From an uncultured Cytophagales bacterium (lineage in GTDB: Bacteria > Bacteroidota > Bacteroidia > Cytophagales > Thermoflexibacteraceae), in assembly GCA_938039675.1 (NCBI GenBank), contig CALHUI010000004.1, positions 1 to 64,000 on the forward strand: a DNA stretch of 64,000 nt, given 5' to 3'. Below are positions 1-64,000 of this stretch, piece after piece. Positions within the stretch are counted from its first letter, which is position 1; each line of letters opens with the position of its first letter. Made by a program: the position numbers and the translations under genes. The notes under the pieces are model-generated. The model was not told the DNA's origin. It saw only the letters and a list, made by a program, of their open reading frames with translations, and ran no database searches.

Positions 1-1
1 C

Positions 2-157
2 AAAGTAAATGGCAGCGCAGCGGAAGCCATCGCCCAAATCAAAGCGAAGGGTTATCATCAGAAATATCTGCATCAAAACCGAGAAGTAGTGCTTATCGGC
101 TTGGGTTGTGCCGAAAAGGAAGTCAAGGAAATGCAAATTGAAGCGCTTACTGCCTAA
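2..157 (+). CDS. C-terminal fragment (truncated by window edge) of a PD-(D/E)XK nuclease / AAA-ATPase-like family protein
   Basis: Open frame from base 2 to TAA 155-157: KVNGSAAEAIAQIKAKGYHQKYLHQNREVVLIGLGCAEKEVKEMQIEALTA*; the A-I-x-Q-I-K-x-K-G-Y...VLIG pattern resembles the C-terminus of that family. Confidence 0.5.
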   Translation, partial: KVNGSAAEAIAQIKAKGYHQKYLHQNREVVLIGLGCAEKEVKEMQIEALTA

Positions 158-1548
158 TTGCGCTGCTGTTCAATGATGTGGCTGAGTAATTCATGGAAAA
201 ATGCGCCTTTGTGAGGCCCTACCCAATTCATTTCTCTCACTTCGGGGGCGTACTGCTCGTAATATTCATCGGGAGTGATGTAGCCAATATATCCCCCATT
301 GAAACTCATTACTACCAAATCCAGATTTTTAGCCGCAGCCTTTGCCATCAACTCGGCGGCAAACTCGCCCGAAATATCGCATGGAACGCCAATCAATAAT
401 ATCTTTCCCAGCCGCAGCACAGACAAATACAATCGCTGCTCACCAAAAAGCCATTTAAAAACAGTAGGGCGCACAACAATCGCGTCTGTAACTCGCAGTT
501 GAGGCTCACCTACTGAAATGGGAATCTGCCATGCGGCCATTGCTTGCAAACTATCTATTACCATGCTATCTAACAGCGAAATTGAACGTGCAGCAAGTTT
601 TTTACCTAAATCGCGGGCGAGGTCGTAGCTGTCCAATCCCCAATTATAGTTCGGTACGTGGCTGGCAACCATGCCCGAACCAAACAGGGCAAAATTTAAT
701 TTACCACTTTGTTCCAATGAATCGGTAAAATATCCGGGATAATCACGGCTGAGGTCGTGCAGGCGCGGATGTACGCAAATGGCATGTGCCTGATACGCCG
801 CCAAAAGCGCACTGCTGCCGTCGTTGCGCACCCAGCGGATGCAGCGCAAATATCCGTCTATGGTTGCCCGCTGCTTTTTGGAAAGGCGATTACTCATCAG
901 TTCGGGCGCATCGGTTTTGCCAAAGCCGATACCTGCCAAAGGTTGTGCGGTATTTTGCGCCTGCTTTAATGCATCCATGATTTTTCGGGCAATCATTTCT
1001 ACGATTTCCCGACGATAGCCCCCTGCCATCAACTTGCCAGCCAGTCTATCTGCCCAACCGCCTATACTGCTGTGTGTATGGGTAGCTGTTAGAAATAATT
1101 TTTCAAAAGCTATGCCCGTCTGCTGCTGTACATTTTCGTGTAGATAGTCAGCAACCGCAGGAGGGAATACCAACAAATCGGCACTGACGATGGCATACCA
1201 TTGCCCGCCGCTTTGCCAAGCTACTGCGTACACATAGACCGAATCGTGAATGCCCTCAAAATCGCCGCGACTGATGCCATAGCCTGCCATAGGAGCAGTT
1301 GCGGACGGTACAATGGAACGCCGTGCCCAACCGAGCCGAACATCTCCTGCCGATGCAACAGCCCAATCCGTGCGATTGATTGCCTGCACGGCATCCCTGT
1401 AAAAATCCTGTTCGGAATAGTGTCGCCTGTCTATCGGTGCAAAAAGCACAACTGCCAACAGCAGAATAGCCAACAACGCATATAGAACGCCGCGTAAAAG
1501 CTTATGTAGCAAAACAGAAAAGAAGATAATATCACCACAAAAATACAA
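154..1548 (-). CDS. Neutral/alkaline ceramidase-like (non-lysosomal ceramidase N-terminal domain) membrane-anchored hydrolase
   Basis: 464 aa ORF; N-terminal TM segment, then VSADLLVFPP...LTATHTHSSIGGW typical of the family. Confidence 0.75.
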   Translation of the reverse strand: MYFCGDIIFFSVLLHKLLRGVLYALLAILLLAVVLFAPIDRRHYSEQDFYRDAVQAINRTDWAVASAGDVRLGWARRSIVPSATAPMAGYGISRGDFEGIHDSVYVYAVAWQSGGQWYAIVSADLLVFPPAVADYLHENVQQQTGIAFEKLFLTATHTHSSIGGWADRLAGKLMAGGYRREIVEMIARKIMDALKQAQNTAQPLAGIGFGKTDAPELMSNRLSKKQRATIDGYLRCIRWVRNDGSSALLAAYQAHAICVHPRLHDLSRDYPGYFTDSLEQSGKLNFALFGSGMVASHVPNYNWGLDSYDLARDLGKKLAARSISLLDSMVIDSLQAMAAWQIPISVGEPQLRVTDAIVVRPTVFKWLFGEQRLYLSVLRLGKILLIGVPCDISGEFAAELMAKAAAKNLDLVVMSFNGGYIGYITPDEYYEQYAPEVREMNWVGPHKGAFFHELLSHIIEQQRN

Positions 1549-1834
1549 AAGCAGAGCAAAGCCCTGCCTTTATACAAAATAACTTGACGATGAAGCGATT
1601 TATTAACGTCTCGCATCTATTATTCGCAATCACAGTGCCGACATTTGTAAGTCATTGATTTACAGCGACTAAATTTTTATCAATAAAAATTTTCGTCTGT
1701 GCGATTGTTCATATTCAGCACAAAGGTTGTCCGCTAATGGACAGCAAACGGTTCCTGTCAATTTCTCGCAACGGTAATTTGCTTTTCCGTATGTTTTTTG
1801 CCAACTTCAAATTCCACTATTCACCCAACAAACT

Positions 1835-2218
1835 ATGCAATACCAATTAGCTACTCCCGGGCAGCGCTTTCTGGCAGCCCTGATTGACGGAATTATTATC
1901 TCCGTCGCTGTGCTTGCGGTCAGTTCTATCAGCTCAACCTTAGGCACATTGGTAAATCTGCTGGGGCTTGTTTATCAACTCACCAAGGACGCTATCCCGC
2001 AGCTTGGGGGGCAGAGCATCGGCAAAAAAGCCATGAAAATTAAGGTCGTGAAAGAAGATACAGGCGAAATGATTACCGGCGACTGGGGAGCAAGTATCAT
2101 TCGCTATGTTTCTCTGTTGATTCCGTTTTTTAACATCGTAGATGCACTCATGGTATTTTCAAGCGACCACCGCCGCTTTGGCGACAAGTGGGCAAAAACC
2201 GTAGTCGTGCAAGAGTAG
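1835..2218 (+). CDS. RDD family membrane protein
   Basis: 127 aa; PGQRFLAALIDGIII and GQSIGKKAMKIKVV...RRFGDKWAKTVVV motifs. Confidence 0.88.
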   Translation: MQYQLATPGQRFLAALIDGIIISVAVLAVSSISSTLGTLVNLLGLVYQLTKDAIPQLGGQSIGKKAMKIKVVKEDTGEMITGDWGASIIRYVSLLIPFFNIVDALMVFSSDHRRFGDKWAKTVVVQE

Positions 2219-2278
2219 AAAAGATTGATTCACATCGTGGGGATATTTTGACATCTTAATAATTTGTGTAGATTAGTT

Positions 2279-2308
2279 GCCGATTGAGTTTTTTAATCGG
2301 CTTTTTTT
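2279..2308 (+). terminator. Intrinsic terminator after RDD gene
   Basis: GCCGATT ... AATCGGC followed by TTTTTTT. Confidence 0.7.
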
Positions 2309-2335
2309 GTACTCATCTCAACCCCATCAACTTTT

Positions 2336-4906
2336 ATGCGCAAACTTTTACTCATCATTGGTTGCGCGGTAGGCTGTTTGATGCAAGCCTATGCGCAGGA
2401 ACTCAAAGGGAAAGTCGTCGGAACGGGCAATGAGCCGCTGCCGGGTGTTTATGTCAGCGTGCTGGATGCCAACAAAAACACCGTTACCAATTCGGAAGGC
2501 ATTTACAGCCTGACGCTCAAACCGGGCAACTATCGCGTGCGGTTTAGTTTTGTGGGCTATGCCGTGCAAATTCGCGAAGTAAGCGTCGGGCAGGAAGGCG
2601 CAACGCTGGATGTTACGATGGAAGAAGACGTAACCAAGCTTGCCGAATTGGAAATTGTAGGTACGCGCAGCCTGAACCGCACCGTTACGGAAACCCCCGC
2701 CCCCGTGGATGTGATTGACATCAGCACAATTACCGCCAAAACCGGACAGCTGGACATCAACCAACTGCTGCAATTTGTAGCCCCCTCGTTCAACTCTAAC
2801 CGCCAAACAGGTTCGGACGGCACCGACCACGTAGACCCTGCCTCGCTGCGCGGACTTGGCCCCGACCAAACATTGGTACTCATCAATGGTAAGCGCCGCC
2901 ATCAGTCCTCTTTAGTGAACATCTACGGCACGCGCGGGCGCGGCAACACAGGCACAGACTTAAACACCATCCCTGCCGCTGCCATTGAACGCATTGAAAT
3001 CCTGCGCGACGGTGCGGCGGCGCAATACGGCTCGGATGCCATTGCAGGGGTTATCAATATCGTATTGAAACAGTCCACCAATGAACTCACCGTTAATGCC
3101 AACGCAGGAATGCATCAGGCGCAATATCGCTTTGATGACAAAAATTTTGACGGATTAAACTATAACATAAACGCCAACTACGGCTTTACCGTCGGGCAAA
3201 AAGGTTTTGTGAACCTGACAGGCGATTTTAATTTCCGCGACCATACAAACCGCGCCAACACCAACCCCGACGACTTGGCACGCCGCGAATACGGCGACCC
3301 GCGTGTGCGCAATGCCTCTCTTTACCTGAACGCTCGCCTGCCCGCCGGTGCTAAAAGCTACTTATATGCCTTCGGCGGAACAAACCTGCGCAAGGGCGAA
3401 GCCTACGCATGGACGCGCTTTGCCGACAGCGAACGCAACATCCCTTCCATTTACCCCAACGGCTTTGACCCTATTATCGGGGCAGACATTACCGACCACG
3501 GTTACACTCTGGGTTTCCGCACCCTTGCCAAAGAATGGGACATTGACCTGTTTGCCACCTACGGACATAACCGATTTATGTATTCGGTCAGCAATACGCT
3601 GAACCGCTCTATGGGAACGGCTACCCCTCGCAACTTTGACGCAGGCGGCTTTGGGCTGGGGCAGTTTAACAGCGGCATAAAATTCAACCGCTATTTCAAA
3701 AATACGTTCAAAGGTTTGAACGTAGCCTTCGGCTCGGAATTTCGCGCCGAAAACTACAATATTGTTGCAGGTCAGCGCGAGTCGTGGGACAACTATGACC
3801 CGCGTTTCCCGGGCGGCTCGCAGGGCTTCCCCGGTTTCCGACCTTCGGATGAAATTCAGGCAAACCGCACCAACATCGGCTTGTTTGCCGATGCAGAAGC
3901 CGACATTACGCGCTCGTTTATGATTGGGGCTGCTTTGCGCTTTGAAAATTATAGCGACTTTGGCAGCACGTTGAACGGGAAAATTGCTTCGCGCCTTGCC
4001 TTAGGCGAAAAAGTCGCCATTCGCGGTACATTGAGTACGGGCTTCCGTGCACCTTCGCTGCCTCAGATTTATTTCAACTCTACTGTTACCAACTTCGTTA
4101 ATGCGCAACCTGTTGAGGTGCTGATTGCCCGCAACAACAGCCCCGTAACGCAGGCACTGGGCATTCCGCCACTGAAACAGGAAACTTCGCTTAATGGCAG
4201 CTTAGGGCTGACTTTTACCCCGCTCAACAACCTGACCTTTACAGTGGACGGCTACTACGTGAAAATTGATAACCGCGTAGTACTGACGGGTCAGTTCGGC
4301 GATGATGACCCCGACATCGGGCAAGAACTGCAACGCCTGCGCGTTGGTCAAGCACAATTCTTTACCAATGCCATCAGCACCACCACGCGCGGCTTGGACG
4401 TGGTGGCAGCATACAACGCCAACATCGGCAAAGGCAAACTGATTTCCACGCTTGCCATGAACTTCAACAACCTGACCATTGATGAAGTGAAAACAAGCCC
4501 GCGCTTGGCAGGCAAAGAAGACATCTATTTTGACCTGCGCGAACGCTATTTTGCCAAAGCCGCTGCCCCTGTTTCAAAAATCAACCTGACTTTTGACTAT
4601 ACGGTAGAAAAATTCAGTGCCTTGCTGCGATTCGTTCGCTTCGGCGAAGTAGTACTTGCCAATTGGGACTATGACGAAAACACACTTGACGTATATTCAC
4701 CCAAAGTAACTACCGACGTAGGATTGCGCTACACGTTCAACCAGCAAATAGCACTTGCCATTGGTGCAAATAACGTTTTCAACGTCTATCCAGACCGTTC
4801 GCTGCCCAGCCTGACCGAATCGGGCGGTGCTTGGGACCCCGTGCAAATGGGCAACAATGGCGCGTTCTATTATGCACGCCTTAACATGCGCATAGGCAAA
4901 AAATAG
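2336..4906 (+). CDS. TonB-dependent receptor with carboxypeptidase-like regulatory N-terminal domain
   Basis: 856 aa; signal peptide, KGKVVGTGNEPLPGVYVSV, plug domain (LRGLGPDQTLVLINGKRRH, ERIEILRDGAAAQYGSDAIAGVINIVLK), C-terminal beta-strand. Confidence 0.95.
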   Translation: MRKLLLIIGCAVGCLMQAYAQELKGKVVGTGNEPLPGVYVSVLDANKNTVTNSEGIYSLTLKPGNYRVRFSFVGYAVQIREVSVGQEGATLDVTMEEDVTKLAELEIVGTRSLNRTVTETPAPVDVIDISTITAKTGQLDINQLLQFVAPSFNSNRQTGSDGTDHVDPASLRGLGPDQTLVLINGKRRHQSSLVNIYGTRGRGNTGTDLNTIPAAAIERIEILRDGAAAQYGSDAIAGVINIVLKQSTNELTVNANAGMHQAQYRFDDKNFDGLNYNINANYGFTVGQKGFVNLTGDFNFRDHTNRANTNPDDLARREYGDPRVRNASLYLNARLPAGAKSYLYAFGGTNLRKGEAYAWTRFADSERNIPSIYPNGFDPIIGADITDHGYTLGFRTLAKEWDIDLFATYGHNRFMYSVSNTLNRSMGTATPRNFDAGGFGLGQFNSGIKFNRYFKNTFKGLNVAFGSEFRAENYNIVAGQRESWDNYDPRFPGGSQGFPGFRPSDEIQANRTNIGLFADAEADITRSFMIGAALRFENYSDFGSTLNGKIASRLALGEKVAIRGTLSTGFRAPSLPQIYFNSTVTNFVNAQPVEVLIARNNSPVTQALGIPPLKQETSLNGSLGLTFTPLNNLTFTVDGYYVKIDNRVVLTGQFGDDDPDIGQELQRLRVGQAQFFTNAISTTTRGLDVVAAYNANIGKGKLISTLAMNFNNLTIDEVKTSPRLAGKEDIYFDLRERYFAKAAAPVSKINLTFDYTVEKFSALLRFVRFGEVVLANWDYDENTLDVYSPKVTTDVGLRYTFNQQIALAIGANNVFNVYPDRSLPSLTESGGAWDPVQMGNNGAFYYARLNMRIGKK

Positions 4907-4933
4907 AAAAGCAGGCGCACAAAGTTTAATTCC

Positions 4934-4972
4934 AAGGACACAAGCGCACAACAAGAGCCTTGTGTCCTTTTG
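4934..4972 (+). terminator. Intrinsic terminator after TonB receptor
   Basis: Perfect inverted repeat AAGGACACAAG ... CTTGTGTCCTT followed by T-rich tract. Confidence 0.75.
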
Positions 4973-5024
4973 ATTTTAAGCATATGGAAACATCAATTAC
5001 TTACATCAACAAAGCTATTTGTTT

Positions 5025-6752
5025 TTACTGCTGATACATCAAACGGTAATACTCGTCTGCCATGCGGTCGGAGTCAAAACGCGGCGTAACATCCCTCATG
5101 CTTTGCTTCATTATTTTCAGCCATTGTTCGGGTTGGTTGTAATAAATCGGAATAATCTGCTGCGTCAGAATTTTCATTAGATTATCGTGGTCAATGACAT
5201 CCTGCTCGGGGTTGGTACAGCGCGAGTCGGTAGGCGGAATAATGAACGCATTCACACCATCTACGGCAAATTCGGGAATCCAACCGTCGGAGATGGAAAA
5301 ATTGATGGCTCCATTCATGGCAGCGGTCATGCCACTGGTGCCGGAGGCTTCGCGGGTGCGGCGCGGCGTATTCAACCAAACATCCGCACCATTTTTCAAC
5401 AGCTGAGAAAGATACAGTTCGTAGCCCGTTAGCACGGCACAATTGGGCAGCATGCGCGATAAATCTACCAGATAGTTGAAAGTATTAATTGCGTTGTGGT
5501 CGCCTGGGTAGGGCTTGCCTGCCCAAATTATTTGAATCGGGTGGTTTTGGTCGCGGAGGATTCGCTCAAAGTAGCCTAAGTCACGCAAAATCAGGTCTGC
5601 CCGTTTGTAGCCTGCAAAACGTCGCGCCCATACAATTGTCAAGATATCGGGAGAAAACAAATTACCGGTTTGGTCGGCAACTACGCGGAAAAGTTCTGCC
5701 TTCATTTGTTTTTTGCGGGCAATCAATGCGCGGTCATCGTCATTTTCCAATGCCTTTTGCAATTCGGCATCTGCCCAATAACGCTTGTTTTGCGCATTGG
5801 TGATGGAGATAATCGGACAGATGTCGTCATCGTGTCCCCACATTTGGTTGCTCACCACGCCGTGCAGTTTGGAAACCGCATTGGCTTTGCGCGATAAGTG
5901 CAGAGCTGCCAGTGTATAGTCCAGCACAGGGCTTCCTTCTTGCCCGCTGATGCGCATGGCTTCATCTGTGTCAATGCCGTAAAAGAAATTCATTACCTGC
6001 ATCAGATGCGTTTCGTGGGTTTCATTACCCGCCTTTTCAGGCGTATGTGTGGTAAAAACTAAACGTTTACGCACCTCCTCAATATTGCGGTGGTGTTGTT
6101 TGTAGAGGTAGTAGGCCAATGGCAGAGCATGCCCTTCATTCATGTGGTACACATCTACACCGCCAAGCGCTTCCAGCACTTTTGCCCCTGCAATCCCCAA
6201 AACCATGCTTTGTGCCACGCGGGTCAGTTCGTTGTCGTCGTAGAGTCGTTCGGTAATAGTACGCGAGAGGTAATCATTTTCGGGAATATCAGTTGTCAGA
6301 AAATAAATCGGAACTGTGCCAAAAGTTTCCGGACGCAGGCAATAGGCTTTCACATACACGTGTGCATGGGTAATCTTCAAACCTACTTTAATGCCTGTAT
6401 CTTCCAGAAAACTGTAATACTTCTCCTGAAATAACACATTCATGTGTCCGTTTTCCTGACGGGTTTGGTCATAGTAGCCGCGCTTCCAGAGGATGCCGAT
6501 GCCAACCATGTTCTGCCGCAGGTCGTAGGCACTGCGCATGTGCGAACCCGCCAGAAAGCCCAAGCCGCCCGAATAGGTTTTCAGGCATTGGTCAATGGCA
6601 AATTCCATGGAAAAATAAGCTACTCTTTGCTTGTACTTCGAATCGGGGGTGTACGGATGTCGCCAGTGGCTATATTGAGCAATTTCAGGCAGTGTATGAA
6701 TCATAACAGGAGATTTCTGGCAAATATGGCAAATTTTTTCCGATGCTGCCAA
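5025..6752 (-). CDS. glgP: Alpha-glucan (glycogen/starch) phosphorylase family protein
   Basis: 575 aa; VAYFSMEFAI...YSGGLGFLAG, IWAGKPYPGD, LNTPRRTREASGTSGMTAAMNGAINFSISDGW. Confidence 0.92.
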   Translation of the reverse strand: MAASEKICHICQKSPVMIHTLPEIAQYSHWRHPYTPDSKYKQRVAYFSMEFAIDQCLKTYSGGLGFLAGSHMRSAYDLRQNMVGIGILWKRGYYDQTRQENGHMNVLFQEKYYSFLEDTGIKVGLKITHAHVYVKAYCLRPETFGTVPIYFLTTDIPENDYLSRTITERLYDDNELTRVAQSMVLGIAGAKVLEALGGVDVYHMNEGHALPLAYYLYKQHHRNIEEVRKRLVFTTHTPEKAGNETHETHLMQVMNFFYGIDTDEAMRISGQEGSPVLDYTLAALHLSRKANAVSKLHGVVSNQMWGHDDDICPIISITNAQNKRYWADAELQKALENDDDRALIARKKQMKAELFRVVADQTGNLFSPDILTIVWARRFAGYKRADLILRDLGYFERILRDQNHPIQIIWAGKPYPGDHNAINTFNYLVDLSRMLPNCAVLTGYELYLSQLLKNGADVWLNTPRRTREASGTSGMTAAMNGAINFSISDGWIPEFAVDGVNAFIIPPTDSRCTNPEQDVIDHDNLMKILTQQIIPIYYNQPEQWLKIMKQSMRDVTPRFDSDRMADEYYRLMYQQ

Positions 6753-6920
6753 AATACAGGCAACGGAGATATATATCCTGTGCGATAGATAAATGCCTGC
6801 TCATTCCCCAAATGATGACTCAAATCATTGTTTGAGGCGGTGAATTGTTAGAACTTGCGCCTATGAACCGACAAACAAACTTTTCATTCCTTAGGAATCA
6901 GCACACCAATACTACTGCCG

Positions 6921-9365
6921 ATGGAACCTCTTTCACTTGAACCCAAAAAAGCGACGGCAACTGCCGAAAAGGAATCCTGCTACCACTGCGGAGAGACTTG
7001 CGAAGCCGCCCCCATCGTTATAGATGAACACCCTTTCTGCTGCCAAGGCTGCGCAACAGTGTATGAACTGCTGCGCGATAACGAAATGTGCCAATACTAC
7101 GACATCGCCAACAAGCCCGGTGCCAACGGCAGGCAGCGCAATAAACAGACCTATCAGTTTCTGGACGATGAAAAAGTAGCTGCGCAACTGTTGGACTTTG
7201 CCGAAGGAACAACTGCCAAGGTGCGGTTCTTTGTACCGGCGATTCACTGCGCATCCTGCATATGGTTGTTGGAAAATCTGCAACGATTGGATGCAGGCGT
7301 ACTGCAATCGCGCGTCAATTTTATGAAACGCGAGGTTTCCGTAACCTTTAACCGCGAGCAAACCTCGCTGCGACAAGTTACCGAGCTGCTGGCCTCGCTC
7401 AACTATCCGCCGCTGATTACGTTGGAAGATTCGGACAAACAGCAAAAACCAACGACTGACCGCAGCCTGATTTACAAGGCAGGAGTTGCATTTTTCTGTT
7501 TCGGCAATATGATGCTCATCAGCCTGCCCGAATATCTCACCTTTGGCGACTATGTTGAGCAAAATTTTCGGCAGTTTTTCGGTTATTTAAACATTTTACT
7601 GGCACTGCCCGTGCTGCTCTACTGTTCGCAGGATTATTTTATCTCTTCATGGCACGCCTTCCGTCAGCGACAGATGAACATAGACGTGCCCATTACGCTG
7701 GGCATTGTCTGCCTGTTTGGTGTCAGCACTTGGGAAATTTTGAGCGGTACGGGTGTGGGCTATATGGATTCGCTGGGCGGGCTGCTCTTTTTCTTGCTCA
7801 CAGGACGACTTTTTCAGCAAAAAACCTATCAGGCGCTGTCTTTTGAACGCGACTACAAATCTTACTTCCCCATTTCCATCACCCTGAAAAAAGATGACGC
7901 AGAGCAGTTTGTGCAGGTCGGCGAACTGAAAAAAGGCGACCGCATTGTGGTACGTCATCAGGAACTCATACCTGCCGATGCTATTTTGCGCATCGGCGAA
8001 GGACTGATTGATTACAGCTTTGTAACAGGTGAAGCCGAGCCCGTTGTCAAAAAGGAAAACGAACTTATTTATGCAGGCGGCAGGCAAGTTGGCGGGGCCA
8101 TTGAATTGGAAGTAGTCAAAGATTTTTCGCAAAGCTACCTGACACAACTTTGGAACAACGAAATTTTCTCCAAAAACCGCCATACGCGCATCCAACAAGT
8201 AACCGACCGATTTAGCAAAACTTTCACTACCAACGTGTTAGTGGTTGCTTTTGCGGCTGCATTGTACTGGCTGCCGCAAGATACTACCACCGCTTTGCGT
8301 GCATTTACCTCCGTCTTGATTATCGCTTGCCCCTGTGCCATTGCGCTGGCTGCCCCCTATGCGCTGGGAACGGCTTTGCGCTACTTTGGCAGGCATCAGT
8401 TCTACCTGAAAAATACGCAGGTGATAGAGCAATTAGCCGCTGCTGATACGCTCGTATTTGACAAAACAGGTACACTGACCAATACGCAGGAAGCAGAGGT
8501 AACGTGGGAAGGTTCTCCGCTTTCGGAGGATGAACAGGCACAAATAGCCGCATTGGCTGCCCAATCCACACACCCGTTGAGCAAGGCTATCGCCCGCTTT
8601 TTGGGCAACAAACAGCTCATCGCTTTACAATCCGTGCAGGAGTATGCAGGCAAAGGCATAGAAGGCTATTTTGGCAACCATTTGTTGCGAATCGGTTCGG
8701 CGGCATTTGCGGGTGCGGCAGCCGAAAGCGCCGATATGCGTTCGGGAGTGCATGTCTCGTTCAATGAAACCCTTCGCGGCAAATTCATTGTTCAAAACCG
8801 ATTCCGCGAAGATTTGGCCGACATGCTGGCGCAGGTAGTCCCCCATTACAAAGTAGCAGTACTTTCCGGCGACGGCGAACAAGAGCGCCCGCGTTTGGAA
8901 AAACTCTTTGCACAAGTGCAAAAACAGCACCAACGGGAAGTCCCGATGTTGTTCCACCAAAGCCCGCACGATAAACTGGCTTTTCTGAAATCTTTGCAGG
9001 AGGCAGGCAATCATCCGGTGATGCTTGGCGATGGGCTCAACGATGCCGGAGCGTTGCGACAAGCCGATGTGGGCGTTGCGCTGGCAGAAGACGTGCTGGC
9101 ATTTTCTCCCGCCTCCGACGGCATTCTGGATGCTCGTGCTTTCCCGAAACTGCCTCATTTTCTGCATTTTTCCAAACAGGCAGTTTGGGTAGTGAAGGCA
9201 TGCTTTGCCCTTTCACTGTGCTACAATGCCATCGGGTTGAGTTTTGCCGTGCGCGGCGACCTCTCGCCTGTAATTGCCGCTATCCTCATGCCGCTGAGTT
9301 CTGTTTCGGTAGTAGCGTTTGCTACGCTGATGACCCGCTACAAAGCCTCGCAACTGCTGCGGTAA
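6921..9365 (+). CDS. ccoI: Heavy-metal translocating P-type ATPase (CcoI/FixI-like copper transporter)
   Basis: 814 aa; CxxC N-terminus with CCQGCATVYELL, HCASCIWLLENL HMA domain, CPCAIALAAPYALG, DKTGTLT, GDGLNDAGAL. Confidence 0.93.
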   Translation: MEPLSLEPKKATATAEKESCYHCGETCEAAPIVIDEHPFCCQGCATVYELLRDNEMCQYYDIANKPGANGRQRNKQTYQFLDDEKVAAQLLDFAEGTTAKVRFFVPAIHCASCIWLLENLQRLDAGVLQSRVNFMKREVSVTFNREQTSLRQVTELLASLNYPPLITLEDSDKQQKPTTDRSLIYKAGVAFFCFGNMMLISLPEYLTFGDYVEQNFRQFFGYLNILLALPVLLYCSQDYFISSWHAFRQRQMNIDVPITLGIVCLFGVSTWEILSGTGVGYMDSLGGLLFFLLTGRLFQQKTYQALSFERDYKSYFPISITLKKDDAEQFVQVGELKKGDRIVVRHQELIPADAILRIGEGLIDYSFVTGEAEPVVKKENELIYAGGRQVGGAIELEVVKDFSQSYLTQLWNNEIFSKNRHTRIQQVTDRFSKTFTTNVLVVAFAAALYWLPQDTTTALRAFTSVLIIACPCAIALAAPYALGTALRYFGRHQFYLKNTQVIEQLAAADTLVFDKTGTLTNTQEAEVTWEGSPLSEDEQAQIAALAAQSTHPLSKAIARFLGNKQLIALQSVQEYAGKGIEGYFGNHLLRIGSAAFAGAAAESADMRSGVHVSFNETLRGKFIVQNRFREDLADMLAQVVPHYKVAVLSGDGEQERPRLEKLFAQVQKQHQREVPMLFHQSPHDKLAFLKSLQEAGNHPVMLGDGLNDAGALRQADVGVALAEDVLAFSPASDGILDARAFPKLPHFLHFSKQAVWVVKACFALSLCYNAIGLSFAVRGDLSPVIAAILMPLSSVSVVAFATLMTRYKASQLLR

Positions 9366-9481
9366 AAAGACTGCAAATCACGGATTTAAGGATTGCGAAA
9401 AGTTCAAACTATCTTTCAATACCGCAATTTGAAGGTAGAGCCAAAGCAAGCGTTTGGCATTTTTGCACTAACTTAGCATTG

Positions 9482-11398
9482 ATGATTTTTTTGGTACAGT
9501 ATGCAATTGTAATCTTCCTGTGTCTGCAAACGGGCGTTATGTAGGCACAAAAGTACTATGCCGACAGTTTGGAAAAAATATTGCTGCAATCATCGCCCAC
9601 TTATACCCTTGCCGATTCCTCGCGGGTGCAGGTGCTCGACAATCTGGCCTTTACACTGAAAAATATTGAAGTAGCAAGGGCTGCCTCTTATGCCCGCCAA
9701 GCGCGTGAACTTGCCGAAAAAATAGGATGATACGTCAAAGGATTGGCACGTGCCATCGGCTGCCAAGGCATGATGGCATACCGACAGGGAAAATACGATT
9801 TTGCCATTACTTATCATTTGCGGTCGCTGGAAATAGCCGATAGCATAAACGACCGCCAACTTATTGCCTTTCGGTATAATGACCTTGCCAATGTTTACTT
9901 GGACAAAAGTGATTGGGCAAAAGCAATACTTTACAATCATAACTCGCTCGCCATTAAGCAAAAACTTAACGATAAGGAAGGGATTGCCACCGGTTTGCGC
10001 AACATGGGTATGATTTACCTGCGACAAAAAAACTACGATAGCGCACTGATTTATCTGAACCAAGCAGAGGATTTGGCCAAAGAAATTAACGACAAACTCA
10101 TTTTGGGCTATGTCTATCTGTATTTGGGGGAGCTATACACGCGCAGAGGGGAAGTGCCGAACCCTCCAAGAGGCAAGCCGTTTACACCGCCAAATCAATA
10201 ATCAATACGGACTTGCCGAAGCGCTTAACAGCCTTGCAGAGGCTTATTTGGCAACCAACATTCCGGCAAGCGCACAAGTTGTTTTTGAAGATGCGCTCGC
10301 AATTGCCAAACGTACAGGTATCAGATTGGAAGTACAACGCGCTTGTATAGGCTTGGCAAAAACCTACGAAAAACAACGACAGTTTGCCGAAGCGCTTCGC
10401 TACTACAAGCAATACACCTTATTAAAGGACTCCATTTTTGCCGAAAAGAACGAGAAAACCATAGCTTTTCTGGATGCACGATTTCAGAATAAACCCAAAC
10501 AAACACAAATAGCCCTGCTCACTAAGGAAAAAGAGTTGGCAGACAAGGCCATACAGGAAGAAGAACGCTATAACTATGCACTTCTTGCCATAATTGCCAT
10601 CATCCTGATTTTTGCCGTATGATGACTTGCAACATGTTGGAAAAACGCCGATTGAGCCGCGATTTGTTGCAAAAAAGTGCCGAAATAGAGTGCCAATCAC
10701 AAAAACTGAAAGAACTGAACGAACTCAAAAACAGGCTTTTCCTAATGATTGCCCACGATTTGCGCAGCCCGATGGCAGCCCTGAAAACTACCATAGACAT
10801 TCTCAACCCCGACATTTTGAAGGGCGAAGAATTGGAAATGATTCGCCAAGAATTACAACGGCAGTTTCATGCCACCGACGAAACCTTGCAAGAACTGCTG
10901 GTATGGACGTAAAGCCAATTGGAAGGGGAGATATTACGCCCCATAAGTATCAATTTGCAAGATGCCGTTCGGCAAATCACCGAATTTTTGGGCAACGTGG
11001 CACAAGCCAAAAATATCAGCGTGCGCAATGAAGTACCGCCCGACATAAAAGTTCGGGCAGATGCCAACCACCTGTCGGCAATTATTCGCAACCTTGTTGC
11101 CAATGCCATCAAATTGTCCTTGTCGGGCGGCGTTGTAACCATATAGGCTACTGCAAAAAATCAGATGTCAGAAATTATTGTCAGAGATACCGGCATAGGC
11201 ATCAGTGCCGAGCGCCTGATACGGCTTTTCAACGAGGAACGCCTCAGTTCACGCGGAACGGCAGGAGAAAAAGGCACAGGGTTGGGCTTAGGAATGGTGA
11301 AAAATATGGTTGAAAAAAATGGCGGCAGTATCCGCGCCGAGAGTATAGAAGGCAAAGGCAGCATGTTTTGTTTCACGCTGCCTTTGGATAATCAATAG
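9482..11398 (+). pseudogene. Degenerate TPR-containing sensor histidine kinase
   Basis: Single reading line MIFLVQYAIVIFLCLQTGVM*AQKYYADSLEKILL...ARELAEKIG*YVKGLARAIG..., then ORFs 9743-10201, 10110-10622, 10619-10912, 10919-11146, 11165-11398. In-frame TAG 9542, TGA 9728, TAA 10910, TAG 11144; frameshifts near 10150 and 10615. H box IAHDLRSPMAALK, N box IIRNLVANAIK, G boxes VRDTGIGIS / GTGLGLGMVKNM. Confidence 0.9.
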
Positions 11399-12558
11399 CT
11401 CATTTCTACAATTTCTTTCACGCGCTCAATCGTTACGTTGCCGTTTTCGCCCAATTTGAGCCAATTGCGGCGGGTAAATCGGCTGACAATTTCTTCGGCA
11501 GTGCCCGCATAGTCCGATGTATAATCCGAAAGGCGGGTTTGAATGCCGAGGCTGTGGAAAAACTCCACCGTGCGACTGATAGCGGCATAAGCTCGCTCTT
11601 CTTGGCTGCCTTCGGTGATATTCCACACGCGGGCGGCGTATTGGGCAAGTTTTTCCTTTTTGAAAGCAAACAACACGCGATACAGGTTTGGTGCAATAAT
11701 CGCCAGCGTGCGAGCGTGGTCAATGTTGAACAGTGCCGTCAGTTCGTGGCCAATCATGTGCGTTGCCCAGTCGTTAGGTACGCCTTTGCCAATCAGCCCG
11801 TTCAGTGCCATGGTAGTACACCACATGAAGTTACCCGCTGCCACCGCATCGTTAGGATTGTCAAGTACCTTAGGACCTTCTTCAATCAGCGTTTGCAGAA
11901 TGCTTTCCGCAAAGCGGTCTTGCAGCGGTGCATCGGCAGGGTAGGTCAGGTATTGCTCCATCACGTGCGTGTAGGCATCGGCAATGCCGTTGGCAATCTG
12001 TCGCTGTGGGATGCTACGCACAACCGCAGGGTCTAAAATAGAAAACACGGGATAGCAGGCAGGCGAAGCAAACGACAACTTCTCACGGGTAGATTCGCGG
12101 CTGATAACCGAGTTGGGGTTCATCTCCGAACCCGTTGCAGGCAGCGTCAGAATGGTGCCAATAGGTACAGCCTCTTTAATGGTGCTGCCGATGCGCTTCA
12201 CTAAAATTTCCCAAGGGTCTCCGTTTTGGTAAGGTATTGCCATGGCAATAAACTTTGCCGCATCCAACACCGAGCCGCCGCCTACTGCCAAAATGAAGTT
12301 GATTTTTTCCGCACGCCCGAGTTCTACGGCACGCATCAGGGTTTCATATTTCGGGTTGGGTTCTACGCCCGCAAATTCCGTATGCATAAAGTTGGCAAGC
12401 ACCTGTTTAACCTGCTCATAAATGCCGTTTTGCTTGATGCTGCCTCCGCCGTAGAGCAACATAATATTTGCGCCCGCAGGCAAATGCTCCGGGAGCGTTG
12501 CAATTGTATCAACGCCAAAAACAATTTTTGTAGGGTTGTAAAATGTGAATTTATCCAT
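11392..12558 (-). CDS. Iron-containing (NADH-dependent, YqhD/BDH-type) alcohol dehydrogenase
   Basis: 388 aa; NPTKIVFGVDTIATLPE, LAVGGGSVLDAAKFIA, ATGSEMNPNSVIS, HMIGHELTALFNIDHARTLAI. Confidence 0.93.
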   Translation of the reverse strand: MDKFTFYNPTKIVFGVDTIATLPEHLPAGANIMLLYGGGSIKQNGIYEQVKQVLANFMHTEFAGVEPNPKYETLMRAVELGRAEKINFILAVGGGSVLDAAKFIAMAIPYQNGDPWEILVKRIGSTIKEAVPIGTILTLPATGSEMNPNSVISRESTREKLSFASPACYPVFSILDPAVVRSIPQRQIANGIADAYTHVMEQYLTYPADAPLQDRFAESILQTLIEEGPKVLDNPNDAVAAGNFMWCTTMALNGLIGKGVPNDWATHMIGHELTALFNIDHARTLAIIAPNLYRVLFAFKKEKLAQYAARVWNITEGSQEERAYAAISRTVEFFHSLGIQTRLSDYTSDYAGTAEEIVSRFTRRNWLKLGENGNVTIERVKEIVEMSY

Positions 12559-12640
12559 GTGTGAATGGGTTTAAAGGCTACATTTTGCGAGTTTCGCGAT
12601 ATAATCTTGGAAAAATTTAATGCTGTTTTGTATGGTACGT

Positions 12641-12668
12641 GTAGACACAACGCATGCGTTGTCCCTAC
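12641..12668. repeat. Palindromic intergenic element
   Basis: GTAGACACAACGCATGCGTTGTCCCTAC: 16-bp perfect palindrome ACAACGCATGCGTTGT flanked by GTAG/CTAC. Confidence 0.6.
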
Positions 12669-12757
12669 AAATATATACGCATCGGAAAAATACAATTCAA
12701 AGGCGTGTATTTTTGCGCTAATGTTTCATTTTGATTAGCAAATAATTCGCATTATAA

Positions 12758-12832
12758 AGTGCTGTTAGCGTCTGCAACGGCTAACAGGCTTTCGCAGCAT
12801 CCCTGCTGGCGGTTGAAAGACCCGTCAGCGGA
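12758..12832. repeat. Dispersed hairpin repeat, copy A
   Basis: aagtgCTGTTAGCgtctgcaacgGCTAACAGgctttcgcagcatccctgctggcgg; same core as copies at 16684 and 43672. Confidence 0.75.
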
Positions 12833-12848
12833 TTTAGACCTTAATCGC

Positions 12849-14549
12849 TTACGCCACCATTGCCGAGTCGGCTTCCGCAGGTAAAAACTCAATGGCTGCC
12901 CGATAGGTTTTCAGAAAATCGGCTTCCCATGCTTCGGCGACGGCAGCGGGCAGATTTTGCCATGCAGCCAACTGCAAAGCCAACGGGCGAACGAGCGGCT
13001 CAACCGTGCGGCGGTGGAAATACAAACGCCCCGTGCGGCGAATCAGGAAATCGCTAACGGTGGCAACCATTTCATGGCGGTAACAGTAGTCCAATTCGGC
13101 AATCGCAATGGCTACCTGTACGTCTTCATATTGCGATTTGATGCGGTCAAAAGTTGCCAAAATGGTATCGGTTGCCGCACCGAAGTTGAATACCAGAAAC
13201 TGTGCATAGGATTTATCCAAGCCACAAGGTGCAATGCGTGCAGCCACTTGTGCGGTATAACTTTCCACCACTTCCTGACCTGTAAAGGCATTGTTGCACA
13301 GGCTGATTTGGTCGGTAGCGGCGGGATGTGTTGCCTTGCCCCGATGTGCCTGCAACCACTTGGCTACGCGGTCGCAAACGCGGGCAGCCATTTTGCGATA
13401 GCCCGTCAGTTTGCCGCCTGCAATAGAAATCAACCCGCCTTCGGAAACAAAAATTTCGTCTTTGCGCGACAGTTCCGACGGCAATTTACCCTCTTCATGA
13501 ATTAGTGGGCGCAAACCTGCCCACGACGAAATCACGTCTTTCAGCGAGAGTTGTACCGTAGGGAACATGCTGTTCACTGATGAGAGGATATAGTCCACGT
13601 CTTCTTGCGTCGCTTGCGGTTGGTCGGGCGATTGATAGTAGGAGGTATCGGTTGTACCGAGGTACACCACGTGCCCGCGCGGAATGGCAAACATCATGCG
13701 CCCATCGGGAACATCAAAATACACCGACTGCCGCAGCGGAATGCGGTAGTAAGGCACAACCACATGCACGCCCTTGGTCAGGTGCAGGTGTTTTTTGGTA
13801 TTGGGCTTAGTGGTGTCTTTGGCGCGCACCTCATCTACCCAAGGCCCTGCGGCATTAACAACCACATCAGCGCGGGCGGTCAGCGTTTTGCCGCCGAGCC
13901 GGTCTGCCAGTACCACGCCATTGATTTTGCCTTGTTCGTTGTACGTAAAGCCGCTTGCTTGCAGATAGTTGAGGCAAACCGCCCCATGTGCTACTGCCTG
14001 TTTCAGCACCTCTATGGTCAGTCGGGCATCGTCGGTGCGATATTCGATGTACAGCCCGCCGCCTTCCAATATGTCGGTGCGCAAGAGCGGTTCTTGCTGT
14101 TCGGTTTGCGCTTTGTCTAACATGACACGCTGCTCATTGTCTTTTACGCCCGCCAGCTTGTCGTACACCCACAAACCGAAAGAAGTTGCCAGCGGTCCGT
14201 AAGTGCCGTTTGCAATCAGCGGCAGCAACATTTTTTCAGGCACAACCAAATGCGGGGCGTTGCGGTGCAGCACTTCGCGCTCTCTGCCCGTTTCCATCAC
14301 CAAGCCGACTTCCATTTGCTTTAAGTAGCGCAGCCCACCATGGATGAGTTTCGTAGAGCGGCTGCTGGTGCCGCCTGCAAAGTCGCCTTTTTCTACCAAT
14401 AGGGTCTTAATACCTCTTGCAGCAGCATCCAGCGCAATACCTGCGCCCGTAATACCGCCGCCGATAATGACAAGTTCAAAATTTTGTTGCGAAACAACGT
14501 GCAACAGGTCAGCGCGTTGCGCCACAGAAAAAGTATGCATGACGAGCAT
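12849..14549 (-). CDS. glpD: Glycerol-3-phosphate dehydrogenase/oxidase (FAD-dependent)
   Basis: 566 aa; FELVIIGGGITGAGIALDAAARG, GTSSRSTKLIHGGLRYLKQ, GTTDTSY, AGLRPL. Confidence 0.93.
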   Translation of the reverse strand: MLVMHTFSVAQRADLLHVVSQQNFELVIIGGGITGAGIALDAAARGIKTLLVEKGDFAGGTSSRSTKLIHGGLRYLKQMEVGLVMETGREREVLHRNAPHLVVPEKMLLPLIANGTYGPLATSFGLWVYDKLAGVKDNEQRVMLDKAQTEQQEPLLRTDILEGGGLYIEYRTDDARLTIEVLKQAVAHGAVCLNYLQASGFTYNEQGKINGVVLADRLGGKTLTARADVVVNAAGPWVDEVRAKDTTKPNTKKHLHLTKGVHVVVPYYRIPLRQSVYFDVPDGRMMFAIPRGHVVYLGTTDTSYYQSPDQPQATQEDVDYILSSVNSMFPTVQLSLKDVISSWAGLRPLIHEEGKLPSELSRKDEIFVSEGGLISIAGGKLTGYRKMAARVCDRVAKWLQAHRGKATHPAATDQISLCNNAFTGQEVVESYTAQVAARIAPCGLDKSYAQFLVFNFGAATDTILATFDRIKSQYEDVQVAIAIAELDYCYRHEMVATVSDFLIRRTGRLYFHRRTVEPLVRPLALQLAAWQNLPAAVAEAWEADFLKTYRAAIEFLPAEADSAMVA

Positions 14550-14703
14550 TTTGATTTTAAGTAATAACGTAGAAAGCTGTCGGATGTTTGACTACTTTTG
14601 TTGCAATTACGAAAAAATCGTGCTGAATTTCATCGGCTTGCATACTTTTATGAGAGATGCAACACAGTTTTAACAATTCCGAAAAAGCGATTTAACGACA
14701 GGG

Positions 14704-15171
14704 ATGGAAATTATATTTCCTTTGGGAATTACGGGCTATGCTCCTGAAAATGAGCGTACAGACATGGCGGATGCCTCGCTTGCTTTTACCGACATCTGCG
14801 AAACGCTTGCCCACGCCGATTCACGCTTTGAATTGCAGGGATTTGTACGCGCTTCGCAAGGCTACGGGGGCAACCACGATGCAGCCGTTTTCACGCGGCA
14901 GCCCGATGATGAACTGATTGTTTTGTGCAATTTATACCATCCTTATGTTGGCTTTGTCATCAACGGACAATATGCAGACGTACCCGAATTGAAAGGTTTT
15001 TTTACGCCCATTTTCACGGTACTGCCTGCCGAACTGCTTGGCACGCGTTTAGATGCGGACAATCCGTTGAGTGCCCGTGCCGTCAGTCGCCTGCATCCCG
15101 ATGAGTTCGGTCAAATGACCTATCGCCAACCGGAGATTGTGGGAGACATCGTATTTCACAGGTGGGGGTAA
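14704..15171 (+). CDS. Hypothetical protein
   Basis: 155 aa ORF in a gap between glpD and cry; consistent codon usage, no family recognised. Confidence 0.6.
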   Translation: MEIIFPLGITGYAPENERTDMADASLAFTDICETLAHADSRFELQGFVRASQGYGGNHDAAVFTRQPDDELIVLCNLYHPYVGFVINGQYADVPELKGFFTPIFTVLPAELLGTRLDADNPLSARAVSRLHPDEFGQMTYRQPEIVGDIVFHRWG

Positions 15172-15219
15172 GGGTTCAAATGATTTAACAATTCCCCGCT
15201 ACATTGGTTATTACCCCTG

Positions 15220-16650
15220 ATGGAAAATACTGTATTGGTTTGGCTGCGCAACGATTTGCGCCTACACGATAACGAAGCACTCTATAAAGCCGCCGTTCGC
15301 ACAAAAAACATTGTTCCTTTTGTTTGCATAGACCCGCGCCAATTTGCCCCTACACACTTGGGATTCACCAAAATGGGGGCGCGAAGGGCGCAGTTTCTGT
15401 TAGAATCCGTTGCCGACTTGCGCCAAAGGCTGCAAAGCATCGGCAGCAACTTGGTGGTACGCATAGGTAAGCCCGCCGATGTGGTCGCCGAACTGCAAAG
15501 CGCTACGGGCGCAACCTTGCTCTACACTTCCAAAGAAGTTACTTCCGAAGAATTAGCCGATGAACAAGCCGTTGAAAGCGTTTTGGAACAGCGCGGGGCG
15601 CGGATGTTTACCTTTTGGCAAAGCACACTTTACCACGTGGACGACATCCCCTTCCGCAATATCCGGCTGCTGCCCGACGTGTTCACCGAATTTCGCAAAC
15701 AGACCGAAAAAGCTGCCCGCGTGCGCACTATTTTCCCCGTTCCTGCCAATCTCAATCCCGTTACGATGGAAATCGGTAAAATCCCTACCCTTGAAGACTT
15801 GGGATTGCCAATACCTGAACAAGACAGCCGCACACTGGTAACTTTCAAAGGCGGCGAAACGGCTGCATTGGAACGGCTGCAACAGTATTTCTGGAAACAA
15901 AACCTGCTCAAAAGCTATAAAGAAACCCGTAACGGGCTGCTGGGGGCTGATTTTTCGTCCAAATTTTCGCCTTGGCTGGCATTGGGCTGCCTTTCGCCGC
16001 GCTATGTTTTTGACCAAGTGCGACAATACGAAGCCAAATGCGTCAAAAACGACAGCACTTACTGGCTGATTTTCGAGCTCATTTGGCGCGATTATTTCCG
16101 CTTTGTTGCCCTTAAATACGGCACGCGCCTGTTCAAAAAAGGTGGCATCAAGCAAGACGCAAAGGCGCAACAGTGGATACAAAACGAAAGCCTTTTTCAA
16201 AAATGGATAGACGGCAAAACAGGTATTCCGTTCATAGATGCCAATATGCAGGAATTGGCAGCTACGGGCTTTATGAGCAATCGCGGCAGGCAGAACGTAG
16301 CAAGTTTTTTGGTCAAAGACCTGAAAATTGATTGGCGATGGGGGGCAATGTACTTTGAGCATGCCCTATTGGATTACGATGTTTGCAGCAATTGGGGCAA
16401 CTGGAACTATGTAGCAGGTATTGGTAACGACCCGCGCGAAAACCGCTATTTCAATATATTGAAACAAGCGGGGCAATATGACCCGAAAGGTGAGTTTGTC
16501 AAACATTGGTTGCCCGTGCTCAAACCCGTTCCTGCGGCAACCGTTCATATGGTCGGCGATTTGAGCCGCGATGAATTGCAGCGCTATGGTATCCGATTAG
16601 GCAGCAATTACCCTTTCCCAATGGTCAAAAACAGCAAATGGATGAAGTAA
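15220..16650 (+). CDS. DASH-family cryptochrome / photolyase
   Basis: 476 aa; VLVWLRNDLRLHDNEAL, FLLESVADLRQRL, WGNWNYVAGIGNDPRENRYFNILKQAGQYDPKGEFVKHWLPVL. Confidence 0.93.
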   Translation: MENTVLVWLRNDLRLHDNEALYKAAVRTKNIVPFVCIDPRQFAPTHLGFTKMGARRAQFLLESVADLRQRLQSIGSNLVVRIGKPADVVAELQSATGATLLYTSKEVTSEELADEQAVESVLEQRGARMFTFWQSTLYHVDDIPFRNIRLLPDVFTEFRKQTEKAARVRTIFPVPANLNPVTMEIGKIPTLEDLGLPIPEQDSRTLVTFKGGETAALERLQQYFWKQNLLKSYKETRNGLLGADFSSKFSPWLALGCLSPRYVFDQVRQYEAKCVKNDSTYWLIFELIWRDYFRFVALKYGTRLFKKGGIKQDAKAQQWIQNESLFQKWIDGKTGIPFIDANMQELAATGFMSNRGRQNVASFLVKDLKIDWRWGAMYFEHALLDYDVCSNWGNWNYVAGIGNDPRENRYFNILKQAGQYDPKGEFVKHWLPVLKPVPAATVHMVGDLSRDELQRYGIRLGSNYPFPMVKNSKWMK

Positions 16651-16683
16651 GGACTTGAACAATTTTCAAACGTCGTTTTTGTT

Positions 16684-16740
16684 GAAAGCGCTGTTAGCAT
16701 CTTTGACAGCTAACAGGCTTTTATGGAATCCCTGCCAGCG
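16684..16740. repeat. Dispersed hairpin repeat, copy B
   Basis: gaaagcgCTGTTAGCatctttgacaGCTAACAGgcttttatggaatccctgccagcg. Confidence 0.75.
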
Positions 16741-16775
16741 GATTTGAATCAATTCAGTTGAATCTGTTCACTTAC

Positions 16776-17111
16776 TCACCTTGCAAAAATTAGGTATGCA
16801 CTTGCACAAATCAGCTTGAAGCCTACCAAATACTGCCACTGAAAGGGCTGTTTGAGGTAAAAAACCGAAAACAGCATGAAAATCAGCAGGCTGATGACTT
16901 CCTGAATGGTTTTCAGTTCTACGGGATTGTAAACTGTGCTACCCTAGCGATTGGCGAGTACTTGCACCATTTATTCAAAAAATGCAATACCCCACGAAAT
17001 CAAAATGACGTAGAACAAAGGCTTGTCTTTGAAATCCTGCAAATGCCCGTACCAAGCGTAGGTCATGAAGCAATTGGAAATCACCAGCAGAATAACGACA
17101 GTAAAGCGCAT
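16776..17111 (-). pseudogene. DUF486 (DMT-like small membrane protein) with two nonsense codons
   Basis: Minus-strand frame of 112 codons: MRFTVVILLVISNCFMTYAWYGHLQDFKDKPLFYVILISWGIAFFE*MVQVLANR*GSTVYNPVELKTIQEVISLLIFMLFSVFYLKQPFQWQYLVGFKLICASAYLIFAR*; stops at 16971-16973 and 16944-16946. Confidence 0.85.
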
Positions 17112-17135
17112 AAAAATATATGAGACAAACAATGA

Positions 17136-18038
17136 CTAAGTAACGGTAAAAGTTTTTGCCAGAAGGCGCGAAATCGGCATCAGCATCAGCACCGCTACGC
17201 CCCACTGCCAGCCGCCGAAGGCTGCAGCCCATGCAGCATTGAGCGCAATGAGTCCTATGATGCGGGTTTTTACTGCCTTTTTGATATTTTCAGGTGTAGG
17301 TTCTTTTTGTGCTTTGGCAAGTGGCGGGGTAATGATTATCATCAACAATACGACAAAAGGTATCGGTTGCCACAAGTTATGTGCAACGCTATTGCCCAAT
17401 ACAGTCGGTGCAATGACTGCCCATAATTCCCACATAAAAGTTCTGCCAAGTTTTTTGGCGTCGCCGCCGTGTACCTCAAAACGGCTGATGTAGGTAACGG
17501 AAGCGATGTATGCCAGCGGCGCGGTCATAATCAGTATGTAAATCGGTTGCCATTGCCCTGTCCAACTCATACCCAACAGCAGGTTTCCTGCGCGGCACAG
17601 CCCCATGGTAAACGGCCCCCAAAAAACATGATGTTTGGCATAGCGGTCGTAAATGAGTGCCAGCAGCGCAACGGTAAGCGCAACTCCGCCGCAAAGCATA
17701 TTCACGGCGAAAGAAGCCAGTACACCTGCCAGCAGCAGCGTCAGCCCCATGGTTCGCGCATTTTCCAACAGTACACGCCCCGAAGGAATCGGGCGTTCGG
17801 GACGTTCCACTGCGTCTATATCGGTATCAAAAACATCATTCATCACCACGCCGCCCGCATAGAGGCAGACCGTAGCAAAGAGCAGCAACGACAAATGCCC
17901 CCACGAAAGTTCTTTCAATAGTGCCCAGTCGGGCAGTTGTTTGCTGATAAAAAAAGCAGCAACAGCAGTACCCGCTGCTACGTCGGACACAGCAGTCGGT
18001 AAATTGGGCGGACGCATCAGTTGCAAATACGGCTTCAT
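17136..18038 (-). CDS. UbiA-family prenyltransferase (EboC-like)
   Basis: 300 aa; MRPPNLPTAVSDVAAG, GGVVMNDVFDTDIDAVERPERPIPSG, YDRYAKHH, multi-TM. Confidence 0.88.
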   Translation of the reverse strand: MKPYLQLMRPPNLPTAVSDVAAGTAVAAFFISKQLPDWALLKELSWGHLSLLLFATVCLYAGGVVMNDVFDTDIDAVERPERPIPSGRVLLENARTMGLTLLLAGVLASFAVNMLCGGVALTVALLALIYDRYAKHHVFWGPFTMGLCRAGNLLLGMSWTGQWQPIYILIMTAPLAYIASVTYISRFEVHGGDAKKLGRTFMWELWAVIAPTVLGNSVAHNLWQPIPFVVLLMIIITPPLAKAQKEPTPENIKKAVKTRIIGLIALNAAWAAAFGGWQWGVAVLMLMPISRLLAKTFTVT

Positions 18039-18047
18039 GATGGGGGC

Positions 18048-18661
18048 TCAATGTGCCTCAAATTTAAGCAGCGCATCGGTAACTGCGCGAAATTGCGACA
18101 AGGGATTTTCCCAAATGGCTGCCGTGAGATTGTTGCGATGAGTTGGCAAGATGTCGGGTAATTTTTGCAGGCTGTTTATTGCACGAATCATCACGTGGTA
18201 ATCGCTTGTTCTGCCGGCAACAGTTGGCAACTTATGCCAATACGACTCTTGCAGGTAACTGATTTTCAATAATTTAACCAATAATTGGCATTTGATAAGC
18301 TCATTTGTCGCTTTTTGCAGTCGCTTGCGATGGTTGTTTTCCCATTCCGCCGATTGGCCCAATGCAACGGGGATAGGCGAAGAAATAATCCAAAACGGTT
18401 AATAAATACGCTGCCGTGCGCCGTCGTACAGTTGCCACAGCATGGGCGGAATATCAAGCTCAAAAAGAACGAATATTTTCCGCAAGTTCAATCAATGCAA
18501 TTAAAAACCAATTGTTGCGGGGCGGATTTTGCAGGTTTCGGCGAATGTAATCACGATAGAAAGCATTGTATTGTTCGGGAAAATCATAGAATAAAATCCG
18601 TGCGCCGCTTCAATGAAGGTCTTTGCAGTTGTGTTTCTATGAATGTCAAATCGTGCATCAT
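18048..18661 (-). pseudogene. Degenerate gene of unknown family
   Basis: Minus-strand fragments join across frames: MHDLTFIETQLQRPSLKRRTDFIL / YDFPEQYNAFYRDYIRRNLQNPPRNNWFLIALIELAENIRSF / ELDIPPMLWQLYDGARQRIY* / ...GQSAEWENNHRKRLQKATNELIKCQ...FRAVTDALLKFEAH*. Confidence 0.6.
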
Positions 18662-18867
18662 CTTTGCTTTCTCTGATTATGCAATCCGCATACTTTCTGT
18701 TCCTTTCTGAGTTTTTCCTTCAATACCGAATTAGCAGTTGTATCGATAAGCATGTAGAATTTCTTGGTCTGTCTAACTAATAAACTCATCAGACTTGGTG
18801 CGGTTGCGGATTTAGAAAACAGCAACAGCGCTGCTACAAAAACAATAACGACAAGTGCAATTCGCAC
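18658..18867 (-). CDS. Possible small single-TM protein
   Basis: 69 aa ORF with an N-terminal hydrophobic segment MRIALVVIVFVAALLLF; abuts the pseudogene start. Confidence 0.3.
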   Translation of the reverse strand: MRIALVVIVFVAALLLFSKSATAPSLMSLLVRQTKKFYMLIDTTANSVLKEKLRKEQKVCGLHNQRKQR

Positions 18868-18903
18868 AAGTTATGCGTACCATTCGGTCGGATTAAGCGT
18901 CAT

Positions 18904-18930
18904 TGTATTGACAAACTTTTTGTCAATACA
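18904..18930. promoter_or_regulatory. Perfect 12-bp inverted repeat, candidate operator
   Basis: TGTATTGACAAA-CTT-TTTGTCAATACA. Confidence 0.5.
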
Positions 18931-18964
18931 TAAAAGACAAAACAAATAAAGTTTGCCCCACACC

Positions 18965-19012
18965 AAACAAAAATCGGATTGCCGTCTAAGTCCGACAATC
19001 CGATTTTTGTTT
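18965..19012 (-). terminator. Intrinsic terminator after DUF3050 gene
   Basis: AAACAAAAATCGGATTG ... CAATCCGATTTTTGTTT perfect 17-bp arms. Confidence 0.8.
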
Positions 19013-19793
19013 ACACTTCCATTGTCTGCTCAATTTCTGCCAATACGCCGTCCCAGAGGGCGATGCGCATTTGCAGAGCTTTTTGTACGGCTTTGGTGGC
19101 TTGTTGCCAGCGCAAGGCATCATCGCCGCAGAGTTGGGCGGTCATTTCCAGTGCCAAACGGCTATGGTGGTCGCCGTCCACTTCAATATGGCGTTCCAAA
19201 TAGTATTTGAACAGGCTGATTTGTTCGGGGTTATCACGGAAAATTTTGTTGATGATGGAAAGGAACATTTGCGGTATGAGGTCTTCGCGCCCGAAGGTAA
19301 ATACGGCAGCCTGTACGTGCGGCTCATTGCTGTTAATCACCTCAAAGGTATAGCGCACAAATTGGCAGGCAGCTTCGGGAACGCGCGCCACTTCAAAAGC
19401 TTTTTCCATATTGCCCGTTTGGCGCAGCGTGGCGGTAAACATTTCAATGGCTGAAATATCCGTGCCACATTGCTGCATCGCATCCAGATACATTTCAAAG
19501 TGGCTCTTGCGATTGCCGTAAAAGTCCACGTCCGACTCTTCGCCCACTACGATTTCGTTAATCAGAAAGCGCGTATTGGCATTGCCTTCGGGAAACCAAG
19601 GCGTGCGCGTGCAGGTCAAGTTATTTTGCAGCGCTTTCAAAAGCGACATAAAATCCCACACGGCAAACACATGGTATTGCATAAATTTTTGTAAACTCTC
19701 CACATTGTGGATAGCCGTATAGGTTGGATGATTGACCACCTGCTTGCTGAGAGGTTCAATTGTTTTCTGTAATTGGCCGATATAAGGGTTCAT
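19011..19793 (-). CDS. DUF3050 domain-containing protein (heme-oxygenase-like fold)
   Basis: 260 aa; FMQYHVFAVWDFMSLLKALQNNLTCTRTPWFP...LINEIVVGEESD...FYLERHIEVDGDHH equivalents. Confidence 0.88.
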   Translation of the reverse strand: MNPYIGQLQKTIEPLSKQVVNHPTYTAIHNVESLQKFMQYHVFAVWDFMSLLKALQNNLTCTRTPWFPEGNANTRFLINEIVVGEESDVDFYGNRKSHFEMYLDAMQQCGTDISAIEMFTATLRQTGNMEKAFEVARVPEAACQFVRYTFEVINSNEPHVQAAVFTFGREDLIPQMFLSIINKIFRDNPEQISLFKYYLERHIEVDGDHHSRLALEMTAQLCGDDALRWQQATKAVQKALQMRIALWDGVLAEIEQTMEV

Positions 19794-19952
19794 AAAAACT
19801 GAATAAACTTACCAGAAAACTAACGGCAGCGGGTTTTGTTAAGGACAGACAGCACGGCGCATGTACTTTTTGGGGCTATTTTGCAGGAAGAAAGCTATAC
19901 CCGAAACAAAAACAACAGCAATTACTATATACATCACCCATAATCTGTGTGA

Positions 19953-20192
19953 ATCATGCGGGGTATCAGTCGTACAAATAGGCAACTTAAAGGTATCATT
20001 CCAAACAAAACCCTCTTGAACAAGTATCCTATCACCGATAAGGTAGAACTGATTTTAGAGAATGACTACATCATACTCAAACCCGTTTGTGAACCGAGAA
20101 AGAACCGGAATGAAGCATTTGCGGAAATGCACTGCAACGACGATGATAAATTGCTGATAGACAGCATTCTTGAAGATGAAAATCAAAACTAA
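19953..20192 (+). pseudogene. Frameshifted orphan MazE/AbrB-type antitoxin remnant
   Basis: VSVVQIGNLKG (one frame) continues as GIIPNKTLLNKYPITDKVELILENDYIILKPVCEPRKNRNEAFAEM...DSILEDENQN in the next frame; no MazF downstream. Confidence 0.65.
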
Positions 20193-20267
20193 AAAAATCG
20201 TCATGTTATTTTTACGTGCTGTAAAATTACCTTCCCATTGCATTATTTTGCACCAAAACCAAGTATC

Positions 20268-20891
20268 ATGTACGATTCCGATAGTGTTTCTGCTTTTAAA
20301 TCCTCTCCCGCACTGACTGCCAAATTGTATGAGTACAGCAAAATCAAGCACTACAAGGCGGGCGACGTAATTTTGAATGAAAATTCATACATCAAAGCCA
20401 TCCCGATTGTGGCAGAGGGCAGCATCCGCGTGATTCGCACCGAAGAAGACGGGCGCGAAATCCTGCTGTACTACATCAAAGCGGGCGAAAGTTGTATCAT
20501 GTCGTTTTCGGGCGGCATCCATAACGAAAAAAGTAAGGTGCGCGCCGAAGTGGAAGAAGATGCGGAAATCCTTTTTCTGCCGTTGGATAAGGTCATGTCG
20601 CTGATGAAAGAGTTTCCGCAGTGGTTAGACTACATTTTCCGGCTCTATCACAAACGCTTTGAGGAACTGCTGGAAATCATCAACGAAATTGCCTTTCACA
20701 AGGTGGACGAACGCCTGCTATCGTTGCTCAACCGCAAGGTGGCACTTATGGGCAGCAAAACGCTGAACGTTTCCCATGAACAATTAGCCAATGAGTTAGG
20801 AACTGCCCGTGTGGTGGTTTCGCGCCTACTGAAAAAGTTGGAAGAAAATGGCATCGTACAGCTGGGGCGGAACAAAATCACGGTTCTGTAA
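20268..20891 (+). CDS. Crp/Fnr family transcriptional regulator
   Basis: cNMP-binding-like N-terminus, C-terminal HTH VSHEQLANELGTARVVVSRLLKKLEENGIVQLGRNKI. Confidence 0.93.
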   Translation: MYDSDSVSAFKSSPALTAKLYEYSKIKHYKAGDVILNENSYIKAIPIVAEGSIRVIRTEEDGREILLYYIKAGESCIMSFSGGIHNEKSKVRAEVEEDAEILFLPLDKVMSLMKEFPQWLDYIFRLYHKRFEELLEIINEIAFHKVDERLLSLLNRKVALMGSKTLNVSHEQLANELGTARVVVSRLLKKLEENGIVQLGRNKITVL

Positions 20892-20902
20892 CCAAAGTAA
20901 CC
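20888..20902. promoter_or_regulatory. Candidate Crp/Fnr-type operator 1
   Basis: TGTAACCAAAGTAACC just before the TSUP gene; shares TGTAACCAAAGTA with 21761. Confidence 0.4.
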
Positions 20903-20950
20903 ATTCACCGTATCGATATTGCCGAAATTTGCAGCAGAAAAACGACACAT

Positions 20951-21748
20951 ATGGAATATATCGGCTATCTGGCTTCAATCCTCATTGGTATTTCGCTTGG
21001 TTTGATTGGCGGCGGCGGCAGCATCCTGACTGTGCCCGTTTTGGTTTATCTTTTTGCGGTGGACGCAGTTACTGCCACTGCCTACTCACTTTTTATTGTC
21101 GGGCTGACAAGTGCTGTCGGTTCTTTTGACTACTTCCGCAAAGGGTTAGTAAATATCCGGACTGCAATTGTGTTCGGTATCCCCTCTATTGTAGCAGTAT
21201 TTATGACCCGTGCCTACGTCGTTCCAGCTATTCCCAAAGAGGTTTTTTCTATTGGCGAATTTACTGTTACCAAAAATATCTTGCTGATGCTGCTTTTTGC
21301 CGTGCTGATGATTGCTGCCTCATACAGCATGATAAAAAAAGATAAAAAATCGGTAGTGGAAACTTCTGGCGAACAACAATTCAACTACCCTCTGATTCTG
21401 ATTGAAGGACTGGTTGTAGGTGCACTTACGGGGCTGGTTGGTGCGGGCGGCGGCTTTTTGATTATCCCTGCATTAGTGGTGCTCAGCAAATTGCCTATGA
21501 AAGAGGCAGTAGGCACTTCATTGGTCATCATTGCTGCCAAGTCACTCATCGGTTTTTTTGGCGAAGGCAGCGAAACAATGATTAACTGGGGGTTTTTGGC
21601 ATTAGTCTCTGCCTTTGCCATCGGCGGTATTTTCGTAGGCACTACACTTTCCAAACACATTGACGGAGCAAAACTCAAACCTGCATTCGGCTGGTTTGTG
21701 CTGGTAATGGGCATTTACATCATTATGAAAGAAACAGTATTTGCATAA
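20951..21748 (+). CDS. Sulfite exporter TauE/SafE (TSUP) family membrane protein
   Basis: 265 aa; LIGISLGLIGGGGSILTVPVLVYL and repeat GALTGLVGAGGGFLIIPALVVL. Confidence 0.92.
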   Translation: MEYIGYLASILIGISLGLIGGGGSILTVPVLVYLFAVDAVTATAYSLFIVGLTSAVGSFDYFRKGLVNIRTAIVFGIPSIVAVFMTRAYVVPAIPKEVFSIGEFTVTKNILLMLLFAVLMIAASYSMIKKDKKSVVETSGEQQFNYPLILIEGLVVGALTGLVGAGGGFLIIPALVVLSKLPMKEAVGTSLVIIAAKSLIGFFGEGSETMINWGFLALVSAFAIGGIFVGTTLSKHIDGAKLKPAFGWFVLVMGIYIIMKETVFA

Positions 21749-21760
21749 GTCGGCTACTGT

Positions 21761-21774
21761 GTAACCAAAGTAGC
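21761..21774. promoter_or_regulatory. Candidate Crp/Fnr-type operator 2
   Basis: GTAACCAAAGTAGC in the gap before the rhodanese gene. Confidence 0.4.
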
Positions 21775-21815
21775 TGACCGAATTTCTTCAATCCTCTAAT
21801 TTATGTGTCAGAATT

Positions 21816-22184
21816 ATGCAAAATCGCAAACTTATTTTTGAAATCGCAATCACCATAATACTCATACTTATGTTCAACTTGTTTAAAAACCTGTTTGCTC
21901 AGACCGATGACAGCGCATTAGCCGCTGCCATCAAAGAAGGCGCATTCTTGGTAGATGTGCGCACCCCTGCCGAGTTTGCACAAGGTTCTGCCAAAGGCGC
22001 AGTAAATATTCCGTTAGACCAATTGCAGAAAAAATTAGCTTCTTTCAAAGGTAAAAATCACATTGTGGTGTTCTGCCGCAGCGGAAACCGCAGCAGCCAA
22101 GCCAAAGCTATCTTAGAACAGAACGGCTTTACAAATGTTATCAACGGGGGAACTTGGCATAATGTCAATGCGTTAGTCCAATAA
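21816..22184 (+). CDS. Rhodanese-like sulfurtransferase, secreted/anchored
   Basis: 122 aa; N-terminal hydrophobic segment, LVDVRTPAEFAQGSAKGAVNIPLDQL, active loop VVFCRSGNRSSQA. Confidence 0.92.
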   Translation: MQNRKLIFEIAITIILILMFNLFKNLFAQTDDSALAAAIKEGAFLVDVRTPAEFAQGSAKGAVNIPLDQLQKKLASFKGKNHIVVFCRSGNRSSQAKAILEQNGFTNVINGGTWHNVNALVQ

Positions 22185-22202
22185 ACCAACTTCTTATCCG
22201 TT

Positions 22203-22496
22203 ATGAAATTTAATGAACTGATTAACAGCGACAAGCCGGTGCTGGTAGATTTTTTTGCCACTTGGTGCGGTCCTTGCAAAATGATGGCACCGATTCTTGA
22301 CCAAGTGAAAAGTGAAGTAGGCGACGCAGCAAGCATCATCAAAATTGACGTGGACAGAAACCCGCACGCCGCACAGGCTTATCAAATCAGAGGCGTTCCT
22401 ACGCTGATACTCTTTAAAAACGGCAAAGTGCTGTGGCGGCAAAGTGGCGTAGTGCCTAAACACGAACTGACACGCATCATCAAACAATTCACTTAA
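22203..22496 (+). CDS. trxA: Thioredoxin
   Basis: 97 aa; [20 protein letters not shown] ... [13 protein letters not shown]. Confidence 0.94.
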
Positions 22497-22513
22497 TTTT
22501 AAAACTGTACTGC

Positions 22514-23083
22514 ATGAATTTGATTGAACTGATTAAACAGCCTTGGCCTTGGTATGTAGCAGGTCCGCTGATTGGACTGACCGTTCCGGCTTTATTGATT
22601 TTAGGTAACAAATCTTTCGGTATATCGTCTTCGTTGCGGCACGTGTGTGCTGCCTGTATGCCTGCCAACATCCCATTTTTTAAGTACGATTGGAAAAAAG
22701 AAATGTGGAACTTATTTTTTGTGGCAGGTATTTTGGTAGGCGGCTTCATTGCAGCGCATTTCTTGGCAAATCCTGAACCTATGGTTGTGCATCCGGATTT
22801 GGTGGCAGACCTTGCCAACTACGGCATCACCGATTACAGCAACTTAGTACCCATACAACTGATGAATTGGGAAGCACTGATTACCCCGCGCGGCTTTGTG
22901 ATGATGGTAGTGGGCGGCTTTTTGGTAGGTTTCGGCACGCGCTATGCAGGCGGCTGTACAAGTGGACATGCCATCATGGGTCTTTCTACTTTGCAATGGC
23001 CTTCGTTGGTGGCAACCATTTGCTTTATGATTGGCGGCTTTACAATGGTAAACGTGATTCTGCCTTACATCCTTTCTCTCTAA
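22514..23083 (+). CDS. YeeE/YedE family sulfur-compound transporter
   Basis: 189 aa; [41 protein letters not shown]. Confidence 0.92.
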
Positions 23084-23104
23084 TTGCTTAACAACTGAAA
23101 GATT

Positions 23105-23632
23105 ATGTTGCAACAACCCACAGATACAACAACAGAACAACAAGTAGCGGAAAACACCGACTTTGAAGTGCGTTCGCTGGATGCCATGAGTGTCAATGAA
23201 AGCCGCATCGAGCACAAATGGTACGACAACCTGAAATACATGGTAGTTGGTATCCTGTTCGGTATTGTATTCGTTAAAGCCGAAATCGTGAGTTGGTTTC
23301 GCATTCAGGAAATGTTCAAACTGCAATCATTCCATATGTACGGCGTGATTGGAAGTGCGGTAATGGTCGGTGTCATCAGCGTATTTCTGATTAAAAAATT
23401 CAAAATTAAAACCATTGATGGTGAAGAAATTACCTTCCATCCGAAAACCTTCAACAAAGGACAAATCATTGGCGGTTTGCTGTTTGGTTTGGGATGGGGT
23501 ATAACAGGTGCATGCCCGGGGCCTTTGTTTGCTCAGATTGGTACCGGTGCAACTGCGATTATTGTAACCTTATTAAGTGCAATAGCCGGTACGTGGGTGT
23601 ACGGATTGTTGCGCGATAAACTGCCGCATTAA
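23105..23632 (+). CDS. YeeE/YedE (DUF6691-type) partner transporter
   Basis: 175 aa; IIGGLLFGLGWGITGACPGPLFAQIGTG. Confidence 0.9.
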   Translation: MLQQPTDTTTEQQVAENTDFEVRSLDAMSVNESRIEHKWYDNLKYMVVGILFGIVFVKAEIVSWFRIQEMFKLQSFHMYGVIGSAVMVGVISVFLIKKFKIKTIDGEEITFHPKTFNKGQIIGGLLFGLGWGITGACPGPLFAQIGTGATAIIVTLLSAIAGTWVYGLLRDKLPH

Positions 23633-23709
23633 TTGTTATTCGCGTAAGATTGTCCGTTCAAAATCTCTGTCGAGGGCTAAACCTTGGCAGAAATTTGTAT
23701 TTATGCACA

Positions 23710-23740
23710 AACCCGACAGGTCTCAAAAACCTATCGGGTT
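23710..23740. repeat. Intergenic inverted repeat
   Basis: AACCCGACAGGT ctcaaaa ACCTATCGGGTT (one mismatch), downstream of the YeeE pair. Confidence 0.5.
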
Positions 23741-23765
23741 CAATTTCCTTGCTTAACTTTGAGAA

Positions 23766-24494
23766 ATGCCTAAAAATCTGTTTTTCGCATTCAAACAGTT
23801 TCGCATAGCGCAAGACCGCTGCGCCATGAAAGTCAGTACCGACGGCTGCATTTTCGGGGCATGGGTGGCTGAGCGGTTGCAGGGTGCAATCGGTACGGCT
23901 TTAGACATCGGCACGGGAACGGGGCTGCTCTCGCTAATGGTAGCACAACCAGCCCCCCACCTGCTGATTCATGCCGTAGAGTTAGACAGCGCCGCCGCCG
24001 AACAGGCACGGGAAAACGTTGCCGCATCGCCTTTCAGCGCACAAATCCGCGTATTTGCCCAATCGGTGCAAGATTTTTTGCCAAACGCAACAAGCCCCTA
24101 CGACGCTATTTTCAGCAATCCGCCGTTTTTTCATCGTAGCTTGCATTCGCCGCAAGAACAGCGCAACGCAGCACGGCATACCGTTACTTTACTGCATGAA
24201 GACTTGGCAAGCATGGCAGCCCAGCACCTGCATCCGAACGGCTGTTTTTTTGTGTTGCTGCCCGCTGCTGCTGCCGACGGGTTTGTTTTGCAGGCAGCCC
24301 GCAGCGGCTTGCTGTTGCACGAATCGCAGCATTGGGCAGCGCGCGAAGGACAAGCCGCACACATTGCCCTGTTGAAATTCGGGAAATTGCCTTCCGACCG
24401 CCCCGCGGCAACCGTCCGTTACATCCACTTGCCCGACGGCAGCTATTCGCCCGCCGTGCGCCAACTGCTATCCGATTATTACCTGCATTTCTGA
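23766..24494 (+). CDS. trmN6: tRNA1(Val) (adenine(37)-N6)-methyltransferase
   Basis: 242 aa; FRFAQ-like FAFKQFRIAQDRCAMKVSTDGCIFGAW, LDIGTGTGLLSLM, IFSNPPFFHRS. Confidence 0.9.
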   Translation: MPKNLFFAFKQFRIAQDRCAMKVSTDGCIFGAWVAERLQGAIGTALDIGTGTGLLSLMVAQPAPHLLIHAVELDSAAAEQARENVAASPFSAQIRVFAQSVQDFLPNATSPYDAIFSNPPFFHRSLHSPQEQRNAARHTVTLLHEDLASMAAQHLHPNGCFFVLLPAAAADGFVLQAARSGLLLHESQHWAAREGQAAHIALLKFGKLPSDRPAATVRYIHLPDGSYSPAVRQLLSDYYLHF

Positions 24495-24528
24495 AAGTTG
24501 AAACTCAAAATGCCGTATCGTTTGCAAA

Positions 24529-24969
24529 ATGTCGGAAAAAACCTACATTTGCCAACCTTTCCGAAACATGCAACAGGCGCAATTAGCGATAGGACGAAGC
24601 ATCGGGATGCTACTGCTTGTATTTTACACGCTGGCGGTGTATCCGTTATCGCTGTTGCAAGTTCATCGATTACAGCCCGTCAAGAAGAAAAATGCTGTTG
24701 CAGCGGCGCAGATAAGCGATGAGGCTGCTGCAAGCGATTCTCCCGAGGAGAGCGACAAGCGCACGATTGTTAGCGAAGCCTCTGATTTAGAAGCAGTTAT
24801 TAGCAGCGGCGTACAATGTGCCATTCCCAAGTGGCATTTGCAAGAGCCTTTGTTCTTCCTCTTTGCGGCGATGTGCGAACTGCCTGCCCCAAAGCCCGTG
24901 CATCAGATTGCGCTTCCCGTTTACGTGGAAGCGCTGTTCGAAACGCTCATTCTTCCCAATGCACCGTAG
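24529..24969 (+). CDS. Hypothetical small membrane protein
   Basis: 146 aa; one TM segment SIGMLLLVFYTLAVYPLSLL, C-terminus LFETLILPNAP. Confidence 0.55.
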   Translation: MSEKTYICQPFRNMQQAQLAIGRSIGMLLLVFYTLAVYPLSLLQVHRLQPVKKKNAVAAAQISDEAAASDSPEESDKRTIVSEASDLEAVISSGVQCAIPKWHLQEPLFFLFAAMCELPAPKPVHQIALPVYVEALFETLILPNAP

Positions 24970-25107
24970 CAGGTGAGCCAAGCGATTCAGCCGTCGGCAG
25001 TTACTCTTGCCATCGGTGTTCCGCATTTTTAACCCGAAACCTTTCAGGTAAATTTACTTTCAAATTTATAAATCCTTTTACCAAATTTTATTTCTAATTT
25101 TCAAACC

Positions 25108-28100
25108 ATGAGAAATAGAGGTTTTATCATCACGCTTACCGTGATTATATCGCTGCTTTGTTTGTTCTATCTTTCGTTTTCGCTGGTATCGTACAACATC
25201 CAGAAAGATGCCAACGCCTACGCCATGGACAGCAAAGGCAATATCAATTACAACAAGCGCCAACGCTACTACGATTCATTATGGAATTTGCCCGTATATA
25301 ACTTAGGTTTTGCCAAGTTTACACTCAAAGAAGTAAAAGACTTTGAACTGCACTTAGGGCTTGATTTGCAAGGCGGTATGCACGTAGTGCTGGAAGTTTC
25401 GCCTGTAGATGTTATTAAAGCCATGTCGGGAGACAGCAAAGATTCTAACTTTTTGCAGGCGCTTGCCAATGCGCAAAAGTTGGCAGTCGGCAGTCAGCGT
25501 AGTTTCACCGAAATTTTCTTTGATGAGTACGAAAAATTAGCAGGTCCTAATCAACTGAGCAAAATTTTTGCAAACGCTGCCAATCAGGGTATCATCGATT
25601 TTAAAACACCTGAGCCGGAAATTAAGCGGATTATTACCACCGAAGTGGAAGGTGCTATTGAGCGTTCTTACCGCATCGTGAAGTCGCGTATTGATAAGTT
25701 TGGCGTAACCAATCCGAACGTACAGCGCATTCCGGGAACAGGTCGCATTCAGGTAGAATTACCGGGCGTTGATAACCCCGAACGCGTGCGTAAACTTCTG
25801 CAAGGCGTTGCCAAATTGGAATTCTGGGAAGTATATGAACCCAACGAATACAGCGAATTCTTGCAAAAAATCAACGATTTTGCTGTAAGCAAGAAAAAAA
25901 CAAGTGCAGCCGCATCATCTGCTACACTTGCCACCGACAATGCGCTCGCATCGCTCACCGACGGTGCCGATACGCTCAAAGCTGCCGGCGACAGCGCAAA
26001 AGTAGCTGCGAAATCTACCCCTGCAGAAGACTCTGCCACCATTGCCAAACGCATGATTGATTCGTTGAACAACGCCATGAGTCAGAATGCGTCGGCACTG
26101 TTTACTAAGTTAGTGCGCATCAATCCGAACTACTTTGAACTCATTTACGAAGCACAAGATACCGCTGCGGTAAACGACATCATTTTTGACCCTGCCATGG
26201 CACCGGCCATTCCGCCAACCGTTAAATTCTTGTGGGGTGTTAAACCTACTTTCGAAGAGCAAGGCAAGCAATACTATACGCTGTATGTGATTAAAAAATC
26301 GCGCGGCAATCAAGCACCTTTGGACGGGGAGGCCATCAAAGACGCACGACAAGGCTTTGACGATCGCGGCAGACCAGACGTACAAATGGTGATGAACGCC
26401 GAAGGCAGCAAAGTTTGGAAAAAACTCACAGGCGCTAACGTAAATCGCCGCATCGCCATTGTGTTAGACAACAACGTGTACTCTGCACCCGTGGTGCAGT
26501 CCGAAATTGCAGGCGGTAACTCTTCCATTTCGGGTAACTTCACTATCGAAGAAGCACAAGACCTTGCCAACATCCTCAAAGTAGGTAAATTGCCTGCCCC
26601 TACGCGCATTGTAGAGGAAGCCGTTGTAGGTCCTTCACTGGGTCGCGAAGCCATTCAGCAGGGTTTGATTTCAATTGTGGTTGGTTTCTTGGCTGTCATA
26701 CTGTTCATGGCTGTTTACTATGCAGGTTCGGGCTTGGTTGCTAACGGTGCACTGTTGTTCAACATTTTCTTCATTGTGGGTATCCTTGCCAACTTTGAAG
26801 CAGCCCTGACACTGCCCGGCATTGCAGGTATCGTGCTGACCATCGGTATGGCAGTAGATGCAAACGTGCTTGTATTTGAGCGCATCCGCGAAGAAATCCG
26901 CAACCAAAAACCACTGCTGGAAGCCATCGAGTTGGGCTATGAGCGTGCTTTCTGGTCTATTTTTGACTCCAACCTGACCACTTTGCTCACTGCGTTTTTC
27001 CTCTATACGCTGGGTACGGGGCCAATTAAAGGCTTTGCCATCACCTTGATTATCGGTATTTTCTGTTCATTCTTTACCGCCGTGTACGTATCGCGTGTGA
27101 TTGTTTACACGCTGACCCATCGCAAGGGTACGGAAAGCAAACTTTCATTTGCTACACCGTTCACGCTGAATGCTTTCCGCATTGAAGGCATTGATTTCAT
27201 CGGCAAGCGGAAAATTGCCTATGCTTTCTCTGGCGTTGTGATTGCCATCGGCATTGTGCTGATGCTAACGCAGGGGCTGAATTTGGGCGTGGACTTCAAA
27301 GGTGGCCGAACCTATGTGATTGAATTTAAGGAAAATGTAGTTGCCTCCGACGTTCGCTCTAAACTGACTGCTTCGTTTGGTGGACAAGGCACCGAAGTAA
27401 AAACTTACGATACCGACAACAAGGTGAAAGTTACAACCACTTATCTGATTGACGATGACTCCGATGCGGCAGATGAAAAAGTGCTGGCTGCTTTGAACGA
27501 AGGTTTGAAAAATTACAGCAACCTGAACCCTCAGATTTTGAGTTCATCTAAAGTAGGTGCAACCATTGCCAGCGATATTCGCGACTCTGCATTGGAATCT
27601 ATCATTGCATCGCTGCTGGCCATTTTTGCCTATATCTTCCTGCGTTTCCGCAAATGGCAGTTTGGTCTGGGTGCTGTATTGGCACTGTTCCACGACGTAC
27701 TCATCGTACTGGCATGTGTGGCAATTGCCCGCGTATTCGGTTTCAGCGTAGAAATAGACCAAGTATTCATCGCTGCAATTCTGACAATTATCGGTTACTC
27801 CATCAACGATACAGTGGTTGTGTTTGACCGCGTCCGCGAGTCGTTGTCAGGCGGTGCTGCCAACAAAAGTGAGCTCATTGCAGGCATGAACAAGGCAGTA
27901 AACGATACTTTCAGCCGTACTATTATTACAGCGCTTACCACTTTCCTTGTAGTATTCGTACTCTTTATAGCCGGCGGTGAAGTTCTGCGTGGCTTCTCGT
28001 TTGCCATGTTACTGGGCGTTATCTTCGGAACTTACTCTTCTATCTTCATTGCAAGTTCTGTCGTTACCGATACAATGGATAGCATTGAGCCATCTGCTGC

Positions 28101-28164
28101 GCCGCAGCAAAGTGCTGCAACAACCGGTAAAACCCTTGTAAAAGTGGCACGTGCCAAAGCATAA
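25108..28164 (+). CDS. secDF: Protein translocase SecDF fusion
   Basis: 1018 aa; LGLDLQGGMHVVLEV, GMAVDANVLVFERIREE, LNLGVDFKGGRTYVIEF, GYSINDTVVVFDRVRE. Confidence 0.97.
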   Translation: MRNRGFIITLTVIISLLCLFYLSFSLVSYNIQKDANAYAMDSKGNINYNKRQRYYDSLWNLPVYNLGFAKFTLKEVKDFELHLGLDLQGGMHVVLEVSPVDVIKAMSGDSKDSNFLQALANAQKLAVGSQRSFTEIFFDEYEKLAGPNQLSKIFANAANQGIIDFKTPEPEIKRIITTEVEGAIERSYRIVKSRIDKFGVTNPNVQRIPGTGRIQVELPGVDNPERVRKLLQGVAKLEFWEVYEPNEYSEFLQKINDFAVSKKKTSAAASSATLATDNALASLTDGADTLKAAGDSAKVAAKSTPAEDSATIAKRMIDSLNNAMSQNASALFTKLVRINPNYFELIYEAQDTAAVNDIIFDPAMAPAIPPTVKFLWGVKPTFEEQGKQYYTLYVIKKSRGNQAPLDGEAIKDARQGFDDRGRPDVQMVMNAEGSKVWKKLTGANVNRRIAIVLDNNVYSAPVVQSEIAGGNSSISGNFTIEEAQDLANILKVGKLPAPTRIVEEAVVGPSLGREAIQQGLISIVVGFLAVILFMAVYYAGSGLVANGALLFNIFFIVGILANFEAALTLPGIAGIVLTIGMAVDANVLVFERIREEIRNQKPLLEAIELGYERAFWSIFDSNLTTLLTAFFLYTLGTGPIKGFAITLIIGIFCSFFTAVYVSRVIVYTLTHRKGTESKLSFATPFTLNAFRIEGIDFIGKRKIAYAFSGVVIAIGIVLMLTQGLNLGVDFKGGRTYVIEFKENVVASDVRSKLTASFGGQGTEVKTYDTDNKVKVTTTYLIDDDSDAADEKVLAALNEGLKNYSNLNPQILSSSKVGATIASDIRDSALESIIASLLAIFAYIFLRFRKWQFGLGAVLALFHDVLIVLACVAIARVFGFSVEIDQVFIAAILTIIGYSINDTVVVFDRVRESLSGGAANKSELIAGMNKAVNDTFSRTIITALTTFLVVFVLFIAGGEVLRGFSFAMLLGVIFGTYSSIFIASSVVTDTMDSIEPSAAPQQSAATTGKTLVKVARAKA

Positions 28165-28190
28165 TACTCAACTATCAACTATACGAGCAG

Positions 28191-28222
28191 CAGTCGGGCA
28201 ATCTTGTCCGGCTGTTTTTTTT
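28191..28222 (+). terminator. Intrinsic terminator after secDF
   Basis: CAGTCGGGCAA tc TTGTCCGGCTG + TTTTTTTT. Confidence 0.85.
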
Positions 28223-28372
28223 GCAACATTTGAAGCATCCGCATTGTTTGCTAACTTAAATAAAGTTGCATGTGTAGCGCGTCCTTTCTTAGAACCGATT
28301 GACAGGCTCAAAAGGACATACTGCGATTAGTACCCAAAAGTCAATCTCAGAAACTGAAAACAAGGAGGCAAT

Positions 28373-29107
28373 ATGTATATCCTGCGAATTGTATTATCGG
28401 CATCTCTGCTGCTGTTTTTTTCCTGCACACGCAATGACAATATTCCTGTGCCGCCCGGAGGAGTAAAAGGCATTATCACGAGTTTTGACGAATTCGGGCG
28501 TGAAGTGCCTTTCAAGTCCTCAGTAGATATTGAACTGAACGGTATTGAAAACTTTATCGGAAGAACAGATACGGAGGGGCGTTTTGATATTCAGGGTGTT
28601 CCGCCCGGCACTTATTGGTTGCAGGCTATTCACCCCAACCTAAGCATGTATCGCAAATTTGGCATCAGGGTACTCTCTAACAATACAACCGACATGAGTA
28701 CCATCCGCATGGTGCAGCCTTCCACTACCATAGCCTCCGAAATAGACATGTTTTTTCCTCCTACCGAAGAGTTTGAAATTGTAACTTTTACAGGAACCAT
28801 CAGGCCGGCAGGTACTTTTTTGCAGCGTCGCGAAGTGCGCTTGTTTTTTGGCAAAACGCCCAACGTATCGCCTACCAATTATCAAGCCTCTGTTTCGGCC
28901 ATCAACATTCAAAGCGATGCTTTTTTGTTGAATTTACTAGTTGGCGATTTTATTCGCCGCGGTTTTGTGCGCGGAGAAATGGTTTATGCGGTCGGTTACG
29001 GCTCCTCGCGAGTCGGAGAAAGCTACATCAACCAAAACGGCGTAGAGATTTTCACGGGGTTGAATCCTCTGGCATCTAACGTAATTTCCTTCCGATTGCC
29101 GCGGTAA
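28373..29107 (+). CDS. Lipoprotein with carboxypeptidase regulatory-like domain
   Basis: 244 aa; lipobox LLLFFSCTR, GRFDIQGVPPGTYWLQAIHP. Confidence 0.75.
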   Translation: MYILRIVLSASLLLFFSCTRNDNIPVPPGGVKGIITSFDEFGREVPFKSSVDIELNGIENFIGRTDTEGRFDIQGVPPGTYWLQAIHPNLSMYRKFGIRVLSNNTTDMSTIRMVQPSTTIASEIDMFFPPTEEFEIVTFTGTIRPAGTFLQRREVRLFFGKTPNVSPTNYQASVSAINIQSDAFLLNLLVGDFIRRGFVRGEMVYAVGYGSSRVGESYINQNGVEIFTGLNPLASNVISFRLPR

Positions 29108-29109
29108 GA

Positions 29110-29748
29110 TTAGTTTGGGCAATAGTGCAACAAATAATTGGCAAGCCTGTCATATTCCATCAGAGAGCGTTCGGGAGCACCCAACTTTTGCAGCGTTCCG
29201 AAATAGCATTCTACCAAATCCATAAATTGCGGGTGATGACACATGCGGGCTACTATAATTGCCTTGAAACAGCGATGGATTTGGTTGTACAGATACTTAA
29301 CGGGAAGATGCGGTTTATCGTTGAATATCTTGTTCAGGCTGGCAAGCGAACTGGACTCATTCAAAAAGCGAAAACCACGTTCATTCATAAAGTCCATAAT
29401 TTGCTGCGCACTGTTGTAAATATCGTCCTGACAACTGATTTTGTAGCGGAAATATTTAGTATCGGACAGTTTGCCGATAGAAACCACCAACGTATTGGCC
29501 TCTTTTCGGAATTCGGGTAAGTTGTCCAAAAACTGCTGCGCCAATTCTTCAACCGCATGGTGACGCACACCAATGTTTACTTCCAGAAAAGTTTCATTAC
29601 GTCCGGAAAATGACAGAATCAGGTTCTGAAAACCTACATCAGTTGTTTTCCGAAACTGCTTCAGTTCGGGCATGAGCACAAATGCCTGCTCGCGCAAATA
29701 AGGTTCTAATGCTACGAATGTATAGGCTTCTGCCTGTTTGGGGCACAT
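29110..29748 (-). CDS. Hypothetical protein
   Basis: ORF called from 30237, but its 5' half overlaps mazG; start reassigned to ATG at 29748 (MCPKQAEAYTFVALEPYLREQAFVLMPEL). Confidence 0.65.
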   Translation of the reverse strand: MCPKQAEAYTFVALEPYLREQAFVLMPELKQFRKTTDVGFQNLILSFSGRNETFLEVNIGVRHHAVEELAQQFLDNLPEFRKEANTLVVSIGKLSDTKYFRYKISCQDDIYNSAQQIMDFMNERGFRFLNESSSLASLNKIFNDKPHLPVKYLYNQIHRCFKAIIVARMCHHPQFMDLVECYFGTLQKLGAPERSLMEYDRLANYLLHYCPN

Positions 29749-29865
29749 GCTGTTAATTTGATTTTGATAATTAACTATATATACACAAGCCTTGTTTAAA
29801 CTTGCTGCAATTTTATACCGATTGAACGTAATTTTGCCTCTCATCTCACCATATTTTACACATCC

Positions 29866-30678
29866 ATGCCTGTAGAACCTCATCACCCCAAGTATGCAGA
29901 AGCCTTTGCCCGTTTGCTGGGCATCATGAACGACCTGAGGCAACAATGCCCCTGGGACAAAAAACAAACGATGGAATCGCTGTGCCATCTGACCATCGAG
30001 GAAACATACGAACTCTCCGATGCCATTCTGAACAATAACTTGGAAGAAATCAAAAAAGAGCTGGGCGACCTGTTGCTGCACATCGTATTTTACTCCCGCA
30101 TAGCTGCCGAGCAATCTGCTTTTGATATTGCCGATGTTATCCATCAGGTATGCGAGAAACTGATTCGGCGTCACCCGCATATTTACGGCAACGTGCAGGC
30201 TGCCGATGAAAACGAAGTCAAACGCAACTGGGAGCAACTAAAAGTGGCTGAAAAAGCAGTTGCCGGAGAAAAAGCCTTGGTTTTGGGCGGTGTTCCGCAG
30301 GCGCTACCTGCTTTGATAAAAGCCATCCGCATTCAGGAAAAGGCGCGCGCCGTTGGCTTTGATTGGGACAAACCTGCCGACGTATGGGCAAAAGTAGAGG
30401 AAGAAATCAACGAGCTAAAGAGCGAATTGCAGAATGAAACTACTGCTAATCAGCAGGAGATAGAAAGTGAGTTTGGCGACCTGCTGTTTGCTTTGGTGAA
30501 CTATGCGCGGTTTATCAACATTAACCCCGAAACGGCATTGGAAAAAACCAACCTCAAATTCATGCGTCGCTTCAATTTTCTGGAAAGCGAAAGCCGCAAA
30601 GATGGTAAATCACTGGCCGAGATGACACTGGCCGAGATGGATGTTTACTGGAATCGCGCAAAGGAACTGGGCTTATAA
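29866..30678 (+). CDS. mazG: Nucleoside triphosphate pyrophosphohydrolase MazG
   Basis: 270 aa; LRQQCPWDKKQTMESLCHLTIEETYELSDAI, KKELGDLLLHIVFYSRIA, EFGDLLFALVNYAR. Confidence 0.95.
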   Translation: MPVEPHHPKYAEAFARLLGIMNDLRQQCPWDKKQTMESLCHLTIEETYELSDAILNNNLEEIKKELGDLLLHIVFYSRIAAEQSAFDIADVIHQVCEKLIRRHPHIYGNVQAADENEVKRNWEQLKVAEKAVAGEKALVLGGVPQALPALIKAIRIQEKARAVGFDWDKPADVWAKVEEEINELKSELQNETTANQQEIESEFGDLLFALVNYARFININPETALEKTNLKFMRRFNFLESESRKDGKSLAEMTLAEMDVYWNRAKELGL

Positions 30679-30718
30679 AAAATTCCCGTCAGGTTCGGAA
30701 CTCCGACAGAAATTTTTT
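30677..30718. terminator. Imperfect bidirectional terminator between mazG and crtZ
   Basis: AAAAATTcCcGTCaGG...CcGACaGAAATTTTTT. Confidence 0.5.
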
Positions 30719-30732
30719 GCGCAAGTTTACTG

Positions 30733-31197
30733 CTATTGGCGGCTTTCTTTTTCAAAATACGTACGACTTACCCACAATAAGCCAAATGCCTCACCATCTT
30801 TTTTTTCGATATGCTTGTGATGCGCATGATGTGCGCGGCGCAGCGCTCTGAAATAGCGATTGTTGCTGTACCGCAGTAAAGGCGGATAGCGCTGATGAAT
30901 GAATACATCATGCACAATAAAGTAAACAAGCCCGTAAAGTGCAATACCTAAACCGATGTAGAGCTGAAAATCGGAATGGGTGATACCCTGATAGATAAAA
31001 TATGCACCCGGCACAGCAAAAAAGAGAAAGAATAAATCGTTCCACTCAAAAAAATGACTGTGGTCTTTCTGGTGGTGCGACTTGTGTAGTATCCATAAAA
31101 AGCCGTGCATGACATATTTATGTAGTGCCCATGCAACGCCTTCCATCGCCAAAAAGCTGCCCAGCAGAGCAAACGTATTAATTAACCAGTTTTCCAT
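30733..31197 (-). CDS. crtZ: Beta-carotene hydroxylase / sterol desaturase family (CrtZ-like)
   Basis: 154 aa; HKYVMHGFLWILHKSHHQ, HDVFIHQRYP, RRAHHAHHKH histidine clusters. Confidence 0.9.
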   Translation of the reverse strand: MENWLINTFALLGSFLAMEGVAWALHKYVMHGFLWILHKSHHQKDHSHFFEWNDLFFLFFAVPGAYFIYQGITHSDFQLYIGLGIALYGLVYFIVHDVFIHQRYPPLLRYSNNRYFRALRRAHHAHHKHIEKKDGEAFGLLWVSRTYFEKESRQ

Positions 31198-31440
31198 GTG
31201 TTGATGTATGTAAGTTCGAGCCTATCGGGTTTGGTTTGTTTCCCGATAAGCAGTTGAGTAAATGACGACACATCACATAGGCATGCAGATTTTGGCAGAT
31301 GAAACGGATTTTTCACCGAGTTTTTTCAAAATCCGAATGCCGAAATTTTATTTATAACCGCAAATAGGCAAAATGTGTTTAATTTATCGTTTTTTCGGTT
31401 GATTTACCACTGCAAATATTGCTTGAAAATTCTTGTATGA

Positions 31441-31478
31441 AAAACAAGAGCACCCCGAATGGTTCAGGATGGCTCTTG
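31441..31478 (-). terminator. Intrinsic terminator after hppA
   Basis: Minus strand CAAGAGC ... GCTCTTG then TTTT. Confidence 0.6.
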
Positions 31479-31507
31479 CGGCAATCGGATTTATGCTTTT
31501 TGATTGA

Positions 31508-33706
31508 TTACACAATAAACGGAGCAAGTACTAATGCTACGATAGAAATCAGTTTCAGCAGGATGTTCAACGAAGGGCCGGAAGTATCTTTGAATGGGTC
31601 GCCTACGGTATCGCCTACTACGGCTGCCTTGTGCGGGTCTGATTTTTTGTAGTAAATCTGACCGTTGATTTCTATCCCTTCTTCAAAGCTCTTCTTGGCG
31701 TTATCCCATGCGCCACCTGCATTAGACTGGAAGATAGCCATCAGTACGCCTGAAACGGTTACACCTGCCAGCAGACCGCCGAGGGCTTCTTTGCCCATGC
31801 CGGGCATCAGACCGATAACAACAGGAACGGCCACTGCCAATAAGCCGGGCAGCACCATTTCGCGGATGGCAGCTTGTGTAGAAATTGCCACGCACTTGCC
31901 GTATTCGGCTTTACCGTCTGCTTCTTGGAATGTCTTCACGTCGGCATCGCTCCAGTCTTTCTGGTCTTTATCGCCATTGCGACGCATCACTTCCAAAGCG
32001 CGTTTCAGTTGAGGAATTTCATTGAACTGGCGACGTACTTCCTGAATCATGGACATTGCTGCACGACCTACTGCACCCATTGCTAAGGCTGAGAACACGA
32101 AAGGCAACATGCCGCCAATCAGCAGACCAGCCATTACATTAGCCTTAGAAATATCAATAGAAGGCAGTTTGGCAGAAGTCATATAAGCACCAAACAGTGC
32201 AAGAGCAGTCAAGGCTGCGGAAGCGATAGCAAAACCTTTACCGATAGCGGCAGTTGTATTACCTACGGCATCCAACTTATCGGTACGTGTACGAACTTCC
32301 TTAGGCAATTCGCTCATTTCGGCAATACCGCCCGCATTGTCGGAAATAGGGCCGTAAGCATCTACCGCCAACTGGATACCGAGATTAGAAAGCATACCTA
32401 CCGCAGCAATTGCGATGCCGTACAGGCCGCCAAAGTTGAATGCCAATACGATAGAAACGGCGATAATCAGTACAGGCAGTGCAGTACTCATCATACCCAC
32501 GCCCAAACCTGCGATAATGTTTGTTGCAGCACCTGTTGAAGACTGGCGCACGATAGACAATACAGGCTTTTTGCCCATACCTGTGTAGTATTCAGTGATG
32601 ATACCTACCAAAACACCACCAATCAGGCCTACAACGGTAGCAATGAAAATACCGATGGCAGTCATTTCGCGCTGTACGCCGTAGAGGGCATCGTTGAATA
32701 CCCATTTTTCAGGCAACATACCCGTAATGATAAAGTAAGAAAGCACTACCATGATACCGGAAGAACCAAATTCGCCAATATTTAGTGCTTTTTGAGGGTC
32801 TCCGCCTTCTTTTACTTTCACGAAAAAAGTACCGATGATAGATACCAAAATACCTACACCTGCCAGCATCAAAGGCAGCAATACGGCAGAAAGTCCTTTA
32901 AAGTTTTGGTCTAAACCGATGAATTCGGCGTTCATAAAGGCTGCACCCAATACCATTGTACCGATGATAGAGCCTACATAGCTCTCAAAAAGGTCAGCAC
33001 CCATACCGGCTACGTCTCCTACGTTGTCGCCTACGTTATCGGCAATGGTAGCAGGGTTCAGCGGGTGGTCTTCGGGGATACCGGCTTCTACTTTACCTAC
33101 CAAGTCAGCGCCTACGTCCGCTGCTTTGGTGTAGATACCACCGCCTACGCGTGCAAACAGCGCAATGGAAGAAGCGCCAAAAGAGAAGCCCGTCATTATG
33201 GTAATTACACGGGTTACATTTTCGGCAGAGTCAGCACCAAACATGTTGCTGTACGCAATGAACAGGATGCTCAGGCCAATCACCCCCAGACCAACTACGC
33301 CCATACCCATTACCGAACCGCCCGCGAAAGCAACTTCTAAGGCTTTGCCAAGGCTGCTGCGGGCAGCGGCGGTAGTGCGCACATTGGCTTTAGTAGCTAC
33401 GCGCATACCGATAAAACCTGCCAAAGCAGAAGAAAATGCACCAAGGATGAAAGAAACAGCCACCAAAGGTGAAGAGTTTTGGTCATTGGCAGAAACGCCC
33501 AGTAAAATAGCCACAGCTATCACAAAAACTGCCAATATTTTGTACTCGGCTTTCAGGAAAGCCATTGCACCTTCGGCAATGCGGGCTGCAATTCCCTCCA
33601 TTTTTGGTGAACCGACATCCTGTTTATTTACCCACGCCGAGCGGATAAATACGTATAGGAGACCTACTGCCCCTAACGCTGGTAATGCATAAATCAAATT
33701 TTCCAT
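31508..33706 (-). CDS. hppA: Membrane-bound ion-translocating (H+/Na+) pyrophosphatase
   Basis: 732 aa; [80 protein letters not shown]. Confidence 0.97.
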
Positions 33707-33879
33707 GTAGATTAGGTTTTGTTATATAAATTAGGTTTGGTAATCTTGAACGTTCGTAAAGATAAGAGAACAGTGTACTAATTTGCAAGAAAACACATAT
33801 TCCCTATTCCAATTTGACCGCGAGGTTGCAGAGTTGCCGCACTTTACATAATTTGATTGCCCGATATTAGCTTTTACTT

Positions 33880-35160
33880 ATGGCTCAGACTCTTTTTTCA
33901 GCCCTTAACTGGCAGCGAACCATTTATGTAAACGGTTTTGTAGGACATTCACCGATAATTCCTGCACGGTGGAACGAACTTTATCGGGCAGGCAAAGAAG
34001 TCATGTCGGAAAAGGCATTTGCCTACATCGCCGGAGGGGCAGGGCTGGAAAAAACAATGGAAGCCAACCGCCGTGGATTTGACCGTTGGCAGATTGTACC
34101 GCACATGCTGCGCAATGTTGAGCAACGCGACACAAGCATTACTGTTTTCGGCAGAAAACTGCCTTCCCCCTTCCTGCTCAGCCCGATAGGCGTGCTTGAA
34201 ATGGTGCATAGCAGAGCTGATTTGGCAGTGGCACAAGCAGCAGCGGCTTTCAATATTCCTTTTATTTTTTCCAATCAGGCATCCGTACCCATGGAGCAAG
34301 CCGCCGCCGCAATGGGCAACAGCCCCCGCTGGTTTCAACTTTATTGGAGCAAGTCCGATGAGTTGGTGGTGAGCCTTGTACGACGCGCCGAAAAAAGCGG
34401 TTGCGATGCCATCGCCGTAACATTGGATACCACCATGCTCGGCTGGCGCCCCCGCGACCTCAACTTGGGCTATCTGCCGTTCATGGAAGGCAAAGGCATT
34501 GCCCAATATACTTCCGACCCGGTTTTTATGCGATTGGTGCAAGAGCAACTCCATCAGCCACAGGCTTTGGAAACCAAACCCAAACCTACTTTGCAGGCTA
34601 TTGCGGGGCTTTGGAAAATGGCTAACGCTTTTCCGGGCAATCTTTTGGCCAATTTATTTTCGCCTTTGCCACGTGCTGCCGTGCGCCTGTTTGTCAATAT
34701 CTACTCGCGCCCCTCGCTGACATGGGAAAACCTGCGCTTCCTGCGCGAACATACACGCCTGCCGATTGTACTGAAAGGTATTTTACATCCCGACGATGCC
34801 CGACGGGCAGTTGACGAAGGCATCAACGGCATCATGGTTTCCAACCACGGCGGCAGACAGGTGGACGGAGCCATTGGCGCGATAGATGCCCTGCCCAACG
34901 TAGTACAGGCAGTAGGCGGTCAAATCCCTGTTTTTATGGACAGCGGCATACGCTCCGGTGCAGATGCTTTCAAGGCAATTGCCTTGGGTGCAACTGCCGT
35001 CGGCATCGGCCGACCTTATGCCTTTGGGTTGGCTGTCGGCGGAGAGGCAGGAGTCCGCGAAGTGCTTCAACACTTTCTGGCCGACTTTGAGCTCAATATG
35101 GGGCTGGCAGGCTGCAAAAATGTAGAAGAAATTAGACAAAGTACGTTGCGGAAAGTGTAG
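33880..35160 (+). CDS. FMN-dependent alpha-hydroxy-acid oxidizing protein (lactate oxidase/monooxygenase-like)
   Basis: 426 aa; LPIVLKGILHPDDARRAVDEGINGIMVSNHGGRQVDGAIGAIDALP, DSGIRSGADAFKAIALGATAVGIGRPYAFGL. Confidence 0.92.
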   Translation: MAQTLFSALNWQRTIYVNGFVGHSPIIPARWNELYRAGKEVMSEKAFAYIAGGAGLEKTMEANRRGFDRWQIVPHMLRNVEQRDTSITVFGRKLPSPFLLSPIGVLEMVHSRADLAVAQAAAAFNIPFIFSNQASVPMEQAAAAMGNSPRWFQLYWSKSDELVVSLVRRAEKSGCDAIAVTLDTTMLGWRPRDLNLGYLPFMEGKGIAQYTSDPVFMRLVQEQLHQPQALETKPKPTLQAIAGLWKMANAFPGNLLANLFSPLPRAAVRLFVNIYSRPSLTWENLRFLREHTRLPIVLKGILHPDDARRAVDEGINGIMVSNHGGRQVDGAIGAIDALPNVVQAVGGQIPVFMDSGIRSGADAFKAIALGATAVGIGRPYAFGLAVGGEAGVREVLQHFLADFELNMGLAGCKNVEEIRQSTLRKV

Positions 35161-35161
35161 C

Positions 35162-35914
35162 ATGAACCCAATCATCACGTTGCCCGATTTTTACCTGCCA
35201 AGTATCGGGCGCAAGCGCACAATACACATCTGCCTGCCGCCGGACTACCATACCTGTGTTCGTCATTATCCGGTCATGTATATGCACGACGGCCAAAATC
35301 TCTTTGACGAGGCAAAAGCATATGCCAAGGCTTGGCACGCAGACCGCATTATGAGCCGTCACAGCAACCGAACCAGGCACGGATGGATATTGGTCGGTAT
35401 AGAAAATGGCGGCATCGAGCGGCTCAATGAATACGCACCCTTCGAGCGGAAAGGAATGGGCGGCGGTTTGGCGCATCCATTCCTGCACGATATTCAGGTG
35501 TTTATCAAACCTTTTATAGACAGCAATTACCGCACACTCCCCCATCGGGAGCATACGGCCATGTGTGGCAGCTCAATGGGAGGTTTACTGGCACTCTATG
35601 CAGGTGCTGCTTTTGCGGAAACTTTTGGCAACATAGCTGCCCTGTCGCCTTCGCTCTGGTTCAATCCACAGGTGGCTGAATTGCTCACATCATATGAAAA
35701 GCATCCAACACGGTGGTACGTTGTCGGCAGCCGCACCGAAAGCCGCTATATGGCAGCCACATTGCACCGCATCTATGAGGCACTAAAAAGCGGTCGCCGC
35801 CCCGACAGTCGGCTGTATGTTGCCGTGCGGGACAGAGGCCGCCATAATGAAAGTTTTTGGGGAAGAGAATTCAGGCGTTTACTCATGCACTGGCACGAGG
35901 CAGCGCGCCACTAA
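35162..35914 (+). CDS. Alpha/beta-hydrolase putative esterase (esterase D/Fes type)
   Basis: 250 aa; YPVMYMHDGQNLFDE, CGSSMGGLLALYAG, ALSPSLWF. Confidence 0.87.
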   Translation: MNPIITLPDFYLPSIGRKRTIHICLPPDYHTCVRHYPVMYMHDGQNLFDEAKAYAKAWHADRIMSRHSNRTRHGWILVGIENGGIERLNEYAPFERKGMGGGLAHPFLHDIQVFIKPFIDSNYRTLPHREHTAMCGSSMGGLLALYAGAAFAETFGNIAALSPSLWFNPQVAELLTSYEKHPTRWYVVGSRTESRYMAATLHRIYEALKSGRRPDSRLYVAVRDRGRHNESFWGREFRRLLMHWHEAARH

Positions 35915-36462
35915 AACGCCGAGATATTTTCCAATTCCTCCAAATGCACCTTCAACAGTTTCATCGGCTTGGCTATGGCAATTCTGCCGGAGCGGACAAA
36001 ACTCAGTACGCCGTAGGGTTTAAGTTCGTTAAACAGTTTCATAGTTTCCTCTTCATGGCCTGTTTTCTCAATCACTATAAACTCCGGCTCAATCGTAATG
36101 ACGCGGGCGTAGTTATCGCGGATGATTTTTTCTACTACTTGGCTACCTGCAAATGCTTCCGTCGGCATTTTGTACAATGCCAATTCTTGATAAACAATCT
36201 GCTCATCGCTGTAATAAAAGGCTTTCAATACCTCCACTTGTTTTTCAATCTGCCGCACAATCACGCCGATGCGGTCGGGAGTGGTGCGGATAACTACCGT
36301 AAATCGGCTGATGCCTTTGTTTTCCGTTTCGGAAACGGTCAAACTGTCCACATTAATTTTACGACGCGTGAAAATGGCCGTAATGCGGCTTAAAAGGCCG
36401 ACTTTGTCTTCTGTGAAAATAGATACAGTATATCGCTGCTGATTTTCTTCTAAGGCTTGCAT
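35911..36462 (-). CDS. ilvN: Acetolactate synthase small subunit
   Basis: YTVSIFTEDKVGLLSRITAIFTRRKINVDSLTVSETENKGISRFTVV ACT domain; start placed at MQALEENQQ. Confidence 0.94.
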   Translation of the reverse strand: MQALEENQQRYTVSIFTEDKVGLLSRITAIFTRRKINVDSLTVSETENKGISRFTVVIRTTPDRIGVIVRQIEKQVEVLKAFYYSDEQIVYQELALYKMPTEAFAGSQVVEKIIRDNYARVITIEPEFIVIEKTGHEEETMKLFNELKPYGVLSFVRSGRIAIAKPMKLLKVHLEELENISAF

Positions 36463-36565
36463 AAATAAGTTGTTGTTTTTGCCGTGATATATACATTTAT
36501 GGTTGATGCAGGGATGTCGCATGTCCGTGTTGCTCATTACCTATCCCTACGGCGCATCCTGACAA

Positions 36566-38260
36566 CTATTCCAGCCGAATTTCGGCAACCGAAGCCCCTG
36601 ACGGCACCATCGGGAATACGTTATCCTCTTTTTCTACCATTACTTCCAGAAAATAGGCAGATTGACTGTTGAGCATTTCTTCCAGCGCTTTGCCCAGTTC
36701 TTCGCGGTTATCTACGCGGCGCGCAGGGATATAGTACGACTCTGCCAACTTCACAAAATCGGGGTTCTGAATATCCACGCTGGAATAGCGCCGTTCAAAA
36801 AACAACTGTTGCCACTGGCGCACCATGCCCAAAAAGTTGTTGTTCAGCAAGAGTATTTTTACGGGGATATTATACTGCATGATAACCCCCAGTTCCTGTA
36901 AGGTCATTTGGAAGCCGCCATCGCCAATAACTGCCACTACCTGCCTGTCGGGGCAACCTATCTTTGCACCGATGGCTGCCGGCAAGCAAAAGCCCATGGT
37001 TCCTAAACCACCGGAAGTGATATTGCTATACGGCTCGTCAAATTCGTAGTAGCGCGTGGCCATCATCTGATGCTGCCCCACGTCGGTAGCTATAATAGCT
37101 TTTCCTTGTGTCATTTGAGAAAGCATGCGAATGACTTCTGCCATTTTTGGCAGCGATGTAGTGGGTGCAAAGTCTTTCAAAATAACTTTTTCCCGCTCGG
37201 TTGCATCACATTCCTTAAACTTGGCCATCCATTCGGGGTAGCGCTTTACTTCCAAAAGAGGTAACAGTGCCTGCAAGGCTTCTTTGGCATCTGCTACAAC
37301 AGCAACTTCGGTCTTTACGTTTTTATCAATTTCGGCAGGGTCAATTTCTATGTGAATCACTTTTGCCTGCTTAGCGTAGCCGTCCAAACGACCCGTAACG
37401 CGGTCGTCAAATCGCATACCGACCGCAATGAGTACATCGCACTCGTTTGTAAGCACATTGGGTCCGTAGTTGCCGTGCATACCCAAATATCCCACGTATT
37501 GCGGGTGATGTACACTCATGGCAGAAAGTCCCAGCAAGGTGCTCGCCACGGGGATGCCCGCTTTTTCGGCCATTTCTTTTACTTCGGCTTGCGCACCTGA
37601 CAGCACTACCCCATGCCCGATGAGCATAAAAGGACGCTCAGCGTTGTTAATCAGGGCAGCGGCACGTTCTACGGCACTCAAATCCACTTTTCGCTTGGGG
37701 AAATAGCTGCGGATTTTGGTGCACTTGCGGTACTGAAAATCAAAAATTTCGGTTTGGGCATTTTTGGTAATATCTACCAGCACAGGACCGGGGCGACCGC
37801 TTTGGGCAATGTAGAAGGCTTTGGCAATTGCTTCGGGGATTTCTTCGGCACGCGTAACCTGATAGTTCCATTTGGTAATAGGCATAGAAATACCAATTAC
37901 GTCGGTTTCCTGAAAAGCATCTGTACCAAGCAAGTGCTTGCCAACCTGCCCGGTAATGCAGACAATCGGTGTAGAATCAATCATCGCATCGGCAATACCG
38001 GTGATGAGGTTAGTAGCCCCCGGTCCGGAGGTTGCCATACAAACGCCTGCACGGCGTTTTACCCTTGCGTAACCCTGCGCAGCATGGGCTGCACCTTGTT
38101 CATGTCGCACCAAAAAGTGCTGCAATCGATCGCGGTAGTCGTACAGCGCATCGTAAACCGGCATAATGGCACCGCCCGGATAGCCAAACACACACTCAAC
38201 TCCCTCAGCCAGCAGCGACAGCACCACCGCTTCCGCCCCGCTGATTCCTTTTTTCTCCAT
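36566..38260 (-). CDS. ilvB: Acetolactate synthase large subunit
   Basis: [75 protein letters not shown]; start placed at MEKKGISG rather than 38407. Confidence 0.95.
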
Positions 38261-38431
38261 GATACACTCGCCCATCAGGGTTTGTGAATTGATGGCTGTG
38301 GACAACTCAGCCTCTTCCTGCAAAAGCATTCCCATAAAATTGATTGCCAAAAATTGATTAACCTCATTAACTATTTTATTACTAAATCTTTTGTTGATAA
38401 ACCTCATATAATAATGGCTTCCGTTATGCTT

Positions 38432-40123
38432 CTATGCGTCGGTAACGCAGCCTTCGGAAGCAGAACTTACATTTTTGATGTATTTCCAGAGTGCCCCGCT
38501 TTGGACTTTGTAGGGCGGCATCTGCCACTCGCGGCGGCGTTGGGCAAGTTCCTCGTCGCTGACCAGCACCTCCAATCGGCGATTGACAGCATCAATAATG
38601 ATGGCATCTCCATTGCGGATGAGGGCAATGGGGCCGCCGACTTGTGCCTCGGGTGTAATGTGTCCGACTACGAAGCCATGCGTTCCGCCTGAAAAGCGCC
38701 CGTCGGTGATGAGTGCCACTTTATCGCCCAAGCCCGAGCCCATAATAGCCGAAGTCGGTTTGAGCATTTCGGGCATTCCGGGTGCTCCTTTCGGACCGCA
38801 GTAGCGAATAACGACCACATCGCCGGGCTGAATTTCCTGCTTGGCGATGCCTTCGTTCAGTGCCTGCTCCGAATCATAGACACGGGCTTTACCTTCAAAG
38901 CGCTCGCCTTCTTTACCCGTGATTTTAGCTACTGCACCTTCGGGCGCGAGATTGCCGTGCAGAATCTGGATGTGTCCGCTGGCTTTGATAGGATTATTTA
39001 ATGGCCGAATAATTTCCTGTCCTTGCTGCAAGCCCAATGAGTTGGCAAGATTTTCGGCAATGGTTTTGCCTGTGATGGTCATGCAATCGCCATGGATGAG
39101 TCCTTCGGCATGAAGCATTTTCATCACTGCCTGTACGCCGCCGATGTTGCAAAGGTCTTCCATGAAATATTTGCCGCTTGGTTTCAAATCGGCAATGTAG
39201 GGCGTGCGGTCGCTGATGCGCTGAAAATCGGCAAGGGTAAGTTTTACGCCTACGGTTTTTGCCATTGCCAACAGGTGCAGCACGGCATTGGTAGAGCCTC
39301 CCAGTGCCATAACCATTGTAATCGCGTTTTCAAAGGCTTCAAAGGTCATGATGTCGCGGGGCTTAAGGTCTAACTCTAAGGCGCGCAGCATTACCTGACC
39401 GATTTGGTCGCACTCGGCGTGCTTCATCGGGCTAACGGCCGGAAAAGAACTACTGTTGGGTAGGCTCATACCCAAGGCTTCAATGGCTGTTGCCATTGTA
39501 TTGGCGGTGTACATGCCGCCGCAAGCTCCCGCCCCCGGAATAGCATTTTTAATCACGCCTTTGTATTCTTCGTCGGTAATAGTTCCGGCAACTTTTTTTC
39601 CGTAAGCCTCAAAAACCGAGATGATGTCCAATTTTTTGCCTTTGTATTGCCCGTAGTCGTAGCGTCCCGAGTTGATGGTACCGCCGTAAACAACAATGGC
39701 GGGGCGGTTCAGCCTGCCGATGGCAATCATGGCACCGGGCATGTTTTTGTCGCAGCCGACGAGTGCTACTACGCCGTCGTAGCATTGCCCGCCAACGATG
39801 GTTTCTATGGAATCGGCAATGACATCGCGGCTGGGCAGTGAATAGCGCATCCAATCCGTTCCGTTGGTCATGCCGTCCGAAACGCCAATCGTATTGAAAG
39901 TTAAGCCGATGAGTTTATTGGTTGCATTCAAACTTGCCTTAACGCGTGTGGCAAGCGCGTTGAGGTGCATGTTGCAGGTGTTGCCCTCGTAGCCTGTGCT
40001 GGCAATCCCGATTTGGGCTTTGTTCATGTCCTCATCGGTGAGTCCCACGCCATAAAGCATCGCTTTGGCGGCAGGCAGACTCTCGTCTTGGGTAAAAGTG
40101 CGACTGAATTTATTGAGTTCCAT
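38432..40123 (-). CDS. ilvD: Dihydroxy-acid dehydratase
   Basis: 563 aa; [65 protein letters not shown]. Confidence 0.96.
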
Positions 40124-41013
40124 CAGATGATTGTATAGGCCGGTTCGTGAACAGAATGTACCAATTCATTATAAGCCTCTGCGATACGGGCACATTGCGA
40201 TTTATTAAAAGGCAGTTTCAATAAATTGCCATCCACAGAGGCAATGCCTGCCACTTCGGTTGCCGTTCCGGTAAATATGGCAGCATCGGCTTCCAAAAGT
40301 TCTTCTACTGTGATAATGCGTTCACGGACTTCTATTTTCAGGGATTTTGCCAAATCTATTACTGTTGCGCGGGTAATGCCGGGTATGATGTGCCCCAGTG
40401 GCGGGGTAATCAGCACGCCGTCTTTTTCAATGAAAATATTAGAGCCGGGTGCTTGTGCCACACAGCCGTTTTCATCCAGCATAATAGCTTCGTCAAAGCC
40501 GCGTTGTTTGGCTTCGGTACTTGCCATAATATTGGGTACATAGTTGCCCGTGATTTTACCCATCACAGGCGTTTCCTTGGGGCTGATGCGCACATATGGG
40601 CTGATACAAGTATTAAGCAATCGGTCGCCAAGGTAGCGCGGCCACTTCCAAGCAGCCATAAACAACTTGGTATCGCCTCCTGCCATAAGCCCTATATTGT
40701 CGGCTGCAATAAGTATGGGGCGTATATAGGCATTTTTCAGTTTGTTGCGTTCCAGCAGTTCATAAGCAATCTTTTCCAGTTCGGCTGTGTCGTAGTCAAA
40801 CTTCATATGCAGGGCTTCTGCGGTTTTTTTCATGCGGGCGAAATGTTCCATCGGCTTGAAGATGCGCACGCCATGCTGTGTCTGATAGGCTTTCAGCCCT
40901 TCAAAAATCCCCAGTCCATAGTGGAGGCTTTGTGAATAAGGGCTAATGCTTGTTTCTTTACTTTTCAAAAATTTGCCGTCAAAAAATGAAACGGTTTTGT
41001 CGTTGTAATACAT
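40123..41013 (-). CDS. ilvE: Branched-chain amino acid aminotransferase
   Basis: Start placed at [13 protein letters not shown] (41013); [54 protein letters not shown]. The upstream ORF extension to 41094 is translation of the attenuator hairpin. Confidence 0.95.
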
Positions 41014-41054
41014 GGTTGTATGGTTTTGATAAGGTTGCCGAAGAATACTTATAT

Positions 41055-41091
41055 AAAAAAGCCTTTCCATTAGGTCGGATGGAAAGGCTTT
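41055..41091 (-). terminator. Attenuator terminator hairpin in ilvE leader
   Basis: Minus strand AAAGCCTTTCCAT ccgaccta ATGGAAAGGCTTTTTT: 13-bp perfect stem plus U-run, upstream of the ilvE start. Confidence 0.88.
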
Positions 41092-41117
41092 CATTTATGT
41101 GTGCAATGGGCCACTTC

Positions 41118-41171
41118 TCATCCGACAATCGGCAGAAGAGTAATGACCAGCACAGCAATATTGAACAACAT
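41118..41171 (-). CDS. Branched-chain amino acid leader peptide (attenuator control peptide)
   Basis: Minus strand ATG TTG TTC AAT ATT GCT GTG CTG GTC ATT ACT CTT CTG CCG ATT GTC GGA TGA = MLFNIAVLVITLLPIVG*; 10 of 17 residues are I/L/V. Confidence 0.85.
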   Translation of the reverse strand: MLFNIAVLVITLLPIVG

Positions 41172-41190
41172 CAGTTTTAACGATTTTTTT

Positions 41191-41222
41191 CAAAACTACG
41201 AATCCAAATTGAAAAGTCCAAA
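41191..41222 (-). promoter_or_regulatory. Bacteroidota-type promoter for the ilvEDBN transcript
   Basis: Minus strand TTTG-N20-TAGTTTTG (matches TTTG/TAnnTTTG), about 20 nt upstream of the leader ATG. Confidence 0.75.
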
Positions 41223-41249
41223 GGGTTGGCCATGTTTCTTTGAAAATTT

Positions 41250-42413
41250 TTAAACTTCGGCTTTAAGCTGCATTTTTTCCATGAGCTGTTGCAAATGGTC
41301 GTCGTTGATGTTTTTATATTGGTCTGCCAAGATGAGGAATTGCTCATAGGCCATGTCCAGTGTGGCGCGGTCTAACTTGAAGCCGATGTTTTCCAAGCGA
41401 TAGTTCAGTGCGGCACGTCCGCTGCGGGCAGTGAGTACAATGCTGCTGCTACCTGCGCCCACATCGGCAGGGTCGATAATTTCGTAGTTCTCGCGGTGCT
41501 TCAATACGCCGTCCTGATGGATACCTGACGAGTGTGCAAATGCATTTGCTCCCACAATCGCTTTATTAGGCTGCACGGGCATCCGCATCAGGCGCGAAAC
41601 AAGTTTACTCAACGGCCCGAGTTGCTGGGTTTTGATATGGGTTTCCAGCCCGAGGTACTTATGGGTTTTTAAAACCATCACCACTTCTTCCAATGAAGTA
41701 TTACCCGCTCGTTCACCGATGCCGTTCATGGTGCATTCTACCTGCCGCGCACCGTTAATTAGCCCGTAGAGAGAGTTTGCCGTAGCCAGTCCTAAGTCGT
41801 TGTGGCAGTGTACCGAAATAGTAGCTTTTTCTATGCCTTTTACATTTTCCACCAAATACTTAATTTTAGCTCCGTATTCGTGGGGCAGGCAGTATCCCGT
41901 CGTATCGGGAATATTGACTACGGTTGCCCCTGCGGCAATAACTAACTCAATCATCTGCGCCAGATAAACGGGGTCGGCACGTCCGGCATCTTCGGCAAAA
42001 AATTCCACATCTTCCACAAACGATTTGGCGTATTTAACGGCGCGCACGGCGCGTTCCAGCATCTCCTCGCGGGTCGAACGAAATTTGTGCTTAATGTGAA
42101 AGTCGGAAGCACCCAATCCGGTATGGATGCGTTTGCGCTTAGCATACTGCAAAGCTTCAGCTGCCACCTTGATGTCTTTTTCTACGGCACGACTCAACCC
42201 ACAAATCACAGGTTCACTGACAGCTTTGGAAATTTCCTGCACCGAACGGAAGTCTTCGGGGCTGGAAATCGGGAAACCTGCTTCGATAATGTCTACGCCC
42301 AAGGCTTCCAACTCGCGGGCGACCATAATTTTTTCCTGTGTGTTCAACTGACATCCCGGCACCTGTTCGCCATCGCGCAACGTGGTGTCAAACACATAGA
42401 CTCGGTTACTCAT
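41250..42413 (-). CDS. leuA: 2-isopropylmalate synthase, short form
   Basis: 387 aa; [50 protein letters not shown]; no long C-terminal LeuA allosteric domain. Confidence 0.92.
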
Positions 42414-42463
42414 TTTTTCTTATTTTTTGATGAATTGATGACCAAAATTTGGCAGGCAATATG

Positions 42464-43564
42464 CTACGCAGCTGCTGCCTGTGATACTTGAATGATATTC
42501 TCAACGATTTTTTTGCCAATTTCAGCAGTGCCTAAAATGTGGTCGGCGGGGGTGTTGCCGTCGGCGATGTCGCCCGTGCGCCAACCTTGTTTGAGGGTGA
42601 GTGCCACGGATTTCCGAATGGCTTCTGCCTCGGTATGCAACCCGAAGGCATAGGAAAGCAGCATACCCGCAGAAAGGATACTTGCCATAGGGTTGGCAAT
42701 GCCCTTGCCTGCAATGTCGGGTGCGGAACCATGAATGGGTTCGTAGAAGCCTGTGCTATCGCCGATGGAAGCCGAAGCCAGCATCCCCATAGAGCCTGCA
42801 ATTTGCGAAGCCTCATCGGTGAGAATATCGCCGAAAAGGTTGCCTGTGAGTACCACGTCAAACTGCTGCGGGTCTTTGATGAGCGCCATGGCGGCTGTGT
42901 CAATGAACATGTGGTGCAGGGCTACGTCGGGGTAGTCTTTGGCAACTTCATTGACGGTTTCGCGCCAGAGGCGGCTGCTGTCCAACACGTTGGCTTTGTC
43001 CACCGAATGGACTTTTTTGCGACGCAAGCGGGCGGCTTCAAAGGCTTTGCGGGCAATGCGTTCCACTTCGTACTTACTGTAAATCATGGTGTCGTAGGCA
43101 GTTAAGCCGTCTTCGGTGCGCCCACGGGGTTGTCCGAAATACACGTCGCCCGTCAGTTCTCGGAAAAAGAGAATGTCCGCACCGCGCAGTACTTCGGGTT
43201 TCAGGCTGGACGCGCCGATGAGTTCGTCAAACAACTGAATCGGTCGGATATTGCAGTACAGCCCCAAGGCTTTGCGCAAACCAAGCAAGCCCTGTTCGGG
43301 GCGCACTTTGGCGGAAGGGTCATTGTCGTATTTAGGATGCCCAATGGCACCGAACAAAATTGCTGCCGACTGTCGGGCTTTGGCAAGGGTTTCCTCGGGT
43401 AGGGGCGAACCCGTTGCCTCTATCGCTGCATGACCCAGCAGGGCATAGTCAAAGGTGAAGCGATGACCGAAAATTTCACTTATAGTTTGCAATGCTTGCT
43501 TTCCCCATTCGGTTACTTCTGCCCCGATGCCGTCGCCGGGGATAATCAATATCTGTTGAGACAT
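42464..43564 (-). CDS. leuB: 3-isopropylmalate dehydrogenase
   Basis: 366 aa; ILIIPGDGIGAEVTEWGKQ, FFRELTGDVYFGQPRG, VHSVDKANVLDSSRLWRE, GSAPDIAGKGIANPMASILS. Confidence 0.96.
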   Translation of the reverse strand: MSQQILIIPGDGIGAEVTEWGKQALQTISEIFGHRFTFDYALLGHAAIEATGSPLPEETLAKARQSAAILFGAIGHPKYDNDPSAKVRPEQGLLGLRKALGLYCNIRPIQLFDELIGASSLKPEVLRGADILFFRELTGDVYFGQPRGRTEDGLTAYDTMIYSKYEVERIARKAFEAARLRRKKVHSVDKANVLDSSRLWRETVNEVAKDYPDVALHHMFIDTAAMALIKDPQQFDVVLTGNLFGDILTDEASQIAGSMGMLASASIGDSTGFYEPIHGSAPDIAGKGIANPMASILSAGMLLSYAFGLHTEAEAIRKSVALTLKQGWRTGDIADGNTPADHILGTAEIGKKIVENIIQVSQAAAA

Positions 43565-43671
43565 GAAATCAGGTATATCTTAATTTTGAGTACATTGGAA
43601 AAAGTGAAAGTGAGCTATATGTGTTGAATAGTGTTGTGTGTGTTGAATCCGAATATTTATCCTTGGTTTTT

Positions 43672-43732
43672 GAAAGCGCTGGTAGCGTCACTGACGGCTA
43701 ACAGGCTTTTCGGAATCCCTGCCAGCGGCTGC
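43672..43732. repeat. Dispersed hairpin repeat, copy C
   Basis: gaaagcgCTGGTAGCgtcactgacgGCTAACAGgcttttcggaatccctgccagcgg. Confidence 0.75.
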
Positions 43733-43764
43733 AAGCCCTTTCAGAGTATTGGAATAAAATTGAT

Positions 43765-44355
43765 TTAGACTGCTCTTTGACTTTCAAAGGCTTCAATCTC
43801 TGCTTTGAGCGATAGCAAATAATCTATATCGTCGTAGCCGTTTATCAGGCAGGTTTTTTTGTAGGGGTTGATGTCAAACGATTCCTGCGAACCGTCTGCC
43901 AAAAGGGTGATGGTCTGCTGTTCCAGATTGACCTCAATTTGCGTTTGCGGGTGAGCTTCAATAGCAGCAAAGAGTTTTTTCAGGAAAGCATCCGAAACGA
44001 CTACGGGCAGAATGCCGTTATTCAGCGCGTTATTTTTGAAAATATCGGCAAAAAAGCTGGATACTACCACGCGGAAACCGTAGTCGGCAATTGCCCATGC
44101 GGCGTGCTCGCGGCTGCTGCCGCAACCAAAGTTTTTACCTGCCACCAATATTTCGCCCTTGTACCGCGGATTGTTCAGCACAAATTCGGCTTTGGGACTG
44201 CCATCGGGATTATATCGCCAATCGCGGAACAGATTTTCGCCGAAGCCCTCGCGGGTAGTCGCTTTCAGGAATCGCGCCGGAATAATCTGGTCGGTGTCTA
44301 TGTTTTCCACTGCCAAAGGCACGGCGGTGCTTATCAGTGTGGTGAATTTTTGCAT
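43765..44355 (-). CDS. leuD: 3-isopropylmalate dehydratase small subunit
   Basis: 196 aa; [33 protein letters not shown]. Confidence 0.96.
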
Positions 44356-44357
44356 AA

Positions 44358-44837
44358 TCAGTTTTCCAAAGGTTGAATGGCTATTAATTCAAATCTTTCG
44401 CATGAAATGGCGGCGGGTTTGCCGTCCATGCCAATCGGCTTTTGTTCCATCGGGTTGGGGGATGGCTCTATGGTGTATTGCCGCAGTTGCCCGCGTAGTT
44501 CCACCGCTTGCCCTGTCAGCTTTTCTGCCTGCGTTGCCAGCGTACCCGTTTCAGCAATGAACAGGATTACTTCGCTGCTGTCTGCTTTTTGCAGCACCCA
44601 ATAGCCGCTGCCACCCGCGCAGTAGCTTTGGATGGTTTTGCTCCACGACTTAGGCATCAGCCGTCCACGCAGCGTCTCGCCTTGCGGTGCGCAACTTGCA
44701 GTTGTAAAGGCAAGTATGAGCAAGCATATATAGAAGCAGCTACCCAAACTTGACGGGCCTTGAAGACCCGTCAAGTTTATGCGTGCAACTGTCAGGTCGG
44801 TATGTACAAGTTGATATGTCCGCAATAGTTGTTTCAT
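44358..44837 (-). CDS. Hypothetical lipoprotein
   Basis: Hydrophobic segment with lipobox [13 protein letters not shown] start overlaps the upstream gene stop as ATGA; N-terminal ~30 aa partly encoded by an inverted repeat, so the true start is uncertain. Confidence 0.6.
44746..44778. repeat. Inverted repeat inside the lipoprotein gene 5' end
   Basis: AAACTTGACGGG ... CCCGTCAAGTTT. Confidence 0.65.
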
Positions 44838-45433
44838 TGCAACTGCGAAAGGTCTAACTCAAAACCGGGTAGCACCTCTCCGCCGCTAAGACGTTGATTG
44901 AAACCCTGCACTGTTTCAGGCACGGCATCGGGACGATACACGTAAACCGTTTGCGCATCGGCATCAATCAGCCATGCCAAACGGCAGCCGTTGCCTATCC
45001 AATCACCTGTAATTGTTTGCTGTAGTTCTTTCAGCGAATCCGATTCGGAACGCAATTCAATGATAAAATCAGGGCAAAGGGGCGGAAATTGTCGCTGTTC
45101 AAGTTCCGACAATTGTTCCCACCGCTCTTTGGCTATCCGCGCTGCATCGGGTGAACGCACTGCGCCGCTTGCCAAGCGAAAAGATGTAGATGAATCAAAT
45201 GTTTCACCCAAGTTGGCGGCTAAATTCCACCCTGTCAGAAAGTAATTGATGCGGGCATTGATTTTTCCCGTTCGTCCTCCCGTATTTGGCATGATGATGA
45301 TTTGTCCTTCGGATGTGCGTTCAAATTTCAGGTCGGGATTTTCCAGACAGAACTGCATGAACTCCTCTTGGGAAAGCCCGCCTATTGATTTGAAAGACAA
45401 TCTGATAGCCTCTGTCATGGTTGCTGTGCTCAC
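44834..45433 (-). CDS. Uma2 family (DUF820) PD-(D/E)XK endonuclease-like protein
   Basis: 199 aa; EEFMQFCLENPDLKFERTSEGQIIIMPNTGG, SSTSFRLASGAVRSPDAARI, CPDFIIELRSESDSL. Confidence 0.93.
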   Translation of the reverse strand: MSTATMTEAIRLSFKSIGGLSQEEFMQFCLENPDLKFERTSEGQIIIMPNTGGRTGKINARINYFLTGWNLAANLGETFDSSTSFRLASGAVRSPDAARIAKERWEQLSELEQRQFPPLCPDFIIELRSESDSLKELQQTITGDWIGNGCRLAWLIDADAQTVYVYRPDAVPETVQGFNQRLSGGEVLPGFELDLSQLQ

Positions 45434-45453
45434 TGATGTTTATCCTACACAAT

Positions 45454-46878
45454 TTACAACATTTCGCGCACGTCGGTTACGCTGCCTGTGATGGCTGCTG
45501 CGGCGGCAGAAAGCGGACTTGCCAAGAAAGTTCTTGCGCCCGGCCCTTGCCTGCCTTCAAAGTTGCGGTTAGAGGTAGAGATGCAATATTTGCCCGCGGG
45601 AATTTTGTCTTCGTTCATACCCAGACAGGCAGAACAGCCCGCACCGCGCATTTCAAAGCCTGCTTCAGCAAAAATCTTGTCCAATCCTTCGGCTTGTGCC
45701 TGTTTGCTTACCTGCTGCGAACCGGGAATGACCCATACTTCCACATTAGGGGCTTTTTTCTTGCCCTTCACGAAAGAGGCAACCTGCCGCAAGTCTTCTA
45801 TGCGCGAATTGGTACAAGAGCCGATGAATACGTAGTCCACGGGTTGCCCTTGCATGGGGCTGCCTTCGCGCAAGCCCATGTATTCCAACGATTTGCGGAA
45901 AGACGCTACTTCGGAAATATCTGCCAACTCCTCCGCCGTAGGGATGCGGTCGGTTATCTTGATGCCCATGCCGGGGTTGGTGCCATAGGTAATCATGGGT
46001 TCTATGTCGGCGGCATCAAAAGTCAGCACGCGGTCAAATTCTGCATCTTCGTCGGTGTAAAGGGTCTGCCAGTAGGCAAGTGCCTTATCCCATGCCTCAC
46101 CTTCGGGGGCAAATTTTCTGCCTTTAACGTAGTCAAATGTGGTTTGGTCGGGGGCAATCAGCCCGCCGCGTGCGCCCATTTCAATGCTCATGTTGCAAAT
46201 AGTCATGCGGGCTTCCATGCTCAGCGAACGGATGGCACTGCCGGCATATTCCACAAAGTAGCCCGTGCCGCCGCTTGCCGAAATTTTGGATATGATATAG
46301 AGGATGATATCTTTTGCCGTTACGCCTTTGCCCAAAGTACCGTTAACCTCTATCTTCATGCGCTTGGGCTTGTATTGCAAGATGCACTGCGTCGCCAACA
46401 CCTGTTCCACCTCACTTGTACCAATACCGAAGGCAATAGTACCGAAAGCGCCATGCGTGCTGGTGTGGCTGTCGCCGCAAACGATGGTCATGCCGGGCTG
46501 CGTAATACCCAATTCCGGACCGATAACATGCACAATGCCCTGATAGGGATGCCCAAGACCGTAAAGTTCAATCCCAAAATCGGCGCAATTTTTTGTCAGG
46601 GTTTCTACCTGCATCCGCGAAAGAGCATCTTTGATAGGCAGATGCTGGTCTTTAGTGGGTACATTGTGGTCGGCAGTGGCTACCGTGCGATAGGTTCGGA
46701 ACACGGGCAGCCCACGCTTGCGCAAGCCTGCAAATGCCTGCGGGCTGGTTACTTCGTGGATAAAGTGCTTGTCAATATACAGCACATCGGGATGTCCGGG
46801 GCGGGCAGTTACCACGTGGCTGTCCCAAATTTTGTCAAATAAAGTACGTGGCTTCATATCAGTTTTTACAACAGGCAA
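45454..46878 (-). CDS. leuC: 3-isopropylmalate dehydratase large subunit
   Basis: 474 aa; [71 protein letters not shown]. Confidence 0.96.
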
Positions 46879-46897
46879 AAACGTCAGAGCGAGATAA

Positions 46898-46918
46898 ATA
46901 GTTAATCTAATTAACTAT
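46898..46918. promoter_or_regulatory. Candidate operator dyad upstream of leuC
   Basis: ATAGTTAAT-CTA-ATTAACTAT perfect 9-bp dyad, about 20 bp from the leuC start. Confidence 0.4.
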
Positions 46919-47044
46919 CTTCTGCAAGGAAAACGATATCTATGCAGTGATTTTCGCAATGTAGTAAAAAACAAGGGAAAAAGTTGCAAACTTCTGAAAG
47001 ATAATTCAAAAGCATAAAATCGGGTTCAAAATAGCCTGATATGA

Positions 47045-47194
47045 CTATGCATCAGGACACTTTTTGCAACGCTTGCCCTTTTTGTATTTTTTGCAACACT
47101 TGTCTTTACCCTGACAAATGCTTTCATGACAACTGAAAGGGCAAAACATATCGGCAGGGATTGCCTGAGGAGAAACTTGCCGGGACTTTAACAT
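47045..47194 (-). CDS. Small Cys/Lys-rich protein (missed by ORF track)
   Basis: 49 aa: MLKSRQVSPQAIPADMFCPFSCHESICQGKDKCCKKYKKGKRCKKCPDA*; 7 Cys in the C-terminal 32 residues. Confidence 0.65.
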   Translation of the reverse strand: MLKSRQVSPQAIPADMFCPFSCHESICQGKDKCCKKYKKGKRCKKCPDA

Positions 47195-47380
47195 GGTTTG
47201 TACACAAATTGCGGCACAAAGATAGCATCAATTAAGACTTAATCTAAATAAGCAATCGCAGGAATTTTGCGTTCTTTACGTTTAGAAGGTTGTACGCGCC
47301 GTTGCACGGCCACGTATCTCCCTAATGTTTGTTTAATTTCTAAGCCGCAAATCCGGCTTCTGAAATACCTATTTCACTGC

Positions 47381-48520
47381 TTACCTGTCTGCAAAAGGAT
47401 TACTGAAACGTCTGTCCTGAATAAAAGTGCTGTCGGTAAGCATGTGGAGAAATGCCAGAATGGCGCGTTTTTCCTGTGCGGTCAAATGCAGTTTCACAGG
47501 CGCGTTATCATCTGTCCGAATTTCATTGCTTGCTTCAATAATCAGCGGGTCTAAGGTTCGGCTTATTTGCACGTGTTGGTCGTAATGCTCCAACACCTCT
47601 TCAAGCGTGCGGAATCTGCCGTCGTGCATGTAAGGTGCTGTCAAGGCAATATTGCGCAGCGATACGGCGCGAAATTTACCGCGGTCGTTAGGGTTATTGG
47701 TTACAGCCTGTAACCCGGGAGACAGCGCAGCATCGGTATCTAAACCGTTATTATGAAACCCTCTGAAAGCCGCCGGGTCGCCCTGCACAAGCGGCCCCAC
47801 GTGGCAATCGCCGCAGTTGCCGCCGCGCAGCCCGATTTCAGGAATCGGGTGAGTGAAAAACAGTTGAATACCTTGCAACTCTAATGAGTTAGGGCGATAT
47901 TCACCGCGCAAATAGCGGTCGTAGCGCGAGTTGGCGCTGATAAGTGTACGCTGGAACTGTGCCAGTGCTTTGGCAATATTCATCGGAGTGATTTGTTCAG
48001 AGCCAAAAACCTGCTTGAACCTCAGCGGATATTCCGGAATCGTCTGCAACTTGGCAGCAGCTTGGTCGGGCGGTAAGTTCATCTCATCGGGATGGCCGAT
48101 GGGAATAAGCGCCTGCTGCTCCAGCGAGGTTGCGCGCCCGTCCCAAAACAAGCGATTGACCCACATCAGGTTGGCCAGCGACATGCTGTTACGCACGCCT
48201 ATGCGCCCTTGTACGCCGCGGCTGAAACGATTATTATCGGAAAAAGCTGCGCTTTGCTGATGACAGGAGGCACAGGAAACGCGATTGTCGGATGAAAGGC
48301 GGGTGTCGTAGAACAACATGCGGCCAAGTTCTACCCCCTGTTCGGTGAGAGGATTGTCGGCCGGTATCTGAAAATTACGGCTGAAATAATCCGGAATTTG
48401 CAGATTGTACGGACGAAGGGGGGCATTTAAGTCAGCCTGCGGGTCTTCTTGCAAATTGCCTTTACTGCAAGACATCACAATGATGCTTACAAAAAAAACC
48501 ATAAAACGACCGTGCTTCAT
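47381..48520 (-). CDS. Di-heme cytochrome c peroxidase / MauG family
   Basis: 379 aa; lipoprotein-like N-terminus, GRMLFYDTRLSSDNRVSCASCHQQ, GGNCGDCHVGPL, TAPYMHDGRFRTLEEVLEHYD. Confidence 0.94.
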   Translation of the reverse strand: MKHGRFMVFFVSIIVMSCSKGNLQEDPQADLNAPLRPYNLQIPDYFSRNFQIPADNPLTEQGVELGRMLFYDTRLSSDNRVSCASCHQQSAAFSDNNRFSRGVQGRIGVRNSMSLANLMWVNRLFWDGRATSLEQQALIPIGHPDEMNLPPDQAAAKLQTIPEYPLRFKQVFGSEQITPMNIAKALAQFQRTLISANSRYDRYLRGEYRPNSLELQGIQLFFTHPIPEIGLRGGNCGDCHVGPLVQGDPAAFRGFHNNGLDTDAALSPGLQAVTNNPNDRGKFRAVSLRNIALTAPYMHDGRFRTLEEVLEHYDQHVQISRTLDPLIIEASNEIRTDDNAPVKLHLTAQEKRAILAFLHMLTDSTFIQDRRFSNPFADR

Positions 48521-48723
48521 TACTTCAAAATGAAAAAAGAAAAATATAGTCGGAAATAGTGAACAACTGGCCTACTATAATTTCTACGGTAATCAGACCA
48601 ATACGATGCATAAGACCTATAATAAAAAAGTTCAACAATCAGGCAACTACCGTAACAAACTTGTCATACTATATAGTGAGGCGACTCAGTAACTTTGAAT
48701 TAGATGTGTAGGTTTGCATTTTT

Positions 48724-49279
48724 ATGAAACAATTTTGCCTGATACTTTTCGGGTGACTGTGTTTAGGGCTGGCCGCTGCCCATGCCCAAACCGATTCGCT
48801 GTTGAATCTACTTGTACAAGAAGATACAGCCACAATTTTTCTGCCCGAACGAATGATGCTGACGCAAGGACTGCTGTGGGGCAAAAAGGGATTGTTGCGC
48901 ATTTCCGGTGCTCCATTGACAGAGGCCGCATGCACCCGCGAACTGAAAGCACGTCGCACCATGCTTGTTTTGCATCAAGCGCCGGGGTATGCTACGCTGG
49001 GCGGCATGGTTGCGCAGGGTATTGTAGGGCAGCGACTATACAATAATTACAGCAGAGAACTGCGCAATGCACACGAAGGACTTGCCACAGGGATTACGGT
49101 AACATATTTTTTTACTGCGGCACTTTCCTTGCTTGCACCGCCGCCAATGATTAACCGAAAAAAAGACCACAACAGCACTACCCGGTAGAGGGCTGAATTC
49201 CCTTGGTGCAGGGGGACTGCGCACTTACCAAACCGAAATTAATGCCACCGGCGACCGACTGACCATCCGAAATAACTAA
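48724..49279 (+). pseudogene. Degenerate secreted/membrane protein gene
   Basis: MKQFCLILFG*LCLGLAAAHAQTDSLLNLLVQED... (TGA 48754-48756 inside the signal peptide), same frame to 49188, then GLNSLGAGGLRTYQTEINATGDRLTIRNN* in another frame to 49279. Confidence 0.65.
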
Positions 49280-49283
49280 GCGT

Positions 49284-49822
49284 ATGATTTGGCTATCTGT
49301 GTGGCTGATGCTGTTTGCCACAACCAATCGCACCATTAGGGCAGACAAGGCCGGCTCTTATATTTTTATTTTATTTCCTACAAAGCTGTTCATATGCTCC
49401 ACGCATGGGAAGGAAAAAACAAGCAGGTTGATTGTATCATCGTCTATAACGACGGCATCGGGCGCATAGAGAAAGTAGCGGTTGCCGCCAAAGTTGCCGA
49501 TTTTGACAGCGGCAACTCCAACCGCGACAGCCACACACTGGAAGTATTGGAAGCTCTGAAATATCCCAAAGTAACTTTTGTGAGCAATGCAATTACGTAC
49601 AGTTCCGACACTCTGGCAGAGGTGCAGGGCAGCCTGACTTTCCACAGTATCACCCGCGCGGTCAGTTTCCCTGTGGCACTTGTGAGGAATGGCAAAAATT
49701 TGCAAGTAAAAGGCAACTTTTCCATACAACTAACAGATTATCAGGTAAAACGGCCTTCATTTATGCTCATCCCGATTGATGACCGCATGGATTTGGAGTT
49801 TTATATGGAGTTTGCGATTTAA
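49284..49822 (+). pseudogene. Frameshifted YceI-family protein
   Basis: MIWLSVWLMLFATTNRTIRADKAGSYI (frame 0) continues as FISYKAVHMLHAWEGKNKQVDC...VADFDSGNSNRDSHTLEVLEALKYPKVTFVS (frame 2); shift near 49360-49390. Confidence 0.7.
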
Positions 49823-49845
49823 TCTTGGCAATTCATCTGCTACCG

Positions 49846-50406
49846 TTACTGGTTGTATTGGTTCATGGTAGGCGTAATGCCTACTGTACAGAACGACAAT
49901 ACTATATCCTGCGCTCGTTGCAGAAGCAGTGGTATCTCTGCCATTTCTTCAGCATTGAACTTACTCAATACATAGTCTGCCTGACGGCCTTTGAGGTAAT
50001 TGTTGCCAATGCCGAATCGCAAGCGGGCATACTGCTGCGTACCTAAAACGGCTTCTATATCCTTCAACCCGTTGTGCCCGGCACTGCTGCCCGAAGGCCG
50101 CAGACGCATCTTGCCGAAAGGCAGTGCCAAATCGTCCACAATCACCAGCAGATTTTCCACAGGCACTTTGTATTGCTGCAACCAATAGTTCACAGCTTTG
50201 CCGCTGAGGTTCATGTAGGTTGTAGGCTTGATGAGGTAAATTGTGCGCCCTTTTTGTTTGAACTCGCAAGTATAAGCCAACTTTTCAAAGGAAAAAGATG
50301 CTTCATGGTGCTTAGCCAGTGCATCAACCACCATGAAGCCGATATTGTGGCGCGTTTCATGATATTCGGGGCCTATGTTACCCAGTCCTGCTATCAGGTA
50401 TTTCAT
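49846..50406 (-). CDS. pth: Peptidyl-tRNA hydrolase
   Basis: [76 protein letters not shown]. Confidence 0.96.
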
Positions 50407-50423
50407 GACCAAAAAAACGGGGG

Positions 50424-50945
50424 TTAGTTTCTTCTCAACGGGCGACCATCGCTGAGCGGTTGCACGACCCCTGTCATACCCAAAATAGTGCTGCCGCCCT
50501 GCACATTGGCAAACACGGTGGTAATTTTATTTTGTTGCCCTTCTTTGCCGCTGCTGTCAAATTCCAATACAATTTGACCTTTGCCGCCCGGAGGAACAGG
50601 GTCTTTGGTATAATCTGCCGCCGTACAGCCACATTGCGGTTGCACTTGCGAAATCACCAACGGAATTTTTCCCGTGTTGATGAACTGATAAGCATAGCGA
50701 ACTTTCTTACCCTGCTCAATTGTGCCGAAATTGTACTCCTGTGTTTCAAACTGAAACTGAGCAAACTCAGCAGGCTGAGCAGCAGCCTCCGAAGTTGCCG
50801 GAGCGGTAGTTTCGGTAGCTATCGGCTGGCCTACCGATGTTTCCATTGCGGCAGTGGCCTTGCTTTGTTGTTCTTCTGCCTTGGGCGAACAGCCTGCCTG
50901 CGCCAATGCGATTGCAAGCAGGCAGATGGTTACTTGAGTTTTCAT
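50424..50945 (-). CDS. DUF1573 domain-containing lipoprotein
   Basis: Lipobox [73 protein letters not shown]. Confidence 0.93.
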
Positions 50946-51024
50946 ATGCAATGATTGATTCTTCCGATTTTCAAGTTGTTGAGCTTGTGTTAACTTTGTA
51001 TGCTTCACAAAATTATCCTGCTCA

Positions 51025-52293
51025 TTGCTGCTTTACAATTTGTTTTTATTTATTTATCGCATCGGTTTGCGGATTGCGGCTCTGTTTAACCAAAAAGCAT
51101 CGGATTTTTTGGAAGACCGCAAACAACAGGCTTGTTTATGGGAAGAAATTTTTACCAATCACTCCTATCGGGTTGTATGGTTTCACTGTGCATCGCTAGG
51201 GGAGTTTGAACAAGGCAGACCGGTTATTGAGGCCTTTCGCAAAGCATATCCGAACCACAAGGTACTGCTCACTTTTTTTTCGCCAAGTGGCTACCACATA
51301 CGCAAGGACTATGAACAGGCAGACTGGGTGCTCTACCTGCCGCTCGATTCTCCCCGACAGGCACGGCGATTGGTCAATCTGGTTCGCCCTGAGTTGGTGC
51401 TGTTCGTAAAATACGAGTTTTGGTATTACTACCTGCGTGAATTGAGCCGTCAAGATGTCCCTGTATTGCTTTTTGCCGCCATCTTTCGCCCCTCACAATT
51501 GTTTTTTAAGCCCTATGGCGGATTTTACAGGCAAATGCTGCATTTCTTCCGCGAAATACACGTGCAGGACAATACTTCGCAGCAACTACTGCAATCCATG
51601 CACATCAACCATGTAACGGTATCGGGCGATACGCGCACAGACCGCGTGGCACAAATTGCGGATGCAGCAGCACCTGTAAGCATTGCCGCACACTTTGCCT
51701 ATGAAAGCAAGGTAGTAGTTATGGGCAGCCTCTGGCCTGATGACTGGGCGGTTATTGGCAAAGACGTGCGGCAACTGATTACCCGTTGTAAGTTCATTAT
51801 TGCACCGCATGAAATCAGCGAAAGTTTCCTGCAAGACATAGAAAAAGTATTTGGGCAGGGAGGTGCTGTCCGCTATTCGACCTTGTTGCAAACAGGCTTA
51901 GAAGGTCTGCACCACACCCGCGCCTTGCTGATTGACAATGTGGGTTTACTGAACCGCCTGTACATATACGGCACGGTTGCCTATGTTGGCGGTGGCTTTA
52001 AAAACGGCCTGCACAATATTCTGGAACCGGCTGCTTTTGGTGTACCCGTCGTATTCGGCAACCGCAAATATCGACAGTTTCGCGAAGCCAATGAATTGCT
52101 GGCACAAGGAGGCGCCTTCACCATTGCCGGCACAGGCGAGCTCGCCGCCATCATCAGCAAATGGTTAAGTGATGCGGATGCTTACCAAAAAGCGTCTGCG
52201 GCATGTGAGGCCTATGTCAAGCGAAATGTAGGTGCCACGCAAAAAGTAATGGCGAGCATACAAGCCTATCTAAATCACTCCTTACAGCCTTGA
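51025..52293 (+). CDS. waaA: 3-deoxy-D-manno-octulosonic acid transferase
   Basis: 422 aa; VVWFHCASLGEFEQGRPVIEAFRKAYP, LTFFSPSGY, VGGGFKNGLHNILEPAAFGVPVVFG. Confidence 0.95.
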   Translation: MLLYNLFLFIYRIGLRIAALFNQKASDFLEDRKQQACLWEEIFTNHSYRVVWFHCASLGEFEQGRPVIEAFRKAYPNHKVLLTFFSPSGYHIRKDYEQADWVLYLPLDSPRQARRLVNLVRPELVLFVKYEFWYYYLRELSRQDVPVLLFAAIFRPSQLFFKPYGGFYRQMLHFFREIHVQDNTSQQLLQSMHINHVTVSGDTRTDRVAQIADAAAPVSIAAHFAYESKVVVMGSLWPDDWAVIGKDVRQLITRCKFIIAPHEISESFLQDIEKVFGQGGAVRYSTLLQTGLEGLHHTRALLIDNVGLLNRLYIYGTVAYVGGGFKNGLHNILEPAAFGVPVVFGNRKYRQFREANELLAQGGAFTIAGTGELAAIISKWLSDADAYQKASAACEAYVKRNVGATQKVMASIQAYLNHSLQP

Positions 52294-53030
52294 AATGTTT
52301 TTTTCGCATATCGTTGTTGCTTTTCCTGCTGTTGCTGACAGCAATAGGCATTTACATTGTGTTGAGACCCGGCTATTTCCGCTGCCTGAATATCAGCCGT
52401 GAAAAAGTGGAAATGATTGCACCCAACGTGTACGTTACGCCGCAGATGCCGATGGAAATGCGCGATACGCTGTTGCTACATTTGCAAAAAGCAAGCAAGC
52501 GAATCAGCAATTTTTTTGGCTCGCAGCAAGCACACCCCGTAGTCATTGCCGGGCATGACTTGCAGGCCATCCGCTACTTTGGCGCAGCGAACGCACGTAC
52601 CGGGCTTACACATTTAGCCGTTACAGGGGCTTACATCGTGTTAGAACCGGACGGTATCAATACGGACGTTCTAGCGCACGAACTTTGCCACGCCGAGCTG
52701 ATGGCACGGGTGGGCTGGTGGAATCGCACATTTGAAGTGCCTGCTTGGTTTGATGAAGGGCTTGCCATGTTGCTCGACGAGCGTTTTCCCGAGGCAGAAG
52801 CCGAGTGGGAAGCATTCACCCAACATGGCCGATACGCGCCGCCGCTACATACTATCAGCAGCAACCGCCGTTTTTTCGGCAACCCGCACCATGTGTACGT
52901 GAATTACCTGACCGCACGCCACGAAGTAAATAACTGGTATGCCAAACAACAGCAACAAGGGCTGCTCATGCTTTGCCAATGCCTCAATGAAGGCACGCCT
53001 TTTGAGAAATGTTACGGTTTACAACAATGA
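52290..53030 (+). CDS. Membrane-anchored putative zinc metallopeptidase (peptidase MA-like)
   Basis: 246 aa; N-terminal TM, VLAHELCHAELMARVG (HExxH) and WFDEGLAMLLDERF. Confidence 0.75.
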   Translation: MKCFFRISLLLFLLLLTAIGIYIVLRPGYFRCLNISREKVEMIAPNVYVTPQMPMEMRDTLLLHLQKASKRISNFFGSQQAHPVVIAGHDLQAIRYFGAANARTGLTHLAVTGAYIVLEPDGINTDVLAHELCHAELMARVGWWNRTFEVPAWFDEGLAMLLDERFPEAEAEWEAFTQHGRYAPPLHTISSNRRFFGNPHHVYVNYLTARHEVNNWYAKQQQQGLLMLCQCLNEGTPFEKCYGLQQ

Positions 53031-53581
53031 AGACTGAATATCTTCGGCCGATTGCCCGATAATGGCTTTTTCTTCTTTGCGTTGCAGCGATTGCTGTGCC
53101 TGACCGGCAGCAAGCCATGCCAAAGATGCGTGCAAATCTGCTATGATTTGGTCTTTTTCGGACAACAGAGCATTTAGTCCCTCCTGTACCGATTTCCACT
53201 CCTGTTCTTTGCGTGCCCAATAAACACGCATCACTTCCATTTCGTTCTCACCGGCATCCAACTGAATATTCAACTGTCTGATTTTGTTGGCCATCTTTTG
53301 CTTTTCTTTTTCCGCATTGAGTTTGTAAATCAGCAATTCCTGCTGTGCCTCTTACAATTTGCGGCTCATAACAGACACCTGCTGCGATGATTTGCGCATT
53401 TTGTAATTAGTATCATCCTCCAACTCATCGGCTTCCATTTGCAATTGTTCATAGTCATTCTCCAACTTTGCCAAACGCCTTTGCGTAAAAAGAAATAGGT
53501 TAAAGTTGCGCCGAAGACTGCTGCCAACGCAATCCACAATAAAAAGGGAAAGGGAAAAGCAAAGACTCCATGGTATAATTA
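53019..53581 (-). pseudogene. Degenerate membrane-anchored coiled-coil protein
   Basis: MESLLFPFPF / LLWIALAAVFGATLTYFFLRK / RRLAKLENDYEQLQMEADELEDDTNYKMRKSSQQVSVMSRKL*EAQQELLIYKLNAEKEKQKMANKIRQLN...: two frame changes plus TAA at 53352-53354. Confidence 0.8.
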
Positions 53582-53786
53582 AAGGTTGTTTAGTGAAAAA
53601 AGCAGGCAAGTGCGTTAAGGCTAAAAATGAGTTATAGACAAATCAAACAGAAAAACAGTCTCATGTGATTAGAGTACAAACAAAAAACGAAAAAAGCTAA
53701 TTTTTGCGCAACTTTTTTATAACCTGCCATGATTTGAGCAGTGATGGAAAATCTGCGAATTTTGCCGCCTCACATCTGCCTGCTTT

Positions 53787-54806
53787 ATGAAAGAAAAAGC
53801 CATTTCGGTGCTTAAATATATCCTCACACTTGCCGTAGCCATTGGGTTGTTCTGGATGCTTTATCGCAATCAGGACTTCGGCGAACTTTGGCGCAACCTC
53901 TCACAAGCCCGCTGGGAATGGATTGCCGTATCCATTATCTTATCGTTGACCGCACACCTAAGCAGGGGCATTCGCTGGGCTATCATGCTCAAACCTTTGG
54001 GTTACAACGCCGGTGACGTGCCTGCCTTTATTGCCGTCATGATAGGCTATCTGGCCAACTTAGTTGTGCCGAGGATGGGCGAGGTGAGCCGCAGCGCCGT
54101 ACTCCAACGCATGAGAGACATTCCCTTCCAAGTATCTTTCGGTGCAGTCATTGCCGAGCGCGTTTTTGACTTATTTATGCTTGTGCTGTTTACGCTCGGG
54201 GCGTTGTGGCTAGAATCTGACCGCCTCAGCGATTTTCTTATGCAAATTTTCGGTGGCAATGCACAAGGTAATGTACTCAACAAAGGCCTCTTGCTCGGAG
54301 GCATGGCATTGGTTGCCCTTGGCGGTGTTGCCATTGCATATGCCACCCGCTCCTACTGGATAAAACTCATGTGGGCACAAAAAATCATTGGCTTTCTCAA
54401 AGGGCTGAAAGACGGCGTACTATCTGTGCTGCAACTTTCCACTGCCCAACGCATCGGTTTTTTGCTGCACACAGTCGTTATCTGGGCTTGTTATTATCTG
54501 ACTTCGTATGTGCTGTTTTTTGCCCTACCGGCCACCGAGCAACTGGACTGGCACTGCGCACTTGCCATTTTGATGATGAGCGGCATTAGCATTGTAGCAC
54601 CCGTGCAAGGAGGCATCGGAGTTTACCACTTGTTTGTAACTGCCACACTGTCAGCTTATGGTATTGCACAAATCCCCGCACAGGAGTTTGCTTTTATGGC
54701 ACACAGCTCACAATTGCTGTCTTACATTTTTTTTGGCGTGTTGGCACTGGGTGCAAGCCTGCTTTTCAAACCAGAAGCAAAAAATGACAAAATGGCAGCA
54801 TCGTAA
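53787..54806 (+). CDS. Lysylphosphatidylglycerol synthase TM region / flippase-like family protein
   Basis: 339 aa; WRNLSQARWEWIAVSIILSLTAHLSRGIRWAIMLKPLG, NLVVPRMGEVSRSAVLQR, APVQGGIGVYH. Confidence 0.9.
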   Translation: MKEKAISVLKYILTLAVAIGLFWMLYRNQDFGELWRNLSQARWEWIAVSIILSLTAHLSRGIRWAIMLKPLGYNAGDVPAFIAVMIGYLANLVVPRMGEVSRSAVLQRMRDIPFQVSFGAVIAERVFDLFMLVLFTLGALWLESDRLSDFLMQIFGGNAQGNVLNKGLLLGGMALVALGGVAIAYATRSYWIKLMWAQKIIGFLKGLKDGVLSVLQLSTAQRIGFLLHTVVIWACYYLTSYVLFFALPATEQLDWHCALAILMMSGISIVAPVQGGIGVYHLFVTATLSAYGIAQIPAQEFAFMAHSSQLLSYIFFGVLALGASLLFKPEAKNDKMAAS

Positions 54807-54861
54807 CTTGCGCATTTGATTTGCGTTGTATATTATTACAGTTAAACAAGGAGAAAAAGCT

Positions 54862-55536
54862 ATGTTGATACTTTCGTTAATTATTATGGCGGTTAGCTGG
54901 GCAGTACAGGCAAGGCTGAAAAACAGATTCCGCACCTATGCCATGACCCCGCTCAGTTCCGGCATGAGCGGCGCTGAAATTGCACACAAAATGCTGATAG
55001 ACAACCGCATTTATGATGTAGAAATCACTTGCATACCCGGTCAGCTGACTGACCACTATAACCCGGCCGATAAAACCATCAACCTGAGCGAAGAGGTATT
55101 CTATGGTCGCAATGCCGCTGCTGCTGCCGTAGCTGCTCACGAAACAGGGCATGCCGTGCAACATGCAACCGCATACAGTTTCCTCGAGATGCGTTCTAAG
55201 CTCGTTCCCGTGGTAAGTTTTGCTTCCAATTGGGTAACATGGATTTTGCTAGCAGGCATCTTCCTGATGCAGGTAACACCTCTGCCCTTATACATTGGCG
55301 TAGGCTTGTTTGCCATGATTACCTTGTTCAGCGTCATCACGCTGCCCGTAGAATTTGACGCAAGCAATCGCGCCGTGCAATGGTTAAACAATGCCCGTAT
55401 TGTCAATAGAGAAGAGTATGGAATGGCTAAGGATGCTCTTTGGTGGGCAGCTATGACCTACGTAGTAGCGGCCATCGGCTCTATTGCCACACTATTGTAC
55501 TATGTAATGATGTTGTTCGGCAGAAACGACGACTAA
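54862..55536 (+). CDS. Zinc metallopeptidase (YugP-like)
   Basis: AAAVAAHETGHAVQHATAYSFLEMRSKLVPVVSFASN, VEFDASNRAVQWL. Confidence 0.93.
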   Translation: MLILSLIIMAVSWAVQARLKNRFRTYAMTPLSSGMSGAEIAHKMLIDNRIYDVEITCIPGQLTDHYNPADKTINLSEEVFYGRNAAAAAVAAHETGHAVQHATAYSFLEMRSKLVPVVSFASNWVTWILLAGIFLMQVTPLPLYIGVGLFAMITLFSVITLPVEFDASNRAVQWLNNARIVNREEYGMAKDALWWAAMTYVVAAIGSIATLLYYVMMLFGRNDD

Positions 55537-55553
55537 TCAGACTTAGTACACCT

Positions 55554-55592
55554 AAAAAGGCGAACGGCTTATTGGCTGTTTGCCTTTTTTTA
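55554..55592 (+). terminator. Intrinsic terminator after zinc metallopeptidase
   Basis: AAAAAGGCGAACGGC ttatt GGCTGTTTGCCTTTTTTT. Confidence 0.85.
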
Positions 55593-55607
55593 TTGTTATC
55601 CACATAC

Positions 55608-55650
55608 TTGCAATTGAGTTGCATTTACTTATTTTTGCAACTCAATTGCA
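55608..55650 (+). promoter_or_regulatory. Promoter overlapped by two Fur-family (Zur-like) 7-1-7 boxes
   Basis: TGCAATTGAGTTGCA (55609-55623) and its exact reverse complement TGCAACTCAATTGCA (55636-55650); TTG(55608)-N19-TATTTTTG(55630-55637) promoter lies across them; ATG at 55658. Confidence 0.75.
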
Positions 55651-55657
55651 AAATTAG

Positions 55658-57958
55658 ATGCGTTTACTGTTCTCTCTGCTGCTTACACGAATACTTGTCC
55701 TACATGTGCAGGCGCAGCATGCTCCTTGCAACGGGCGCATTGCAGGCAGAGTAGTCAACGCCTACACGCGGCAACCTGTAGCGGGTGCATTGGTGCAACG
55801 AATGAAAGACGGCGGCAAAGCCCTGACAACCGATGCCGACGGAAAGTTTGCCCTTAACGGGTGTGAGCGATTTGCGCAAATCATTATCAGCAAGGAAGGT
55901 TTCAAAGATGCCATTTACACGCTACCCACAGGTGAGGAAAAAATGCTGCCACTGATTCCCGAAACGTTGGAACTCACAACGCTTACTGTAAAAGATGAAA
56001 AAATCGGCATCGGGAAGGCTACGGCAACGCTTGCCACGATTTCCGATGAAGCACTTGTACGAACGCAAGGTAAAGGGCTTGCCGAATCTCTTGGCAGTAT
56101 GAGTGGGGTGCAGGTATTGCGCAACGGGGCAACCATTGCCAAGCCTGTTATTCAAGGTTTGCACAGCAATCGCATCCTGATTTTAAACAACGGCATCCGC
56201 CAAGAAGGGCAGCAATGGGGATTAGACCACGCCCCTGAAATAGACCCGTTCATGGCATCGCAACTGACCGTAGTAAAAGGGGCGGCAGCTGTGCAATACG
56301 GCGCAGAAGCCATGGGCGGCGTGGTGCTGGTCAATCCACCAAAGTTACCCGTACAGGCAGGCATCGGCAGCGAATGGCACTTGCAAGGAGCAAGCAACGG
56401 CAGGCAGGGCATTGCGTCGGGGCAGGTGAGCGGCTACCACGGCGGTATCGGTTGGAGAGCACAACTGACTCGAAAACGCAGCGGCAACATCCATACACCC
56501 GATTATTTCCTTGCCAACACGGGCGTAAGCGAAACCAACTTTTCGCTGGCAGCGGGCTACCAAAAAGAACGCTACGGCGCGGAGGTATTTTTCAGCCGCT
56601 TCAATACCGACTTAGGCATTTTCAGAGGTGCGCACATCGGCAACTTGACCGACTTGCAATTTGCCATGAGCAGCCCGCGCCCCGTTGTCAGCGCCGATTT
56701 CGGCTATCGGATAGATAATCCGCGCCAAGCAGTTACACATAATTTACTGAAAATCAACGGATACTTAAAGCGCTCACAAGGCGAATGGCAATGGCAATAC
56801 GGTTTTCAGCACAACCGACGGCAAGAGTTTGACATCCGCCGCGGCGGTCGCGACAATATCCCTGCCCTTGACCTGAATCTGTTTACACACACTCTGGATG
56901 CGGTTTACGAGGCAGGAAAAGGTACTGCTTTGCATCGGAAATTCGGTTTCAACGGGCTTTTACAAAGCAACCTAAACACGCCCGGCACGGGCATTCGCCC
57001 CTTAGTGCCGAACTATTGGGTAACAGCGGCAGGTGCTTTTGCCATTTGGAAATACTCGGCAACTCGTTGGGATGCCGAAGCGGGCATTCGCTACGACCTG
57101 CGCCACATGGAAGTGCGCCGATTTAATCGCAACAACGTTTTGCAGCGCACCGAAAGGCTGTTTAATAACGTTTCGGCAACGGTTGGCGCGGCTTATTACA
57201 TCAACGAAAAATTGACCCTGCGCTCGCAGTTAGCTTCTGCATGGCGACCGCCCGCACCCAACGAACTGTACAGCGAAGGGCTACACCACGGTGCGGCAGC
57301 CTTAGAGTTTGGCAGCGACAGCCTCCAATCGGAACAATCATGGAAATGGACAAATAGCCTGAACCTGAAAACCGATAAGATTAGTCTGGAAATCGCCGGC
57401 TTTGCCCAATATATCGGCAACTATATCTACCTTGCCCCACAAGCCGAAACGCAGCTGACCATTCGAGGTGCGTTCCCTGTTTTTCATTTCGAACAAACCA
57501 ACGCACAACTTGCAGGTGCAGATTTCACCTGGCGTTGGCAACCTTCCGCCGCATGGGAAACCTTGCTGAAAGGCACGATGGTGCGCGCCCGCGACCTGAC
57601 CAATAGTGCATTTCTGCCGTGGATTCCACCCGACCAAGCCTCGGCAACCCTGCGACGAAACTTTACACTGCCTTCGAAAAGTCGTTGGAAGGGTGCTTAT
57701 GCCGCGCTTAGCTGCCTTTTGACGGCACAACAACGGCGCACGGAAACAGAACGCGACTTTGCCCCGCCCCCCAAAGGCTACACGCTGCTCAACTTTGACG
57801 GCGGCACCCGCTACGAACACGGCAGGCAGACGTTGCACATCGGTTTTTCGGTGCATAACCTCGCCAACCTTGCCTACCGCGACTATATGAACCGATTCCG
57901 TTATTTCGCCGACGAACAGGGAAGAAATCTTCAACTCTACCTAAAATGCAACTTGTAA
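55658..57958 (+). CDS. TonB-dependent receptor (ZnuD-like zinc/metal uptake type)
   Basis: 766 aa; KPVIQGLHSNRILILNNGIRQEGQQWGLDHAPEIDPFMASQLTVVKGAAAVQYGAEAMGGVVLVNPPKLP; C-terminal NLQLYLKCNL. Confidence 0.92.
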   Translation: MRLLFSLLLTRILVLHVQAQHAPCNGRIAGRVVNAYTRQPVAGALVQRMKDGGKALTTDADGKFALNGCERFAQIIISKEGFKDAIYTLPTGEEKMLPLIPETLELTTLTVKDEKIGIGKATATLATISDEALVRTQGKGLAESLGSMSGVQVLRNGATIAKPVIQGLHSNRILILNNGIRQEGQQWGLDHAPEIDPFMASQLTVVKGAAAVQYGAEAMGGVVLVNPPKLPVQAGIGSEWHLQGASNGRQGIASGQVSGYHGGIGWRAQLTRKRSGNIHTPDYFLANTGVSETNFSLAAGYQKERYGAEVFFSRFNTDLGIFRGAHIGNLTDLQFAMSSPRPVVSADFGYRIDNPRQAVTHNLLKINGYLKRSQGEWQWQYGFQHNRRQEFDIRRGGRDNIPALDLNLFTHTLDAVYEAGKGTALHRKFGFNGLLQSNLNTPGTGIRPLVPNYWVTAAGAFAIWKYSATRWDAEAGIRYDLRHMEVRRFNRNNVLQRTERLFNNVSATVGAAYYINEKLTLRSQLASAWRPPAPNELYSEGLHHGAAALEFGSDSLQSEQSWKWTNSLNLKTDKISLEIAGFAQYIGNYIYLAPQAETQLTIRGAFPVFHFEQTNAQLAGADFTWRWQPSAAWETLLKGTMVRARDLTNSAFLPWIPPDQASATLRRNFTLPSKSRWKGAYAALSCLLTAQQRRTETERDFAPPPKGYTLLNFDGGTRYEHGRQTLHIGFSVHNLANLAYRDYMNRFRYFADEQGRNLQLYLKCNL

Positions 57959-57987
57959 ATTTTATTCACTTAAAACCCATTTTAACC

Positions 57988-58551
57988 ATGTTCAATTTGC
58001 GTACAGGCTTGTATGCCTTGCTGTTTACTGTTGTTGTTTTGAGCGGTTGCAATCGCAAAGACCCTGAGCCCGAAAACGAAAAGGAGTCCATCAACCGCAT
58101 GGAAGTAGTATTTACGCCTGTTACAGGCGGAGCCTCGGTTACTTTCCTGTTTAGCGACCCTGACGGTGACGGCGGCAATCCGCCAACCATTACCGTGCAA
58201 CCGCTTCGCGCCCGCACTGCCTATAACGTAACGCTGACGCTTGCCAAAGAAGAAGGCAGCAAACGCGAAGACAAAACGGCGGAAATCCGCACCGAGGCCG
58301 ATGAGCATCAGTTTTTCTTCATTATCAACCCCGCTACGCTGATGACACACCGCTACGACGACGCGGACAGGAACAACCGCCCGCTGGGTTTGCGCAATGT
58401 GATGGAAACACAGGCGGCAGGCAGGGGCTCGCTTCGCATCGTATTGCGCCACGACCTGAACAAGGCATTTGCAGGTTTGAATAACACTAATTTTATGCAA
58501 GCCGGCGGTGAAACAGATATTGACGTAACGTTCCCTGTTACGGTGCAATAA
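57988..58551 (+). CDS. Lipoprotein downstream of the TonB receptor, candidate zinc-uptake accessory
   Basis: Lipobox VVVLSGCNRK; VTFLFSDPDGDGGNPPTITVQPLRARTAYNVTLTLAKE; ends ...FPVTVQ. Confidence 0.75.
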   Translation: MFNLRTGLYALLFTVVVLSGCNRKDPEPENEKESINRMEVVFTPVTGGASVTFLFSDPDGDGGNPPTITVQPLRARTAYNVTLTLAKEEGSKREDKTAEIRTEADEHQFFFIINPATLMTHRYDDADRNNRPLGLRNVMETQAAGRGSLRIVLRHDLNKAFAGLNNTNFMQAGGETDIDVTFPVTVQ

Positions 58552-58555
58552 TCTT

Positions 58556-59821
58556 TCATTCTTTACTTTTCCAACGTTTCCGCTGGCGTTTAGCCATTTC
58601 CTGCTCGCGCTCGTTATCGGCGGGCTGATAAAATACCTGTCCTTGCATAGCATCGGGCAGGTATTGTTGCTCCGTGAAGTTATCAGGGTAGTCGTGCGGG
58701 TAGAGGTAATCCGCGCCATAGCCCAATTTTTTCATCAGGTGTGTAGGTGCATTGCGCAAATGCAGCGGCACGGGCAAATCGCCGAATTTTTCAACGGCTT
58801 TCTGTGCTTTGCGGATGGCTTTGTAGGCACTATTGCTCTTCGGCGAACATGCCAAATAGATGGTTGTTTGCGACAAAATCAAGTCCGATTCGGGCATTCC
58901 TACGGCAGAAACTGCCTGAAAGCAGGTGTTGGCAAGCAGCAGCGCATTGGGGTTCGCATTGCCGATGTCTTCTGAAGCCAGAATGAGCAATCGGCGGGCG
59001 ATAAACTGCGGGTCTTCTCCGCCTGTAAGCATACGGGCAAGCCAATAAAGTGCCGCATCGGGGTCGCTGCCTCGTATGGATTTGATGAAAGCCGAAATAA
59101 TATCGTAGTGCTGTTCGCCGCTTTTGTCGTAGCGGGCAGTGCGCTGTCGGGCAACATGCACAACGGCATGGTCGGTAACTGTAATTTCACCCGCATCGGC
59201 ATCGGTGCTGTTAACAGTCATTTCCAACAGGTTCAACATTTTGCGGGCATCGCCGCCGCTTAGTGAAATCAGCGCATTGGTCTGGGTAAGCCTGACGTTA
59301 ATTTTTTTGTCTTCACTTTCGCGGGCGACTGCTCGTTGCAGCAAATTAAGCAAATCCGTTTCGCTTAATGGCTTTAATACAAACACCTGACATCGGGAAA
59401 GCAAGGCGGCATTGACCTCAAACGATGGGTTTTCGGTCGTAGCACCGATGAGCGTCAGCGTACCGTTTTCCACTGCACCCAACAAGGCATCCTGCTGCGC
59501 TTTGTTGAAGCGATGGATTTCGTCGATGAACAAAATTGCTTTTGGCTGAAATTTTGCTCTGTCAATAATGTCTCTGATTTCTTTGACACCAGAACCGATT
59601 GCGCTCAGGGTAAAGAACGGGAAACGCAGGGTTTGCGCCAATAGCAGCGCCAGCGTTGTTTTTCCTGACCCGGGCGGTCCCCACAAAATACACGAAGGAA
59701 TGTTTTTATTGCGAATCATCTTAATGAAAATGCCGTCTTTGCCCATCAAGTGGGCTTGTCCGACGTATTCTTCCAGACTTTTTGGGCGCATTCTTTCTGC
59801 CAGCGGCACGGTTCGTTCCAT
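58556..59821 (-). CDS. rarA: Replication-associated recombination protein A (AAA+ ATPase)
   Basis: 421 aa; [90 protein letters not shown]. Confidence 0.96.
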
Positions 59822-59932
59822 GGTTGGACGGCTTAGGGTCAGTGGTGCGAATGTAAAAGTTTGGGCAAAGAAAATAACCCTTCCGGTTGTTTTACTGGCA
59901 CTTTTTTTCCTGTATGCATTTAGTGCGCTGGC

Positions 59933-60514
59933 TTAGTGCATCTTCCCCTCTCGCACGCCCAGAGTTTCAATAATTTCGGCTTCGGCTTTAAGGAATTCCT
60001 GCCAGCGGGCATCTACCACAGGGCGCGGCATAATTTCTCGGGCTAATTCAATAAAATTGACATAATGCCCTGCTTCGGAAGCCATCAGTTCGTAGTAGAA
60101 CTGCGAAAGTTCTTCGTCGGCGATGTTTTGCCATAGCATCTTAAACCGTTCGCAACTGCGGGCTTCAATCAGAGCGCAAATGAGCAACTTATCCACCAAC
60201 CGCTGTTCGCGGGAACCGCCTTTGGTGATGAGTTGATTCAGGGCTACTACGTATTCATCTTTGCGCTGTTTGCCCAATTTGAAGCCGCGCTTTCTGATTT
60301 GCGCCAGTACCTGCTCAAAATGTTGCCATTCTTCGGTTACAACGGGTGTAAGTGTTTCCACAATTTTCTCATAATCAGGGTATTCCACTATCAGGGAGAT
60401 GCAGGTAGAAGCAGCTTTTTGCTCGCAATAGGCGTGGTCGGTCAGGATGTCTTCCAGTGTTTTCTCGGCAATATCAGCCCAGCGCGGGTCGGTTGGCAGT
60501 TTGAGGTGCAACAT
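59933..60514 (-). CDS. miaE: tRNA-(ms[2]io[6]A)-hydroxylase
   Basis: 193 aa; ILTDHAYCEQKAASTCISLIVEYPDY, EEWQHFEQVLAQIRKRGFKLG, CERFKMLWQNI, ASEAGHYVNFIELA. Confidence 0.92.
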   Translation of the reverse strand: MLHLKLPTDPRWADIAEKTLEDILTDHAYCEQKAASTCISLIVEYPDYEKIVETLTPVVTEEWQHFEQVLAQIRKRGFKLGKQRKDEYVVALNQLITKGGSREQRLVDKLLICALIEARSCERFKMLWQNIADEELSQFYYELMASEAGHYVNFIELAREIMPRPVVDARWQEFLKAEAEIIETLGVREGKMH

Positions 60515-60653
60515 ATGTATGAGTGATTTCAGATTTGTGAAGACAAATTTCGTTAGAATTGGCTATATTCAGGTCTGTATCAATGGATGTTAAAGCCCTT
60601 ACTCTTACAAACAAAAGCCAACAGATAAACGTTTTGATTAAGAAACAGACCAC

Positions 60654-61175
60654 ATGAAATATTGGCTTATCGCATCATTGGCATTGTTTTTTGCCAACTG
60701 CACAAACGGACAAAATATGGACATGACCTCAAGAAAGATCAAAGTTGACGAAAAGGCTTTGGCAAACGTAGAAAAAGTAGTCAAAACAGAGGAGGAGTGG
60801 CGCAAACAACTGACTCCCGAGCAATACTATATTTTGCGTGAAAAAGGCACGGAACGTCCTTTTTCAGGTAAATTTTACCTGCACAAAGAAAAGGGCATTT
60901 ACACGTGTGCAGCCTGCGGCTATGAACTGTTTAGTTCTGACCAAAAATTTGATTCGGGCTGCGGATGGCCGAGTTTCTTCGATGAAATAGGCAAGGGCAG
61001 AATTAAGTACAAAACCGATACCTCGCACGGCATGATACGCACCGAAATTATGTGCGCCCGCTGCGATAGCCACCTCGGACACGTTTTTGACGATGGCCCT
61101 AACCCGACAGGGCTGCGTTATTGCGTAAATTCGGTCTCCATTGATTTCAAAAAGGCAGACAATATCAAGGAATAG
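60654..61175 (+). CDS. msrB: Peptide-methionine (R)-S-oxide reductase
   Basis: 173 aa; GIYTCAACGYELFSSDQKFDSGCGWPSFFDEI, CARCDSHLGHVFDDGPNPTGLRYCVNSVSIDF. Confidence 0.96.
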   Translation: MKYWLIASLALFFANCTNGQNMDMTSRKIKVDEKALANVEKVVKTEEEWRKQLTPEQYYILREKGTERPFSGKFYLHKEKGIYTCAACGYELFSSDQKFDSGCGWPSFFDEIGKGRIKYKTDTSHGMIRTEIMCARCDSHLGHVFDDGPNPTGLRYCVNSVSIDFKKADNIKE

Positions 61176-61220
61176 TTGCCTACAAGCAGCAAAACGGTTG
61201 TTTGTTGTATGAAGTTTTGG

Positions 61221-61264
61221 AAAACAATAAAGCCTTCGCACTTGTCGAAGGCTTTATTGTTTTT
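61221..61264. terminator. Bidirectional terminator between msrB and pdhA
   Basis: AAAACAATAAAGCCTTCG ... CGAAGGCTTTATTGTTTT. Confidence 0.88.
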
Positions 61265-61281
61265 CTTTATTATAATTTGAT

Positions 61282-62319
61282 TTAGTCCATGATAAACGGA
61301 TAGTCCGGCTGCACATATACATCGGTAAAAGCCTCCGAAGGGTCGGGGAAAGGGGACTCTTCGGCAAACTGAACCGAATCTTCTACAATAGCTTTTACAC
61401 GGGCATTAATAGCGGATAGTTCTTCTTCGGTTGCCAGCCCTTTTCTCAAAATGGTAGCACGCACTTGCTCCACGGGGTCTAATTTTTTGTACGCTTCCAC
61501 CTCTTCTTTGGTGCGGTATTTTTGCGGGTCAGACATTGAGTGCCCACGATAGCGGTAGGTACGAAATTCCAGTAATGTGGGGCCTTCACCGGCGCGGGCG
61601 CGCTCAGCTGCTTTTGCCACCGCATGATGCACAGCTTCAACGTCCATACCATCCACAGGCATAGAAGGCATTTCGTAAGCCTCACCCAAAATGTACAAAT
61701 CGGTAACGTTAGAAGCACGCTGTATAGAAGTACCCATGGCATAACCATTGTTCTCAATTACAAAAATGACGGGCAGTTTCCAAGTCATCGCCATGTTCAA
61801 GGCTTCGTGGAATGCACCCTGACGCACGGCACCATCGCCCATGTAACAAATACAGACATTACCTGTCTTGTTGTATTTTTCAGCAAAGGCAATCCCTGCA
61901 CCCATAGGCACTTGTGCACCTACGATGCCGTGCCCACCCATGAAGTTTACGTTTTTGTCAAACATGTGCATAGAGCCGCCCTTGCCTTTGGAACAGCCCG
62001 TTGCTTTGCCATACAGCTCTGCCATAATGGCGCGGGCGCTTGTACCCAAGCCCAACGGGTAGGCATGATCGCGATAGGCTGCAATCCATTTGTCGTTTCT
62101 GGTCAGTGCGGTAACTGCACCGGCTGCACAGGCTTCCTGACCAATATATAAATGGCAAAAACCTCTGATTTTTTGCTGTCCGTAGAGTTGCCCTGCCTTT
62201 TCCTCAAACTTACGCATCAGATACATACTTTCGTACCAATACATGTATGTATCCTTAGTAAAGTTTCCTTCGGCATCAACCACATTAGTGGGTGGGGTTA
62301 AAACAAGTTCCATACTCAT
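61282..62319 (-). CDS. pdhA: Pyruvate dehydrogenase E1 component, alpha subunit
   Basis: 345 aa; MYLMRKFEEKAGQLYGQQKIRGFCHLYIGQEACAAG, GKGGSMHMF, CYMGDGAVRQGAFHEALNMA, YRYRGHSMSDP. Confidence 0.96.
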   Translation of the reverse strand: MSMELVLTPPTNVVDAEGNFTKDTYMYWYESMYLMRKFEEKAGQLYGQQKIRGFCHLYIGQEACAAGAVTALTRNDKWIAAYRDHAYPLGLGTSARAIMAELYGKATGCSKGKGGSMHMFDKNVNFMGGHGIVGAQVPMGAGIAFAEKYNKTGNVCICYMGDGAVRQGAFHEALNMAMTWKLPVIFVIENNGYAMGTSIQRASNVTDLYILGEAYEMPSMPVDGMDVEAVHHAVAKAAERARAGEGPTLLEFRTYRYRGHSMSDPQKYRTKEEVEAYKKLDPVEQVRATILRKGLATEEELSAINARVKAIVEDSVQFAEESPFPDPSEAFTDVYVQPDYPFIMD

Positions 62320-62757
62320 TTAATCATAAGTTTCTCGTTGAAAATCAGGCAGTCATCAAAAGCCCAACACTATGGGCAAAAATAGGTAAAACGCATGAAC
62401 TTAAATAGTCCGTAAATTATTCCTGATAATGAGGATGCGGATTTTTCGCGGATTTCGTAAATTAATGTTCGGTTTTTTGCCGTGCGTTGCATTGAAAGTC
62501 TTAATATCAAGAGATATGATAAAGGGTTGTTGTACCGATAGAAAACCCACTTCGGTTGGTCTGATACCAATGTGTTTGCCTACCGTTCAACACGCAGGAG
62601 GGAGGGAGTAGCAATCATGGCTCAGTAGTGGATGAAAGCGAGCAGGAAAAAAACATATAAAAAAACACATATATAAACATATGTTTTTTACTGAAAAATA
62701 CTTTCTACCTTTGCATCATTAAAAAAACCAAACACACACACAATCACTTTTAAAGTT

Positions 62758-64000
62758 ATGAAGATAGAACAGTTTGAAGACAAAGGACTTGCACACTATG
62801 CGTATGCTATTTTGAGCGAATCGGACAAATCAGTGATATTGATTGACCCGGCTCGCAATCCTCAACCTTACTATGATTTTGCTGTAGCTCATGGTGCTAA
62901 AATTGTAGGCGTTATTGAAACCCACCCACACGCCGACTTTGTAAGTTCTCACTTGGAAATTACACAGCAAACAGGTGCGAAGGTGTATGCAAGTAAATTG
63001 TTAGGTGCTGAATATGAGCATGTTGCATTTGATGAAGGCGCAATCATTACCTTAGGCGACTTTACACTGCGTTCTATGAACACCCCCGGTCACTCGCCTG
63101 ACAGCATCAGCATCGTGTTGAGCATGAACGGCAAAGACCATGCGGTATTCACCGGCGACACACTGTTTATCGGCGATGTAGGCCGCCCCGACCTGCGCGA
63201 AAACGTAGGCAACCTGACTGCTCAGCGCGAACAATTAGCCCGTCAAATGTATCATAGCACTCGCGAAAAACTGATGAAGTTGGATGATGACGTGCTGGTA
63301 TACCCTGCACATGGTGCAGGTTCACTTTGCGGTAAGGCTTTGAGCGGTGCTAATTCCAGCACTATCGGCGCCGAAAAAATGAGCAACTACGCCCTGCGTC
63401 CGATGAGCGAAGACGAGTTTGTCAAAGAACTGATTGCCGACCAGCCGTTTATTCCTAAATATTTCGGCTTTGACGTAAATATGAACAAAAAAGGTGCACC
63501 TGCTTACAGCACCAGCATTAGCAAAGTGCCTCGCTTGAAGCCTGTTAGCAGCGCAGCTGATGCGGAACAATTAGACCGCAGTGTACTGATTATTGACGCA
63601 CGTCCGCAGGTAAATTTCCGAAAAGGACATTTGCGCAACTCTATCAACCTGATGAACGGCGGCAAGTTTGAAACATGGTTGGGCAGCATCGTTAATCCGG
63701 AAGAACCTTACTATTTGGTGGCAGCCGATGAAGCAACACTGAATGAACTGATTGCCAAAGCTGCTAAAATCGGTTATGAAGGAGCTATCAAAGGTGCGTT
63801 CGTATTGGACGGTTACTCTGAACTAACTTCGCCTGAAATTGATGTGGAAGCATTCCGCAAGCATCCTTCAGACTATGCGATTGTGGACATCCGCAACTGG
63901 TCAGAAATCAATACGAAGAAAATTTTTGACGGCAGCCTTGCGATTCCACTGCCTGAACTTCGCGAACGTATTGCTGAAATTCCTAAGAACAAGCCCGTTG
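62758..64000 (+). CDS. MBL-fold metallo-hydrolase with rhodanese domains (persulfide-dioxygenase-like), truncated by window edge
   Basis: No stop before 64000, so absent from the ORF track; MKIEQFEDKGLAHYAYAI, ETHPHADFVSSHLEI, TPGHSPDSISIVL, FTGDTLFIGDVGRPDL, two rhodanese-like regions (LIIDARPQVNFRKGHLRNSINL; AIVDIRNWSEINTKKIFDGSLAIPL). Confidence 0.92.
   Translation, partial: MKIEQFEDKGLAHYAYAILSESDKSVILIDPARNPQPYYDFAVAHGAKIVGVIETHPHADFVSSHLEITQQTGAKVYASKLLGAEYEHVAFDEGAIITLGDFTLRSMNTPGHSPDSISIVLSMNGKDHAVFTGDTLFIGDVGRPDLRENVGNLTAQREQLARQMYHSTREKLMKLDDDVLVYPAHGAGSLCGKALSGANSSTIGAEKMSNYALRPMSEDEFVKELIADQPFIPKYFGFDVNMNKKGAPAYSTSISKVPRLKPVSSAADAEQLDRSVLIIDARPQVNFRKGHLRNSINLMNGGKFETWLGSIVNPEEPYYLVAADEATLNELIAKAAKIGYEGAIKGAFVLDGYSELTSPEIDVEAFRKHPSDYAIVDIRNWSEINTKKIFDGSLAIPLPELRERIAEIPKNKPV

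Follow-up and report, generated by a model that had tools for sequence, protein, structure and literature searches.

A predicted leader-peptide attenuator for branched-chain amino acid synthesis upstream of ilvEDBN in a Cytophagales genome, and similar leaders across the Bacteroidota

The window, by which we mean the whole stretch of 64,000 nucleotides that was analyzed here, comes from an uncultured Cytophagales bacterium of the Thermoflexibacteraceae (GenBank assembly GCA_938039675.1, contig CALHUI010000004.1) and carries a leu–ilv gene cluster on its minus strand. The genes that frame the element described in this paper are as follows.

35911 to 36537, minus strand: ilvN, acetolactate synthase small subunit (TIGR00119, above cut-off)
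36566 to 38407, minus strand: ilvB, acetolactate synthase large subunit (TIGR00118, above cut-off)
38432 to 40123, minus strand: ilvD, dihydroxy-acid dehydratase (TIGR00110, above cut-off)
40123 to 41013, minus strand: ilvE, branched-chain aminotransferase (NCBIfam TIGR01122 ilvE_I, above cut-off; start placed by N-terminal comparison with relatives)
41250 to 42413, minus strand: leuA, 2-isopropylmalate synthase (NCBIfam NF002086, above cut-off), immediately upstream of the leader region

Further upstream of leuA, NCBIfam models identify leuB and leuD. Between leuD and a leuC-like ORF (45454-46878), two ORFs of 159 and 199 amino acids that do not obviously belong to the leucine pathway occupy 44358-45433 on the minus strand. 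The ilvB ORF as listed has about 55 surplus N-terminal residues. The start of ilvE also needs to be corrected: the ORF caller had extended the gene upstream through a hairpin, as was already remarked in the first-pass annotation of this DNA, and the ATG that it chose, at 41094, indeed lies inside the terminator described below. Position 41013 is the better start because the IlvE proteins of relatives begin at the position matching MYYNDKT, and on this comparison the longest-ORF start is likely an annotation error. If so, gene callers place the ilvE start wrongly, inside the terminator, and overlook the leader.

Two features lie at the upstream end of the region that separates leuA from ilvE.

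41191 to 41222, minus strand: predicted Bacteroidota-type promoter, with -33 TTTG at 41222-41219, a 20-nt spacer and -7 TAGTTTTG at 41198-41191
41118 to 41171, minus strand: leader ORF MLFNIAVLVITLLPIVG, ATG to TGA, 17 codons; Ile, Val and Leu account for 10 of the 16 residues that follow the Met

The leader ATG stands 78 nt from the leuA stop codon. Its branched-chain codons are three for Ile (all ATT), three for Val (GTG, GTC, GTC) and four for Leu (TTG, CTG, CTT, CTG), so that a short ORF rich in codons for the operon's own product amino acids is found ahead of ilvEDBN. Such a content of Ile, Val and Leu is reached by one of the 385 ATG-started ORFs of 14-24 codons on both strands of the window, which is the leader itself, and in a terminator scan of the window the leader was the sole ORF rich in these residues to be followed by a terminator. 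From the promoter motif a transcription start can be predicted near 41185, which would leave a very short 5' untranslated region ahead of the leader ATG. Of the 108 leaders that we compared, 22 have TAnnTTTG in the 70 nt that precede them, where shuffles would predict 6; the exact promoter motif is present in a minority of them only.

The RNA that follows can be divided into the segments listed below.

41098 to 41157, minus strand: 1:2 (protector) hairpin, in which the control codons and their surroundings pair with the RNA at and just past the leader stop; it is present in the minimum free energy fold, and largely in the centroid fold, of the free leader RNA
41107 to 41126, minus strand: segment 2 of the antiterminator (GTCGGATGAGAAGTGGC...), which extends across the leader stop codon
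41074 to 41090, minus strand: segment 3, which can pair with segment 2 and makes up the 5' arm and loop of the terminator
41055 to 41094, minus strand: intrinsic terminator (segments 3:4) with a U-run of 6, from folding and sequence

The promoter, the 17-codon ORF, the paired segments, the terminator and the ilvE ATG had all been proposed on the minus strand by the first-pass annotation, and each was found again base for base at its coordinates; the extent of the helices had to be revised. The core complementarity between GTCGGATG (41126-41119) and CATCCGAC (41081-41074), which was described as an 8-bp antiterminator, is present but belongs to a longer structure, the main helix of which has 15 pairs (GUCGGAUG-A-GAAG-U-GGC with GCC-UUUC-CAUCCGAC). 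The 2:3 duplex has an energy of -22.0 kcal/mol, compared with a shuffle mean of -9.5, and none of 500 dinucleotide shuffles was as good. The terminator, with arms AAAGCCTTTCCAT...ATGGAAAGGCTTT and U-run at 41091-41055, stands between the leader ORF and the first structural gene; it lies 25 nt after the leader stop, its stretch folds with a z of about -5, and its stem, given earlier as 13 bp, has 14 bp if the outer G-U is counted. Pairings 2:3 and 3:4 were already recognized, whereas the 1:2 hairpin (41157-41098), which completes the classic four-segment layout, was missing.

Folding of the free leader RNA results in the 1:2 hairpin together with the terminator (-42.2 kcal/mol, z = -3.98 against shuffles). 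When the RNA is freed from 41130 on, the 2:3 antiterminator forms, and when it is freed from 41118 on, the terminator forms; the two are mutually exclusive, and the 5' strand of the antiterminator is covered by a ribosome placed at the leader stop. In a simulated ribosome walk, in which the footprint was assumed to leave RNA free from 13 nt past the first nucleotide of the A-site codon, the probability of 2:3 before segment 4 is made was 0.85-1.00 with codons 3-12 in the A site, 0.50 with codon 13, 0.06 with codon 14 and 0 from codon 15 on. Once the whole RNA is present and at equilibrium, the terminator is favored at every stall position but codons 10-11, at which 2:3 has a slight advantage. 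Since the terminator is the equilibrium winner at most positions, control must be kinetic, with the order of synthesis deciding. A ribosome at Ile15 or Val16 already covers segment 2, and so these codons should not derepress; in this model the useful sensor codons would be Ile5, Val7, Leu8, Val9, Ile10 and perhaps Leu12. The logic proposed earlier, namely that a stalled ribosome allows read-through and a ribosome at the stop codon masks the antiterminator, is reproduced by folding with and without a masked leader 3' end and by the comparison with relatives. Its sensing by Ile, Val and Leu codons should hold for codons 5-10 (perhaps 12) but not for Ile15 and Val16, and read-through hinges on 2:3 forming first.

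One question that arises at such a locus is whether the hairpin is a plain terminator of the upstream leu operon, with a mini-ORF that is there by chance and an ilvE promoter downstream of the hairpin. The geometry would allow it, as the hairpin lies between leuA and ilvE and the end of leuA is 27 nt from the promoter motif. Yet, TAnnTTTG is absent from the 41 nt separating the terminator and ilvE in the window and has one copy upstream of the leader, and other families have a leader and terminator before ilvE with a different upstream sequence. In 27 Cytophagales genomes with a close IlvE, the genome of the window included, a leader rich in Ile, Val and Leu followed by a terminator precedes ilvE in 20 (in the genus and family of the window as well as in several further families); among named relatives, Bernardetiaceae bacterium SKYG34 and Thermoflexibacter sp. 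are the nearest. At least one such unit is found within 620 nt upstream of ilvE in 69 of 80 named Bacteroidota loci, and the sampled loci include Cyclobacteriaceae, Chryseolinea, Pedobacter, Roseivirga, Tenacibaculum and other Flavobacteriales. The density of these units is 1.86 per kb upstream of ilvE, compared with 0.029 per kb in the remainder of these loci, both strands counted, a 64-fold difference that a chance mini-ORF does not fit. In the loci that have no leader before ilvE, it may stand before another gene. The leu-terminator explanation also leaves the synonymous codon bias and the 2:3 complementarity, both described below, unaccounted for, and we regard it as very improbable.

What is conserved in these leaders is the arrangement; their information resides in alternative pairings and in codon content, for which a single nested structure is a poor model. 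The peptide keeps its Ile, Val and Leu content but not its sequence, and its length among relatives is about 14-41 amino acids. The complementarity between the leader-stop region and the 5' arm and loop of the terminator is better than in shuffles at p<=0.05 in 83 of the 108 leaders and at p<=0.01 in 48, with about a quarter of them having no significant 2:3 duplex by this simple shuffle test. Cognate 2:3 duplexes have a mean of -15.1 kcal/mol, compared with -9.6 for mixed, non-cognate pairs from the same 108 leaders. In lineage-aligned sets segment 2 imitates segment 4, as in the Cyclobacteriaceae, where CGGGGC is found in the leaders and the terminators read ACCGCCCCGA...TCGGGGCGGTTT. Within the genus of the window the arrangement is conserved with covariation at two positions only: the first pair of segment 2 in the 2:3 helix has a compensatory change from G-C to C-G in relative G001, and one stem pair of 3:4 reads C-G, C-G, U-G and U-A in the four sequences. 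This covariation is slight, and it is the recurrence across lineages that carries the conservation argument. The first-pass annotation had named the loss of the mini-ORF or of the complementarity in relatives as an observation that would speak against it; the opposite was found, with both kept across families and orders.

Analysis of codon usage in the 108 leaders (the window's own at 41171-41118 among them), with long ORFs of the same loci as expectation, shows a strong synonymous bias. For Val, GUC was found 138 times versus 26.8 expected and GUU 18 versus 88.4; for Ile, AUU 451 versus 299 and AUA 45 versus 127; for Leu, CUA is in excess with 52 versus 21. These leaders share descent, so the counts are not independent and z-scores based on them are inflated. 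The bias depends on position: of the Val codons that lie 18-27 nt before the leader stop, 50 of 69 are GUC, and of the Ile codons there 138 of 150 are AUU; at 60-130 nt before it the corresponding counts are 10 of 27 and 15 of 55. Separate lineages have the same trend: GUU is infrequent in each of the 13 lineage groups, although the commonest Val codon is not GUC in every one of them, and GUG leads in two groups. RNA structure was considered as the sole cause of the GUC bias. GUC third bases are paired with the leader 3' end somewhat more often than those of other Val codons (0.44 versus 0.28-0.35), and pairing in the 1:2 hairpin may add part of this bias; structure is not enough as a sole cause, since AUU third bases are paired less than average (0.52 versus 0.58).

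Another hypothesis is that the product of the mini-ORF is a small hydrophobic peptide with a function of its own, for example a membrane peptide, and that regulation has nothing to do with stalling. Short peptides rich in Ile, Val and Leu do look like small membrane peptides. A choice among synonymous codons, however, is not explicable by a function of the peptide, the constraint being on codons and not on residues alone, and the length and sequence of the peptide vary while its richness in Ile, Val and Leu, the stop-overlapping complementarity and the terminator persist. We therefore give this hypothesis almost no weight. The selective charging of tRNA isoacceptors can account for the leader codon bias: codon bias is known in attenuator control regions, where selective isoacceptor charging has been argued (PMC1183508). 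The bias leads to testable predictions on which isoacceptors lose their charge first.

The alternative folds are by themselves silent on what selects between them, and it could be proposed that an RNA-binding protein or a ligand controls this RNA and that the ORF is incidental. No Rfam family reached its gathering score in the window, T-box and other riboswitches included, and in six related loci the only Rfam match was one tRNA. The Rfam leader families (leu, ilv, his, trp, thr, phe and others) were likewise without a match, the best sub-threshold one being Phe_leader with 17.3 versus 55 bits; sub-threshold matches of this kind are at chance level. The Ile, Val and Leu codons fit the pathway, and most leaders (73 of 108) have a 2:3 duplex that overlaps their stop codon. 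Against this evidence control by a protein or ligand is, like the small peptide, extremely unlikely.

The explanation that fits our data, and in which we have high confidence, is that the window element is a ribosome-mediated transcription attenuator sensing charged branched-chain tRNAs. In the process that we infer, RNA polymerase would start just upstream of the leader, or enter by read-through from the leu genes, with a ribosome trailing it through the 17-codon leader. When Ile-, Val- or Leu-tRNA is short, the ribosome would stall at codons 5-10 (perhaps 12) and block the pairing of segment 1, which would leave segment 2 free; 2:3 would form before segment 4 exists, the terminator would be pre-empted and ilvEDBN would be transcribed. 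When the amino acids suffice, the ribosome would reach the stop codon and cover segment 2, so that 3:4 forms and transcription ends before ilvE.

The window has a single copy of this attenuator. In several other lineages ilvE is preceded by a series of two or three leaders rich in Ile and Val, all of which have a terminator of their own (L107:7559-7950, L054:7583-7850, and also L044, L055, L062, L067, L071, L072, L075, L076, L078, L083, L088 and L103). The automatic scan gave at least two leaders with terminators in 20 of the 80 loci, L060 being a doubtful one among these, and the clear tandem cases include all ten Tenacibaculum loci, three Roseivirga-type loci and L019. In Paenimyroides tangerinum (L107) three attenuators are found in a row, the last two of which are closely similar and probably result from a recent duplication. 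Two other loci are less regular: upstream of ilvE, L015 has a first leader and terminator, then a seven-residue ORF (MLVALLL) and a second terminator, and in L012 a second terminator is present that lacks a clear second leader. The influence of serial attenuation on the dose response could be studied in the double and triple copies, which are natural constructs for this purpose.

Similar leaders exist for other amino acids. A hisG locus of a same-family genome (L111, reverse complement, 1180-1257) has a His-rich leader, MTSLFTTLHHHHHTCPRGRLLAYVL, with a terminator, and Trp-rich leaders with terminators, for example MNIQLHNMAWWWRIPETVV, are found at the trp loci of L153, L154 and L156 (reverse strand). 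Judged from these sequences, leader-peptide attenuation seems general in Cytophagales. The same scan found no comparable leader at the his, phe and trp loci of the window's own genome, and the thr loci reach just 1.5 kb upstream of an internal domain.

The mechanism is a classical one and the window element belongs to a known kind. Within the literature searched, the phylum-wide spread, the codon preference and the serial duplication appear undescribed; that search, outside which most of the subscription literature lies, gave no further papers on ilv attenuation in Bacteroidota beyond those cited here. We consider it likely that ilv attenuation is widespread in Bacteroidota, with a GUC/AUU codon preference of its own and with serial duplicates for the same signal in several lineages that sharpen the response. 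If the leaders work as predicted, branched-chain amino acid synthesis in Bacteroidota is under the enterobacterial logic, perhaps evolved independently. Ribosome-mediated attenuation works only if the polymerase is closely followed by a ribosome, and thus the leaders offer a direct test of transcription–translation coupling in this phylum; if our reading is true, close coupling is implied at the Bacteroidota ilv leaders. Bacteroidota hardly use Shine-Dalgarno sequences.

The enterobacterial ilv and leu attenuators work by alternative 1:2, 2:3 and 3:4 pairing, as found in the window. With the ilvGMEDA, ilvBN and leu attenuators the window also shares a leader rich in Ile, Val and Leu, an intrinsic terminator, branched-chain genes downstream and biased control codons. 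It differs from them in its phylum, in the position of the leader before ilvE within a leu–ilv cluster, in its Bacteroidota-type promoter and in the lack of a match to the Rfam leader models; the preferred control codons of the Bacteroidota leaders, GUC and AUU, are another difference. Attenuation of these enterobacterial operons is cited in PMC1183508. In a survey of 2010, leader-peptide systems had to the authors' knowledge been unshown beyond Proteobacteria and Actinobacteria before their own Firmicutes case (PMC2965389), and the survey of attenuation in bacteria by Lopatovskaya et al. (2010; cited in PMC4833913) may include Bacteroidota. The Corynebacterium ilvBNC attenuator resembles the window in being a uORF-controlled attenuation of branched-chain genes, a likeness taken from abstract descriptions, but belongs to the Actinobacteria (PMC11857589, PMC10272879). 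Closer in lineage is Flavobacterium psychrophilum, of the same phylum and with the same proposed mechanism: a short passage of its 2021 transcriptome study, the main report on Bacteroidota that we found, describes strong indications of attenuation by leader peptides ahead of amino-acid operons, and the main text has pheA and hisG among conserved 5' elements and leaves ilv unmentioned, although its supplementary table may have it (PMC9723704). For Bacteroides thetaiotaomicron, the main text of a published map mentions leader-like sORFs and not ilv (PMC7366714). As for the tandem leaders, the only tandem leader-ORF system that we found in the literature is Salmonella mgtCBR, which also has two leader ORFs in one leader RNA; its ORFs sense different signals, ATP and proline (PMC3641672), whereas the Bacteroidota tandem copies are repeats of one sensor, rich in Ile and Val, each with its own terminator.
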